From NCBI RefSeq assembly GCF_022759505.1, contig NZ_CP094289.1:3472001-3536000 (forward strand): a stretch of 64,000 bases of DNA. The letters run 5' to 3'. The notes below the pieces were generated by a model. That model ran no database searches and was not told where the DNA came from. It saw nothing but the letters and a program-made list of their open reading frames with translations. Made by a program: the position numbers and the translations under genes. The stretch's first letter is position 1; every line of letters starts with the position of its first letter. The DNA is from Georgenia sp. TF02-10 (GTDB taxonomy: Bacteria > Actinomycetota > Actinomycetes > Actinomycetales > Actinomycetaceae). Below, piece after piece: positions 1 to 64,000 of this stretch.

Positions 1-73
1 GCACCCGGATGCACAAGATCTCCTTGGCACCGGTGTTGTCGGCGACCTTCAGCCGCGACTCCTGCTGGATCAT
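1..73 (-). CDS. rplN: 50S ribosomal protein L14, 5' end only
   Basis: Only the first 24 codons lie in the window; the gene continues past its left edge. The reverse strand reads [10 protein letters not shown] then ADNTGAKE, the standard start of L14, which binds 23S rRNA at the subunit interface. The ATG at 73 is the obvious start. It follows rpsQ in the usual S10-spc order (L29, S17, L14), separated by about 130 bases. Confidence 0.93.
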
Positions 74-204
74 TCGATGTACTCCTGTCGTCGTGCCGGT
101 TCTCGGCGGGCCGAGCCTGGCCGAACGGATGGGGGGCGTGGGGCCGGGCGGCCGCGGTCACGGCCGGCCGGCGGGCCGGGCGGCCGGAGGCGGCCGGCCG
201 GGCT

Positions 205-522
205 TTACTTGGCCTTCTGGAGGATCTCCACCAGGCGGTGCCGCTTGGTGGCGGACAGCGGCCGGGTCTCCATGACGCGGACCAGGTCGCCGACGCCGGC
301 CGTGTTGGCCTCGTCGTGCACCTTCACCCGGGCGGTGCGCCGGATGACCTTGCCGTACAGGCCGTGCTTGACGCGGTCCTCCAGCTCGACGACGACGGTC
401 TTGTCCATCTTGTCGCTGACCACGTAACCCTGCCGGACCTTGCGGTTGTTCCGGGCCGGGACGACGGCGGCCGGCGCGGTGCCGGCGGCGCCGGCGTCCT
501 GCGCTGCGGTGTTCTCGCTCAC
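205..522 (-). CDS. rpsQ: 30S ribosomal protein S17
   Basis: This is S17, a primary 16S rRNA-binding protein with an OB fold. The [18 protein letters not shown] core and the later KVHDE and [10 protein letters not shown] segments are diagnostic. The core is preceded by about 27 Ala/Pro-rich residues, common in actinobacterial S17. I chose the GTG at 522 (105 aa) because GAGGAG lies 8 bases upstream. A GTG at 531 that overlaps the rpmC stop (GTGA) is an alternative giving three more residues. It is co-transcribed with rpmC. Confidence 0.94.
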
Positions 523-527
523 TGGGC

Positions 528-767
528 TCACTCCTCGGTGCTCGGCGCCGTGCGGATGCCGAGCTCGCGCTCGCGCACGATCGTGTAGATGCGGGCGATG
601 TCCCGGCGCACGGCCTTGAGCCGGCCGTGGTTCTCGAGCTGGCCGGTGGCGGCGGAGAACCGCAGGTTGAACAGCTCGGCCTTCGCCTTCTCCAGCTCCT
701 GGGCGAGCCTCTCGTCGTCCATCTGGTCCAGGTCGGCCGGGCTCAGCCCCTTGGTGCCGATGGCCAT
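528..767 (-). CDS. rpmC: 50S ribosomal protein L29
   Basis: L29 is a small two-helix 23S rRNA-binding protein near the peptide exit tunnel. The protein has 79 residues, with [19 protein letters not shown] and the [16 protein letters not shown] helix typical of the family. Its ATG shares one base with the rplP stop (TGATG), so it is probably translationally coupled to L16. The next gene, rpsQ, begins a few bases beyond its own stop. Confidence 0.95.
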
Positions 768-1186
768 CAGCCTTCACCACCCTCACGGCTCACGAAACGG
801 GTCTTCATCGGGAGCTTGTGCTGCGCGCGGCTCATCGCCTCGCGGGCCAGCTCCTCCGGGACCCCGGCCAGCTCGAACATGACGCGGCCGGGCTTGACGT
901 TGGCGACCCACCACTCCGGGGAGCCCTTGCCCGAGCCCATGCGGGTCTCGGCGGGCTTCTTGGTGATCGGCCGGTCGGGGAAGATGTTGATCCACACCTT
1001 GCCGCCGCGCTTGATGTGCCGGGTCATGGCGATCCGGGCGGCCTCGATCTGCCGGTTGGTGACGTAGGCGGGCTCGATGGCCTGGATGCCGTAGTCGCCG
1101 AAGGCGATCGTGGTGCCGCCCTTGGCCACGCCGCGGCGGGTCGGGTGGTGCTGCTTGCGGTGCTTGGTGCGCCGGGGGATGAGCAC
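767..1186 (-). CDS. rplP: 50S ribosomal protein L16
   Basis: L16 helps shape the A site of the 50S subunit. The 139-residue product starts (GTG)[14 protein letters not shown] and carries [14 protein letters not shown] and [18 protein letters not shown], all family hallmarks. The GTG at 1186 has GGAGG 7 bases upstream; the open frame continues further upstream only because high-GC DNA lacks stops. The third reading frame has a TGA just before the start, which is where rpsC should end. Confidence 0.95.
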
Positions 1187-1188
1187 GG

Positions 1189-2021
1189 TCAGGCCTCCGT
1201 TCCTGTCGCGGGTGCCTCGGCGGCGCCCGCCGGGGCCGGCTGCGCGCCGGCGGGGCGCCGCCGGTCGGGGCGCCGGAGCGCCCGTCGCCCCGGCCGCCCT
1301 CGCGGCGCGGGCCGGCGCCGCGCCGCTCGCCGCGGCCGCGGCCGCGCGGGGCGGCCTCGGCCTGCTCGCGGGCGTACTCCCGCTCGGTCTGGTCACCCTT
1401 GTAGATCCAGACCTTCACGCCGATACGGCCGAAGGTGGTGCGGGCCTCGAAGAACCCGTAGTCGATGTTCGCGCGCAGGGTGTGCAGCGGCACGCGGCCC
1501 TCGCGGTAGAACTCCGAGCGGGACATCTCCGCCCCGCCGAGCCGGCCGGCGCACTGCACCCGGATGCCCTTGGCGCCGGCGCGCTGGGCGGACTGCATGC
1601 CCTTGCGCATCGCGCGGCGGAAGGAGACCCGGGAGGCGAGCTGCTCGGCGATGCCCTGGGCGACGAGCTGGGCCTCCAGCTCGGGGTTCTTCACCTCGAG
1701 GATGTTGAGCTGGACCTGCTTGCCGGTGAGCTTCTCCAGCTCCCCGCGCAGCCGGTCCGCCTCGGCGCCGCGGCGCCCGATGACGATGCCCGGGCGGGCG
1801 GTGTGCAGGTCCACCCGCACCCGGTCCCGGGTGCGCTCGATGTCGACCTTGGCGATGCCGGCGCGCTCGAGGCCGGCGGACATCAGCCGGCGGATCGCGA
1901 CGTCCTCGCGGACGTAGTCGCGGTAGCGCTGGCCGACGTTGGTGGAGTCGGCGAACCACCGCGAGCGGTGGTCGGTGGTGATGCCGAGCCGGAACCCGGT
2001 CGGGTTGACCTTCTGGCCCAC
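1189..2021 (-). CDS. rpsC: 30S ribosomal protein S3, apparent frameshift near the 3' end
   Basis: S3 binds 16S rRNA at the mRNA entry channel. The GTG start ([13 protein letters not shown]) shares a base with the rplV stop. The KH domain ([10 protein letters not shown], about residues 77-86) and the C-terminal domain through [10 protein letters not shown] are intact. After about residue 240 the literal frame does not stop: it runs through all of rplP to 783 and would give 412 residues. A one-base-shorter step (a missing base between about 1240 and 1300) enters a frame ending [13 protein letters not shown] and TGA at 1189-1191, just before the rplP start. This is the tail expected of actinobacterial S3 and gives about 277 residues. 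I therefore infer a one-base deletion, either a sequencing undercall in G/C runs or a real mutation. Confidence 0.9.
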
Positions 2022-2416
2022 TAGCGGGTCCTCCCCTTCGTGGTGGCGGCCTTCGCCGCGCCGGTGGTGGCAGCCTCACCCACGACGACCGTGATGTGGC
2101 TGGTGCGCTTGAGGATCTGGGCGGCCTGGCCCTTGGCCCGCTGCCGGAACCGCTTGAGGGTCGGGCCCTCGTCGACGTAGGCCTCGAGGATGACGAGGTT
2201 GCCCTCGTCGAAGGCCTCGCTGGCCTGGTCGGCCTTGACCCGGGCGTTCGCGACCGCCGACTCCACGACCTTGCGCACGGTCTCCGCGGCCGCCTGGGGC
2301 GCGAACCGCAGCGCGGTCACGGCCTCCTCGGTGCGCTTGCCGCGGACGACGTCCACGACGCGGCGCGCCTTCTGCGGCGTGACGCGGACGAAGCGCGCCT
2401 GCGCCTTGGCTTCCAT
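2021..2416 (-). CDS. rplV: 50S ribosomal protein L22
   Basis: L22 lines the nascent peptide exit tunnel. The 131 residues include [20 protein letters not shown] at the N terminus, FVDEGP-like [19 protein letters not shown], and the beta-hairpin [10 protein letters not shown] that reaches into the tunnel. A short Ala/Thr/Lys tail follows. The stop codon overlaps the rpsC GTG by one base. Confidence 0.96.
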
Positions 2417-2453
2417 GTTCCTGCCTTACTTGTCGGTTCGGGTGCTCCGCGCC

Positions 2454-2735
2454 TCAGCGGCGGCGGGCCTTGCGGTCGTCCTTGTCGTGCCCGCGGTAGG
2501 TGCGGGTCGGGGCGAACTCCCCGAGCTTGTGGCCGACCATCGACTCGGTGACGAAGACCGGGACGTGCTTGCGGCCGTCGTGCACCGCGAAGGTGTGCCC
2601 GAGGAAGTCGGGGGTGATGACCGACCGGCGCGACCAGGTCTTGATGACGTTCTTGCCCCCCTTCGCGTTCTGGGCGTCCACCTTCTTCTGCAGGTGGTCG
2701 TCGACGAAGGGGCCCTTCTTCAGACTGCGCGGCAT
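2454..2735 (-). CDS. rpsS: 30S ribosomal protein S19
   Basis: S19 forms a complex with S13 in the head of the small subunit. The sequence begins [15 protein letters not shown] and includes [24 protein letters not shown] in two adjoining segments and [16 protein letters not shown], all strongly conserved. At 93 residues it is the normal length. It lies between rplB and rplV in the standard S10 order. Confidence 0.96.
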
Positions 2736-2751
2736 GCCTCGCCTCTCCCTC

Positions 2752-3588
<837 letters not shown>

Positions 3589-3615
3589 GGATCAGATCCT
3601 CTCTTCGGCCGGGGG

Positions 3616-3921
3616 TCAGCCGGCCACCTCGCCGAAGATGTCGATGGACCCCTCGCGCAGGGTGACGATCGCGCGCTTGGTGTCCTTGCGCTTGCCGAGC
3701 CCGAACCGGGTGCGGCGGGTCTTGCCCTGCCGGTTCGCGGTGTTCACCGAGGCGACCTTGACGTCGAAGATCTTCTCGATGGCGTTCTTGATCTCGGTCT
3801 TGTTCGAGCGGGGGTCCACCTCGAAGGTGTACTTGCCCTCGTCGATCAGGTTGTAGCTCTTCTCCGAGACGATCGGCTTGATGATCACGTCGCGGGGGTT
3901 CTTCGCCGGCTCGATGCTCAC
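3616..3921 (-). CDS. rplW: 50S ribosomal protein L23
   Basis: L23 sits at the tunnel exit and docks trigger factor and SRP. The 101-residue product has [19 protein letters not shown] and [17 protein letters not shown], followed by the [20 protein letters not shown] loop. The start is GTG, overlapping the rplD stop as GTGA, so the two are probably translationally coupled. Confidence 0.95.
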
Positions 3922-4562
3922 TGCTCCTCCTCGCCCTGGCCGAGGAGCGCCCGGAGCGCCCCGGTGGTGAACACGACGTCGTCGTTGACCAGGACGTCGT
4001 AGGTGTTGAGCTGGTCGACCCAGAGCAGGTGGACGCTCGGGACGTTGCGCAGGGCGAGCAGGGTCCGCTCGTCCTGGCGGTCGAGCACGACCAGCGCGCT
4101 GCGCTCGCCGACCACCCGGCGCAGGGCCGCGAGGGCGGTCCTGGTCAGCCGCTCGGCGGCGTCGTCGACCAGGGCGTCCACGACGTGCACCCGGCCGGCG
4201 CGGGCCCGGTCGGACAGGGCCCCGCGCAGGGCGGCGGCCTTCATCTTCTTGGGCGTGCGCTGGGCGTAGCTGCGCGGCTGCGGGCCGTGCACGGTGCCGC
4301 CGCCGGCGAACTGCGGGGCGCGGGTCGAGCCCTGCCGGGCGCGGCCGGTGCCCTTCTGCCGGTAGGGCTTGCGGCCGCCGCCGCGGACGTCGCCGCGGGT
4401 CTTGGTGGCGTGCGTGCCCTGCCGCGCGGCCGCGAGCTGGGCGACGACCACCTGGTGGATGAGCGGGACGTTGGTCGGTGCGTCGAACACCTCGGCGGGC
4501 AGCTCGGCGGAGCCGGCCTTCTCACCCGCGGCGTCCAGCACGTCGACGGTCAGCGTGGTCAT
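3918..4562 (-). CDS. rplD: 50S ribosomal protein L4
   Basis: L4 reaches into the exit tunnel constriction with a long loop. The protein has 214 residues. The conserved loop reads [20 protein letters not shown] with [11 protein letters not shown] after it, then [21 protein letters not shown]. It starts with ATG two bases from the rplC stop and overlaps rplW at its 3' end. In enteric bacteria L4 also represses its own operon; no evidence for or against that is visible here. Confidence 0.96.
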
Positions 4563-4563
4563 C

Positions 4564-5226
4564 TCACGCTCCCTTCGCGGTACGGACCACGACGACGCCG
4601 CCCTTGGGCCCGGGGACGGCCCCGGTGACCAGCAGGACGCCGTTCTCGGCGTCGACGGCGTGGATCGTGAGGTTCTTGGTGGTCTGCCGGGCGTTGCCCA
4701 TCCGGCCGGCCATCCGCAGGCCCTTGAACACCCGGGAGGGCGTGGAGGCCCCGCCGATGGAGCCGGGCTTGCGGTGGTTGCGGTGGGCGCCGTGGGAGGC
4801 GGAGACGCCGGCGAAGCCGTGCCGCTTCATCACGCCGGCGGTGCCCTTGCCCTTGGTGGTGCCGACGACGTCGACGGTGGCGCCGGGCTGGAACGCCTCG
4901 GCGGTCAGCTCCTGGCCGGGGGCGTAGCCGGTGGCGCCGGGGGTGCGGATCTCGGCGAGGTGGCGGCGCGGGGTCACCCCGGCCTTGGCGAAGTGGCCGC
5001 GGAGCGGCTGGGTGACCCGGCGCGGGTCGATCTCGCCGAAGGCCAGCTGCACGGCACTGTACCCGTCGGTCTCCGGGGTGCGCACCTGCGTGACGACGTT
5101 GGTGCCCACCCGCACGACCGTCACCGGGACGAGGCGGCCGCCGTCGTCCCAGACCTGGGTCATGCCGAGCTTCGTGCCGAGCAGCGCCGTGACGGGCGCG
5201 GCGGCGGCCTGATCGAGCGTTGTCAT
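4564..5226 (-). CDS. rplC: 50S ribosomal protein L3
   Basis: L3 is an early assembly protein near the peptidyl-transferase centre. The 220 residues include [20 protein letters not shown] near the N terminus and the W-loop region [19 protein letters not shown] followed by [12 protein letters not shown]. An N-terminal 12-residue lead ([12 protein letters not shown]) precedes the conserved core. It lies 11 bases after rpsJ. Confidence 0.96.
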
Positions 5227-5237
5227 GGCAGGTGTCC

Positions 5238-5546
5238 TCAGAGCTTGATCTCGATGTTGACGTCGGCCGGCAGGTCGAGGCGCATGAGCGAGTCGACCGC
5301 CTTGGGCGTCGGGTCCACGATGTCGATGAGCCGCTTGTGCGTGCGCATCTCGAAGTGGTCGCGGCTGTCCTTGTACTTGTGGGGCGACCGGATGACGACG
5401 AAGACGTTCTTCTCCGTCGGCAGCGGCACCGGGCCCACGACCGTCGCACCAGCGCGGGTCACCGTGTCGACGATCTTGCGCGCCGAGCTGTCGATGACCT
5501 CGTGGTCGTAGGACTTGAGCCGGATGCGGATCTTCTGTCCCGCCAT
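5238..5546 (-). CDS. rpsJ: 30S ribosomal protein S10 (NusE), first gene of the S10 operon
   Basis: S10 is a 30S head protein that also acts as NusE in antitermination. The 102-residue sequence [19 protein letters not shown] through [11 protein letters not shown] is near-universal in actinobacteria. I took the internal ATG at 5546; the frame runs further upstream but that part is not S10-like. A 565-base gap precedes it, which should hold the operon promoter. Confidence 0.95.
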
Positions 5547-5894
5547 GGCGTCGTCTAACCTCTCTCGTACCGCTACCCGTACCGACCCCCGCGCTCGGGC
5601 GTGTCGCGCGGGCGACGCACCCGGACGCACAGCCCCGGCACGGGGCGTGGTCGCTGTGATGCCTGTTCGGACCCGAGCGGGGACGCCCGATCCGGCAGCC
5701 GGCGCCCGGGGCAGGCCCCCAGGCAACCTGGCAATCTTGCCACGCGCGGGCCCGCCCCGCCTAATCCGGACCGGGCCCCGGTGGTGCGGGCCTCGTCACG
5801 TCGGCAGGGCGGCGCACGCTGGCCCGGCCACTTTACCAGCGCCGGCGGCGGTGGCGCGAGGGCCGGGGGCTGTGAGCGCGCGCACGGGAGGCGG

Positions 5895-5985
5895 CGGCCG
5901 CCGTCGCCGAGGACCGACCGCCCGACCGCCGTCGCCGAGGACCGACCGCCCGGCCGCCGTCGCCGAGGACCGACCGCCCGGCCGC
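5895..5985. repeat. 28-bp tandem repeat, three copies
   Basis: The decamer GTCGCCGAGG recurs at 5903, 5931 and 5959, exactly 28 bases apart, inside near-identical units of the form CCGCCGTCGCCGAGGACC followed by GACCGCCCGR. It is non-coding and lies between the tuf terminator and the S10 operon upstream region. The GCCGCCGTCG core resembles a motif dispersed elsewhere in the window. Confidence 0.85.
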
Positions 5986-6029
5986 CGGCGGCGCGGACCA
6001 AGGCCCGGCCGCCGTCGGCGGACGACCAA

Positions 6030-6057
6030 GGGCCCGGCAGCCGAGGCTGCCGGGCCC
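6030..6057 (-). terminator. probable tuf / str operon terminator
   Basis: A 13-base arm GGGCCCGGCAGCC (6030-6042) pairs perfectly with GGCTGCCGGGCCC (6045-6057), making a 12-bp stem with a CGAG loop. It begins 55 bases after the tuf stop. There is no U tract, which is usual for high-GC actinobacterial terminators. Confidence 0.7.
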
Positions 6058-6111
6058 TGCGGGTCCTGCTGTGCGCCGAGCGGCGCGGCCGGGGTCAGCC
6101 CCGGCGGGGGG

Positions 6112-7305
<1,194 letters not shown>

Positions 7306-7427
7306 TTGGGGTCCTCCTGGGGACTCGGGTAGTTGTCTTGACGCTCTGGCAGGTGCTTCGCGGGCGCCTGCCGGGGCGAGATCCTACGGGTCGGGTGTGG
7401 GTTGCTTGCTGGGTCGACCTGTGGGAC

Positions 7428-9530
<2,103 letters not shown>

Positions 9531-9587
9531 GTGAGGCTCTCTTCGGTAGGGGTGGTTCGTGAAGTCGGGGGCGCGCCCCCGCCGGGG

Positions 9588-10058
9588 TCACCAGCGGTAG
9601 TGCGCGAAGGCCTTGTTGGACTCGGCCATCTTGTGGGTGTCCTCGCGGCGCTTGACCGCGGCGCCCAGGCCGTTGGAGGCGTCGAGGATCTCGTTCATCA
9701 GCCGCTCGGTCATGGTCTTCTCCCGGCGGGACCGGGAGTAGTCCACCAGCCAGCGCAGCGCCAGGGTGGTCTGCCGGGAGGCGCGGACCTCGACCGGGAC
9801 CTGGTAGGTGGCGCCGCCGACCCGGCGGGAGCGGACCTCGAGGGTGGGCCGGACGTTGTCCAGCGCGCGCTTGAGCACGGTGGACGGGTCGGACTGGGTC
9901 TTCTCCGCCACGCCCTGCAGGGCGCCGTAGACGATGCGCTCGGCGGTGGACTTCTTGCCGTCGACCAGCACCCGGTTGACGAGCTGGGTGACGACCGGGG
10001 AGCCGTACACCGGGTCGGAGACGAGCGGGCGCTTGGGGGCCGGGCCCTTACGAGGCAT
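9588..10058 (-). CDS. rpsG: 30S ribosomal protein S7
   Basis: S7 nucleates assembly of the 30S head. The 156 residues start [20 protein letters not shown] and include the [15 protein letters not shown] motif and the C-terminal [14 protein letters not shown]. The ATG at 10058 overlaps the rpsL stop (TAATG), so the two are likely coupled. Confidence 0.96.
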
Positions 10059-10432
10059 TACTTCTTCTCCTTCTTCGCGCCGTAGCGGCTGCGAGCCTGC
10101 TGGCGGCCCCGCACACCCTGGGTGTCCAGCGCGCCGCGGACGATCTTGTAGCGCACGCCGGGCAGGTCCTTCACCCGGCCGCCGCGCACGAGCACGATGG
10201 AGTGCTCCTGGAGGTTGTGCCCCACGCCCGGGATGTAGGCGGTGACCTCGATGCCGCTGGACAGGCGCACGCGGGCGACCTTGCGCAGGGCCGAGTTCGG
10301 CTTCTTCGGGGTGGTGGTGTACACGCGGGTGCACACCCCCCGCCGCTGCGGGCTGCCCTTGAGGGCCGGCGTCTTGGAGGTCCCTACCTTGACGCTGCGG
10401 CCCTTGCGGACCAGCTGCTGAATCGTGGGCAC
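10058..10432 (-). CDS. rpsL: 30S ribosomal protein S12
   Basis: S12 sits at the decoding centre. The 124 residues include [13 protein letters not shown] with Lys43 and [14 protein letters not shown] with Lys88. These are the two classical positions at which streptomycin resistance arises, and both carry the sensitive-type lysine. It is the first gene of the str operon (rpsL-rpsG-fusA-tuf). Confidence 0.97.
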
Positions 10433-10698
10433 TACTTCTCCGTCTCAGGTACTTGCTGTGTCGTTGCTGCACGCCCGACCGTGGGGTCGACCGGCCCGGG
10501 CCGTCCGGCCCGTCCTGGCTCGCTCCCCTGCCCCCGCTGTCGGGCGTGTCGACCAGCTGCTGCCCGGCGAGGCCCGCCCGGGGCGGTGGGGCCGGGGCGT
10601 CACGCTGGTGCGGACGCCTGCGGGCTCGGCCCGACGGCGGTCATCACCGGTGAGCTGCGCACGCACACGAGAGCCCGGTGTCGCGGGCACCGCAGACC

Positions 10699-10728
10699 AG
10701 CGTACTCTGCGCCGGATTCCGGCGCAAA
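10699..10728 (-). promoter_or_regulatory. candidate str operon promoter
   Basis: On the minus strand a -35-like TTTGCG (10723-10728) and a -10-like TACGCT (10699-10704) are 18 bases apart. The spacer contains an inverted GCGCC/GGCGC pair. The site is about 270 bases upstream of rpsL, implying a long leader if it is used. This is inferred from sequence pattern only. Confidence 0.35.
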
Positions 10729-10813
10729 GGATCCGCCCCGCGCCGCCGGGTGGCGTGCGCCACGTGGGGTCGGTCACGCCGGTGGGGACGACGGCGGCCG
10801 GCGGGGTGGGCGG

Positions 10814-10859
10814 CCGACGGGCCGGGCCGCGGGGTCTCCCCCACGGCCCGGCCCGTCGG
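10814..10859 (-). terminator. rpoBC operon terminator
   Basis: A perfect 16-bp inverted repeat (10814-10829 with 10844-10859; arm CCGACGGGCCGGGCCG) is extended inward by four GGGG/CCCC pairs after one mismatch, leaving a TCTC loop. It lies about 60 bases past the rpoC stop. No U tract follows. Confidence 0.75.
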
Positions 10860-10921
10860 TGGCCGGGCGGCCGCGCCGCCGGGCGGCGGCGCCGCCGGCT
10901 GCTGCCGCCCGGCCGGCGCCG

Positions 10922-14809
<3,888 letters not shown>

Positions 14810-14908
14810 GGGTTCCTACTTCCTCCGGTATAGCACCGTGAACAGCTATGGGTGGAGCCGGGGCCGGGGCGACGGCGGCCGGTCGGCCGGCCGCGCCCCG
14901 GCGGGGGC

Positions 14909-18406
<3,498 letters not shown>

Positions 18407-18746
18407 AGGGTGTCCTTCCCTGCGAATGGATGCACACACTGACCCCACCGCGGGCGGGTGGGGAGCCGGACGTCAGGCAGAGGTCAGCGCAAAGCGACAG
18501 CATACCGGTGCCGGGGGGCCGTGTCCAGCACCGGGGTGGGCGTGGCGCGCAGGCGGCGGAGTAGGCGCGCCTCCTGCGGCCGGCCTCGCCGGTCCGGCCC
18601 GGCCCGGCCCGGCCCCGAGCGTCCCACCTGCTGGCGGCCGGCCTCCCCAGCCACACCCAGAGGCCCGGCACCATCGTCGACGGTCCCGGCTCGGCTCGGC
18701 ACGGCCCCGAGCGTCCCGCGCCTCCTGGCCGGCCGGCACGGTGTCG

Positions 18747-18792
18747 CCCCGGTCCGCACTCACCCCGGTCCGCACTCCCCCGGTCCGCCCTT
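18747..18792. repeat. 16-bp tandem repeat, three copies
   Basis: The unit CCCCGGTCCGCACTCM occurs at 18747 and 18763, with a partial third copy from 18778. It lies between the rplL terminator and rpoB and is non-coding. Confidence 0.75.
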
Positions 18793-18834
18793 GGCCCCCA
18801 GTCCCCAGGCCGGCGGTCCCGACCCAGGCGCACA

Positions 18835-18869
18835 CGGAGGCCCGCACCGCTCGGCGGTGCGGGCCTCCG
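18835..18869 (-). terminator. rplJ-rplL terminator
   Basis: A 16-bp perfect stem (CGGAGGCCCGCACCGC at 18835-18850 with its complement at 18854-18869) closes a TCG loop. It begins about 70 bases after the rplL stop. This is a strong factor-independent-type hairpin lacking a U tract. Confidence 0.75.
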
Positions 18870-18937
18870 CGCGTCCCGGCCGGCCCCGATTGGGGCGCGG
18901 CCCGGACTCGTCCCGGCCGGTCAGGGCCGGGCGGTGG

Positions 18938-19327
18938 TCACTTGAGGGTGACGGTGGCGCCGGCGCCCTCCAGGGCCTCCTTGGCCTTGTCCGCGGCCTC
19001 CCGGTTGACGCCCTCGAGGACGGGCTTGGGGGCGCCGTCGACGAGGTCCTTGGCCTCCTTGAGGCCGAGGGAGGTCAGCGCGCGGACCTCCTTGATGACC
19101 TGGATCTTCTTGTCGCCGACGGCGTCGAGGATGACGTCGAACTCGTCCTTCTCCTCGGCGGCCTCCTCACCGGCGCCACCACCGGCCGGGGCGGCGGCGG
19201 CAACGGCGACGGGAGCGGCGGCGGTGACGTCGAAGGTCTCCTCGAACTGCTTGACGAACTCGGAGAGCTCGATGAGCGTGAGCTCCTTGAAAGCGTCGAT
19301 GAGCTCTTCGGTGCTGAGCTTCGCCAT
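18938..19327 (-). CDS. rplL: 50S ribosomal protein L7/L12
   Basis: L7/L12 forms the stalk that recruits translational GTPases. The 129 residues show the N-terminal dimerisation domain ([17 protein letters not shown]), an Ala/Gly/Pro hinge around residues 35-55, and the C-terminal domain [18 protein letters not shown] with [15 protein letters not shown]. It is co-transcribed with rplJ, 83 bases downstream of it. Confidence 0.96.
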
Positions 19328-19410
19328 GGTGGCGTTCCTTCCTGATCAGCCTGCTACGCGAGCAGTGGGTGGGGGTGGTGCGGTGCCGTGGTGGCTGGGC
19401 CCGGGCGGGC

Positions 19411-19932
19411 TCAGGCGTCGGCGGCCTGCTTCTCGCGCAGGGCCTCGGCGGTGCGCGCGGCCTTGGTGGCCGGCGCGGTGAACACGTACGCGGCCTGGAA
19501 CAGCGCCGCCTTGAGCGCTCCGGCCGTCCGGCCCAGGAGCACCTCGCGGGACTCCAGGTCGGCGAGCCGGGTGACGTCCTCGCCGGAGAGCTTGTTGCCC
19601 TCCAGGACGCCGCCCTTGAGCACGAGCTCGGGGTTGGCCCTGGCGAAGTCACGCAGCGAGCGGGCAGCCTCGACGGGCTCCCCGGTCACGAAGGCGATCG
19701 CGGTGGGGCCGGAGAGCTCGTCCTCGATGGAGTCGAAGCCGGCCTCCTTCGCCGCGATCGCGGTGAGCGTGTTCTTCACCACGGCGTAGCTAGCGTTGCC
19801 GGCGAGCGAGCGCCGCAGCCCCTTGAGCTGGGCGACGCTGAGCCCTCGGTACTCGGTCAGCAGGACGGCGCTGGACCCGCGGAACTGCTCCGTGAGCTCG
19901 GCAACCGCTGCCGCCTTGTCAGGCCTCGCCAT
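19411..19932 (-). CDS. rplJ: 50S ribosomal protein L10
   Basis: L10 anchors the L7/L12 stalk on 23S rRNA. The 173 residues starting [17 protein letters not shown] include [17 protein letters not shown] and [15 protein letters not shown], followed by the C-terminal helix that binds L7/L12. I chose the ATG at 19932, with GGAGG just upstream; the longer frame translates the leader RNA. Confidence 0.96.
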
Positions 19933-20101
19933 GGCCCTCCTTCCGGTCGACGCCGCACGGCCCGGCCCGGGACGCAGAAAGAGCCCCGTGCAGACGGCAC
20001 GGGGCTCGGGCACATGGTGCAAGGCTCGTTACACGCCTGCGCAGGCCCCGCGTTCACGGGCTTGGCCCCGTCGCAGAGACGGGGGACCGGCGGTCTTTGG
20101 C
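19933..20101 (-). ncRNA. L10 leader (rplJ autoregulatory 5' leader)
   Basis: The 170-base leader of rplJ on the minus strand has the expected layout of the ribosomal L10 leader family. An upstream structured part (GGCCTGCGCAGGCGTGTAAC) is followed by a GAGCC segment and then a 10-bp hairpin, GAGCCCCGTG pairing with CACGGGGCTC (19981-20007). A UUUCU run follows. L10(L12)4 is known to bind such leaders and repress its own synthesis. The assignment is by pattern recall, not a covariance search. Confidence 0.7.
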
Positions 20102-20108
20102 AGCGACA

Positions 20109-20138
20109 ACCCTACCGCGCGCGACCCGGCGCCGACAA
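20109..20138 (-). promoter_or_regulatory. candidate rplJ-rplL promoter
   Basis: On the minus strand TTGTCG (20133-20138) and TAGGGT (20109-20114) are separated by 18 bases, close to the actinobacterial housekeeping consensus. Transcription would start near 20102, giving the L10 leader. The insertion sequence lies more than 250 bases further upstream, so this promoter is intact. Confidence 0.55.
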
Positions 20139-20425
20139 ACCTCCGGGTCCTCGGCGGAGCGCCGCAGGCTGTGAGGTCAGCCACCGCCGGTTGCGGGCGG
20201 AGGCACCGGCCCTGGGTGCGGGCGACGCCGACCGCCCGGGGTGCTCGCGCGCGGTTCGCTGCCGCGGCACCGCGTCGCCGCTCCCGCGCCCGGCCCGGCT
20301 TCAGCCCACGCTCGCCGCCGCCCCGGCGGATCGGCCCGGCTCACGCTGACTGTGCCGCCGCCGTGCGCGTCGGGGCGGTGGTCACGGCCGAGCAGTCACT
20401 CCGGGAGTCGATACCGGTGACCAAA

Positions 20426-20443
20426 ATCCACTCCGGAGTGGAT
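20426..20443. repeat. 18-bp perfect palindrome inside the IS left end
   Basis: ATCCACTCCGGAGTGGAT is perfectly self-complementary and looks like two copies of the IS terminal core placed head to head. It may be a scar of an earlier copy or part of a duplicated end. Confidence 0.7.
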
Positions 20444-20554
20444 CCCAGCCACATAGCGCACAATTTCCACTCCGGGAGCCTGTTGCTTTTTGGGCTGGCG
20501 CGGGCCTGGGCGTGTCTGCCGGCCGGCCTGGGCGCTGCCGGGAGGATCGGGGGT

Positions 20555-22477
20555 ATGGCCAGGACGTACCGGGTGGTGGATCGGGACCAGGAGTTCTTGC
20601 TCCCGCCGGACATGCGTGAGTGGTTGCCGCCGGAGCATCTGGTGTGGTTCTTGATCGCGGCGGTGGAGCGGATGGACACCACCGCCTTCCACGCCAAGGC
20701 CCGGTTGGGTGGGGTGGGTCGGCGGGGGTATGACCCGGAGATGCTGCTGACGCTGTTCGTGTACGCGATGGCGCAGGGGGAGTCCTCCTCGCGGCGGATC
20801 GAGCGGCTGTGCCACACGGATGTGGCGTTCCGGGTGATCTGCGCCCAGGACGTCCCGGACCACACGGTGCTGGCCCGGTTCCGCCAGCGCCACGAGGAGG
20901 CGCTGACCGGTCTGCTGACCGAGTCGTTGGTGCTGGCCGCCGAGCTGGGGATGCTCTCGATGGGGGTGGTGGCTCTGGACGGGACGAAGATCCAGGCCAG
21001 CGCCAGCAGGGGCGCCAACCGCAGCGAGGCCACCCTGCGGAAGATGGCGGAGGACTACGTCGGCCGGGTCGGCGCCACGGACGCGGAGGAGGACGCCCTG
21101 TTCGGTCCGGACAAGCGCGGGGACGAGCTGCCCGAGGCGGTGACCGACCGGACCGACCGGGGTGGGCGGATCCAGCGGGCGCTGGACGTCATCACCGCCC
21201 GCCGCACCAAGACCGAGGCGGAGGAGAAGAAGAAGGCCGAGCGGGCCCAGAAGCGCGCCGCCGCCCGCAAGGTGGAGGCGGAGGCGGAGGCGGCGAGGGC
21301 CGCCGAGCGGGCCGAGAAGTATCTCGCCGCCCGCCGCAAGGCCGAGGCCGAGGCGGCGAAGACGGCCGAGCGGGCAGAGAAGACGGTCGAGCGGGCCGAG
21401 GAGTACCAGAGCGCGCAGGCGGAGGGGGCCCCGCTGTGCGGGCACCCGCCGAAGGGGGTGGACCCGGTCGGCGTGGCCAGGGCCCGGTGGGAGCGGGCGC
21501 GGGCGCAGGCCGCGGCCCGGTACGAGGCCTACCAGGGCGACCTGGCCGCCGGGGTGGTCAGGAGGGGACGCCCGCCGCTGCCGCCGGACGAGCACTGCCG
21601 GGTCCGTCGGGCCTGGGTGGCCTACCAGGCGGCCCTGGCCGCCCGCGGCCTCGTGACCGCTGGTCAGGACACGGCCGGCGGCACCGATCAGGACCGGGCC
21701 CCAGGCGCCGGCGCCGGCAACGCCACCGGGGCCGGCACGGAGCAGACCGCCGACGCCGGCCAGGCGCCGGGCGCCGGCACGGAGCAGGCCGCAGACGCTG
21801 AGAAGGTTGGCGCCGGGGCGGCGGCGCAGGCCGGCGGCCCGGCCGGGGAGAACGCCGGGGAGAAGGTGTATGCCAACCTCACCGACCCGGACTCCCGGCT
21901 GATGAAGACCCGCGACGGTTGGGTCCAGGGCATGAACTGCCAGACCTCCACCAGCGAGGACGTGTTCATCCTGACCGCCCGGGCCACCCAGGACACCACC
22001 GACGTGCGCCAGTTCCTGCCCACCAAGGACGCGGTCGAGACCACCCTGGCCACCATCGCCGAGCGCACCGGCCGGACGGACCTGACCATCGGGACGATGC
22101 TCGCCGACGCGGGGTATGACTCCAACGAGAACCTCACCGCACCCGGCCCGGACCGGTTGATCGCCGACAGCAAGCGCCGCCGCCTGTCCGCCCGCGCCAC
22201 CACGAACCCGGCCGAGGGTCCACCACCGGAGGGTGCGTCGGCCCGGGAGAAGGTCAACCACCGGCTGCGCACCCCCGACGGGCTCGCCACCTACCGGCGC
22301 CGGTCCCACCTGATCGAAGCCCCCAACGCCTGGCTGAAGGACGGCCGCGGGCTGCGCCGGTTCTCCCGCCGCGGCCTGGCAGCGGTGCAGTCCGAGCTCT
22401 CCCTGGCCGCCGGGGTGACCAACCTGCTCCGCCTGCTCGCCAAGGGAGTGACCACCGCCCAGCTCCAGGTCGCCTGA
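20555..22477 (+). CDS. IS1182 family transposase
   Basis: This 640-residue DDE transposase starts at the ATG with GGAGG upstream (20541). The N-terminal part (about 45-135) is the DUF772-like DNA-binding region containing YDPEMLLTLFVYAMAQGE. Catalytic acidic residues are most likely Asp142 (VVALDGTKIQ), Asp518 (MLADAGYDSNEN) and Glu588 (RSHLIEAPNAWLKDG). Between about residues 155 and 435 lies a long insertion. It contains a Lys/Glu/Ala-rich predicted coiled coil (215-290) and a Gly/Ala-rich linker (370-432), making the protein longer than most relatives. The frame is intact, so the element may be active. Confidence 0.88.
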   Translation: MARTYRVVDRDQEFLLPPDMREWLPPEHLVWFLIAAVERMDTTAFHAKARLGGVGRRGYDPEMLLTLFVYAMAQGESSSRRIERLCHTDVAFRVICAQDVPDHTVLARFRQRHEEALTGLLTESLVLAAELGMLSMGVVALDGTKIQASASRGANRSEATLRKMAEDYVGRVGATDAEEDALFGPDKRGDELPEAVTDRTDRGGRIQRALDVITARRTKTEAEEKKKAERAQKRAAARKVEAEAEAARAAERAEKYLAARRKAEAEAAKTAERAEKTVERAEEYQSAQAEGAPLCGHPPKGVDPVGVARARWERARAQAAARYEAYQGDLAAGVVRRGRPPLPPDEHCRVRRAWVAYQAALAARGLVTAGQDTAGGTDQDRAPGAGAGNATGAGTEQTADAGQAPGAGTEQAADAEKVGAGAAAQAGGPAGENAGEKVYANLTDPDSRLMKTRDGWVQGMNCQTSTSEDVFILTARATQDTTDVRQFLPTKDAVETTLATIAERTGRTDLTIGTMLADAGYDSNENLTAPGPDRLIADSKRRRLSARATTNPAEGPPPEGASAREKVNHRLRTPDGLATYRRRSHLIEAPNAWLKDGRGLRRFSRRGLAAVQSELSLAAGVTNLLRLLAKGVTTAQLQVA

Positions 22478-22741
22478 CCCCCACCAGGGGCACCCCCACA
22501 CCCCCGCCAGGGCCCCCACCCGCCCGCACAGCCCCCGAAGTCCCCCCAGGGCGTCCAGCACACGCTCGGCCCGGCTCACCGAGCCGCTGGTCCGAAAATC
22601 CCGCCACCAGGCCCCCGCGCGACCGCCGCCAAAGGACAACAGGCTCCCGGAGTGGATATTGGTCAAGGGGTCCGACGGCACACCGGGCGTGAGCCCACGC
22701 CGGCACCGGGCGCCGCTCTCGGCCGCCACCGCCACCGGACG

Positions 22742-22780
22742 CCGTCGGCCCGGCACCCCCGAGGGATGCCGGGCCGACGG
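22742..22780 (-). terminator. rplK-rplA terminator
   Basis: A perfect 14-bp inverted repeat (CCGTCGGCCCGGCA at 22742-22755 with 22767-22780) has an 11-base loop. It lies 18 bases after the rplA stop. It separates rplA from the insertion sequence. Confidence 0.75.
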
Positions 22781-22797
22781 TCACGCTCGCCGGGACG

Positions 22798-23514
22798 TCA
22801 GGAGGCGTCCTCGGTGGTGAGGTTGCGGGTCTTGGTGGCGTCCAGCGGGATGCCCGGGCCCATGGTGGTGCTCATGGTCGCCTTGGTGATGTAGCGGCCC
22901 TTGGAGCTGGCCGGCTTCAGCCGCAGGATCTCCTCCTGGGCCGCGGCGTAGTTCTCCACCAGCCGCTTCTCGTCGAAGCTCGCCTTGCCGACGATGAAGT
23001 GCAGGTTGCCGTGCTTGTCCACCCGGAACTCGACGCGGCCGCCCTTGATGTCGCTGACCGCCTTGGCCACGTCCATCGTCACGGTGCCGGTGCGGGGGTT
23101 CGGCATGAGCCCGCGGGGGCCGAGGACCCGGCCCAGCCGGCCGACCTTGCCCATCATGTCCGGGGTGGCGACGGCGGCGTCGAAGTCGGTGTAGCCGCCG
23201 GCCACCCGCTCGATGAGCTCGTCCCCGCCGACCTCGTCCGCGCCGGCGTCGATGGCCTGCTGGGCACGCTCGCCGACGGCGAAGACCAGGACCCGGGCGG
23301 TCTTGCCGGTGCCGTGCGGCAGGTTGACGGTGCCGCGGACCATCTGGTCCGCCTTGCGGGGGTCGACGCCGAGGCGGAAGGACACCTCGACGGTGGGGTC
23401 GAACTTGGTGGTGGCGGTCTCCTTGGCGAGCCGGACGGCCTGCAGGGGGGCGTAGACCTCCCCGGGGGTGATCTTCTCGGTGGCCTGGCGGTAGGCCTTG
23501 CTGCGCGTTGTCAT
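22798..23514 (-). CDS. rplA: 50S ribosomal protein L1
   Basis: L1 binds 23S rRNA in the mobile L1 stalk and gates E-site tRNA. The 238 residues from the ATG at 23514 ([15 protein letters not shown]) contain [20 protein letters not shown], the [20 protein letters not shown] motif and [13 protein letters not shown] near the C terminus. A longer in-frame start exists but adds an Arg-rich stretch unlike L1. It follows rplK as usual. Confidence 0.95.
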
Positions 23515-23597
23515 CTGCTTCTCCTCGAGCAGTCGTGGTCTGCGGGTCCGCGCGGACCCTGCCACGGGCGCCCCTGGGGGCGCGGCGGATAAGGGGG

Positions 23598-24029
23598 TCA
23601 GCTCTCGACGGTGATGCCCATGGAGCGGGCGGTGCCGGCGATGATCTTCTCGGCGGCGTCGAGGTCGTTGGCGTTGAGGTCTTCCTGCTTGGTGCGGGCG
23701 ATCTCCTGGAGCTGCTCACGGCTGATCGTGGCGACCTTCGCCGTGTGCGGGGTGGCGGAGCCCTTGGCCACGCCGGCGGCCTTCTTGATCATCTCCGCGG
23801 CCGGCGGGGTCTTGGTGACGAAGGTGAAGGACCGGTCCTCGTAGACGGTGATCTCCACCGGGATCACGTTGCCGCGCTGGGCCTCGGTGGCGGCGTTGTA
23901 GGCCTTGCAGAACTCCATGATGTTGACGCCGTGCTGGCCCAGCGCGGGGCCGATCGGCGGCGCCGGGGTCGCGGCGCCGGCCTGGATCTGGAGCTTGATC
24001 AGGCCTGCGACCTTCTTCTTGGGGGGCAT
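23598..24029 (-). CDS. rplK: 50S ribosomal protein L11
   Basis: L11 with its rRNA forms the GTPase-associated centre. The 143 residues include [20 protein letters not shown], then [20 protein letters not shown] (proline-rich thiostrepton-site loop) and the C-terminal RNA-binding domain ending [12 protein letters not shown]. It lies about 60 bases after nusG and is likely in the same transcript. Confidence 0.96.
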
Positions 24030-24090
24030 GTTGGGGTCCTTACGGTTCTTCCTGGGACACCCGCCGGGAGCCGGCGGGCCGGGCGTCTGC

Positions 24091-25206
24091 TCAGATCTTG
24101 GCGACCTGGGAGAACGACAGCTCGACCGGGGTCTCCCGGCCGAAGATCGTGACGAGCACCTTCAGCTTGGCGCTCTCGGGGCTGATCTCCGAGATGGTCG
24201 CCGGCAGGGTCTCGAACGGTCCGTCGGTGACGGTGACGGACTCCCCGACCTCGAACTCCACCTCGATCGGGGCCGCCGCCTGCGCCGCGCCGCCGGTGGC
24301 GGCCTTGGCCGGGGCGGCGGGCGCCTGCAGGGTCGGGGCCAGCATGGAGAAGACCTCGTCCTCGGTCAGCGGCACCGGCTGGTGGGTGTTGCCGACGAAG
24401 CCGGTGACGCCCGGGGTGTGCCGCACGGCGCCCCACGACTCGTCGGTCAGGTCCATCCGGACCAGGGTGTAGCCCGGCACCCGCACCCGGTTGACCAGCT
24501 TGCGCTGGGCGTTCTTGATCTCGACGACGTCCTCGGTGGGGACCTCCACCTGGTAGATGTAGTCCTCCATGTTCAGGCTCTGGATGCGGTTCTCCAGGTT
24601 CGCCTTCACGCGCTTCTCGTAGCCGGCGTAGGTGTGCACGACGTACCACTCCCCCGGCAGCGACCGCAGCTCGCGGCGGAACTCCGCGACCGGGTCGGCC
24701 GGCTCGTCCTCGCCGGCGGCGTCCGCGGGCTGGCCGGTGGTCCCGGCGGGCTGGTCGACGGCGGCCGCGTCGGTGGCGGCCCCGGCGGTGGCGGCCCCGG
24801 CGGTGGCGGCCTCCGGGGTCTCGCCGACGGCGGCTGCGGCGGTCTCGTCGCCGGCGGTCTCGTCGACGGCGGCCCCGGCGAGCTGGTCGGCGTCGGCCCC
24901 CAGGAGCTGGTCGCCGACCTCGGCCGGCTGGTCCTCGGCGTCGGCGTCGGCCACGGCGGCATCCGCCGCCACCTCGTCGGCGACGTCGGGGGCGACGGCG
25001 GCGTCCTCGTCCACGGCCGGGGCGACCGAGTCGTCGTCGGCCTGCACCGGGTCGACCGGCGCGTCGTCGGCCGGGTCCACGCCGTCGGCGGGCGCCGCGG
25101 CGGCGGGGGCGCCGTCGGCCGGGACGTCCGCCTCGAGCGCGTCCTCCGGCGAGGGGGGCACGACCGGCGCCTCGTCGAGGGGGGTGGGCTCGAGGTTGTC
25201 AGGCAC
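24091..25206 (-). CDS. nusG: transcription termination/antitermination factor NusG with long acidic N-terminal extension
   Basis: NusG couples RNA polymerase to Rho or the ribosome. The NGN domain starts at [15 protein letters not shown] (from residue 185) and runs to about 285. An Ala-rich linker follows, then the KOW domain (about 316-371), which ends [16 protein letters not shown]. Residues 1-180 are a low-complexity Ala/Asp/Glu/Pro extension with no recognisable fold. Actinobacterial NusG proteins often have an acidic extension, but 180 residues is at the long end. The start is GTG; an internal start would remove part of the extension. Confidence 0.93.
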
Positions 25207-25281
25207 GGGTGATCTGCTTTCTGGTCAGGGAGGGTCGGGGCCGGGTCGTCCGCCGGCGCGGCGCGAGCGCGGTCATGGCGG

Positions 25282-25557
25282 TCAGCCGAACACCAGCAGG
25301 ACGAGCTCGCCGAAGCCCAGGTCGAGCAGGCCGACGAAGGCCATGATCGCGATCACGAACACCAGGACGACCACGAAGTAGGTCAGCAGCTCGTTGCGGG
25401 TCGGGCGGACGACCTTCCGGAGCTCGGCGATCACCTGCCGGACGAAGAGCGCGATACGTCCGAAGAGGCCGCGCTTCCGCTTGGCGGGTGCCGCCTTGGG
25501 GGCGTCGCTGCGAGCCCGCTCGGGGCGGCCCGAGGTGGCGCTCGCAGACTCGCTCAC
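25282..25557 (-). CDS. secE: preprotein translocase subunit SecE
   Basis: SecE clamps SecY in the Sec translocon. The 91-residue product has a charged N-terminal tail, the amphipathic [19 protein letters not shown] segment, and one transmembrane helix (about 58-80). The GTG at 25557 is preceded by AAGGA at 7 bases. The order tRNA-Trp, secE, nusG, rplK, rplA is the classical bacterial arrangement. Confidence 0.94.
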
Positions 25558-25668
25558 AGCTTCATCCTTCACGGTTCGTCGGCCAGGTCCGTTCCCCGCC
25601 GTCCGCGGGCGGCGGCCCGCCCCCAGGCGGGGCCGTTGCGGGCACCCACCACCTGGCGGGCGACCCGG

Positions 25669-25741
25669 CAGGGCAGGAGGGACTCGAACCCACAACCGCC
25701 GGTTTTGGAGACCGGTGCGCTACCAATTGCGCCACTGCCCT
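25669..25741 (-). tRNA. tRNA-Trp (CCA)
   Basis: The minus strand reads AGGGCAGTGGCGCAATTGG with an anticodon arm CGGTCTCCAAAACCGG, so the anticodon is CCA. The T loop TTCGAGT and a 7-bp acceptor stem (AGGGCAG/CTGCCCT) are intact. The 3' CCA is not encoded. It lies upstream of secE, as in many bacteria. Confidence 0.95.
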
Positions 25742-26046
25742 ATCAGCGGCGTCCGTCCGGCCCGCCGTGCAGCCCTCGACGGGCACGCGCCAGCGTGGTG
25801 GACGTCAACCACCGCCGAGCAGTCTACGACGCGGGCGGCAGCTGGGTCGAACGCGGGCCCGCGGCGCTGCTCACACACCCGGCCGAGCCGGGGGAGCGGC
25901 GCGGCTCACACACCCGGCCCAGCCCAGGGCGCGGCGCGGCTCACACATCCGGCCCAGGCCACCCGGCGCCGCGCGCACCACCCCGGTGCTGCCCACGGAC
26001 CGGTCGTCCCTGGGCGCGCCGGCGCCAGGGTGCCACGATGGTCCCC
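25742..26046. other. intergenic region between tRNA-Trp and the aminotransferase
   Basis: This divergent spacer holds the tRNA-Trp upstream region and a threefold 35-bp repeat (listed separately). Just before the aminotransferase, CACGAT (26034-26039) looks like a -10 element seven bases from the GTG start. Confidence 0.55.
25862..25965. repeat. 35-bp tandem repeat, three copies
   Basis: The block CTCACACACCCGGCC recurs with its first T at 25871, 25906 and 25941, exactly 35 bases apart, within GCGGCGCGG-containing units. It is imperfect but clearly periodic, and non-coding. Confidence 0.8.
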
Positions 26047-27258
26047 GTGAGCGCATCCACCACCGTAAAGCCCCGCGTCTCGGCCCGGCTGGCGGCGATC
26101 GCCGAGTCGGCCACGCTCGCCGTCGACGCCCGGGCGAAGGCCCTGAAGGCGGCCGGCCGCCCCGTCATCGGCTTTGGCGCCGGGGAGCCGGACTTCCCCA
26201 CCCCGGACTACATCGTCCAGGCCGCCGTCGCCGCGGCGCAGGACCCGGCCAACCACCGGTACACCCCGGCCAAGGGCCTGCCGGCGCTGCGCGAGGCGAT
26301 CGCGGCCAAGACGCTGCGGGACGGCGGCTACGAGGTCTCCGCCGACGACGTCCTGGTGACCAACGGCGGCAAGCAGGCGGTGTACGAGGCGTTCGCCGCC
26401 GTCGTCGACCCCGGCGACGAGGTCCTGCTCCCGGCGCCGTACTGGACCACCTACCCCGAGACGATCACCCTGGCCGGCGGGCGGCCGGTGCCGGTGCTCG
26501 CCGGCGCCGAGCAGGAGTACAAGGTCACCGTCGAGCAGCTGGCGGCCGCCCGCACCGACGCCACCAAGGCGCTGGTGTTCTGCTCCCCGGCCAACCCCAC
26601 CGGCGCGGTGTACACCCCGGAGGAGACGGCCGAGATCGGGCGGTGGGCGCTGGAGCACGGCGTCTGGGTGATCACCGACGAGATCTACGAGCACCTCGTC
26701 TACGACGGCGCCGTCGCCACGCCGATGCTCCGCGCGGTGCCCGAGCTGGCCGAGACCACCATCGTGCTCAACGGGGTGGCCAAGACGTACGCGATGACCG
26801 GCTGGCGGGTCGGCTGGCTGACCGGCCCGGCCGACGTCGTCAAGGCGGCCACCAACCTCCAGTCCCACCTGACCTCCAACGTCGCCAACGTCTCCCAGCG
26901 GGCGGCGATCGCCGCGCTGACCGGGGACCTGTCGGCGGTGGCGCAGATGCGCGCCGCGTTCGACCGGCGCCGGCGGACCATGGTGGAGATGCTCTCGGCC
27001 ATCGACGGCGTCGTGCTGCCGACGCCGCAGGGCGCCTTCTACACCTACCCCGACGTGCAGGGGGTGCTCGGGCGCACGATCCGCGGCCGCACGCCCACCA
27101 CCTCCGCCGAGCTGGCCGCGCTCATCCTGGACGAGGTGGAGGTGGCGGTGGTCCCCGGGGAGGCGTTCGGGCCCAGCGGGTACCTGCGGCTGAGTTACGC
27201 CCTGGGCGACGAGGACCTCGTCGAGGGCGTCGGGCGCATCGCCGAGCTGCTCGGCTGA
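26047..27258 (+). CDS. aspC: pyridoxal-phosphate-dependent aspartate-type aminotransferase
   Basis: This is a class I fold-type I aminotransferase, probably aspartate aminotransferase, of 403 residues. Near the N terminus [17 protein letters not shown] binds substrate. [13 protein letters not shown] carries the conserved Asp and Tyr around [20 protein letters not shown] contains the Schiff-base lysine in the SKT-like AKTYAMTG motif. The C-terminal [16 protein letters not shown] is typical. I prefer the GTG at 26047 because a -10-like CACGAT lies seven bases upstream and there is no Shine-Dalgarno; an ATG at 26038 is the alternative. Substrate specificity is inferred. Confidence 0.85.
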
Positions 27259-27309
27259 CCGCCGCCGCCGGTCCCGCCGTCGCGGTGGTACTGCGGAGCC
27301 GACCGGGGT

Positions 27310-27342
27310 TCTCATCCCCCTCTCATCCGGATCCGTCACGAT
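27310..27342 (+). promoter_or_regulatory. direct-repeat operator and -10 upstream of the two-component operon
   Basis: TCTCATCC occurs at 27310-27317 and again at 27321-27328, an 11-base period expected for a tandem OmpR-family dimer site. A -10-like CACGAT (27337-27342) follows, six bases before the ATG at 27349. Since the operon encodes an OmpR-type regulator, autoregulation is a reasonable inference. Confidence 0.55.
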
Positions 27343-27348
27343 GGGGCC

Positions 27349-27762
27349 ATGAGCAGGTGGACGGCAGTGCTCGCGGGGGCCCTCGTGACCGTGGTCGTCG
27401 GCGCGCTGGCGGTGGTCGGCGTCGCCGCGCTCGGCGCGCCGCGGGGAGACGTCGCCCTGCCGGCGGCGGTGGTCCGGCCCACCCCGGCCGCCGCGCCGAC
27501 GGCGTCCGCGCCGGCGGCCGACCCGGCCCCGACGACCCCGCCGGTCACCCCGCCGGAGCCGGCAGCGTCCGCGGCGCCGCCGGCCGGCGGGGACGACCTG
27601 GTCGCGGTGCCCCCGCCCGCGCCGCGGGACGTCGACGACGACGACGCCTGCGACGACGTGGCCGATCCTGATGACGACGCCGACGACGTGGCTGACCCGG
27701 ACGACGATCCCGACGATGACCCGGACGACGATCCCGACGACGACGCGGACGATGGCTGCTGA
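27349..27762 (+). CDS. small membrane-anchored or secreted Asp-rich protein of unknown function
   Basis: The 137 residues start with one hydrophobic segment (about 5-29), a signal anchor or signal peptide. A Pro/Ala-rich spacer (35-80) follows, then an extremely acidic tail (92-137) built of PDDD and DDVADPDDDADD repeats, ending in Cys. I do not recognise a family. Such Asp-rich repeats could bind calcium or other cations outside the cell. The stop overlaps the histidine kinase start by 11 bases, so it may feed a signal to that sensor. The start is probably leaderless, with a -10-like CACGAT six bases upstream. Confidence 0.7.
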   Translation: MSRWTAVLAGALVTVVVGALAVVGVAALGAPRGDVALPAAVVRPTPAAAPTASAPAADPAPTTPPVTPPEPAASAAPPAGGDDLVAVPPPAPRDVDDDDACDDVADPDDDADDVADPDDDPDDDPDDDPDDDADDGC

Positions 27763-29617
27763 CGGCATCCGGTCCGCCGATGGGCGGACCGACCCCGCCG
27801 GCAGCCGGCGCACCGACCCGGCCGGCGGCCGGCGCACCGACCCGGCCGGCCCAGCCGCCCAGGACCCGGCGGGCAAAGGCGCCGGGGAACCGGCCGCCGT
27901 CGACCCGGCGGAGCCGGCCGGGGACGACCCGGCGGGGCCGGCCGCCGTCGGCCCAGCGCACCCGGCCGCCGTCGACCCAGCGCACCCGGCCGCCGTCGAC
28001 CCGGCGGACCCGGCCGCCGTCGGCCCAGCGCACCCGGCCGCCGTCGGCCCGGCCGACCCGGGCGCCGAGAAGCACGGCGGTCCCCGCGGCCGGCAGACCA
28101 GCCGGCCGGGGCTGACGGTCCGCGCCCGCATCCTCATCGTCGTGCTGGCGCTGACCGGCGTGACGCTCCTGGTCGCCGGCGGGTCCGCCTGGGTGCTCCA
28201 GCGCGAGCGGGTCGACGACACGATCGACGCCACGCTGCGGCACGCCGCCACCGACTTCGCCTCCTTCGCCGGCGGTGTCCGGCCCGAGACCGACGTCCGC
28301 ACGCTCCTCTACGACGGCATGCTGCGGGCGGTGCCGGCGACGAACCAGGGCATGCTCGGGTTCGTCGGCGAGCGGCTCGAGCTGACCCTGCCCTCCGGGC
28401 CGGACCTGGCCGGGGACGCGGCCCTGGTGGACCGGCTCACCGCCGACCTCGCCGGCCTCGCCGCCGGCGACGGCGGCGGCAGCGCCCGGATCAGCTCGGC
28501 GGCCACCCCGACCGGGCAGTACCGCTACGCGCTCGTCCCGGTCACCGTCGGGGACGCCGTCGCCGGCGGCCTGGTCATCGCCGTCGACCGGTCCGCCGAG
28601 CAGGCCCCGGTGGACGAAGCGTTCGCCACCTACGCCGCGGTCAGCGTCGCCGCGTTCGCCCTGCTCGCGGTGGTGGGGTGGGTGATGGCCGGCCGGCTGC
28701 TCAGCCCGGTGCGGCACCTGCGCGAGGCCGCGGAGCAGATCTCCGACACCGACCTGTCGCGCCGGATCCCGGTGCGCGGCAACGACGACCTGTCCCAGCT
28801 GACCCGCACGGTCAACGCCATGCTCGCCCGGCTGGAGGACTCCTTCGCCTCCCAGCGGCGCCTGCTCGACGACGCCGGGCACGAGCTGCGCACCCCGATC
28901 ACCATCGTCCGGGGGCACCTGGAGGTGATGGACCCGGCCGACGCCGGGGACGCCGCGGCCACCCGGGAGCTCGCGCTGCGCGAGCTGGACCGGATGCACC
29001 GGCTCGCCGACGACCTGCTCATCCTGGCCAAGGCCGAGCAGCCGCACTTCGTCCAGCCGGCACCGACCTCCCTCGGCGAGCTCCTCGACAACGTCCTGGA
29101 CCAGGCCCGCCCGCTCGGCGAGCGGCGCTGGCGGGTGGACGAGCGGGTGGAGGCGGACGCCGTCGTCGACGCCCAGCGCCTCACCCAGGCGCTGCTGCAG
29201 CTGGCCGCGAACGCGGTGACGTTCTCCGCGCCGGGGTCCACCGTCGCGGTCGGGTCGGCGCTGCGCGGGGACCGGCTGCACCTGTGGGTGCGGGACGAGG
29301 GCGTCGGCATTCCGCCCGAGGAGCAGGACCGCATCTTCGGGCGCTTCGTGCGGACCTCGGGGCGGGCCCGGCCGGGCGAGGGCGCCGGCCTGGGGCTGGC
29401 GATCGTGGCCGCCATCGCCGCCGGTCACGGCGGCACCGCGCGGGTCAGCTCGGTCCCCGGCGCCGGGTCGACGTTCGTCCTGGACCTGCCGGCCCGGGGC
29501 GTCGTGCGCCCGGCCGGCTCGAACGACGACGACGGCGGGCCCGGCCCGTGGCGCCTGGCCGGCGGGGGCGGCCGCGACGGGGACGCGGCGGGACCCGCCC
29601 GCGGCCTGGCAGGCTGA
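27752..29617 (+). CDS. two-component sensor histidine kinase with Pro/Ala/Asp repeat N terminus
   Basis: This 621-residue membrane kinase starts at the ATG inside the end of the preceding gene. Residues 10-105 are an unusual repeat of DPAG and (H/D)PAAV(D/G)PA units, predicted to lie in the cytoplasm. Transmembrane helix 1 spans about 125-148 and an extracytoplasmic sensor runs to about 290. Helix 2 is about 295-315, then HAMP. The phosphoacceptor is His377 in LDDAGHELRTPIT. The ATPase domain has LAANAV (N box), DEGVGIPPEEQDRIF (G1) and GAGLGLAIV (G2). It pairs with the next gene's response regulator. The signal is unknown. Confidence 0.9.
   Translation: MAADGIRSADGRTDPAGSRRTDPAGGRRTDPAGPAAQDPAGKGAGEPAAVDPAEPAGDDPAGPAAVGPAHPAAVDPAHPAAVDPADPAAVGPAHPAAVGPADPGAEKHGGPRGRQTSRPGLTVRARILIVVLALTGVTLLVAGGSAWVLQRERVDDTIDATLRHAATDFASFAGGVRPETDVRTLLYDGMLRAVPATNQGMLGFVGERLELTLPSGPDLAGDAALVDRLTADLAGLAAGDGGGSARISSAATPTGQYRYALVPVTVGDAVAGGLVIAVDRSAEQAPVDEAFATYAAVSVAAFALLAVVGWVMAGRLLSPVRHLREAAEQISDTDLSRRIPVRGNDDLSQLTRTVNAMLARLEDSFASQRRLLDDAGHELRTPITIVRGHLEVMDPADAGDAAATRELALRELDRMHRLADDLLILAKAEQPHFVQPAPTSLGELLDNVLDQARPLGERRWRVDERVEADAVVDAQRLTQALLQLAANAVTFSAPGSTVAVGSALRGDRLHLWVRDEGVGIPPEEQDRIFGRFVRTSGRARPGEGAGLGLAIVAAIAAGHGGTARVSSVPGAGSTFVLDLPARGVVRPAGSNDDDGGPGPWRLAGGGGRDGDAAGPARGLAG
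27890..28062 (+). repeat. degenerate 21-bp in-frame repeat
   Basis: GTCGACCCGGCGGACCCGGC-like units of 21 bases recur about eight times within the kinase gene and encode the heptapeptide PAAVDPA or PAAVGPA. Length variation here would be silent for the reading frame. Confidence 0.8.
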
Positions 29618-29710
29618 GGGACGCGTCAGCACGACGCCCGGGGTGCAGCAGGACGGCCGGGCTGCGGCGCGGGCGCGCGAGCACGGCACCGACGAGGAGC
29701 AGGAGGACCG

Positions 29711-30382
29711 GTGGCGCAGATCCTGGTGGTGGAGGACGAGCCGGGCATCTCCTCGTTCGTCGCCAAGGGGCTGCGGGCCGCCGGGCACCAGCCCACCGCC
29801 GTCGCCACCGGCCGGGAGGCCCTCGCGCACGCCCACACCGGCGGCTACGACCTGATGGTGCTGGACATCGGGCTGCCGGACCTCGACGGGTTCGAGGTGC
29901 TGCGCCGGGTCCGCGGGCAGGGCTCGACGATGCCGGTGATCATCCTCACCGCCCGGTCCTCGGTGGACGACACCGTCGCCGGCCTGGAGGGCGGGGCGGA
30001 CGACTACATGCCCAAGCCGTTCCGGTTCGACGAGCTCCTCGCCCGGATCCGGCTGCGGCTGCGGACCGAGACCGCCCCGCCCGGGCCGACCGTCCTCACC
30101 TGCGGCGACCTCGTGCTGGACCTGCTCGGCCGCCAGGTCACGGTGGGCGGCACGACGATCGAGCTCTCCGCCCGCGAGCTCGCCCTGCTCGAGGCGTTCA
30201 TGCAGCACCCCGGCCAGGTGCTCTCCCGCGAGCAGCTGCTCTCCCGGGTGTGGGGCTACGACTTCGACCCGGGCTCCAACGTCGTGGACGTCTACGTGCG
30301 GTACCTGCGCCGGAAGATCGGCGCCGGGCACGTGGCGACCGTCCGCGGGCTGGGCTACCGGCTGGTCGCCCTGCCCGGCTGA
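29711..30382 (+). CDS. OmpR/PhoB-family response regulator
   Basis: The receiver domain (1-115) has acidic pocket residues Glu8/Asp9, phosphoacceptor Asp52 (VLDIGLPD), Thr80 and Lys102 (PKPF). The C-terminal winged helix (about 128-223) includes LSARELALLEAFMQHPGQVL and the recognition region NVVDVYVRYLRRKIG. The start is GTG with GGAGG close upstream. It is 93 bases downstream of its cognate kinase and is the likely regulator of the TCTCATCC repeats upstream of the operon. Confidence 0.93.
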   Translation: MAQILVVEDEPGISSFVAKGLRAAGHQPTAVATGREALAHAHTGGYDLMVLDIGLPDLDGFEVLRRVRGQGSTMPVIILTARSSVDDTVAGLEGGADDYMPKPFRFDELLARIRLRLRTETAPPGPTVLTCGDLVLDLLGRQVTVGGTTIELSARELALLEAFMQHPGQVLSREQLLSRVWGYDFDPGSNVVDVYVRYLRRKIGAGHVATVRGLGYRLVALPG

Positions 30383-30421
30383 GCCGCCCGCGCGGCCGCC
30401 GTCGGGAGGCCCGGGGGGCCC

Positions 30422-31852
30422 TCAGGGCCGCAGCGGCCGGGGCGCGAGGTCGGCGATGCCGTGCAGGCTGGACCCGGCCGGCTCGTGGCGCAGGTCCGGG
30501 TCCGCCGCCAGGTAGGCCTTCGTCTCCCGGGCGATCAGGCCCGAGCAGATCAGCAGGCCGATGAGGTTGGGCAGGGCCATCAGGCCGTTCATGACGTCGG
30601 AGAAGTTCCACACCACGGTCAGCTCCGTCGTCGCCCCGACGAAGACCACGAGGGTGAAGATCACCCGGTAGACCACCACGCCCTTGATCCCGACCAGCCG
30701 CTCGGTGCACCGCTCGCCGTAGTAGGCCCAGCCCAGGATGGTGGAGAAGGCGAAGAAGATCACCGACACCGTCACTACGTAGTGGCCCCACTCCCCCGGC
30801 AGGCCGGCCGTGAAGCCCTCGGCCGTCATCCCGGCCCCCTCGGTGCCGCTGCGCCAGGCCCCGGTGGTGACGATGACCAGGCCGGTCATGGAGACCACGA
30901 TGATGGTGTCGATGAAGGTCTGGGTCATCGAGACCAGGCCCTGGCGGACCGGGTGGCGGGTCTGCGCGGCCGCGGCGGCGATGGCGGCCGAGCCCATGCC
31001 GGACTCGTTGGAGAAGATGCCGCGGGCCACCCCGAACTGCAGGGCCAGGATCATCGTCGAGCCGAGGAAGCCGCCGGCGGCGGCGGTGCCGGTGAAGGCG
31101 TCGGAGACGATGAGCACCAGGGCCTGCGGGATCGCCCCGACGTTGAGGACCAGGACCACCAGCGCGGCGACGACGTAGACCACGATCATCATCGGCACGA
31201 ACCCGGCGGTGACCCGCCCGATGGTCTTGATCCCGCCCAGCAGCACCGCGCCGGCGCCGACGGCCATGACGAGCCCGGCGACCCACACCGGCACGCCGAA
31301 GGAGTCCCGCACCGAGGTGGCCACCGTGTTGGCCTGGGTCATGTTGCCGATGCCGAAGCTGGCCAGGACCGCGAACACGGCGAAGACCACCGACAGCACC
31401 AGCCCGAACCGGTTGGGGATGGCCCGGGCCAGGTAGTACTGCGGGCCGCCGGAGACCTCCCCGCGGGCGTCCTTGGTGCGGAACCGGACGCCGAGGAACG
31501 CCTCGGAGTACTTCGAGGCCATCCCGAGCAGACCGGTCACCCACATCCAGAACAGGGCACCGGGCCCGCCGAGGTGGATCGCGGTGGCGACACCGGCGAT
31601 GTTCCCGACGCCGACCGTGGCCGCGAGCGCGGTGGTGAGCGCCTGGTAGTGGGAGATGTCGCCGTCGGCGCCCTCGTCCCTCCGCTGCCGCAGCGCCAGG
31701 CGCAGGGCGTTGCCGAGCTGGCGGAACTGCAGCCCGCCCAGCCGGATGGTGAGGTACAGGCCGGTGCCCAGGAGCAGCGGGATGAGGACCCACGGGCCCC
31801 ACACCACCGAGCCGATGTCGCCGAGGATCGTCGCCAGCCGTTCGCTGTCCAT
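30422..31852 (-). CDS. alanine/glycine:cation symporter (AGCS family)
   Basis: This 476-residue inner-membrane carrier imports alanine or glycine with Na+. Family markers are GGLQFRQLGNALRLALRQ near the N terminus, ALTTALAATVGVGNIAGVAT (substrate-site glycines) and GGPQYYLARAI. Around ten hydrophobic helices can be traced to about residue 445. The C terminus is cytoplasmic. It converges on the response regulator with a 39-base gap. Substrate choice is inferred from family membership. Confidence 0.9.
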   Translation of the reverse strand: MDSERLATILGDIGSVVWGPWVLIPLLLGTGLYLTIRLGGLQFRQLGNALRLALRQRRDEGADGDISHYQALTTALAATVGVGNIAGVATAIHLGGPGALFWMWVTGLLGMASKYSEAFLGVRFRTKDARGEVSGGPQYYLARAIPNRFGLVLSVVFAVFAVLASFGIGNMTQANTVATSVRDSFGVPVWVAGLVMAVGAGAVLLGGIKTIGRVTAGFVPMMIVVYVVAALVVLVLNVGAIPQALVLIVSDAFTGTAAAGGFLGSTMILALQFGVARGIFSNESGMGSAAIAAAAAQTRHPVRQGLVSMTQTFIDTIIVVSMTGLVIVTTGAWRSGTEGAGMTAEGFTAGLPGEWGHYVVTVSVIFFAFSTILGWAYYGERCTERLVGIKGVVVYRVIFTLVVFVGATTELTVVWNFSDVMNGLMALPNLIGLLICSGLIARETKAYLAADPDLRHEPAGSSLHGIADLAPRPLRP

Positions 31853-31954
31853 GCTGTTCCTCCCGCCGGGGGCGCTGTGGTTGGGCGTGAGGGTAGCGCT
31901 CCCGGCAGTTCGGGCAGGACATGTCCGCGGCGCGTCGGGTCCGGCTCGGGGCGG

Positions 31955-32060
31955 GGTCGACGGCGGCCGGTGGGGCCGGAGCCGACGGCGGCGGTCAAGC
32001 GGGGGGCCGACGGCGGCCGGCGCCGACGGCGGCCGGTCAGCCGGCGCCGACGGTGGCCCG
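31955..32060. repeat. cluster of the GCCGACGGCGGCC motif
   Basis: Five near-copies of CCGACGGCGGCCGG occur within about 100 bases (about 31958, 31982, 32007, 32023, 32047). They lie between the symporter promoter side and the 3' end of the PanE-like gene. The same short motif is dispersed through other spacers of the window. Confidence 0.7.
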
Positions 32061-32897
32061 CAGCTCCGCCACCACCCGGGCCAGCGCCGGGGTCGGCACT
32101 CCCGCCGCCCGACCGCGGCGCAGCAGGTCCCCGCCGAGCGCCTCGAGCTCGGTCGGCCCGCCGGCCGCGACGTCGTGGGAGAGCGAGGAGCGCATGGTCG
32201 GCGGGATCTTCTCGAGCAGCGCGCGCAGCGCCGCCGGCTCGGTCGGCACCCCGGCGGCGGTGGCCAGCGCGGCCACCTCGGCGACCAGGGCGTCGGTGGT
32301 GGCCGGGTCGGCGGCCAGCGCCTCGCCCAGGCCGGCCCCGGTGCGCGCGGTCAGCAGCGCGACCGGGGCGAGGAAGACCAGCTTGCGCCACAGCACCTCG
32401 TCCTGGGTGCCGCCGGTGCGCACGTCCACCCCCGCCGTCGTCAGGGCGCCGAGCAGGGCCAGGTCCGCGGCGTCGTCGGGCACGGTGACCAGCAGGGCCT
32501 CGCCCCGGTGCACCACCGCGCCGCCGGACCGGGCGGCCTCCACCTGGACCGACCCGGACACCGCCCGGCCGGGCAGCGCGGCGACCGCGGCGGCGTGGCC
32601 GACCCCGTTCAGCAGCGCGAGGACCTCGCGCGGCCGGGCGGCCGCCACCCCGGGGAGCACGTCGGCCAGGCCGTAGGCCTTGACCGCGAGGATCACGTCG
32701 GCGCCGGGCGGGACCTCGGTGGTGGCCGGGACGGCGGCGGTGAGGTCGCCGTACCGGGCCGACCGCACGGCCAGCCCCTCGCGGGCGATGCGGGCGGCGC
32801 TGGCCGGGCGGGCGACGGCGACCACGGGGGTCCCGGCGCGGTGCAGCAGGGCGGCGAGGAGGCCGCCCACGGCCCCCGGTCCGACGACGGCGATCAT
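32037..32897 (-). CDS. panE: 2-dehydropantoate 2-reductase family protein
   Basis: Probable ketopantoate reductase (NADPH; pantothenate pathway) of 286 residues. The N-terminal VVGPGAVGGLLAALL is the dinucleotide-binding GxGxxG loop. ILAVKAYGLADVL holds the catalytic lysine and LLNGVGHA the conserved Asn. The C-terminal helical domain has ELEALGGDLLRRG where pantoate-specific enzymes usually have an EIDxLNG-like motif, so the exact substrate is less certain. The ATG at 32897 has AGGAG upstream. It diverges from the MFS gene at 33035. Confidence 0.8.
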   Translation of the reverse strand: MIAVVGPGAVGGLLAALLHRAGTPVVAVARPASAARIAREGLAVRSARYGDLTAAVPATTEVPPGADVILAVKAYGLADVLPGVAAARPREVLALLNGVGHAAAVAALPGRAVSGSVQVEAARSGGAVVHRGEALLVTVPDDAADLALLGALTTAGVDVRTGGTQDEVLWRKLVFLAPVALLTARTGAGLGEALAADPATTDALVAEVAALATAAGVPTEPAALRALLEKIPPTMRSSLSHDVAAGGPTELEALGGDLLRRGRAAGVPTPALARVVAELRATVGAG

Positions 32898-32912
32898 CCG
32901 GTGCTCCTGGTC

Positions 32913-32984
32913 CTCTCGGCTGGTGGGGCCGGCCGTCTCTCGGCCGGTCGGGCCGGCCGTCTCTCGGCTGGTCGGGCCGGCCCA
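32913..32984. repeat. 24-bp tandem repeat, three copies
   Basis: Units CTCTCGGCYGGTSGGGCCGG plus CCGT/CCCA start at 32913, 32937 and 32961. They occupy the divergent spacer between the panE-like gene and the MFS gene, just upstream of the panE Shine-Dalgarno, so copy number could affect its leader. Confidence 0.85.
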
Positions 32985-33034
32985 CCCCCGGCCGGCCCGA
33001 CCGACGCTACCGCGGTGGGATACTCCGACCAGAC

Positions 33035-34237
33035 ATGGCCACCACCTCCTCCGCACGCGTCACCCTCCCCCGCGAGATCTGGGTGCTCGTCGCGGCCGCC
33101 TTCGTCATCGCCCTCGGCTATGGCCTCGTCGCCCCGGCGCTCCCCCAGTTCGCCGCGAGCTTCGACGTCTCGGTCACCGCCGCCTCGGTGGTGGTCAGCG
33201 CCTTCGCGTTCTGCCGGCTGGTCTTCGCCCCGGCCGGCGGGGCGCTGGTCGGCCGGCTCGGGGAGCGGCCGGTGTACCTGGTCGGGCTGCTCGTCGTGGC
33301 CGCGTCCTCGGCCGCCACCGCCCTCGCCCAGGACTACGCCCAGCTCCTGCTGTTCCGGGGCCTGGGCGGCCTCGGCTCGACCATGTTCACCGTCTCGGCG
33401 ATGGGGCTGATCATCCGGCTCGCGCCGCCGACGGCGCGGGGCCGGGCCTCGTCGCTGTACGGCGGGGCGTTCCTGCTCGGGGGCATCGGCGGCCCGGTGG
33501 TCGGCGGCGCGCTGGCCGGGTTCGGGCTGCGGGTGCCGTTCGTCGTCTATGCCCTCGCGCTGGTGGTGGCCACCGTGGGCGTGGCGGTGCTGCTGCCGGC
33601 CGGGGCCGGGCGGCTGGCGCCGGGCGCCGTGCCGCAGCCGCCGGCCCGGGTGCGCCTCGCCCTCGGGGACAGCGCCTACCGGGCGGCGCTGCTGGCCGGG
33701 TTCGCCAACGGGTGGTCGAACTTCGGGGTGCGGGTGGCGCTGGTGCCGCTCTTCGCCGCGGCGCTCGGCGCCGGCCCGTGGGCGGCGGGGGCAGCGCTGG
33801 CGGTCTTCGCCGGCGGGAACGCCGTCGTCCTGCTCTTCGCCGGCCGGCTGGTCGACGCCGTCGGCCGCCGCCCGCTGGTCCTCGCCGGGCTGGCGGTCAA
33901 CGGGGTGGGCACGGCCGCCGTCGCGCTGGCCGGGGACGTCACGGCGCTGCTGCTGTGGTCGGCGGTGGCGGGCGCCGGCTCCGGGCTGCTGGGGCCGGCG
34001 CTGCAGGCCGCCGTGGCCGACGTCGTGGGGGCCGAGCGCAGCGGCGGGCAGGTGCTGGCCGCGTTCCAGATGACCCAGGACGCCGGCGGCATCGTCGGCC
34101 CGGTGCTCGCCGGGCTGCTGGCCGACCAGGTGGGCTACGGCGCGGCGTTCGGGGTCGGCGGCGCCCTGCTGCTGGTGGCGCTGCTGGGCTGGGTGCCGGC
34201 CCGGGAGACCCTGGTGCGGCAGGCGCCGGGGCGGTAG
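33035..34237 (+). CDS. MFS transporter
   Basis: A 400-residue major facilitator with about twelve hydrophobic helices. The loop GGALVGRLGERPVYLVGLL matches the MFS motif between helices 2 and 3, and RLAPPTARGRASSLYGGAF and DAVGRRPLVLAGL mark later conserved loops. Drug or sugar export is typical of close relatives but the substrate cannot be told here. A -10-like GATACT lies ten bases before the ATG and there is no Shine-Dalgarno, suggesting a very short leader. Confidence 0.88.
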   Translation: MATTSSARVTLPREIWVLVAAAFVIALGYGLVAPALPQFAASFDVSVTAASVVVSAFAFCRLVFAPAGGALVGRLGERPVYLVGLLVVAASSAATALAQDYAQLLLFRGLGGLGSTMFTVSAMGLIIRLAPPTARGRASSLYGGAFLLGGIGGPVVGGALAGFGLRVPFVVYALALVVATVGVAVLLPAGAGRLAPGAVPQPPARVRLALGDSAYRAALLAGFANGWSNFGVRVALVPLFAAALGAGPWAAGAALAVFAGGNAVVLLFAGRLVDAVGRRPLVLAGLAVNGVGTAAVALAGDVTALLLWSAVAGAGSGLLGPALQAAVADVVGAERSGGQVLAAFQMTQDAGGIVGPVLAGLLADQVGYGAAFGVGGALLLVALLGWVPARETLVRQAPGR

Positions 34238-34315
34238 CCGGGCGCACGGGGCCGGGCGGCGAGAGCCGGGGCCCGGGCCGGGCCGACGGCGGCCGGGGCC
34301 GGGGCCGGGCGGGTC

Positions 34316-35713
34316 TCAGTAGGGCTGACGCTGGGCGAGCAGCTCCCGGCCGCGGGCGAGCCACCGCTCGGCGCGGGCCAGCCGGCCCTCGGCGTCGCCG
34401 AGCCACCGGCCGCCGTCGGTGCGGCGGGCGCCGGCGACGAGGGAGAGCACCACCCCGGCGGCCCGCCCGTGCAGGGCGACCGGGTCCACCAGGGTCTCGC
34501 AGGTCCGGGTCCACCGGTCCAGCACCACCGGCACGCGGGGGTAGGTGGCCGGTGCGAGGTGGGGCAGCACGCTGACGTGGCCGAGCAGGCACGCGAGGTC
34601 GTCCACCCGGTGGCCCGGGCCGACGGCGTCGACGTCCAGCAGCGCGGTGACGGCGACGGCACCCGGGGTGGAGTCCATGAGGATGTTCGCCTCGTAGAAG
34701 TCCCCGTGCGTAGGCACCACCGGGCCGGGGTCGGCGCGGTCGATGAGCTCCTCGACGCCCCGGGCGACGGCGCGGATGCGGTCGGCGTGCGCGGGCAGGA
34801 CGGTGGCCGCGGCGTGGGCGTAGTGCTGGGCGCGCTCGGCCCACGCCGCCCGCCGGGGGAGCTCCAGCACGGCCGGGGGCAGGGCGTCGAGGGTGGCCAC
34901 CAGGGCGGCCAGGACGGCGTCGGTGCGCTCGCCCGGACCGACGGCGAGGAGGTTTGCCAGCGGGGTGCCGTGCCCGGCCCCGAGCAGGACGAGGCCGTCC
35001 TCGTCGGCGCGCAGCAGCGGCGGGGCGGGCACGCCGGCGGCGGTGAGGATGCGGTGCCGGTCGGCGAGGGTGGCCAGGGTGGCCGGCCGGACGACCTTGA
35101 GGTAGGCGACCCCGTCGGCGTCGCCGCCCGACCGGGCGGGGAGCGCGGCGCCGGTGCCGCGTGCGCCGTCGGCCGGGGCGCCGCCGGCCGGGGCGCCGCA
35201 GGCCGGGCCGCCGCCGGTCGGGGCGCCGTCGGTCGGGACGCCGCCCGCCGCCGGGCGGACCCGCAGCACCGCCCGACGGGTGGGCCGGTAGGCGAGCAGC
35301 TCCACGGCCACCGGCGCACCGAGCCGGCGGGCCAACGCGGCCGGGTCGCAGGCGACGGCGAGCGCGGGCAGCTCGGGGTCGGCGGGGTGGCGCCACAGGT
35401 GGACGACCGGCCCCTCCACGCCGTTGCCGAGCCGGACCAGGTCGGGCCCGGGCCGGCGGGTGAGCCGCGCCGTCGTCGCGCACAGGTACTCCTCGCTGCG
35501 CCGCGGCGGCCCGCCCGAGTCTGGCCGCTCGACGGTGGCGGTGTAGCCCACCGTCACCCCGGCCCCGGGCCGGTGGTGGACGGTGTGCACCCGCCAGGAC
35601 ACCAGCCGGGAGCCCTCGGCGCGGAGGGCCCCGGCGAGGAGGTCGCCGGCCCGGTCCCCGGTGAGGAGGGCGACGTCGGCGGGCTCCCTCGACGCTGCGG
35701 GCGGCACGCTCAT
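34316..35713 (-). CDS. aminoglycoside phosphotransferase/choline kinase-like protein
   Basis: The 465-residue product has a kinase-like phosphotransferase fold. VVPTHGDFYEANILMD is the Brenner-type catalytic motif (HGDxxxxN) and LLDVDAVGPGHRVDDL holds the metal-binding Asp. The N-lobe includes YLKVVRP. Residues around 185-225 are a Gly/Ala/Pro insertion (GAPTGGGPACGAPAGGAP) coded by the dispersed GGCGCC repeats. The real substrate is unknown; many such proteins phosphorylate small metabolites rather than antibiotics. The ATG at 35713 gives the expected start. Confidence 0.78.
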   Translation of the reverse strand: MSVPPAASREPADVALLTGDRAGDLLAGALRAEGSRLVSWRVHTVHHRPGAGVTVGYTATVERPDSGGPPRRSEEYLCATTARLTRRPGPDLVRLGNGVEGPVVHLWRHPADPELPALAVACDPAALARRLGAPVAVELLAYRPTRRAVLRVRPAAGGVPTDGAPTGGGPACGAPAGGAPADGARGTGAALPARSGGDADGVAYLKVVRPATLATLADRHRILTAAGVPAPPLLRADEDGLVLLGAGHGTPLANLLAVGPGERTDAVLAALVATLDALPPAVLELPRRAAWAERAQHYAHAAATVLPAHADRIRAVARGVEELIDRADPGPVVPTHGDFYEANILMDSTPGAVAVTALLDVDAVGPGHRVDDLACLLGHVSVLPHLAPATYPRVPVVLDRWTRTCETLVDPVALHGRAAGVVLSLVAGARRTDGGRWLGDAEGRLARAERWLARGRELLAQRQPY

Positions 35714-35855
35714 GGGCCCCAGTGCACCACAGGTCCCGGCGCCCTCGCTGCGCCCCGGCGCCGGCCTCGCGGGGTGCGCTCCCGGCCCGCAACGGCCAGG
35801 GTTGACCCCGCCCGCGCCGCGCACCCACCGCGGCGCCGCTGGCAGACTCGACCGG

Positions 35856-36908
35856 GTGCGCGACCTGACTGCCCTGCCCAAGGCCCACCTGCACCTGCAC
35901 TTCACCGGGTCGTTGCGCATCAGCACCCTCGCCGAGCTCGCCGCGGAGCAGGGCATCCGGCTGCCGGGCCACCTCGTCGACGCCGACCCGCTGCGGGTTC
36001 CGTCCTCGGAGCGGGGCTGGTTCCGGTTCCAGCGCTCCTACGACACCGCCCGGGCCGTGGTGCGCTCGGAGGCGGCGCTGCGCCGGGTGGTGCGCGAGGC
36101 GGTGGCCGACGACGCGGCGGAGGGTTCGCACCGGCTGGAGATCCAGGTGGACCCCACCTCCTACGCCCCCTTCGTCGGCGGGCTGACTCCGGCGCTGGAG
36201 ATCATCACCGAGGAGGCGCGGGCGGCGGCCGCCGCGACGGGCATCGAGGTGGGCGTCATCGTCGCCGCCTCCCGCACCCGCCACCCGCTCGACGCCCGGG
36301 TCCTGGCGCGGCTGGCGGCCCGGTTCGCCGGGGACGGGCCGGGGGACGTCGTCGGGTTCGGGCTGAGCAACGACGAGCGGCGCGGGGACACCGCCGAGTT
36401 CGCGCCGGCGTTCCGGATCGCCCGCCGGGCCGGCCTGCCCGGGGTGCCGCACGGCGGGGAGCTCCTCGGCCCCCGCCACATCCGGGACGTGATCGCCCAC
36501 CTCAAGCCGGCCCGGCTCGGGCACGGGGTGCGGGCCGCCGAGGACCCGGACCTGCTCGCCCGGATCGTCGACGCCGGCATCGCGCTGGAGGTGTGCCCGG
36601 CGTCCAACGTCTCCCTGGGCGTCTACCCCGACGCGGCGGCGGTCCCGCTGGAGGCCCTGATGGCGGCCGGGGCCCAGCTCGCGCTCGGCGCGGACGACCC
36701 CCTGCTGTTCCTCGCCCGCCTGGTGGACCAGTACCGCATCGCCCGGGACGTGCACGGCCTCGACGACGCCGCGCTGGCGGACCTTGCGCGGATGTCGGTC
36801 CGGGCCTCCTTCGCCAGCGCGGACTCCAAGCGGGCCATGCTCGCCGACATCGACGCCTGGCTGGCCGCGGACGCCGCCGGCGGGGACCGGCAGGACGTCT
36901 CGGCGTGA
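35856..36908 (+). CDS. add: adenosine deaminase family protein
   Basis: A 350-residue amidohydrolase of purine salvage, converting adenosine to inosine. Zinc and catalytic motifs are present: KAHLHLHFTGSLR (metal histidines), VPHGGE (His and catalytic Glu), RLGHG, EVCPASN and GADDPLLF (metal Asp). The HLHFTGS variant in place of HLHLDGS occurs in an actinobacterial subgroup. A CAGACT -10-like hexamer seven bases before the GTG, without a Shine-Dalgarno, suggests leaderless translation. Its stop overlaps the next gene (GTGA). It could act on adenosine-like compounds. Confidence 0.85.
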   Translation: MRDLTALPKAHLHLHFTGSLRISTLAELAAEQGIRLPGHLVDADPLRVPSSERGWFRFQRSYDTARAVVRSEAALRRVVREAVADDAAEGSHRLEIQVDPTSYAPFVGGLTPALEIITEEARAAAAATGIEVGVIVAASRTRHPLDARVLARLAARFAGDGPGDVVGFGLSNDERRGDTAEFAPAFRIARRAGLPGVPHGGELLGPRHIRDVIAHLKPARLGHGVRAAEDPDLLARIVDAGIALEVCPASNVSLGVYPDAAAVPLEALMAAGAQLALGADDPLLFLARLVDQYRIARDVHGLDDAALADLARMSVRASFASADSKRAMLADIDAWLAADAAGGDRQDVSA

Positions 36909-37972
36909 GGCGCGCGGCCCGGGCAGGGGTGGGGCTGCCGGCAGGGCGCGTCGGCGTGACACGGCCGGCCGCCCCTGCCGGCTGGGCCGTGGCTGCGGGC
37001 GTACCGGAGGCTGCCGCCGGGGACGGCGTGCGGCGGCCGGCCCGACCTGGTCCCGCCCCGGTCCCGGGGCCGCGGGAGCTGCGGTGGGGCGACGTGCACG
37101 TGCGGGTCGAGCAGCTGGCCGGGGCCGACGCCCGCCGGGTGTTCGTCCTGGTCCACGGGGCGGGACTGTCGGCGCGGTACTTCCGGCGCGTCGCCGCACG
37201 CCTGCGCTCCGCCGGGGACGTCCTCCTCCTCGACCTGCCCGGAGCGCCGGGGCTGCCCGCTCCGCGGCGCCCGCTGTCGGTGGCCGGGCAGGCCGCCGTC
37301 GTCCACCGGGCGGTGCGGGCGTCCGGCGGCGGGGAGGTGGTCCTCGTGGGGCAGTCCATGGGTGCCCAGGTGGTCGTGGAGATGATGGCGCGCTGGCCGG
37401 GCTCCTACCGGGCGGGGGTGCTGGTGGGGCCGCCTGTCAACGCGGCCGAGCGCACGCTGCCCCGGCAGGTGCTGCGCTACCTCCAGACGGCGCTCCACGA
37501 GCCCGCCCGGATGTGGCAGGTGGCCGTCACCGACTACGCCCGCACCACGCCGCGGTGGCTGCTGGGCATGGTCACCGCGATGCTCGCCTACCCCATCGAG
37601 GCGCGCGTCGCCGGGATGGCCGCCGGTGCGGACCTGGTGCTGCTGCGTGGGGCGGCGGACCGGCTGGTCCCGGCGCCCTGGGTGGACGAGCTGGTGTCCC
37701 GGTCGGCCGCGCGGGCCGAGGCACGGACCGTGCCGGACGGCGCGCACACCCTGCTGCTGGACCACCCCGGCGCGGTCGTGGCCGCCGCGGCGGGCCTGGC
37801 CCGCGGGCTGCCGGCCGCGGTCGGCGACGCCCGCGGGGTGCCCGCCGTGGTGGGCAACGACGATGCCGCAGCGGCGGACCTCGCCCACGGGGTACCTGCC
37901 GCGGCCGGCAACGACGACGGCGACGCGGCCGCGCCACCCCGCGGCAGGTCCGCGGCCGGTCGGCTGCCATGA
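36905..37972 (+). CDS. alpha/beta hydrolase
   Basis: The 355-residue protein has the oxyanion-hole segment VLVHGAGLS, the nucleophile elbow LVGQSMGAQ (Ser), and later Asp (LRGAADRLVP) and His (VPDGAHTLLLDHPG). This is a complete catalytic triad. The last 60 residues are low-complexity Ala/Gly/Asp repeats (VPAVVGNDD and VPAAAGNDD). The GTG at 36905 overlaps the adenosine deaminase stop; a GTG at 36956 is a shorter option. The substrate is unknown. Confidence 0.8.
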   Translation: MRRAARAGVGLPAGRVGVTRPAAPAGWAVAAGVPEAAAGDGVRRPARPGPAPVPGPRELRWGDVHVRVEQLAGADARRVFVLVHGAGLSARYFRRVAARLRSAGDVLLLDLPGAPGLPAPRRPLSVAGQAAVVHRAVRASGGGEVVLVGQSMGAQVVVEMMARWPGSYRAGVLVGPPVNAAERTLPRQVLRYLQTALHEPARMWQVAVTDYARTTPRWLLGMVTAMLAYPIEARVAGMAAGADLVLLRGAADRLVPAPWVDELVSRSAARAEARTVPDGAHTLLLDHPGAVVAAAAGLARGLPAAVGDARGVPAVVGNDDAAAADLAHGVPAAAGNDDGDAAAPPRGRSAAGRLP

Positions 37973-38775
37973 CGGGCCGGGGCGGTGCTGGCCGCCGCCG
38001 GGCCGCACGGTGGCAGCCGGCCCGCCGGTGGCTGGCGGGGGCCCGGCCCCGGACATGGGCGGCGGACTACGCGTGGGCGGCGCGCCGGCTGGCCGGGGCC
38101 ACCGCGGAGGACCTGCGCGCCCGGGCGGCCGGCCGGCGGGGGCTGCCCGGCGCGGCCGGCGCCGACCTCGCGCCCGGCGAGGAGGCGGGACGGCTCGCCG
38201 CCGGCCCGCGGGCGCCGGTCCTGCTCCTGCCCGGGATCTACGAGAGCTGGCGGTTCCTGTCCCCGCTGGCCGAGCATCTGCAGGCCGCCGGGCACGAAGT
38301 GCACGTCGTCGACGCTCTCGGGCTGAACCGGCGCGACGCGGCGGAGGGGGCCCGCCGCGCGGGGGCGTACCTGGCCGCGCGGGACCTGCGCGGCGTGGTG
38401 CTCGTGGCGCACTCCAAGGGCGGCCTGGTCGGCAGGGCCCTGATGCTCTCCCCCGACGGAGCCCGGGTGCGGGGCCTGGTGGCGGTGGCCACCCCGTGGC
38501 GCGGTTCGCCGTGGGCGTGGCTCTTCCCGCCGTTCACCGCCCTGGGGCACCTGGCCCCGACCGCCCGCGACATCCGGGCGGCCGGCCGCCGCCGTGAGGT
38601 GGACGCCCGGATCGTCTCTCTCTCCCCCGCCTGGGACCCGCACGTCCCGGGCGGGTCGCACCTGCCCGGCGCCCGGAACGTCGACCTCGCCGCCGCCGGG
38701 CACTTCCTGCCGCTGGCCGACCCAGTGGTCCTCGCAGAGATCACGACGGCGGTCGCCGAGCTCTCTGGCCGCTGA
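37969..38775 (+). CDS. alpha/beta hydrolase (lipase-like)
   Basis: The 268-residue product starts ATG overlapping the previous stop (ATGA), so the pair is translationally coupled. VLLLPGIYESWRFL looks like an oxyanion-hole region, VLVAHSKGGLVGRAL is the GxSxG-type elbow (AHSKGG), and AGHFLPLADP provides the His. The fold resembles triacylglycerol-lipase or PGAP1-like hydrolases. The N terminus is Arg-rich and lacks a signal peptide. Confidence 0.8.
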   Translation: MTGRGGAGRRRAARWQPARRWLAGARPRTWAADYAWAARRLAGATAEDLRARAAGRRGLPGAAGADLAPGEEAGRLAAGPRAPVLLLPGIYESWRFLSPLAEHLQAAGHEVHVVDALGLNRRDAAEGARRAGAYLAARDLRGVVLVAHSKGGLVGRALMLSPDGARVRGLVAVATPWRGSPWAWLFPPFTALGHLAPTARDIRAAGRRREVDARIVSLSPAWDPHVPGGSHLPGARNVDLAAAGHFLPLADPVVLAEITTAVAELSGR

Positions 38776-39047
38776 GCGGTCTATGAGGGTGAGGTCAAGA
38801 GGAGGGTTTCCTGGTCAGGTGCTTGACCTGAGGACCTGTGTTCCGGCATTGACGCCCAGCCGGAGCCCGCCATGCTCAGTAGCACCTCCAGGTGGTCCCA
38901 TGCTTATGGCAACGAGGTGGTCCCATCACCCCGGCAAGTGATAGTGGGATGCCGGCGCACGGTCCCGGCGGGCGCAAGGTGGCAGTGCGCGAGGTCCGGA
39001 GGCGCGCCCGGCGCCCGGGCACCTGCTCCAACCGGCGACCTCAGCTC

Positions 39048-39164
39048 GAACTAGCGAACTGCGCCGCCGAGCAGTGCCCAGTTCGCCAGTCCGAGCCGAG
39101 TTCGCTAGTCAGAGCTAGCGAACTCGGCGCACAACCTTGACCTCGGCACGAACTAGCGATCTCG
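39048..39164. repeat. array of five CTAGCGAACT-type sites
   Basis: GAACTAGCGAACT occurs at 39048, GAGCTAGCGAACTC at 39112 and GAACTAGCGATCTCG at 39150 in one orientation. AGTTCGCCAGT (39080) and GAGTTCGCTAGTC (39098) are in the other. The third and fourth sites form a perfect 14-bp inverted repeat (39095-39108 with 39115-39128). This could be an operator cluster, a replication or integration site, or a structured repeat. Confidence 0.75.
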
Positions 39165-39172
39165 CGGCTGTC

Positions 39173-39241
39173 CATGGCCATGGCAAGGTCCCCGCTGGTG
39201 GCCAGGTGAGGTCTCCGATGGTGGCCAGGTAGAAGTCCCCA
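39173..39241. repeat. three iterations of a 23-bp unit, possible IS21-type end relic
   Basis: TGGTGGCCAGGTGAGGTCTCC (less its first base, 39197 on) and TGGTGGCCAGGTAGAAGTCC (39219 on) are 23 bases apart. A weaker copy, ATGGCAAGGTCCCC, precedes them. Multiple short terminal repeats of this kind are typical of IS21-family ends; no transposase remains nearby. Confidence 0.35.
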
Positions 39242-39382
39242 CCCTCTGCTCGTGTCGTCATGTGAGCTTGGGGCCCTGAGCGGTGACGTGGCGGTGTCAG
39301 CCAGTCACCGACCACCGCTCCGGGAGTCCCCATTGAACGGCGGCGGCGCCCACCCGCGCGGCTGCCGCGGCGTGCCGCGGCG

Positions 39383-40576
39383 TCAGAGGTCGACGCCGAC
39401 CAGCACCGGCTCGGGGACGAGGGTGATGCCGAACCGGTCCCGGACGCCGTCGCGAACGGTGCGGGCGAGGGCGAGGAGGTCGGCGGCGGCGGCACCCCCG
39501 CGGTTGGTCACTGCCAGGACGTGCTTGGTGGACAGGGCGGCCGGCCCCGGGGCGCCGAAGCCCTTGGCGAACCCGGCCCGGGAGATCAGCCAAGCGGCGG
39601 AGGTCTTGACCAGGCCGGGCACGGTGGGCGCCGCCGCCCCGATCTGGGCAACGCGGGTGTGGTCGGTGACCGGGAACCGGGGAGCGTCGGCGGGCAGGGC
39701 TGCGTCGGCCTGGGCGGTGGTGAGCACCGGGTTGGTGAAGAAGGAGCCGGCGGACCAGGTGTCGTGGTCGGCCGGGTCGAGGACCATGCCCTTGCCCCGG
39801 CGCAGCGCGAGGACGGCGGCGCGGACCTCGGCGGCGGGCACCCGGGCGCCGACCTCGACGCCCAGGGTCCGGGCCAGCTCGGCGTAGCGCACCGGCGCGG
39901 ACAGCGTGGCCAGCCGGAGCTGGAAGCTCACCGCCAGGACCACGTACCGGCCGGTCGGGCCCCAGGTGCGGCCGCCGCCGTCGGCCGGGTCGGTGAGCGA
40001 GCGCTTGAGGATGCTGGTGCGGTAGCCCAGGCGGAGCTCGCCGACGGCGAGCATCCGGCTGCGCCGCTCGAGCCGGTCCCACACCCGCACCGCGGAGAGG
40101 GTCTCGGCGACCTCCTGGCCGTAGGCGCCGACGTTCTGCACCGGGGTGGCGCCGGTGGAGCCGGGGATCCCGGCGAGCGCCTCCACGCCCATCCAGCCCT
40201 CGGCGACGGCGGTGGTCACCACGTCCTCCCACGGCTGGCCGGCGGGGACGGTGAGGCTGGCGCCCGCGCAGGAGGAGTCGGCGACGGCGTCCAGGCCGCG
40301 GCGGGCGTCCCGGACGACGACCCCGGGGAAGCCGGCGTCGGCGACCAGGAGGTTCGACCCGCCGCCGAGCACGAGCAGCGGGGTGCCGGCGTCGTCCGCG
40401 GCGCGCACCGCCTCGATCAGCTCGGCCTCGGTGCCGGCCTCGACGTAGGTGCCGGCCGGCCCGCCCACCCGCAGGGTGGTCAGCGCGGCGAGGGCGAGCG
40501 CGGCGCCGTCGGGTGCGGGGGCGCCGTCGCCACGCTCGTGCGCGGGCGCGGCGGCGGCGGTGGGTGGGGTGGACAC
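39383..40576 (-). CDS. murB: UDP-N-acetylenolpyruvoylglucosamine reductase
   Basis: MurB reduces UDP-GlcNAc-enolpyruvate to UDP-MurNAc with FAD and NADPH in peptidoglycan synthesis. The 397 residues have LVLGGGSNLLVAD and the FAD-binding GIPGSTGATPVQNVGAYGQE. SAGSFFTNPV holds the catalytic Ser, and LVPEPVLVGV near the C terminus holds the Glu. The last third is the substrate domain (KTSAAWLISRAGF). A 30-residue Ala-rich N-terminal lead precedes TTLRVGGPA. The start is GTG. Confidence 0.95.
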   Translation of the reverse strand: MSTPPTAAAAPAHERGDGAPAPDGAALALAALTTLRVGGPAGTYVEAGTEAELIEAVRAADDAGTPLLVLGGGSNLLVADAGFPGVVVRDARRGLDAVADSSCAGASLTVPAGQPWEDVVTTAVAEGWMGVEALAGIPGSTGATPVQNVGAYGQEVAETLSAVRVWDRLERRSRMLAVGELRLGYRTSILKRSLTDPADGGGRTWGPTGRYVVLAVSFQLRLATLSAPVRYAELARTLGVEVGARVPAAEVRAAVLALRRGKGMVLDPADHDTWSAGSFFTNPVLTTAQADAALPADAPRFPVTDHTRVAQIGAAAPTVPGLVKTSAAWLISRAGFAKGFGAPGPAALSTKHVLAVTNRGGAAAADLLALARTVRDGVRDRFGITLVPEPVLVGVDL

Positions 40577-40585
40577 CGGACCAGG

Positions 40586-41848
40586 CTACGACCGGCGCCG
40601 GGCACCGGCCCGTCCCGGCGCCTGCCCGCCCGCCCCCAGCGGCCGGGCGGCCGGGACGAGCAGCAGGCTGAGGACGAGCGGGACGACGATGGCCAGCAGG
40701 GCGTGGCGGTAGCCGACGTGCTCGGCGAGCAGGCCGAGCAGCGGCGGCCCGGCGAGGAACGCCGTGTAGCCGATGGAGGACACCACTGACACCCGGGCGG
40801 CGGCCCGGAGCGGGTCGTCCGAGGCGGCCGACATCCCGACCGGGAAGCCGAGCGCGGCGCCCAGCCCCCACAGCCCGGCCCCGACGAGGGCGAGCCACAG
40901 GTTCGGGGCGAGCCCGAAGAGGAGGAGCCCGCCGAGGGCCAGCGCGCTGCACAGCCGCAGCACCACGACCCGCCCGTAGCGCTCGAGCAGCCCGGTGCCG
41001 AGCAGCCGCATCACGGTCATGGTGGTGACGAAGAGCCCGAACGCGGCGGCCCCGACGGCGTCCGTCTGCTCGAAGCCGTCCACGACGGCGAGGGCGAGCC
41101 AGTCGTTGGCGGCGCCCTCGGTCAGCGCGGCGGCGAGGACGACCAGCCCGATGAGCAGGGTGCGGCCCTCGCCCCAGGCGGACAGGGCGGTGCGCAGCCC
41201 GTGCCGGCGGCCCTCGCCGGCCGGCGCCTGCCCACCGGGCAGGAACCCGCGGACGCCGAGCAGCACCCCGACCAGGATCAGCGCCAGCATGGCGAGCAGG
41301 TGCGCGGTGACCGAGACTCCGCCGTACGCGGCGACGGCGCCCACGCCCGCGCCGAGGACCGTGCCGAGGGAGAACCCGGCGTGGAAGCGGGGCATGATCG
41401 CCCGGCCGAGGGCCTGCTCCACGACCGTGCCCTGCAGGTTCATCGCCACGTCCCAGGCGGCGATGCCGATCTGCGCCAGGAACAGGGCGGGGGCCAGCAG
41501 GGCCACCTGCCCGGTGCCGACGGCGACGGCGACCACGGCGAAGGCGGTGACGTTCAGCACAGCCGCGGCCACCACGGTGCGGGCGGTGCCCAGGCGCTGG
41601 ACGACGGCGCCGGTCAGCGGCAGGGCGATGACCGAGCCCAGGGAGCCGACGAGCAGCAGCACCCCGAGCCGGGCCGGGCTCAGGCCGAGGGCGTCGCGCA
41701 CGGCCGGCAGGCGGGAGACCCAGCTGGCGAAGACGAGGCCGTTGAGGACGAAGATGGCGAACGTCGCCCAGGCCGCCCGGTCGGCGGCGCGCCGGTCGGG
41801 CACGGCCGGGCCGGGCGCCGTCGGCCGGCGCGGTGCGTCCCCGGTCAT
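40586..41848 (-). CDS. MFS transporter
   Basis: A 420-residue major facilitator with about twelve predicted helices (WATFAIFVLNGLVFASWVSR is the first). LTGAVVQRLGTARTVVAAAV corresponds to the helix 2-3 loop. It resembles the FucP/YbjJ-like branch of uncharacterised exporters. Its ATG overlaps the hadB stop (ATGA), and murB follows nine bases downstream, so it may share the hadA-hadB transcript. Substrate unknown. Confidence 0.85.
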   Translation of the reverse strand: MTGDAPRRPTAPGPAVPDRRAADRAAWATFAIFVLNGLVFASWVSRLPAVRDALGLSPARLGVLLLVGSLGSVIALPLTGAVVQRLGTARTVVAAAVLNVTAFAVVAVAVGTGQVALLAPALFLAQIGIAAWDVAMNLQGTVVEQALGRAIMPRFHAGFSLGTVLGAGVGAVAAYGGVSVTAHLLAMLALILVGVLLGVRGFLPGGQAPAGEGRRHGLRTALSAWGEGRTLLIGLVVLAAALTEGAANDWLALAVVDGFEQTDAVGAAAFGLFVTTMTVMRLLGTGLLERYGRVVVLRLCSALALGGLLLFGLAPNLWLALVGAGLWGLGAALGFPVGMSAASDDPLRAAARVSVVSSIGYTAFLAGPPLLGLLAEHVGYRHALLAIVVPLVLSLLLVPAARPLGAGGQAPGRAGARRRS

Positions 41849-42279
41849 GCCAGCCGCACCAGGGCGCGTGCCTTGGTCAGCACGGCGACGCCGGCGCAGG
41901 TGACCGTCAGGTCCACCCGCACCGACCCGGCGCCGACGTCCACGCTGCCGACGGTGCCGACCACCTCGACTGCGGCCGCGCCGGGGTCGGGGACCACCAC
42001 CGGCCGGGCGAACCGGGCGCCGAGGTCCAGCACGGCGCCCGGGTCGCCGGCCCAGGCCTCCACCGCGGCCCCGGCCAGGCCCAGGGTGGCCATGCCGTGG
42101 GCGATGACGCCGGGCAGGCCGGCGTCGTGGGCGGCGCGGTCGTTGTAGTGGATGGGGTTGAAGTCCCCGCTGGCGCCGGCGTAGCGGACCAGCCGGTCGC
42201 GGTCGACGTCGTAGCCGCGGCGGAACAGCTCCTGGCCGACCTCCAGGTCGGCGAGCACGGGGCGGACGGGCGCGCTCAT
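41845..42279 (-). CDS. hadB: MaoC-family dehydratase, HadB-like
   Basis: A 144-residue single hot-dog domain. YAGASGDFNPIHYNDRAAH followed by GVIAHGMATLG is the (R)-specific hydratase motif with catalytic Asp39 and His44. In actinobacteria this protein pairs with HadA to form a 3-hydroxyacyl-ACP dehydratase of fatty-acid elongation. The ATG overlaps the hadA stop by four bases, supporting complex formation. Mycobacterial hadABC lies beside rpmG and secE; here rpmG is adjacent but secE is 17 kb away. Confidence 0.85.
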   Translation of the reverse strand: MSAPVRPVLADLEVGQELFRRGYDVDRDRLVRYAGASGDFNPIHYNDRAAHDAGLPGVIAHGMATLGLAGAAVEAWAGDPGAVLDLGARFARPVVVPDPGAAAVEVVGTVGSVDVGAGSVRVDLTVTCAGVAVLTKARALVRLA

Positions 42280-42764
42280 CCGTCGGCCTCCGGCATGTCG
42301 CCCTCCCGGACGGCGAGGGTGGAGACCACGGTGGACACCGGCGCGTCCGCCTCGTCGGCGATCTCGGCGCGGGTGGTGACCAGGGTCAGCGCGCCGCGGC
42401 GGAGGATCTTGTCCACGTGCACGGTGGTGCGCAGCCGGTCCCCGGCCACGATCGGCCGGTGGTGGGTCAGCCGCTCCTCGGCGTGCACGACGCGGGCGAA
42501 GTCGATGCCGGACTCCGGGGAGGCCACGTAGGCCTGCTCCGCCCGCTGGGCCAGCACGACGGCGAAGGTGGGCGGGGCGACGACGTCGCCGTGGCCCAGC
42601 GCCCAGGCGGCGTCGGGGTCGGTGTGCGCGGGGTGGTCGGCGCCGGTCGCGGCGGCGAGCTCGGCGATCTTGGCCCGGGAGACCTCGTAGGTCTCGGTGG
42701 GGGCATAAGAACGCCCCACGAGCGTCGGGTCGACGCCGGTGGGGCGGGGGCTGGGTTCGGGCAC
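42276..42764 (-). CDS. hadA: MaoC N-terminal-type dehydratase, HadA-like
   Basis: A 162-residue FAS1-like hot-dog protein (the UPF0336 type) with VGRSYAPTETYEVSRAKIAE, ADHPAHTDPDAA and VVAPPTFAVVLAQRA. It lacks the hydratase Asp/His motif, as HadA does, and should bind substrate next to HadB. The start is GTG. It is first of hadA-hadB-MFS-murB on the minus strand, 33 bases after rpmG. Confidence 0.85.
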   Translation of the reverse strand: MPEPSPRPTGVDPTLVGRSYAPTETYEVSRAKIAELAAATGADHPAHTDPDAAWALGHGDVVAPPTFAVVLAQRAEQAYVASPESGIDFARVVHAEERLTHHRPIVAGDRLRTTVHVDKILRRGALTLVTTRAEIADEADAPVSTVVSTLAVREGDMPEADG

Positions 42765-42797
42765 GTCTCTCAGGGTAGAGGAGGCGGCCCGGGGGCC

Positions 42798-42965
42798 TCA
42801 GCGGGTCTCGCGGTGCGCGGTCTTGGCGTTGCAGCGCGGGCAGTACTTCTGCAGCTCGAGCCGGTCGGGGTTGTTCCGGCGGTTCTTCTTGGTGATGTAG
42901 TTGCGCTCCTTGCACACCTCGCAGGCGAGGGTGATCTTGGGGCGGACATCGGTGGACTTGGCCAC
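42798..42965 (-). CDS. rpmG: 50S ribosomal protein L33
   Basis: A 55-residue ribosomal protein starting GTG ([20 protein letters not shown]). Both Cys pairs are present (CEVC and CPRC), so this is the zinc-ribbon C+ form of L33. It ends KTAHRETR. It lies upstream of hadA, as in mycobacteria, and downstream of tRNA-Met, with which it may be co-transcribed. Confidence 0.95.
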
Positions 42966-43034
42966 GTCGGTTCCTCACGTTCGGGTCGGTTCGGCACGTT
43001 CGGCGCGGCCGTGCGGCCGCGGGGGTCGGGCCGG

Positions 43035-43108
43035 TAGCGGGGGCGGGGCTCGAACCCGCGACCTCACGATTATGAGTCGTGCGCTCTCACCAGCTGAGCT
43101 ACCCCGCC
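43035..43108 (-). tRNA. tRNA-Met (CAT)
   Basis: The minus strand reads GGCGGGGTAGCTCAGCTGG with anticodon arm CGACTCATAATCG (anticodon CAT) and T arm GCGGGTTCGAGCCCCGC. It has a G1-U72 wobble pair rather than the unpaired end of an initiator, so it is the elongator type. CCA is not fully encoded. Confidence 0.92.
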
Positions 43109-43149
43109 GCGTCGCCCGCGCGCAGCCGCACGGGCGGCACGCAAGCCAG

Positions 43150-43222
43150 AGCCCCGAAAGGGAATCGAACCCTTGACCTTCTCCTTACCATGGAGACGCT
43201 CTGCCGACTGAGCTATCGGGGC
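43150..43222 (-). tRNA. tRNA-Thr (GGT)
   Basis: The minus strand reads GCCCCGATAGCTCAGTCGGC with anticodon arm TCTCCATGGTAAGGAGA, anticodon GGT. The acceptor stem GCCCCGA/TCGGGGC and T loop TTCGATT are intact. It lies about 40 bases upstream of tRNA-Met; the two are probably co-transcribed. Confidence 0.94.
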
Positions 43223-43503
43223 AGCGCGAACGAGCGTACACGGGGCCGGGTGGGTTCACGAAATCTCCCAGAGCGTAGCCGCGGTGAGCCCACTCACAGG
43301 GGGCGTGGCGCGCGTGGCGGCGGTGGGCCCGCCGGCGAGGCCCTCGCCCGGCGGTCGCGTCGAGCTTCCGCCGGCCCGACCGATGCCGGTCGGCCCGCCC
43401 CCTCCCAGGCCTCGTCCCGCCGTCGGGCACCGGGGACCTCGTCTCCCCCGCCCGGCGCCGGGGACGACGGCGGCCCATCACCTGGAGGTGAGGGGCCGGT
43501 CGG

Positions 43504-43585
43504 TGGCGGGTGAGGGATTCGAACCCCCGAAGCATTCCGCGGCTGATTTACAGTCAGCTCCCTTTGGCCGCTCGGGCAACCCGCC
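43504..43585 (-). tRNA. tRNA-Tyr (GTA)
   Basis: A class II tRNA with a long variable arm. The minus strand reads GGCGGGTTGCCCGAGCGG, with anticodon arm CTGACTGTAAATCAG (anticodon GTA) and T arm GGGGGTTCGAATCCCTC. The acceptor stem is GGCGGGT/ACCCGCC. It lies about 280 bases upstream of tRNA-Thr; that spacer shows no gene. Confidence 0.94.
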
Positions 43586-43879
43586 GTGCGCAGGCAAGGA
43601 TAGCAACCCCGCGGTGGGCGGCCGGACCACGGGGCACGCTGCCGCCACTGGCGGCGCGGCGATGCTGGTCACAGTCGCCGCCGGGCCCGCCGAGCCGCTC
43701 GGTACCGGCCGCGCCGCGCGGCCTACCCCCGGAGGCGGCGCCGCTGGGCCGGCTCCGCAACGTGGCGCCGCGGGGCCCGCTCCCCAACGTGGCGCCGCAG
43801 GGCCGGCGCCGCGAGGTGCCCGACCGCCCGCCGCTCGGCCATGATGGGGCAGGACCGAACGCAGACGCAGGGAGCGACC

Positions 43880-44377
43880 ATGGCCGACTCGTCCTTCGAC
43901 ATCGTGAGCAAGGTGGACCGCCAGGAGGTGGACAACGCCGTCAACCAGGCCGCCAAGGAGATCGCCCAGCGGTACGACTTCAAGAACGTGGGCGCCTCGG
44001 TGCAGCTCGCCGGCGACACCGTCACCATGACGGCGAACTCCGCGGAGCGCGTCAAGGCCGTGCTCGACGTGCTCCAGACCAAGCTCATCCGCCGCGGCGT
44101 CTCGCTCAAGGCCCTCGACCTCGGCGACGGCGAACCGAAGCAGTCCGGCAAGGAGTACCGGCTGGTCGGAACCCTGAAGGAGGGGCTGGACCAGGAGAAC
44201 GCCAAGAAGATCACCAAGCTCATCCGCGACCAGGGCCCCAAGGGCGTTAAGGCGCAGATCACCGGGGACGAGGTCCGGGTCACCTCCAAGAGCCGGGACG
44301 ACCTCCAGGCGGTCATCACCCTGCTCAAGGGCGCGGACAACATCGACGCCGCCCTCCAGTTCACCAACTACCGCTGA
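43880..44377 (+). CDS. yajQ: YajQ family nucleotide-binding protein
   Basis: YajQ proteins bind nucleotides, including cyclic-di-GMP in some species, and RNA. The 165 residues start [19 protein letters not shown] and include [38 protein letters not shown] and the C-terminal [18 protein letters not shown]. The full two-domain length is present. The ATG at 43880 has GGAG upstream; the frame begins 39 bases earlier but lacks family similarity. A decayed copy of its last third occurs 7 kb downstream. Confidence 0.93.
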
Positions 44378-44384
44378 CCTGGAA

Positions 44385-44412
44385 GCGCCCAGGCCAGCAG
44401 GGGCCTGGGCGC
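44385..44412 (+). terminator. yajQ terminator
   Basis: An 11-bp perfect stem, GCGCCCAGGCC (44385-44395) with GGCCTGGGCGC (44402-44412), closes an AGCAGG loop. It begins eight bases past the yajQ stop and is followed by TCTCGGT. Confidence 0.75.
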
Positions 44413-44487
44413 GTCTCGGTCCGCCGGGACCGCAGAACCGCCGCGCAGCTCCTGCCTGAGAATCGGCCGCTGCGGTGGGCATCGGGA

Positions 44488-45402
44488 TCAGGCGCCGGGC
44501 ACCTCGATGACGATCTTGCCGGTTGCGTGGCCGTTCTCGACGGCGCCGATGGCCTCGCCAGCGTCCTGCAGCGAGTACACGGCGCTGACGTGCGGGTCGA
44601 CGAGGTGGTACTCGATGACCGCGGTGATCTTCTCCATCGCCTCGGCCGTGCGGTGCAGGGCGGTGCCGCCGAGCTCGGTGGCGGTACCCGGGTCGGCGGC
44701 GGAGATAATCCTGGTGGGGTCGTCGACCAGGCCGGCGACCTCGCGCAGGGCGTCTCCGCCGACCAGGTCGAGGATCAGGTCCACCCCGCCCGGGGCGACC
44801 TGGCGGACGCGGTCGCTCACGCCGTCGCCGGAGGGCACGAAGGTGGCGCCGGTGGACTCGACGACCTCTCGCTTGGCCGGGCTGGCGACACCGATGGCGG
44901 TGAGCTGGTGGACCTTGCCGATCTGGGCGGCCATGAGACCGACGCCACCGCCGGCGCCGAGGATGAGCAGCCGCTGGCCGGGTTCGAGCTCGATCTGGTG
45001 GGTGCCGTCGTAGGCGGTGGCGGCCGCGACGGGAATGGTGGCTGCGTCGGTGAAGGAGATCTCCGCGGGCTTGGCCATCGCCTCGGCAGCGCGCACGAGG
45101 GTGTCCTCGGCGAATGCGCCGTACCCGGGGACGACCGGGCCGAGGATGGGCTCGCCCACGGCGAAGCCGTCCACCCCGTCGCCGACGACGGTGACGACGC
45201 CGGCGACCTCCTGCCCCATCGGGGCAGGCAACGGCGTCTGCTTGCCGTAGCGGCCCGAGCGGATCTTCCAGTCGACGGGGTTGACGCCGGCGGCGCGGAC
45301 CTGCACGGCCAGCTCGCCCGGTCCCGGCTCGGGGACGGGCCGGTCGATCAGTCGCTGCGTCTCGGGACCACCAAACGCGGTGAACACGTACACCTTGGAC
45401 AT
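44488..45402 (-). CDS. NADP-dependent quinone oxidoreductase-like protein (MDR superfamily)
   Basis: A 304-residue medium-chain reductase of the quinone oxidoreductase type. The N-terminal catalytic domain includes VNPVDWKIRSGRYG and PMGQEVAGVV. LILGAGGGVGLMAAQIGK is the NADPH-binding glycine motif. The structural zinc-binding Cys cluster of alcohol dehydrogenases is absent. Such enzymes reduce quinones or enones, often under redox stress. It is the first gene after yajQ in a block that looks acquired. Confidence 0.85.
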   Translation of the reverse strand: MSKVYVFTAFGGPETQRLIDRPVPEPGPGELAVQVRAAGVNPVDWKIRSGRYGKQTPLPAPMGQEVAGVVTVVGDGVDGFAVGEPILGPVVPGYGAFAEDTLVRAAEAMAKPAEISFTDAATIPVAAATAYDGTHQIELEPGQRLLILGAGGGVGLMAAQIGKVHQLTAIGVASPAKREVVESTGATFVPSGDGVSDRVRQVAPGGVDLILDLVGGDALREVAGLVDDPTRIISAADPGTATELGGTALHRTAEAMEKITAVIEYHLVDPHVSAVYSLQDAGEAIGAVENGHATGKIVIEVPGA

Positions 45403-45541
45403 CGGTTCGCTTCTTTCTTTCTGCGCGCAGCTGCGGTGAAGGTGCCGCTGTCGGCGGCGGAGGCCACGAAGGGTGAGGGCCTGGTTCCTCTGGCGGCTCC
45501 GACGGGGCCGGGGACGGCGGTGCCGTCCCCGACCCGCGGGG

Positions 45542-47473
45542 TCATCGGGTGACGAGCTCGGCCGGTGCGGCCGGGTACTCCTCTCGTGCGGTCGCGTCGC
45601 GCGTGGTGTCCTCGCGGCGGCGCAGCAGCCGCATCGCGTTGGCGATGACGACGAGGACCGAGGCCTCGTGGACGAGCATCCCGATCGCCATCGTCACGCC
45701 GCCGGCGAACACGCCGGCGAGCAGGAGCGTGACCGTCACGAGCGCGACGGTGATGTTCTGCCGCATGACGGACACGGTGCGCTTGGCCAGGCCGATAGCC
45801 TCGGGGAGCTTGCGGAGGTTGTCCCCCATGAGGGCGATGTCGGCGGTCTCCACGGCGACGGCGGAGCCGGCCGCCCCCATCGCCACGCCGATGTCGGCGG
45901 TGGCCAGGGCGGGGGCGTCGTTGACGCCGTCGCCGACCATCGCGACGGTGCGGCCCTGGCGCTGGAGCTCGCGGACGGCGTCGAGCTTGTCCTCCGGCAG
46001 CAGCCCGGCCCGGACCTCGTCCACCCCGGTGGCCGCGCCGATGGCCTCGGCGACGAGCGGGGCGTCGCCGGTGAGCATGACGACCCTCGTCACCCCGGCC
46101 GCGTGCAGCCGGCGCACCATCTCGGCGGCGTCCGCGCGGACCTGGTCGGCGACGGCGACCACACCGACCACCGTCTCGTCGACGGCGACGATCATCGGCG
46201 TACGGCCGGCGGCGGCGAGCTCCTCCGCCGCTGCTGCGGCGCCCACGGCGTCGGCCACCCCGAGCTGGTCGAGCAGGGCGGCGTTTCCGACCAGGACCCG
46301 GCGCCCGCCGGTCGTGGCCGTGATGCCCTTGCCCGGCACCGGCTGCACGGCGTCCGGCAGGCCGGGGGTGGCCAGGCCCTCCGCCGCGGCGGCCTCAAGG
46401 ATCGGCCGGGCCAGCGGGTGCTCGGAGCCGGCCTCGGCGGCCGCGGCCCAGGCGAGCACCTGCCCGCGGTCCACGGCCGGGTCGAGGACGACGACGTCGC
46501 TCAGCTGCGGGCGCCCCTCGGTCAGGGTGCCGGTCTTGTCCACCGCGACGGCGTCGATCCGCGCCGAGCTCTCCAGGAACTCCCCGCCCTTGATCAGGAT
46601 GCCGTCCCTGGCGGCCCGGCCGATGCCGGCGACGATCGCGACCGGGATGGAGATGACCAGCGCCCCGGGGCAGCCGATCACGAGCAGGGTCAGGGCGAGG
46701 ACCACGTCCCCGGTGACCAGGCCGACCACCAGCGCCAGGGCCATGATCCCGGGGGTGTACCAGGTGGCGAACCGGTCGATGAACGCCTGGGTCTTGGCCT
46801 TGACGTCCTGCGCCTCCTCCACCCGGTGGATGATCCGCGCCAGGGTGGTGTCGGCCCCGACCCCGGTGGCCCGGACCTGCAGGAACCCGCCGCGCGAGAC
46901 GGTGCCGGCGAAGACCCGGTCGCCCGCGGCCTTCTCGACCGGGATGGACTCACCGGTGATGGAGGCCTCGTCCACGGCGCCGGTGCCGGCGATGACCTCG
47001 CCGTCGACCGGCACCTTCGCCCCGTTCTTGACCAGGACCGTCTCCCCCGTGCCGACGGCGCCGGCCGGGACCTCGACCTGCTGACCGTCGCGCATGACGA
47101 CGGCGACGTCGGGGGCGACGGCGACCAGCTCGGCCAGCGCGGAGCGGGTCTTGTTCATCGTGCGGGCCTCCAGGGCGTGCCCGACGGCGAAGAGGAAGGT
47201 CACCGCGGCGGCCTCCCAGTACTCGCCGACGATGATCGCGCCGGCCGCGGCGACGGAGACCAGCAGGTCGATGCTGATGTTCTTCACCGCCAGGGCCCGG
47301 ACGGCCTTGACGGCGATCGGGATGCCGGCGACCAGGGCCGCGGCCACCATGAAGATGTTGCTGACCGGGTCCGACCCGAGGACGCGGGCGACGAAGAACG
47401 ACGCCAGGATCGCCGCCCCGGAGACCGTCGGTACGGCCCACGGCCCGTGCCACCAGCGCTGCAGCGTGTTCAT
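45542..47473 (-). CDS. heavy-metal-transporting P1B-type ATPase, CPG type, no N-terminal metal domain
   Basis: A 643-residue metal efflux pump. Motifs: TGES (173-176) in the actuator domain, the intramembrane metal site GCPG (Cys268), phosphorylated Asp312 in DKTGTLT, HP in EHPLARPI, and GDGVND (514-519). The Cys-Pro-Gly motif differs from the CPC, CPH and SPC of well-studied copper, silver and cobalt pumps, so the metal is uncertain; zinc or cadmium are the usual guesses for this branch. It has no N-terminal HMA domain; a separate HMA protein is encoded 1 kb upstream. The ATG at 47473 is chosen for homology to the short N terminus. The promoter region is nearly duplicated upstream of the HMA gene. 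Confidence 0.9.
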   Translation of the reverse strand: MNTLQRWWHGPWAVPTVSGAAILASFFVARVLGSDPVSNIFMVAAALVAGIPIAVKAVRALAVKNISIDLLVSVAAAGAIIVGEYWEAAAVTFLFAVGHALEARTMNKTRSALAELVAVAPDVAVVMRDGQQVEVPAGAVGTGETVLVKNGAKVPVDGEVIAGTGAVDEASITGESIPVEKAAGDRVFAGTVSRGGFLQVRATGVGADTTLARIIHRVEEAQDVKAKTQAFIDRFATWYTPGIMALALVVGLVTGDVVLALTLLVIGCPGALVISIPVAIVAGIGRAARDGILIKGGEFLESSARIDAVAVDKTGTLTEGRPQLSDVVVLDPAVDRGQVLAWAAAAEAGSEHPLARPILEAAAAEGLATPGLPDAVQPVPGKGITATTGGRRVLVGNAALLDQLGVADAVGAAAAAEELAAAGRTPMIVAVDETVVGVVAVADQVRADAAEMVRRLHAAGVTRVVMLTGDAPLVAEAIGAATGVDEVRAGLLPEDKLDAVRELQRQGRTVAMVGDGVNDAPALATADIGVAMGAAGSAVAVETADIALMGDNLRKLPEAIGLAKRTVSVMRQNITVALVTVTLLLAGVFAGGVTMAIGMLVHEASVLVVIANAMRLLRRREDTTRDATAREEYPAAPAELVTR

Positions 47474-47853
47474 GGTTCTTGTCCTTCTCTCGATGCGGGT
47501 TCGCCCCCGGTTCCCGGGTGCTGATTGCGACGCTACGAACGTCGCCCGCGCCGGACCATGACGGGCGTCAATGAACCGCACACTGGCCGAGAAGGGGGTC
47601 CTGGCGGCCGCGGGCTGCCAACCGCCAGGTGTCAACGGCCATGTCAACGGCCAGGTGCAGGTGGGGCCGGAAGCCGCCGACCGGAGCAAGGATCTGTCGG
47701 CGACCATCCACCGGTGGATGTCCCAGGTCGTCTCGACCTGGACGTGCTCGGGCTCGCGACGAGGCCTGCCAGACGGGTCTGCTTGGCGCGGTGAGCAGGG
47801 TCGTGCCGGTGCGCGCGGCGCTGAGCGCCGATGATCTGGTCGAGGGTTGACGG
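47474..47853. other. intergenic region between the metal ATPase and the TPR gene
   Basis: Apart from the ATPase promoter box (47517-47576), nothing gene-like is seen in 380 bases. Frames on both strands give only Arg- or Pro-rich strings. Confidence 0.55.
47517..47576 (-). promoter_or_regulatory. metal ATPase promoter/operator, copy A
   Basis: This 60-bp block matches 48801-48860 at about 49 of 60 positions and lies at almost the same distance from its gene (44 bases versus 42). On the minus strand it contains TGACG-CC-CGTCA, a perfect inverted repeat. ATGGTCC and TAGCGT follow, spaced 17 bases apart, as possible -35 and -10 elements. Conservation of position and sequence argues for a shared regulator. 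Confidence 0.7.
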
Positions 47854-48354
47854 TCAGGCGTCCCCGGACCGTTCGGTCAGCGCCTCGGCATAGCTCTCGA
47901 CGGCGTGCCGGTACATGGGCAGCGTGCGCGCGAGGGCTCTCGTGGCTGTGGCGAGCGCTTCGTCGTGCCGTCCACAGTCGTGGAGCGCCAGGGCCAGGAA
48001 CGCCTGCGCCGCGTCACCGGTGACCTCGTCGCTCGGCTGCGCCCGCAGCAGCTCGACGGCTGCTTCCGGCTCGCCGGTGTTCCGCAGCGAGCTCGCCAGC
48101 TGGATGACCGCTTGCGGCTTCCGGGCCCCGGCCAGCCCACGGTCGAGCGCCGCCCGGTACAGCGGGATCGCCTCGTGCTCCCTGCCGAGGAAGTCGTGCA
48201 CCGACGCCCACTCGTACAGCGCCTCCGGATCGTCCGCCGGACGCTCCTCGACCAGTGCGCGCATCTCGCTGAGCGCCGCAGCGGGTCTGGCATCATCGGC
48301 CGAGGCCCAGTACGCGGCGATCCGCTCGTCCCAGGTGTCCGACACGGTTCCCAT
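47854..48354 (-). CDS. tetratricopeptide repeat protein
   Basis: A 166-residue all-helical protein with about three TPR-like units. DPEALYEWASVHDFLGREHE, AVIQLASSLRNTGEPEAAVE and AFLALALHDCGRHDEALATA have the usual small/aromatic spacing. No signal peptide or membrane segment is visible. Relatives are small cytosolic TPR proteins of unknown role. It lies between the HMA gene and the metal ATPase on the same strand but lacks the promoter box they share, so it may be a later insertion in that unit. Confidence 0.78.
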   Translation of the reverse strand: MGTVSDTWDERIAAYWASADDARPAAALSEMRALVEERPADDPEALYEWASVHDFLGREHEAIPLYRAALDRGLAGARKPQAVIQLASSLRNTGEPEAAVELLRAQPSDEVTGDAAQAFLALALHDCGRHDEALATATRALARTLPMYRHAVESYAEALTERSGDA

Positions 48355-48519
48355 CCTCCGCCACTCGCCGACCGGGGATAGACAACGCGGCGACCGGCGC
48401 CGCGGAAGAACAGGTGCGCCGCCGTGGGCCGGTCCTCGGACCGGCCCACGGCGGCGCAGATTCGTCCGGGATGGCGGTGCAGGGCACCCCGGGTGGTGCC
48501 CCTTGTCCGCGTCTGGTGC

Positions 48520-48759
48520 TCAGAAGGCGGCGGGACGGGCGACGTAGCCGGCCTTGGCGACGGCGGCGACGAGGTCGTCCACGGAGACGACGGACGGGTC
48601 GTGGTCGACCTCGATGCGGGCCGAGGCGAAGTGGACCTGGACGGCGGTGACGCCGTCCAGGCGCCCGACCTGCTTCTCGATCTTGGCCACGCAGGAGGGG
48701 CAGGAGAAGCCCTCGGCGCGCAGGACGGTGTGGGTGGTGGTGGAAGCGGTGGTGCTCAT
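48520..48759 (-). CDS. heavy-metal-associated (HMA) domain metallochaperone
   Basis: A 79-residue ferredoxin-like HMA domain. GFSCPSC gives the metal-binding pair Cys20 and Cys23, and AKIEKQVGRLDGVTAVQVHF follows the usual fold. It could deliver metal to the P-type ATPase 1 kb downstream, which lacks its own HMA domain. A near-copy of the ATPase promoter region precedes it at the same spacing, strongly suggesting co-regulation. Confidence 0.9.
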   Translation of the reverse strand: MSTTASTTTHTVLRAEGFSCPSCVAKIEKQVGRLDGVTAVQVHFASARIEVDHDPSVVSVDDLVAAVAKAGYVARPAAF

Positions 48760-48800
48760 GGCTCGTGGTCCTCTCTCAGACTCGCTCTCACCCGCTCTGG

Positions 48801-48860
48801 GGTGCTGACTACGACGCTAGGAGCGGCGCCCGGAGCGGACCATGACGTACGTCAATCAAC
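48801..48860 (-). promoter_or_regulatory. HMA gene promoter/operator, copy B
   Basis: This is the partner of 47517-47576. On the minus strand the palindrome TGACGTACGTCA is followed by ATGGTCC, a 17-base spacer and TAGCGT. It lies 42 bases upstream of the HMA start. Confidence 0.7.
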
Positions 48861-48968
48861 TGCCGATCACGTCGTGGGTGCTCCCGAGACTCCGGATCAG
48901 AAGGCCCACCCAGGAGACCCGCTCAGCGTGCGCGTACCGCGGGCCGCTCGACGCAGGCAGTCGTCCTC

Positions 48969-48991
48969 GTGACGGCGCTGGTGCCCGTCAC
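48969..48991 (+). promoter_or_regulatory. inverted repeat upstream of the HTH regulator
   Basis: GTGACGG (48969-48975) and CCGTCAC (48985-48991) form a 7-bp inverted repeat with a 9-base spacer, about 40 bases upstream of the regulator start. The TGACG/CGTCA half-sites equal those in the two metal-gene boxes but with wider spacing. This is a possible autoregulatory site. Confidence 0.4.
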
Positions 48992-49032
48992 GGACCGGCT
49001 TGCGGGCCGTGGCCGGTGCGATGATGCCTCAC

Positions 49033-49731
49033 GTGAGCAGACGACCGGTCGATGCGGGTGCGGAGCGTTCCCGTGCCGACTCGCGCCGGCGCGTGCTCCA
49101 GGTCCTGCGCGCCGCACCGAAGGGTTGCGGGGTCGGCCAGGTCGCCGACCGCACCGGCCTGCACCCCAACACGGTGCGCTTCCACCTCGAGCGCCTCGAG
49201 ATGGACGGGCTGATCTCCCGGCAGGTACGACGCAGCGGCGAGCCGGGGAGACCTCCGCTGACGTACACGGCCATCCCGGTTCCCGACGCCGGGCACGAGC
49301 ACCGTCAGTTCGGTCCGCTGGCCGAGGTCCTCGCCCAGCTCGTCGCGCGCACCACCTCCGATCCGGCAGGGGCGGCCGTCGAGGCCGGCCGGTCCTGGGG
49401 CCTGACGATGGTCGAGCCCGCCACCGGGCCGACCCCACCGGCCGATGCGACAGCCACGCTGGTCGGGACCCTGGGCGCGGTCGGGTTCGTGCCCGAGGTG
49501 TCCGTCACCGGTGAGCACACCACGGTCCTGCAGCGGCACTGCCCGTTCCTCGAGGTCGCCCAGGCCCACCAGGACGTGATCTGCTCGGTCCACCTGGGGC
49601 TGATGCGCGGAGTCCTCGAGCGCCTGAACACCACGGTTGTCGCCGAGCGTCTGGTGCCCTTCGCCAGCCCGGATGGATGCGAGGCGTACCTGAGCTCCGG
49701 GACCGCCCCGGGCTCGGCCGCATCTGACTGA
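49033..49731 (+). CDS. winged-helix transcriptional regulator with C-terminal cysteines (COG2345-like)
   Basis: A 232-residue regulator. The N-terminal HTH (about 15-65) has VGQVADRTGLHPNTVRFHLE, then a wing GEPGRPPLTY. The C-terminal domain carries Cys170, Cys184 and Cys216 in HCPFLEVAQAHQDVICSVH, a pattern shared with SufR-like iron-sulfur regulators, so it may sense Fe-S status, oxidants or metal. I chose the GTG at 49033 because GATGAT lies seven bases upstream (leaderless type); ATGs at 49021 and 49024 are alternatives. It is divergent from the HMA gene and convergent with the ferredoxin. Confidence 0.8.
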   Translation: MSRRPVDAGAERSRADSRRRVLQVLRAAPKGCGVGQVADRTGLHPNTVRFHLERLEMDGLISRQVRRSGEPGRPPLTYTAIPVPDAGHEHRQFGPLAEVLAQLVARTTSDPAGAAVEAGRSWGLTMVEPATGPTPPADATATLVGTLGAVGFVPEVSVTGEHTTVLQRHCPFLEVAQAHQDVICSVHLGLMRGVLERLNTTVVAERLVPFASPDGCEAYLSSGTAPGSAASD

Positions 49732-49801
49732 GAGCGCCGGTCCCCGGTCGCCACGCTCCGCGGGCATCGGGTCAGGCCTCGTCGCCCACCGTGGCCGTCA
49801 C

Positions 49802-50146
49802 TCATGTGGTCGCCCTCGGGTGAGCGGCGACCAGCTCGGTGTCCGTGCCGATGGGGCCCAGCTTGGCGGCGCCGCCGGGAGAACCGATGGGGTCGGCGCG
49901 TCCTGGTAGTGGTTGGTCGAAGAAGCGGGCGTTGTCGGCGAGGAAGGGCTGGAGGTGCTCGGGCAGGTCGTCCTCGTAGTAGATCGCCTCGACGGGGCAT
50001 ACCGGCTCGCACGCCCCGCAGTCCACGCACTCGTCGGGGTGGATGTACAACGACCGTTCGCCCTCGTAGATGCAGTCCACCGGGCATTCGTCTACGCACG
50101 CCCTGTCCATGATGTCGATGCACGGCGCGCCGATCACGTAGGTCAT
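49802..50146 (-). CDS. fdxA: 7Fe ferredoxin (3Fe-4S plus 4Fe-4S)
   Basis: A 114-residue ferredoxin beginning MTYVIGAPCIDIMD. Cysteines 9, 17, 21, 25, 40, 43, 46 and 50 have the spacing of FdxA proteins that hold one [3Fe-4S] and one [4Fe-4S] cluster. A 55-residue C-terminal tail follows, as in actinobacterial homologues. The ATG at 50146 is preceded by GGAGG. It could donate electrons to P450s or serve the fprA-type reductase encoded at 54.6 kb. Confidence 0.93.
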   Translation of the reverse strand: MTYVIGAPCIDIMDRACVDECPVDCIYEGERSLYIHPDECVDCGACEPVCPVEAIYYEDDLPEHLQPFLADNARFFDQPLPGRADPIGSPGGAAKLGPIGTDTELVAAHPRATT

Positions 50147-50227
50147 GGTCGGTCCTCCCATCCGGCTCGTCAGCCACACCCGCGGGGCCGGACCAGGGAT
50201 GTGACGCTGGCGGCTTCTCGCCACCAG

Positions 50228-50257
50228 GTTGTTCACAGTTGTTCTTGGAGATACTAG
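50228..50257 (+). promoter_or_regulatory. candidate whiB promoter with direct repeats
   Basis: GTTGTTC occurs at 50228 and again at 50238, exactly ten bases apart. TTGTTC (50229-50234) and TACTAG (50252-50257) are 17 bases apart and fit -35 and -10 elements for the whiB gene. The direct repeats may be bound by a regulator shared with the divergent ferredoxin gene. Confidence 0.5.
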
Positions 50258-50312
50258 CCTGGCAGCAGCGCCGCCGGCCTGCCCGTCGGCATGAGGAGGG
50301 GAGGGAGTGGTG

Positions 50313-50597
50313 ATGGACTGGCGTCAGCGCGCCGCGTGCCGGGGCGAGGATCCGGAGCTGTTCTTCCCCGCGGGCGACACCCGGTCGGCTCAGGAGCAGA
50401 TGGAGGCGGCGGCCAAGGCGGTGTGCGCCCGGTGCGCAGTGATCGACACGTGCTTGACGTGGTCGTTGCAGACCGGCCAGGACACCGGCGTCTGGGGTGG
50501 GATGTCCGAGGCGGACCGCCGGACGCTGCGGCGCCCGTCCGTCCGGGTCCGCCGGACGCTGCGGCGCCCGTCCGCCCAGGTGCGCCGGTCTGCCTGA
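50313..50597 (+). CDS. whiB: WhiB-family iron-sulfur transcriptional regulator
   Basis: A 94-residue Wbl protein. Cys9, Cys38, Cys41 and Cys47 (ACR...CARCAVIDTC) ligate a [4Fe-4S] cluster, and GVWGGMSEADRR is the conserved turn before the basic C terminus. Wbl proteins bind the primary sigma factor and respond to oxygen or nitric oxide. The C terminus is a tandem duplication, RTLRRPSVRVR then RTLRRPSAQVR. Start choices are GTG 50307, GTG 50310 or ATG 50313, after a GGAGGG-rich stretch. It diverges from fdxA. Which Wbl class it belongs to is not certain. Confidence 0.92.
   Translation: MDWRQRAACRGEDPELFFPAGDTRSAQEQMEAAAKAVCARCAVIDTCLTWSLQTGQDTGVWGGMSEADRRTLRRPSVRVRRTLRRPSAQVRRSA
50520..50585 (+). 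repeat. 33-bp tandem duplication inside whiB
   Basis: Two 33-base units starting CGGACGCTGCGGCGCCCGTC (50520 and 50553) encode eleven residues each of the basic DNA-binding tail. The duplication is in frame. Confidence 0.85.
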
Positions 50598-50669
50598 CCA
50601 TGTGCCTCGACCTCATCGAGTGGCGTCAGTCTGTGTTGATTCTCCCAATGATTGGTGGCGAACACCGCT

Positions 50670-51167
50670 ATGAGCGAACCGGAAAGCACCCGCCCGCCCG
50701 GCGCCGAATGGATCGGCGGCACGGTGCCGCGGGCGGCCCACGAGCACCATGCGGAGCTGTGGTCCGGACTTGCGCGTCGCGAGGCGGCCCTGGTTGATGC
50801 CGTGACCGCGGGCGAAGACCATGAACCGCCCCGGGCCGAGATGGTGGACTTCCTGCACGGGGAGGTCTTCGCCCACCTGCAGACCGAGGAGCTGGTGCTG
50901 TACAACGCTGCGCGCGGAGTCGGTGCGCACGCCCTGGTGGCCACCCTGGAGCTGGACCACAAGTCGCTGCTGAGCCTGACCGAGCACATCGCCCAGGCCA
51001 GCACCGGCCTAGACGCTGCCCTGCTGGCACGGGCGCTGGTGATGCTGTTCGTGCTGCGGATGGAGAAGGAAGAGACGGTGCTCCTGCCGACACTGGCCGA
51101 GGCCGGCATCGACGTCTCGGTCCTGCTTCAGGGCCGGCCCGAGATGCTGGGCACCGACCAGGCCTGA
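50670..51167 (+). CDS. hemerythrin HHE-domain protein
   Basis: A 165-residue four-helix protein with the di-iron ligand pattern AAHEHHAEL, LHGEVFAHLQTEELVL and LELDHKSL, then EKEETVLLP near the end. Such proteins bind oxygen, nitric oxide or iron, and several are partners of stress regulons. The start is ATG 50670 or GTG 50652; no clear Shine-Dalgarno is seen. It lies 70 bases downstream of whiB on the same strand. Confidence 0.85.
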   Translation: MSEPESTRPPGAEWIGGTVPRAAHEHHAELWSGLARREAALVDAVTAGEDHEPPRAEMVDFLHGEVFAHLQTEELVLYNAARGVGAHALVATLELDHKSLLSLTEHIAQASTGLDAALLARALVMLFVLRMEKEETVLLPTLAEAGIDVSVLLQGRPEMLGTDQA

Positions 51168-51245
51168 AGGCCCAACACCGAGCGAAGCAGGTGCGGTAGG
51201 CGGCCTCGGTGGCCTGGCGATGCCAGGGCGACGGCGAGGTGGGTT

Positions 51246-51408
51246 GTGCAGTTGATCCGCGACCAGCGCCCGAAGGGCGTGAAGGCGCGGATCACGGGGA
51301 CGAGGTCCACGTCACCTCCAAGAGCCGGGAGGACCTGCAGGCGGTCATCACCCTGCTCAAGGGCGCGGAGAACATCGGCGCCGCCCTCCACCCATCAACT
51401 ACCGCTGA
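51246..51408 (+). pseudogene. decayed 3' fragment of yajQ
   Basis: This fragment matches the last 54 codons and stop of yajQ (44213-44377) at roughly nine of ten bases. It reads LIRDQRPKGVKARITG, then in another frame [21 protein letters not shown] missing base at ITG and another change near the end break the frame. It lacks the first two thirds of the gene and a start. It marks the far end of the accessory block that begins after intact yajQ. Confidence 0.88.
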
Positions 51409-51429
51409 GCGCGCCGCGCCGGGATCCGA

Positions 51430-51886
51430 CTACTCGCCCATGAAGTCTGCTGCGTTGCCGAGGTATAGCTCGATCCGGTCGGTGGTCCAGGTGGGGACAC
51501 CCGTCCCGAAAAATCCTGGTCCTCCGTCCAGATGGGGCAGCCGAGGACGAGCGCGGCGGCAAGGACTTCCCAGTCGTCTGGGTCCCGCGAGCCGATGCGG
51601 GCAAGCGCATTGGTGCGATACCGCACGTACGCCTGCATGGGTAACACCTGCACGATCCGACGCGAAGAGCGTCGAGAACCTCCATCGCGGCCACGACCGT
51701 GGAGGCGTCGAGACCGTGTCTGGCCAGCAGGGTTGGGAGGTAGGTGACGGCTTCCTCGAACGCGCTGCCCGGCGCATAGAAGGACGCTCGTACGGCGTAC
51801 TGCTCGATGATGGCGCGAACTCGCCGACCGAGGACTGCGCGAATCAGGATGTTGGCGTCGAGAACGATACGCGCCTCGGCGGTCAT
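51430..51886 (-). pseudogene. PIN-domain toxin, broken by two apparent frameshifts
   Basis: Joined across frames, the product is about 151 residues. It contains RIVLDANILIRAVLG (first Asp), SAFEEAVTYLP, then after a shift near 51660 ARIGSRDPDDWEVLAAALV and PIWTEDQDF, then after a shift at the five-A run 51509-51513 GVPTWTTDRIELYLGNAADF. All expected PIN acidic residues are present. Both shifts are repaired by adding one base, the second being a T5-to-T6 run on the coding strand, so sequencing undercalls are as likely as true decay. The ATG overlaps the antitoxin stop. Confidence 0.8.
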
Positions 51887-52146
51887 GCTTCGGTCGTCGC
51901 CGTGGACCGGGCCTCACCAAACTTCGTGACGATCTCTCCGATCTCCTGCTCGTCGAGGTGGAGCAAGGCGTCCAGCTTCGCGGCGGCGGCCCGAAGAGCG
52001 GCGGCATCCGCTTCCCGATCGGTGGGGGTGGGGATGAAGTAGCCGACCGTCCGACCGTGCCGAGTGACGGCGACCGGCACGTCAGCGTCGATGAACGCGG
52101 CGAGGTCGGCACGGAACTTGCGTATGCCGACCCTCTGGGCAGTCAC
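51883..52146 (-). CDS. type II toxin-antitoxin antitoxin, Phd/YefM-like
   Basis: An 87-residue protein starting GTG (VTAQRVGIRKFRADLAAFID), with GGAGG five bases upstream. VAVTRHGRTVGYFIP is the AbrB/Phd-like strand and turn used for DNA binding, and the C-terminal half should wrap the toxin. It overlaps the PIN toxin by four bases (ATGA), the normal antitoxin-toxin layout. Confidence 0.85.
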   Translation of the reverse strand: MTAQRVGIRKFRADLAAFIDADVPVAVTRHGRTVGYFIPTPTDREADAAALRAAAAKLDALLHLDEQEIGEIVTKFGEARSTATTEA

Positions 52147-52463
52147 TGTCGCCTCCTCCCGTGTATCACTGTGTACGCATCTTAGCGGGGTGGCTGCCGC
52201 AATCACACGACCTCCCGTCCCACTGCCCGGAGCCGTCGTCGCCAGCCGGCGTCAAGCGTCGGCGTAGAACGAGGAACGGCTGGAAGGAGGCGGGGCCGCG
52301 TCGATCGCTGCGACGTTGCCATCGGCCGGTCTGGTCGCACCGACCCGGTCCCGACCGGCGGCCGGGGCGCTGAGCCCACGCGGCTGAAGTACCGGTCGCT
52401 CCACCGGTGGGTGCGGGAGCATGCTGGGAACGCCGCCCGGCCCAGGTTCCAGGAGGTCCGCCG

Positions 52464-53420
52464 ATGACCGACCCGCTCCCCACCTGGCAGGACTACATGG
52501 CACCCGCGCTGCACGTGCTCATCGACGGCGAGGTCCACCGCGCCCGAGACGTCTGCACCGCTGCGGCGGACCACCTCGGCGTCTCGCCGGAGGAGCGGGC
52601 CCAGCTCATCCCGTCCGGCCAGCCTCGCTACCTCAACCGGGGGATGTGGGCGCTGTCCTACCTGGCGCGGGCGGGCGCCGTCGACCGGCCGGCCCGTGGC
52701 CGGTACCGGATCACCGACGTCGGCCGCCGCCTCCTGGCGACCCACCCGGACGGGATCGCCGAGCGAGACCTGCGCGAGCCGCCTGATTACGTCTCCCCCT
52801 ACGCCCGCTCCACTGCCGGTGCTGCTCCGGAGGCGCCAGACGACGCCGCTCAGGCCTCTGCCGGGCCGTCCGCTCTCGCCGTCGTCGTGGGCGAAGAAGC
52901 CGCCCTCTCCCCGACCGAGCAGGTCGAGGAGGGCATCGAGCGGATCCACGCCGGCGTGGTGAGCGACCTGCTCCGGCGGCTGCACGAGCAGGAGCCGGCG
53001 TTCTTCGAGCAGGCCGTGCTCGACCTGCTGATGGCGATGGGGTACGGCGGGGCGGAGGGCCGGGCGACCCGGACCCAGCTGACCAACGACGGTGGCATCG
53101 ACGGGATCATCGACCAGGACGCGCTGGGCCTCTCCCGGGTGTACGTGCAGGCGAAGCGGTACGCGGTGGACGCCGTCGTCGGGCGCCCGGAGATCCAGGC
53201 CTTCGTCGGCGCGCTGCACGGCAACCAGGCGAGCCAGGGCGTCTTCATCACGACCGGCCGCTTCAGCCGGAGCGCCCTCGAGTTCGCCGATGCCGTCGCG
53301 ACCCGCGTCGTGCTCGTCGACGGCGCCCGGCTCGCGCGGCTGATGATCAAGTACCGGGTCGGCGTGCAGGTGCGGAAGACCTACGACGTCGTCGAGGTCG
53401 ACGAGGACTTCTTCGAGTAG
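52464..53420 (+). CDS. mrr: Mrr-type restriction endonuclease
   Basis: A 318-residue type IV restriction enzyme that would cut modified foreign DNA. An N-terminal winged-helix Mrr_N domain (about 1-95: LHVLIDGEVHRARDVC and YRITDVGRRLLATHP) is followed by a variable linker. The C-terminal PD-(D/E)XK domain has GGIDGIID and VYVQAKRY (the QxK form). The ATG at 52464 follows AGGAGG. It sits beside the toxin-antitoxin pair, a typical defence neighbourhood. Confidence 0.9.
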   Translation: MTDPLPTWQDYMAPALHVLIDGEVHRARDVCTAAADHLGVSPEERAQLIPSGQPRYLNRGMWALSYLARAGAVDRPARGRYRITDVGRRLLATHPDGIAERDLREPPDYVSPYARSTAGAAPEAPDDAAQASAGPSALAVVVGEEAALSPTEQVEEGIERIHAGVVSDLLRRLHEQEPAFFEQAVLDLLMAMGYGGAEGRATRTQLTNDGGIDGIIDQDALGLSRVYVQAKRYAVDAVVGRPEIQAFVGALHGNQASQGVFITTGRFSRSALEFADAVATRVVLVDGARLARLMIKYRVGVQVRKTYDVVEVDEDFFE

Positions 53421-53543
53421 TCGCCGCCTACGTCGGCACCAGCGGGGCTCGCGCCGCCCGGCTGCCGCCCGAGACGCGGGCCGGTAGCACCGGCACCCGG
53501 CCCCCCGCGACCCGGGCCCGTAGGCGCCGGCGCCGGGGCAGGG

Positions 53544-54413
53544 TCAGTACCCGGCCATCCGCTCCAGGCGCGCGATGCGCTCCCGCATCGGCGGGTGGGT
53601 GGCAAACATCCGGGTGAGGCCGCTGCTGCCGCGGAAGGGGTTGGCGATCATCATGTGGCTGACGTTCTCCAGCCGCTGGCTCGGGGCCAGCGGCCGGGCG
53701 GCGGCGCCGGACTCGATCTTGCGCAGCGCGGAGGCCAGGGCGAGCGGGTCGCCGGTGAGCCGGGCGCCGTCCTCGTCGGCGTCGTACTCCCGGGTGCGGG
53801 AGATCGCGAGCTGGATGAGGCTCGCGGCGATCGGCGCGAGCAGCGCGGTGGCGATCATGGCCAGCGGGTTGCCGCCGCGCTCCCGGCCGCCGCCGCCGAA
53901 GAACATCAGGAACTGCGCCACCGAGGTGATCACGCCGGCGACGGCGGCGGCCACCGAGGACGTCAGGATGTCCCGGTTGTACACGTGCATCAGCTCGTGC
54001 CCGAGGACGCCCCGCAGCTCGCGCGGCTCCAGCAGGCGCAGGATCCCCTCGGTGCAGCACACCGCCGCGTTGCGCGGGTTGCGGCCGGTGGCGAAGGCGT
54101 TCGGCTGCGCCGTGGGCGAGATGTACAGCCGGGGCATGGGCTGGCGGGCGGCCGTGGCCAGCTCGCGGACGACGGCGTAGTAGCCCGGCGCCTCGGCCTC
54201 GCTTACCGGCCGGGCGGCCATCGCGCGCAGCGCGAGCTTGTCGGAGTTCCAGTAGCTGTAGAAGGTCGTCGCCACGCCGATGAGGGCGAAGACCCAGATG
54301 AACGCCGAGCGCCCGGTGCCCTGGGCGATGATCGCGCCGATCGCCAGCAGCAGCACCCACAGGGCGCTGAACAGCAGGGTGGTCTTCAGCCCGTTGAAGT
54401 GACGGTTGGTCAT
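53544..54413 (-). CDS. htpX: zinc metalloprotease HtpX
   Basis: A 289-residue membrane M48 protease for quality control of membrane proteins. Two hydrophobic helices near the N terminus (about 11-30 and 37-53) precede HELMH (139-143), with the third zinc ligand in [12 protein letters not shown] (about 208). Two more helices lie between. The C-terminal [15 protein letters not shown] is characteristic. The ATG is at 54413. Confidence 0.94.
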
Positions 54414-54622
54414 CGTGCTCCCTCAGGTCGTCCCCGCCGGCGGTCGCCGCTCGGTGGCGGCGATGCGGACGGGCTTCTCCCTGGTGCAACGCCGGCGCCG
54501 TCGTGCCCGTTCCCGGGCCGGCCACGGGAGCCTCGTGGCCGTGCGGACGCGGGCGGCCGCGCCTGACCCGCTGGGTGCGGCCGCGCCCGGGCGTGCCGCT
54601 CGGCGCCTGCGCCGCGGCCGGC

Positions 54623-56023
54623 TCAGACCAGCTGGCCGTCGTGCTCCTCGCCGCGGGAGATGGCGGTCATCGTGTCGCGGTGCACGACCTTGATGCGGTC
54701 GCGCGGGACGCCGTCGGACGCGGCACCCAGCTGGCGCTCGTAGGCGTCGAGGAGCTCCCAGCCGTGCCAGGTGGTGAACCGCACCCCGGCCGCCTCCAAA
54801 GCGGCGAGCATGGCGTCGTGCCCGACGGCGGCCTCGTCCCGGGCGTGCAGCAGCCCGGCGCGGGCGTCCTCGACGAGGTGGGCTATGGTCTGCTGGGCGT
54901 CGGACTTCGTCGAGCCGATCAGGCCCACCGGGCCGCGCTTGATCCAGCCGGTGGCGTAGACGCCGGGCAGGTACTCGCCGTCGTCCCCGAGGACCCGGCC
55001 CTCGGTGTTGGGGATGGTCCCGGAGGTCTCGTCGAACGGCAGGCCGGGGACCGGGGAGCCGAAGTAGCCGACGGCGCGGTAAACGGCCTGGACCGGGGTG
55101 TCGACGAACTGCCCGGTGCCGCGCACGGTGCCGTCGCCGACGAGCTCGGTGCGCTCGGTGCGGATGCCCTCCACCCGGTCCGAGCCGAGGATCTCCACCG
55201 GGCGGTGGAGGAAGTGCAGGTGGATCCGGCGCGAGGCGGTCCGCTCGGCGGGGTCCTTGAGGGTGAAGTCCATCAGCGTCTTGACGACCTGCTTGGTCTG
55301 GTTGGAGGCGCGGATGGCCTCCTCCGACCCCTCGTCGAAGACGAAGTCCTCGTCGTAGACCACGATGTCGACGTCGGGCACCTTGCCGAGCTCGCGCAGC
55401 TCCAGCGGGGTGAACTTCGCCTGGGCGGGCCCGCGGCGGCCGAAGATGTGCACGTCGGTGACCGGGCTGGCCGCCAGGCCGGCGGCGACGTTCGGCGGGA
55501 TCTCGGTGACCATCAGGTCCTCGACGTGCTTGGCGAGCATGCGGGCGACGTCGAGGGCGACGTTGCCGACGCCGAGGACGGCGACCTCGCGGGCGTCCAG
55601 CGGCCAGGTCCGCGGCACGTCGGGGTGGCCGTCGTACCAGGAGACGAAGTTGGCGGCGCCGTAGCTGCCGGGCAGGTCGGTGCCCGGGATGTTCAGCGGG
55701 GCGTCCCGGTCCGAGCCGGTGGAGAAGATGACGGCGTCGTAGTGCCGCTGCAGCTCCTCCACCGAGATGTCCCGGCCGACGTCGACGTTGCCGATGAGGT
55801 TGATGTCCCCGCGCTGGAGGATCTTGTACAGGGCGATGATGATCTGCTTGATCCGCGGGTGGTCCGGCGCCACGCCGTAGCGCACCAGGCCATAGGGGGC
55901 GGGCAGCCGCTCGAAGAGGTCGATGCTGACGTCCAGCCCGGACTTGGCCAGGATGTCGGCGGCGTAGATGCCGGCGGGGCCGGCGCCCACGAGTGCCACG
56001 CTGAGCGGGCGGGAGCTGGTCAA
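54623..56023 (-). CDS. fprA: ferredoxin/flavodoxin-NADP+ reductase, FprA type
   Basis: A 466-residue adrenodoxin-reductase-like flavoenzyme passing electrons between NADPH and ferredoxin. [17 protein letters not shown] is the FAD site, [19 protein letters not shown] the family signature, and [17 protein letters not shown] the NADP site. [20 protein letters not shown] closes the FAD domain. I chose the TTG at 56023, with AGAGG upstream; the longer frame adds an unrelated Pro/Arg stretch. The fdxA ferredoxin at 50 kb could be a partner. Confidence 0.92.
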
Positions 56024-56228
56024 CGGGTGCCTCTCGGTCGGGGTGCCGCCGGCGCTATCAGGGCGCCGCGGCGGGCGGGAATCCGCCGACCAGTCTAGGG
56101 CGGCCGGTCCGGCCGCCGGTGTGACGCCGGTCGCGGCCGGCGCGGTCACGACCGGCGGCACCCGCTACCAGGCAGCCGCCCCGCGGACGCGCCGCCCCCT
56201 CGCGGGCGGCCGGTGGCAGGCTGCCGGG

Positions 56229-57164
56229 GTGCGCACGGAGGTCGACCGGGTCGGGCTGGTCCTGGGGCTGTCCTGCTACCTGCTGTGGGGCGCCTTCCCG
56301 CTGTACTTCCGGCTGCTGGACCGGGCCGGGGCGGTGGAGATCGTCGCGCACCGGGCGGCGTGGTCGCTGGGGTTCTGCCTGCTCCTGCTCGCCGTGACCC
56401 GCGGCTGGCGGCAGGTGGCCGACGTCGTCCGGACGCCCGGGACGCTCGGCACCCTCGCGCTGGCCGCGGCGCTGGTGGCGGTGAACTGGCTGGTCTACGT
56501 CTACGGGGTCAACACCGGCCGCACGATCGACGCGGCCCTGGGCTACTTCGTCAACCCCCTGGTCACCACCGTGCTGGCGGTGGTGGTGCTCGGCGAGCGG
56601 CTCCGCCCGGCGCAGTGGGCGGCGACCGGCATCGGCGCGGCGGCCGTCGTCGTCATCGCCGTCGGCTACGGCCGGCTGCCGTGGATCTCCCTCGCCCTGG
56701 CGGTGAGCTTCGGGCTGTACGGGCTGGCGAAGAACCGGGCCGGCCGCACCGTCGGGGCGCTGGCCGGGCTGACGGTGGAGACGGCGGTGCTGTTCCCGGT
56801 GGCGGTGGGGTACCTGCTCGTGCTGGCCGCGGCCGGCGGGGGCACCTTCGGCGCCGGCGGCGCCGACCGCGCGGCGCACATGCTGCTGCTGGTCGCCGCC
56901 GGGCCGCTGACCGCCGTCCCGCTGCTGCTCTTCGGGGCCGCGGCGCGGCGCCTGCCGCTCAGCGTGGTGGGGATGCTGCAGTACCTGACCCCGGTGCTCC
57001 AGCTCGTGGTGGGCGTGGCGCTCTTCCACGAGCCGATGCCGCCGGAGCGGTGGGCCGGGTTCGCGCTGGTCTGGCTGGCGATCGCGGTGCTCACCGCGGA
57101 CGGCTGGCGCCAGGCGTACCGGCGGGGCCCGGGGCGGCCGGGCGTGGCCGACGGCGCCGCCTAG
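56229..57164 (+). CDS. rarD: EamA-family transporter RarD
   Basis: A 311-residue drug/metabolite-transporter protein with ten hydrophobic helices. [15 protein letters not shown] and [11 protein letters not shown] near the N terminus, [20 protein letters not shown] in the middle and [19 protein letters not shown] late are RarD hallmarks. The transported compound is not established for this family. The GTG at 56229 matches the family start. Its 3' end, including the stop codon, is tandemly duplicated. Confidence 0.9.
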
Positions 57165-57201
57165 CCCGCCGGGTGTGGCCGGCGGCGCGGCCTAGCCCGC
57201 C
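57140..57201 (+). repeat. 31-bp tandem duplication over the rarD stop codon
   Basis: GGGCGTGGCCGACGGCGCCG and its continuation CCTAGCCCGCC (57140-57170) are repeated as GGGTGTGGCCGGCGGCGCGG plus CCTAGCCCGCC (57171-57201). Both copies contain TAG. Confidence 0.8.
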
Positions 57202-57216
57202 GTCGTCGGCCCGGGC

Positions 57217-58227
57217 TCAGGCGAGCCGGTCCACCAGCACCGAGGCGAAGGCGCCGAGGGCGTCCTTGACCTGCCCGTCGGGCAGCGGCGCGAGCTCGGC
57301 GACGGCGTCCTCGGCCCACCGGGTGGCCAGCGCGCGGGCCTCGGCGACGACCTCGTGGCCCCGCAGGTCCGCGACCACCGCGCCGAGCGCGTCGTCGGAC
57401 AGGTCGGTGCCGAGCCGCTGCAGCAGCCGGGCGCCGGCGGGGTCCAGGGTGCCGGCGGCGGCCCGCTCGCGGAGCAGCAGCACGGGCATGGTGTCCACGC
57501 CCTCGCGCAGGTCGGTGCCCGGCGTCTTGCCGGTGGTGGCGGCGTCGGCGGAGAGGTCGATGACGTCGTCGGCGAGCTGGAACGCCACCCCCACCTTCTC
57601 CCCGTACCGGGCCAGGAGCCCGGCCACCCTCTCCCCCGCGCCGCCGAACGCGGCGCCGTACCGGGCGGAGGTGGCGATGAGGGAGCCGGTCTTGTCGGCC
57701 AGGACGTCCAGGTAGTGCGCCACCGGGTCCTGCCCGTCGGCCGGGCCGAGGGCCTCGTGGAGCTGGCCCAGGCAGAGCCGCTCGAAGGTCTCGGCGTGCA
57801 CCCGCACCGCGTCCGGGCCGAGGGCCGCGACCAGCTGGGAGGCCCGTGCGAAGAGCAGGTCCCCGGTCAGGATGGCCACCGAGTTGCCCCACACCTCGTG
57901 CGCGGCCGGCGCCCCGCGCCGCAGCGGGGCGGAGTCCATCACGTCGTCGTGGTAGAGGGTGGCCAGGTGGGTGACCTCGACGGCGACCGCGGCGGTCAGC
58001 ACGTCCTCGCCCGGCCCCTCCCCCAGCTCGGCGGCCAGCAGCGTGAGCAGCGGCCGCAGCCGCTTCCCGCCGGCCGCGGCCAGGTGCGCGGCCGGTGCGT
58101 CGACGAGCGCGTCGGTGACGGCGACCGCGGCGCGCAGCCGGTTCTCCACGGCCGCCATGGCGGGGGCGAGCCGGGACTGCAGGTCGGGGGCGCCGAGCGG
58201 GAGGTCCACGGCAGGAACGGTACTCAC
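57217..58227 (-). CDS. long-chain polyprenyl diphosphate synthase (probably for menaquinone)
   Basis: A 336-residue trans-prenyltransferase. GGKRLRP (54-59), the first Asp-rich motif DDVMD (94-98, before SAPLRRG) and the second, ADDVIDL (about 224), are intact. Residue Leu91 and Tyr92 just before the first motif, without bulky residues at the usual short-chain positions, are compatible with a long chain. Its GTG overlaps the nuoN stop (GTGA). Being last in a nuo operon, it most likely makes the side chain of menaquinone. Confidence 0.88.
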   Translation of the reverse strand: MSTVPAVDLPLGAPDLQSRLAPAMAAVENRLRAAVAVTDALVDAPAAHLAAAGGKRLRPLLTLLAAELGEGPGEDVLTAAVAVEVTHLATLYHDDVMDSAPLRRGAPAAHEVWGNSVAILTGDLLFARASQLVAALGPDAVRVHAETFERLCLGQLHEALGPADGQDPVAHYLDVLADKTGSLIATSARYGAAFGGAGERVAGLLARYGEKVGVAFQLADDVIDLSADAATTGKTPGTDLREGVDTMPVLLLRERAAAGTLDPAGARLLQRLGTDLSDDALGAVVADLRGHEVVAEARALATRWAEDAVAELAPLPDGQVKDALGAFASVLVDRLA

Positions 58228-59789
58228 GGGAGGAACACCGCCGCCTGCCCGGCGAGGTCGAGCACCGGGCCGGGCAGCACGCCCAGCGCCAGGGTGCCCA
58301 CGGCGCACACGGCGACGGCGACGGTGGTCAGCCCCTCGGAGGAGACCACCGCGGTGGTCTCCCCGTCCGGCTCGGTGAAGAACATCAGCACGATGAGCCG
58401 GACGTAGAAGAACGCCGTGGCGGCCGAGGCGAGCACCGCCAGCACGACGAGGATCCACTCCCCGCCGTCGACCCCGGCGGTGAACACGGCGAACTTGCCC
58501 ATGAATCCGGCGGTCAGCGGGATGCCGGCCATGGACAGCAGGAACAGGGTCATGGCGACGGCGGCCGCGGGCTTGCGCCGGCCCAGCCCGGCCCACTGGG
58601 ACAGGTGGGTGGCCTCGCCGGTGACGTTGCCGGCCGGGTCCCGCTCGCGGACCAGGGTGACCAGGGCGAAGGCGCCGATGGTGGCCAGGCCGTAGGCGAG
58701 CAGGTAGAACAGCACGGCGGCGATGCCGGCCTGGCGCAGCGCGATCACGCCGATGAGCACGAACCCGGCGTGGGCGATGGCGGAGTAGGCCAGCATCCGC
58801 TTGACGTCGGTCTGGATGATCCCGAGCACCGTGCCGACCAGCATGGTCAGGATGATGACCGTCCACAGGAACGGGCTGAGGTCCCAGCTCATGCCGGGGA
58901 CCGCGACGTAGAGGAACCGCAGCAGGGCGGCGAAGGCGGCGAGCTTGGTGGCGGCGGCCATGAACCCGGTGATCGGGGTCGGGGCGCCGGTGTAGACGTC
59001 CGGGGTCCAGGCGTGGAAGGGCACCGCGGCGATCTTGAACAGCAGGCCCACCAGGACCAGGACCGTGCCGGCCAGCAGCATCCAGTCCATCCCGACGGTC
59101 GCCGGGACGGCCTGGGCGAGGTCGGCCAGGCGCACCGAGCCGGAGAAGCCGTAGAGCAGCGCGACGCCGAAGATCATGCTGGCCGAGGCGAACGCGCCGA
59201 GCAACAGGTACTTCAGGGACGCCTCCTGGGAGAGCAGGCGCCGGCGCCGGGCCAGGCCGGTCAGCACGTACAGCGGCAGCGAGAGCACCTCCAGCGCCAC
59301 GAACAGGGTGAGCAGGTCCCCCGCGGCGGGGAAGACGGCCATCCCGGTCAGGGAGAAGAGGGTGAGCGGGAAGACCTCGGTCTGCACGACGCCGGCCCGG
59401 GTGTAGTCCGCCTCGTCGGCCGAGCCGGGGCGGGCGGCGGCCTGCGCGGCGAAGGCGCCCTCGCCGGACTCGGTGCGGTCGGCGATGACGAGCAGGGCGA
59501 GGAAGCCGAGGAGCATCAGCACGCCCTGCGCGGCGAGCGCGGGCCCGTCCTCCACGACCGAGCCGCCCATGACCGCCCGGGGCCCGGTGTCGGCGACGAC
59601 GGTCCACCGCCACACCACGGCGACGAGGGCGCCGGCGGTGGCCACCAGCCCGAGGACGAGCTGGGTGACGCGGCGGGACCGGGCCGGGACGAACGCCTCG
59701 ACCAGCACCCCGGCGACCGCGGCGAGCAGCAGGATGAGGACGGGGGTCAGCGCCGCCCAGTCGACCTCGGGCGCGACGAACGTGTTCAC
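58224..59789 (-). CDS. nuoN: NADH-quinone oxidoreductase subunit N
   Basis: An antiporter-like proton channel of complex I, 521 residues and about 14 helices. LLFKIAAVPFHAWTPDVYTG carries the conserved Lys of helix 7 and the PD motif, and FVALEVLSLPLYVLTGLARR the helix 5 Glu. The start is GTG overlapping the nuoM stop. A hydrophilic loop of about 30 residues (105-140) is lineage-specific. Confidence 0.94.
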   Translation of the reverse strand: MNTFVAPEVDWAALTPVLILLLAAVAGVLVEAFVPARSRRVTQLVLGLVATAGALVAVVWRWTVVADTGPRAVMGGSVVEDGPALAAQGVLMLLGFLALLVIADRTESGEGAFAAQAAARPGSADEADYTRAGVVQTEVFPLTLFSLTGMAVFPAAGDLLTLFVALEVLSLPLYVLTGLARRRRLLSQEASLKYLLLGAFASASMIFGVALLYGFSGSVRLADLAQAVPATVGMDWMLLAGTVLVLVGLLFKIAAVPFHAWTPDVYTGAPTPITGFMAAATKLAAFAALLRFLYVAVPGMSWDLSPFLWTVIILTMLVGTVLGIIQTDVKRMLAYSAIAHAGFVLIGVIALRQAGIAAVLFYLLAYGLATIGAFALVTLVRERDPAGNVTGEATHLSQWAGLGRRKPAAAVAMTLFLLSMAGIPLTAGFMGKFAVFTAGVDGGEWILVVLAVLASAATAFFYVRLIVLMFFTEPDGETTAVVSSEGLTTVAVAVCAVGTLALGVLPGPVLDLAGQAAVFLP

Positions 59790-61438
59790 TTCTCCTCCTG
59801 CGTCCCGGCGGTGGCCGGGAGGTCTGCGGCAGCGGTCCCGGCCGGGTCGGCGACCGCGGCGGCGCCGTCAGCCCGGGCGCCGTCGGCCTCCGTCCCGCCG
59901 TCGGCCTCCGCCGTCAGCGAGCGGGGCTGGTCGATCGCGAGCCCCTCGGCCACCGGGGTGACGGCGTCCAGGACCGGGGCGGGGTAGAAGCCGAGGGCCA
60001 GCATGGCCGCCACGAGCGGGGCCACCACCCACTTCTCCCGGGCGCCGAGGTCCGGCACCGTCACGAGCCGGTCCGCCTTGGGGCCGGTGAACATCCGCTG
60101 GTAGGGCAGCAGCACGTACACCGCGGCGATGATCACGCCGAGGACCGCGACGACGCCGGCCACCACGGAGACCCGGAAGCTGCCGAGCAGCACGAGGTAC
60201 TCGGGCACGAACCCGCTCAGCCCGGGCAGGGCGATGGTGGCCAGGCCGGCGACCAGGAAGGTGCCGGCCAGCACCGGGGTGACCCGCTGCATGCCGCCGA
60301 AGGCGGGGATGTGCTGGGTGCCGGCCCGGGTGGTGAGGAAGCCGGTGATGAGGAACAGCGCGGCGATGCTGACCCCGTGGGCGACCATGTAGATCATCGC
60401 CCCGGACAGGGCCACCTGGTCCCGGACGAAGATGCCCAGCACGATGAACCCGAAGTGGCTCACCGAGGTGTAGGCGATCAGCCGCATGATGTCCCGCTGG
60501 CCGACGGCGAGCAGCCCGCCGTAGATGATCGACACCAGCGCCAGCGCCACGATGACCGGGGCGGCGGCCTCCGCGGCGCCGGGGAACAGCGGCAGGCACA
60601 GCGCGATCATCCCGAAGGTGCCGACCTTGTCCAGCACGCCGACGAGCAGCACCGACGCGCCCGGCGGGGCCTGCTGGGCGGTGTCCGGCAGCCAGGTGTG
60701 CACCGGGACCATCGGGGCCTTGATCGCGAAGGCGATGAAGAAGGACAGGAACAGCGCCAGCTCCACCGCCGGGCCGACGTCGAGGTTCCCGGCCAGGTTG
60801 TCGACGAGGAAGCCCTGCGGCCCGCCCGGGCCGAGCAGGTACACCGCGACCACCCCGACGAGCATGATCAGCCCGCCGGCGAGGGAGTACAGCAGGAACT
60901 TCAGCGCCGCGGTGCGCCGGCGGGGCCCGCCGTAGCTGCCGACCAGGAAGTACACCGGGACGAGCATGGCCTCGAAGACGATGTAGAAGAGGAAGACGTC
61001 CCGGGCCGCGAAGACCGCGACCATCATCGCCTCCAGCGCCAGGACCAGGGCCACGAAGCCCATCTGCCGGCGCTCGACGACGGCGCCCGGCGCCACCGTC
61101 TCCTGGTCGCGCCAGCCGGCCAGCAGGACCAGCGGGACGAGGAACACCGCCAGCAGCACCAGCGCCAGGCCGAGCCCGTTGACGCCGACGGCGTAGGAGA
61201 CGCCGAGCTGGGGGATCCAGGAGTGCAGCTCGCCGAGCTGGACGGTGCCGGCCGCGCCCATGTCGAAGGCGGTGGTGGCGGCGACGGCGAGGGCGAGCTC
61301 GACGAGCGAGACGCCGAGGGCGACCGGCCGGGCCACCCTGTGCAGCGGCGGCACCAGCCACAGCACCAGCGCCGCGACGGCGGGCAGGGCGATGAGGACG
61401 GTCAGCCAGGGGACGGCCGCCGTGGTGAGTGTCTGCAT
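59786..61438 (-). CDS. nuoM: NADH-quinone oxidoreductase subunit M
   Basis: An antiporter-like subunit of 550 residues. IVFEAMLVPVYFLVGSYGG has the helix 5 Glu, FAIKAPMVPVHTWLPD the helix 7 Lys, and GVLDKVGTFGM the helix 8 Lys. The ATG at 61438 follows AGGAAG closely. The last 45 residues are an Ala/Asp/Gly tail (EADGGTEADGARADG) coded by the dispersed GCCGTCGGC repeat, not found in most NuoM proteins. The frame runs far upstream through nuoL without a stop, but that part is not coding. Confidence 0.94.
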   Translation of the reverse strand: MQTLTTAAVPWLTVLIALPAVAALVLWLVPPLHRVARPVALGVSLVELALAVAATTAFDMGAAGTVQLGELHSWIPQLGVSYAVGVNGLGLALVLLAVFLVPLVLLAGWRDQETVAPGAVVERRQMGFVALVLALEAMMVAVFAARDVFLFYIVFEAMLVPVYFLVGSYGGPRRRTAALKFLLYSLAGGLIMLVGVVAVYLLGPGGPQGFLVDNLAGNLDVGPAVELALFLSFFIAFAIKAPMVPVHTWLPDTAQQAPPGASVLLVGVLDKVGTFGMIALCLPLFPGAAEAAAPVIVALALVSIIYGGLLAVGQRDIMRLIAYTSVSHFGFIVLGIFVRDQVALSGAMIYMVAHGVSIAALFLITGFLTTRAGTQHIPAFGGMQRVTPVLAGTFLVAGLATIALPGLSGFVPEYLVLLGSFRVSVVAGVVAVLGVIIAAVYVLLPYQRMFTGPKADRLVTVPDLGAREKWVVAPLVAAMLALGFYPAPVLDAVTPVAEGLAIDQPRSLTAEADGGTEADGARADGAAAVADPAGTAAADLPATAGTQEEK

Positions 61439-61458
61439 GACTTCCTTTACCTCCGGCC

Positions 61459-63438
61459 CTAGACCCGCGCGGCGAGGACGACGACGAGGGCCAGGACGGC
61501 GCCGGCGGCCATCGTCCCGGCGTAGGAGCGCACGTACCCGTTCTGCAGCCGGCTGAGCACCCGGCCGGTGCCGGACGTCGCCTTCGCCACGCCCATCACC
61601 GCGCCGTCGACGACGGCGGTGTCGGCATAGACCAGCGAGCGGGTCAGGTACTGGCTGGGCCGCATGAACAGGCCCTCGTTCACCGCGTCCTGGTACAGGT
61701 CGTGGCGGGCGGCGACGGTCAGCGGCGAGGCGGCCGGGGCGACGACGGGGACGTCGGCGACGGCGTAGCGGCGCCAGGCGACCAGGGCGCCGGCCACGAC
61801 CAGGACGAAGGTGGCGACCATGATCACCGCCGGCGGCAAGACCGGCTCGACGTGCTCGGCGGCGCCGGTGACCGGCTCGAGCCAGGTGGCGAAGGACCCG
61901 CCGACCATCAGCAGCCCGCCCAGGGCCAGGGACCCGATCGCCAGGACCACCATCGGCACGGTCATCAGCGCCGGCGCCTCGTGCGGGTGGACCTCGGCGC
62001 CCTCGGCGGCGGTGGTCCACCGGGCCTTGCCGTGGAAGGTCATGAAGAACAGCCGGGACATGTAGAACGCGGTGAGCCCGGCGCCGAGGAGCGCGACGGT
62101 GCCGAACACCCACGGCTGCCAGCCGGTGCCGGAGAACGCGGCCTCGATGATCCGGTCCTTGGACCAGAACCCGGAGAACGGGGGGACGCCGATGATCGCC
62201 AGCCAGCCCGCCAGGAAGGTGAGCCAGGTGACCTTCATGACGGCGGAGAGGTGGCCGAAGCGGCGCATGTCCACCTGGTCGCCCATGCCGTGCATGACCG
62301 ACCCGGCACCGAGGAACATCCCGGCCTTGAAGAAGCCGTGGGTGATCAGGTGGAAGATCGCGAAGGCGTACCCCACCGGGCCCAGGCCCGCGCCGAGCAT
62401 CATGTACCCGATCTGGGACATGGTGGAGGCGGCGAGGACCTTCTTGATGTCGTCCTTGGCGGACCCGACGACCGCCCCGAACACCAGCGTGATGGCGCCG
62501 ACGATCGCGACGACGAGCAGCGCGGTGGGCGCACCGGTGAAGATCGGCCCGGAGCGCACCACCAGGTAGACCCCGGCGGTGACCATGGTCGCGGCGTGGA
62601 TCAGCGCCGAGACCGGGGTGGGGCCGGCCATCGCGTCCCCGAGCCAGGCCTGCAGCGGGAACTGGGCGGACTTCCCGCACGCGGCGAGCAGCAGGGTCAG
62701 CCCGATGAGGGTGAGCACGCCCTCGCTCGCCCCGGCCGCGGCGGGCAGCACCCCGGAGAAGCTGACCGTGCCGAAGACGGTGAACATCGTCATCATCGCG
62801 ACCAGCAGCCCGACGTCGCCGACCCGGTTCATCACGAAGGCCTTCTTCGCGGCGACGGCGTAGTCGGTGCGGTGGTTCCAGAACCCGATGAGCAGGTAGG
62901 AGGCCAGGCCCACGCCCTCCCAGCCGACGAAGAGCAGCGCGTAGCTGTCGGCGAGGACGAGCAGCAGCATCGCCGCGACGAAGAGGTTGAGGTAGGCGAA
63001 GAACCGGCGCCGGTCGGCGTCGTGGGCCATGTACGCCACGGAGTAGACGTGGATGAGGGAGCCGACGAACGTCACGAGCAGGACGAAGGTCATCGACAGC
63101 GGGTCGACCCGCAGCCCGGCGTCGACCGTCAGGTCCCCGGCCGGGATCCAGCTGAACAGGTGCAGGTCCAGCACCCGCTCCGGGCCGGGCAGCCCGAGGA
63201 GCTGGACGACGATCGCGGCGGCGACGACGACCCCGGACGCCGCGGCGGCGACGGCGAGCCAGTGGCCCCACCGGTCCGCGCGGCGCCCGGCCACCAGCAG
63301 CGCCCCGGCGCTGACCAGCGGGATCGCGACGAGCAGCCAGGCCAGGGCGGCGGCCCCGTCCGCCGGCGCCGCGGCGGCGGCCGGCCCGGCGGCGGCCGGC
63401 AGGGCCGCGGGCATGGATGTGGGGAGAGAACCCAGCAT
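61459..63438 (-). CDS. nuoL: NADH-quinone oxidoreductase subunit L
   Basis: The distal proton-pumping subunit, 659 residues, about 15-16 helices. [17 protein letters not shown] has the helix 5 Glu; [20 protein letters not shown] has the helix 7 Lys; then [17 protein letters not shown]. The lateral amphipathic helix and last anchor helix follow at the C terminus. It starts ATG with an Ala-rich lead of 30 residues, 12 bases after nuoK. Confidence 0.95.
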
Positions 63439-63450
63439 GACCTGCCTACC

Positions 63451-63750
63451 TCAGTGCTTCAGCAGGTTGACGTCGTCGACGGACGCGGACCTGCGGGTTC
63501 GGAAGATGGACACGATGATCGCCAGCCCGACCACGACCTCGGCGGCGGCGACCACCATGACGAAGAAGGCGACCACCTGGCCGGTGAGGTTGCCGTGCAG
63601 CCGGGCGAAGGTGACCAGGGCCAGGTTGGCGGAGTTGAGCATCAGCTCCACGCCGAGCAGCGCGATGATGGCGTTGCGGCGCACCAGCACGGTGGTGGCG
63701 CCGATCGCGAAGAGGATCCCGGACAGCGCCACGTAGTTCATCAGGCTCAC
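63451..63750 (-). CDS. nuoK: NADH-quinone oxidoreductase subunit K
   Basis: A 99-residue, three-helix subunit. The two conserved membrane glutamates are in [13 protein letters not shown] and [13 protein letters not shown]. The GTG start overlaps the nuoJ stop (GTGA), so the two are translationally coupled. Confidence 0.95.
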
Positions 63751-64000
63751 TGCCGGACCTCCTGCTCGTCCTCGGTGCCGGTGCGCTCGGTGCGCCCGGG
63801 GTCGCCCGCGGTGCCCGCGGCGGCGCTGGCCGGGTCGGTGGTGTGGTCGGGCAGGGCCAGGTCGGTGCCGGGCGTGCCGGCGCCGGGCAGCCCGGGCAGC
63901 GGCGGGGCCTCCCCGCGCATGCCGGGCAGGCCGGACTGGCCCACCGCGCGGCTGGCCGGCCCGCCGTGGAAGCCGGCGACGTCCTGCCCGGCGCGGGCCC
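63747..64000 (-). CDS. nuoJ: NADH-quinone oxidoreductase subunit J, 3' end only
   Basis: Only the C-terminal 84 residues are in the window; the gene continues past its right edge. What is seen is a hydrophilic Gly/Pro/Thr tail ([20 protein letters not shown]) ending EDEQEVRQ, without membrane helices. The identification rests on position immediately before nuoK and the stop-start overlap; long tails on NuoJ are common in actinobacteria. Confidence 0.75.

Follow-up and report, generated by a model that had tools for sequence, protein, structure and literature searches.

The 64,000-nucleotide stretch of Georgenia sp. TF02-10 DNA analyzed here (the window) carries an operon in which the gene for a small, aspartate-rich membrane protein precedes those for a sensor histidine kinase and a response regulator. 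The following features are discussed.

27310..27327, plus strand: core operator TCTCATC-N4-TCTCATC, an exact match to two direct repeats with an 11-bp period; predicted site of the operon's own OmpR-type regulator
27337..27342, plus strand: putative -10 element CACGAT, at +27 counted from the start of the operator
27349..27762, plus strand: 137-aa membrane-anchored protein with N-terminal membrane segment, juxtamembrane patch LPAAVV, Pro/Ala linker and PDDD-repeat tail (open reading frame and conservation; predicted topology)
27752..29617, plus strand: sensor histidine kinase with two membrane helices flanking an acidic extracytoplasmic domain, HAMP, HisKA and HATPase_c (Pfam and models)
27783..28068, plus strand: 24-bp tandem-repeat expansion giving a Pro/Ala/Asp-rich cytoplasmic N-terminal kinase extension, adjoining the 12/24-bp tail repeat of the small gene
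28199..28618, plus strand: the kinase's extracytoplasmic sensor domain, with a mixed fold of PDC/PAS-like type and a net charge of -9 (model pLDDT 95.2)
29711..30382, plus strand: OmpR/PhoB-type response regulator with receiver and winged helix, presumed activator acting at 27310-27327
34316..35713, minus strand: APH-fold phosphotransferase, with relatives near the kinase pair in many loci including L033, L103, L026 and L072

Pfam scores of the kinase exceed the cut-offs for HAMP (52.8 bits), HisKA (42.8 bits) and HATPase_c (88 bits). The regulator, already taken as OmpR-type in the original prediction, combines Response_reg (PF00072, 95.1 bits) and Trans_reg_C (PF00486, 93.7 bits) at 29711-30382, both above cut-off, with PrrA (1ys6) as top-scoring solved relative. 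In the 137-aa protein, which matched no Pfam family at E 0.1, a short N terminus precedes the one, strongly hydrophobic segment, and the PDDD tail is encoded by an imperfect 12/24-bp tandem repeat at 27693-27752. Reading frame, membrane segment and PDDD tail agree with the earlier description of an Asp-rich exported protein, but by eye the segment resembles an uncleaved N-in/C-out anchor more than a clear signal peptide. The Pro/Ala/Asp extension of the kinase was not seen in three relatives with a clear kinase start (L026, L033, L103). Elsewhere in the window, a DDE transposase gene (DUF772, DDE_Tnp; 20461-22661) lies between the genes for ribosomal proteins L10 (19411-20022) and L1 (22798-23565), its inverted arms (20461-20514 and 22608-22661) being 74% complementary.

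A kinase-frame ATG at 27752 places the two reading frames in the proposed 11-base overlap (27752-27762); the exact kinase start is a prediction, since earlier in-frame ATGs exist at 27671 and at -46 from the end of the small gene. The tight coupling expected from this overlap finds support in the family: of 39 upstream copies of the small gene (four of which, the window among these, fall outside the 72 homologous loci described below), 24 have a start codon in the kinase frame between -20 and +5 relative to their end.

The repeat in front of the small gene, TCTCATCCCCCTCTCATCC at 27310-27328, is an exact direct repeat of period 11 without a single mismatch, just as first read. With up to three mismatches allowed, 0.27 repeat matches are expected in the window and two were found, one perfect and one with three mismatches; within the 4.09-Mb genome, the site at 27310 is the single perfect TCTCATC-N4-TCTCATC. 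Alignment of sites from homologous loci yields the consensus GATGAGA-N4-TCTCATC-N4-TCTCAY, often trailed by a third, degenerate repeat, with a first element, GATGAGA, that is the reverse complement of the other operator elements. The operator in the window is shorter than this family consensus, the GATGAGA half-site being missing, and the 29-base operator was not found in the source genome with one mismatch allowed. Allowing at most two mismatches, the core operator was found upstream at 36 of the 72 homologous loci and beside none of the 39 control regulators.

The distance between operator and gene also takes preferred values. Counted from the first TCTCATC in 40 loci (39 plus the window), -10-type NANNNT elements peak at +27 (15/40) and +38 (20/40), two classes that differ by 11 bp, which is one repeat unit. 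Start codons accumulate at +39 (13), +42 (9), +50 (9) and +51 (11), against a background, calculated with the peaks left out, of ~1.1 per position in 40 loci (P for at least 13, ~3e-11). The window has the -10-like CACGAT at +27 and the ATG at +39. The last repeat thus probably takes the place of a -35 box, and a leaderless mRNA is predicted from the conserved distances of -10 element and start codon from the operator.

Two genome samples with some members in common, 248 from the order and 394 from the class, were then searched for the 29-base operator at no more than one mismatch. They yielded 24 sites in 21 genomes and 54 sites in 43 genomes, respectively, and the reversed pattern gave 0 matches in either sample. 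From part of these sites, 49 loci were examined (L164-L212, of which L173 and L187 represent one place). Behind the operator lies an acidic-tail membrane protein in 17, the kinase of this module directly in nine (L188, L190, L191 and L194-L199, recognized by eye) and an APH-family phosphotransferase at nine places, 13 of the 49 holding none of these three classes or being cut short; as the matches stem partly from the same few families, these counts are not independent. A search made with the operator only, and without information on the module, mostly led back to the module. Autoregulation, as first proposed, is well supported by sequence comparison: a predicted operator at preferred promoter spacing precedes the operon in many genera, and the operator-only search finds the same set of genes.

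Several relatives of the APH-fold phosphotransferase also have the operator in front, and no operator was detected before the phosphotransferase of the window (34316-35713). In the source genome, one-mismatch operator-like places at 1121563, 1819723 and 3090388 showed no convincing target gene, and a two-mismatch inverted operator-like site lies at 2610917. Further individual observations concern other genomes. At L173 (1500-1540), two overlapping divergent operators face a phosphotransferase one way and an L,D-transpeptidase with peptidoglycan-binding domain the other way. At L185 (1500-3028, one genome), an operator stands before two genes, the first for a DUF4956 protein and the second for a VTC-domain (polyphosphate polymerase-like) protein. 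Four Nocardioides loci (L078, L087, L089, L091) carry, on the minus strand at ~6.4-7.2 kb, an operator-like site with one or two mismatches before ORFs with RDRDxSRGDxTKD-type tails.

Conservation of the small protein was assessed around relatives of the regulator. From named genome contigs, the 80 best-ranking loci were taken, each encoding a kinase relative, and 72 formed the test set after eight with <2.6 kb upstream of the regulator were dropped. Test and control loci were screened with an identical detector, which calls an ORF with a hydrophobic segment, then a disordered tail, if D and E make up 25% or more of its final 45 residues, with a run of three; "upstream" denotes a plus-strand ORF starting >1 kb before the regulator. 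Controls were 39 other OmpR-type regulator loci from five genomes: 40 had been taken from 54 Trans_reg_C places, the other 14 being five target regulators and nine others, one of them a second close relative in genome G013. One control (L159), in which the regulator match was missing, was dropped, and another (L161) ends at a contig end.

The acidic membrane protein, whose absence from homologous operons the original prediction had named as speaking against it, was detected upstream of the kinase at 35 of 72 test loci and elsewhere at the locus at 11; at 26 the detector found none, a mixed outcome for that condition. The same detector found no such ORF at any of the 39 control loci (46/72 versus 0/39; Fisher p 9e-13, a value that counts related loci as independent). 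A looser filter, applied to the target loci of the five genomes that supplied the controls, shows the protein at four of five (the window, L103, L108 and L110) versus 0 of 39 controls; tails at L103, L108 and L110 contain 51-67% D+E, and the fifth target locus (L030, genome G007) has only a weakly acidic tail protein. The upstream form occurs in named genera including Phycicoccus, Pseudonocardia, Rhodococcus, Nocardioides, Geodermatophilus, Tessaracoccus, Kineosporia, Cellulosimicrobium and Isoptericola.

Among the 11 loci with the protein elsewhere, which include two weaker cases (L069, L092), nine encode it beyond the regulator and on the other strand, and we therefore consider it tied to the module and not to one operon position. 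Some entries labeled "D" (L037, L050, L063) resemble shadow or unrelated ORFs; the upstream protein is already there at these loci, and locus counts are unaffected. Operator and upstream protein do not always coincide: six loci (L039, L043, L044, L050, L061, L094) have the acidic upstream protein without an operator within two mismatches, and seven have the operator without an acidic upstream ORF. At three Georgenia and Oceanitalea loci (L028, L030, L033) the operator stands directly before the kinase gene, with the start codon at +39, and the detector found no acidic membrane ORF; L028 and L033 encode a membrane protein with a SAPSADS-like tail convergent past the regulator, a similar ORF is found in L030, and L108 has both the acidic and the SAPSADS-like form. 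As a membrane protein with a much less acidic tail occurs at some loci lacking the acidic ORF, poly-Asp appears not to be strictly needed.

The 39 upstream proteins measure 82-242 aa (median 108) and share an architecture. Their last 45 residues contain 765 Asp versus 64 Glu, the C-terminal residue is D or E in 34, a V..PPP..D junction precedes the tail in 32, and cysteine is present in three. An AxA motif, which would allow cleavage, lies near the end of the membrane segment in 21, the window included, and in Actinomycetospora (L074) two proteins, one encoded upstream and the other downstream, resemble lipoproteins, judged by eye from a lipobox. A short hydrophobic patch of PITV or LGxVVVV type, LPAAVV in the window, often follows approximately 10-15 residues after the membrane segment; its mean score is 9.26, against a shuffled mean of 7.85, and only just passes the highest value reached in 2000 shuffles (9.25). 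The acidic tail, encoded by mixed Asp codons (148 GAT, 617 GAC), is conserved in composition, not in order.

As a structure search with the whole kinase was dominated by kinase cores, the sensor domain was modeled alone. The closest solved folds are WalK extracellular domains (Z 12.2, 2.9 Å, 128 residues), with TlpB, KinD, CusS, CitA and DcuS among the lower matches; PhoQ is not among the 50 matches listed, which is evidence neither way, and Foldseek E-values were weak, the best being 0.001. A fold predicted to be shared with WalK shows no function. Across 58 sequences the sensor has a median net charge of -11, and at least two cysteines occur in two of them, with none in the window.

We propose that the locus is an autoregulated three-component envelope-sensing operon in which the acidic protein most likely serves as a feedback accessory of the kinase, a reading to which we assign a probability of just under one in two (about 0.48). 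Gene order, operator, promoter spacing and family conservation enter this model as results of comparison between genomes, as do the likely targets picked out by motif. The window's regulator would bind two to three direct TCTCATC repeats, spaced by 11 bp, at the position of the -35 box, and would, presumably as activator and not as repressor, switch on a promoter giving a leaderless mRNA. Its first product would cross the membrane once and, given the predicted export topology, hold the poly-aspartate tail outside on a disordered linker; the kinase would be translated by coupling from the overlapping small gene, and the regulator next. Membrane segment and juxtamembrane patch may sit beside the sensor domain, in contact with the kinase, and the poly-Asp tail may set the activity of the kinase by sensing or buffering divalent cations, or cationic compounds, at the cell surface. 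Such feedback would parallel that of YycH/YycI on WalK and of MgrB on PhoQ. Because sensor and tail are both acidic, their direct attraction is unlikely unless a cation bridges them. Speaking for the proposal are the contrast with the control regulators, the Asp-rich tails, the juxtamembrane patch, the operator spacing, the operator-only search and the WalK-like sensor fold; speaking against it are the 26 of 72 loci where the detector found no acidic protein, the six loci with the protein but no operator within two mismatches, and the shortened operator of the source genome, which shows no convincing second target. The small protein had been suggested as signal for, or output of, the kinase; the predicted operator before its gene bears out the second role at the level of transcription, and a role as signal, be it by modulating the kinase or by responding to cations, is what we infer. 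That the protein specifically acts as an antenna for cations or cationic peptides, a membrane-anchored disordered poly-aspartate chain under its own regulator that feeds back on a PDC-type kinase in a widespread actinobacterial three-component system, with a convergently encoded Ser/Ala/Asp-tail form in some genera, is a tentative and rather doubtful extension of this model.

The strongest competitor, not far behind the feedback accessory, holds that the acidic protein is output only: the kinase would sense envelope damage alone, and the regulator would raise a surface polyanion that captures cations or cationic antimicrobials and makes no contact with the kinase. We consider this a serious, if less probable, alternative. 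It draws on the operators found before acidic or other small membrane proteins outside a kinase operon, on the envelope-related look of single further targets, namely the L,D-transpeptidase that has a peptidoglycan-binding domain and a glycosyltransferase whose C-terminal domain belongs to family 28, and on a tail whose composition but not order is conserved. The juxtamembrane patch and the residence beside the kinase, however, exceed what a simple polyanion needs.

The feedback accessory also has to be weighed against a heavy-metal system of the Czc/Cop/Sil kind, with the Asp-rich protein buffering metal. The top NCBIfam models are indeed TIGR01386 for the kinase and TIGR01387 for the regulator, and the silver-bound CusS sensor is among the fold matches (Z 9.3), but scores stay far under the curated cut-offs (195.8 versus 292.55 and 201.2 versus 279.2), for which we rejected membership in CzcRS/CopRS/SilRS, and the two flanking genes, as the immediate neighbors considered, encode an aminotransferase and a Na:Ala symporter. 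Poly-Asp, moreover, suits hard cations and not Cu or Ag, which counts against this reading, and we regard it as improbable. Scores also stay under the cut-offs of two other families: CseBC, with the regulator at 195.6 versus a cut-off of 350 for NF041733, and MtrAB, at 189.4 versus 300 for MtrA and 163.5 versus 450 for MtrB.

Alternatively, the tail might act in cis, its Asp or Pro-Asp runs destabilizing the ribosome that translates them, with a greater effect at low Mg2+, and thereby setting translation of the overlapping kinase gene. Acidic nascent chains are reported to destabilize the ribosome (PMC9718836; see also PMC8092293), and this, like the kinase-frame starts found where the small gene ends (24 of 39 copies), counts in its favor. 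The same kind of tail is nevertheless kept where the gene is convergent or elsewhere, beyond cis reach of the kinase, the tail lies far from the N terminus, and the membrane segment is retained; this persistence of the protein away from the kinase gene makes such a role very unlikely. Least credible of all is that the small ORF merely arises from GC-rich triplet repeats without being a real gene, for although its tail is a tandem repeat at the DNA level and the adjoining kinase gene holds another, 24-bp, repeat, the protein architecture is conserved over many genera with mixed GAT/GAC codons (148/617), start codon and promoter lie at preferred distances, and such an ORF occurs in 0 of 39 control loci.

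Collectively, these results suggest that an Asp-tail membrane protein, a kinase and a regulator form a three-part sensing system that is widespread in actinobacteria and apparently undescribed. The top matches of the literature searched, in which few subscription papers were covered, held no description of such a system, in line with the initial remark that none of this exact make-up was known; the make-up is nonetheless not peculiar to this locus but recurs in many actinobacterial genera. If the proposal is correct, it would extend the known means of sensor kinase control by a class of accessory protein, its active end being a disordered poly-Asp tail, in many actinobacterial genera. The 29-base operator was unseen in all sampled genomes of one genus (genome sizes 5.8-11 Mb), presumably Streptomyces, and its absence from what would be the best-studied genus could be why a description is missing.

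In the WalRK system of Firmicutes, the single-pass membrane proteins YycH and YycI are encoded in the operon and act as accessory proteins on WalK. The locus analyzed here shares with it an OmpR-type regulator, a similar predicted extracytoplasmic fold of the kinase (Z 12.2) and a predicted single-pass membrane protein encoded in the operon. It differs in that the kinase of the window lacks a Pfam-detected cytoplasmic PAS domain and scores 153.3 versus a cut-off of 725 for NF033092, and in that its small protein, without YycH/YycI or any other Pfam domain (E 0.1), looks disordered, is acidic and is encoded first. CzcRS, CopRS and SilRS supply the top-scoring NCBIfam models for kinase and regulator, both of which stay under their curated cut-offs. 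CutRS of Streptomyces is likewise an actinobacterial two-component system of the cell envelope; PMC12802291 gives TAWATAAA as the CutR site and two conserved sensor cysteines for CutS, whereas the conserved site at the promoter analyzed here consists of TCTCATC repeats and fewer than two cysteines are found in 56 of the 58 sensors. Identity with CutRS was rejected for the lack of sensor cysteines and an apparently different regulator site. MgrB, according to PMC8404706 and PMC10576120, is a small single-pass membrane protein that belongs to the regulon of its own regulator and acts on PhoQ. By analogy, the protein described here would resemble MgrB of the PhoQ/PhoP system in its small size, single membrane pass and place in the regulator's own regulon, and differ from it in length, MgrB having 47 aa compared with a median of 108 for the upstream proteins, and in carrying an acidic tail. 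The closest known kind is a two-component system with a membrane accessory protein.
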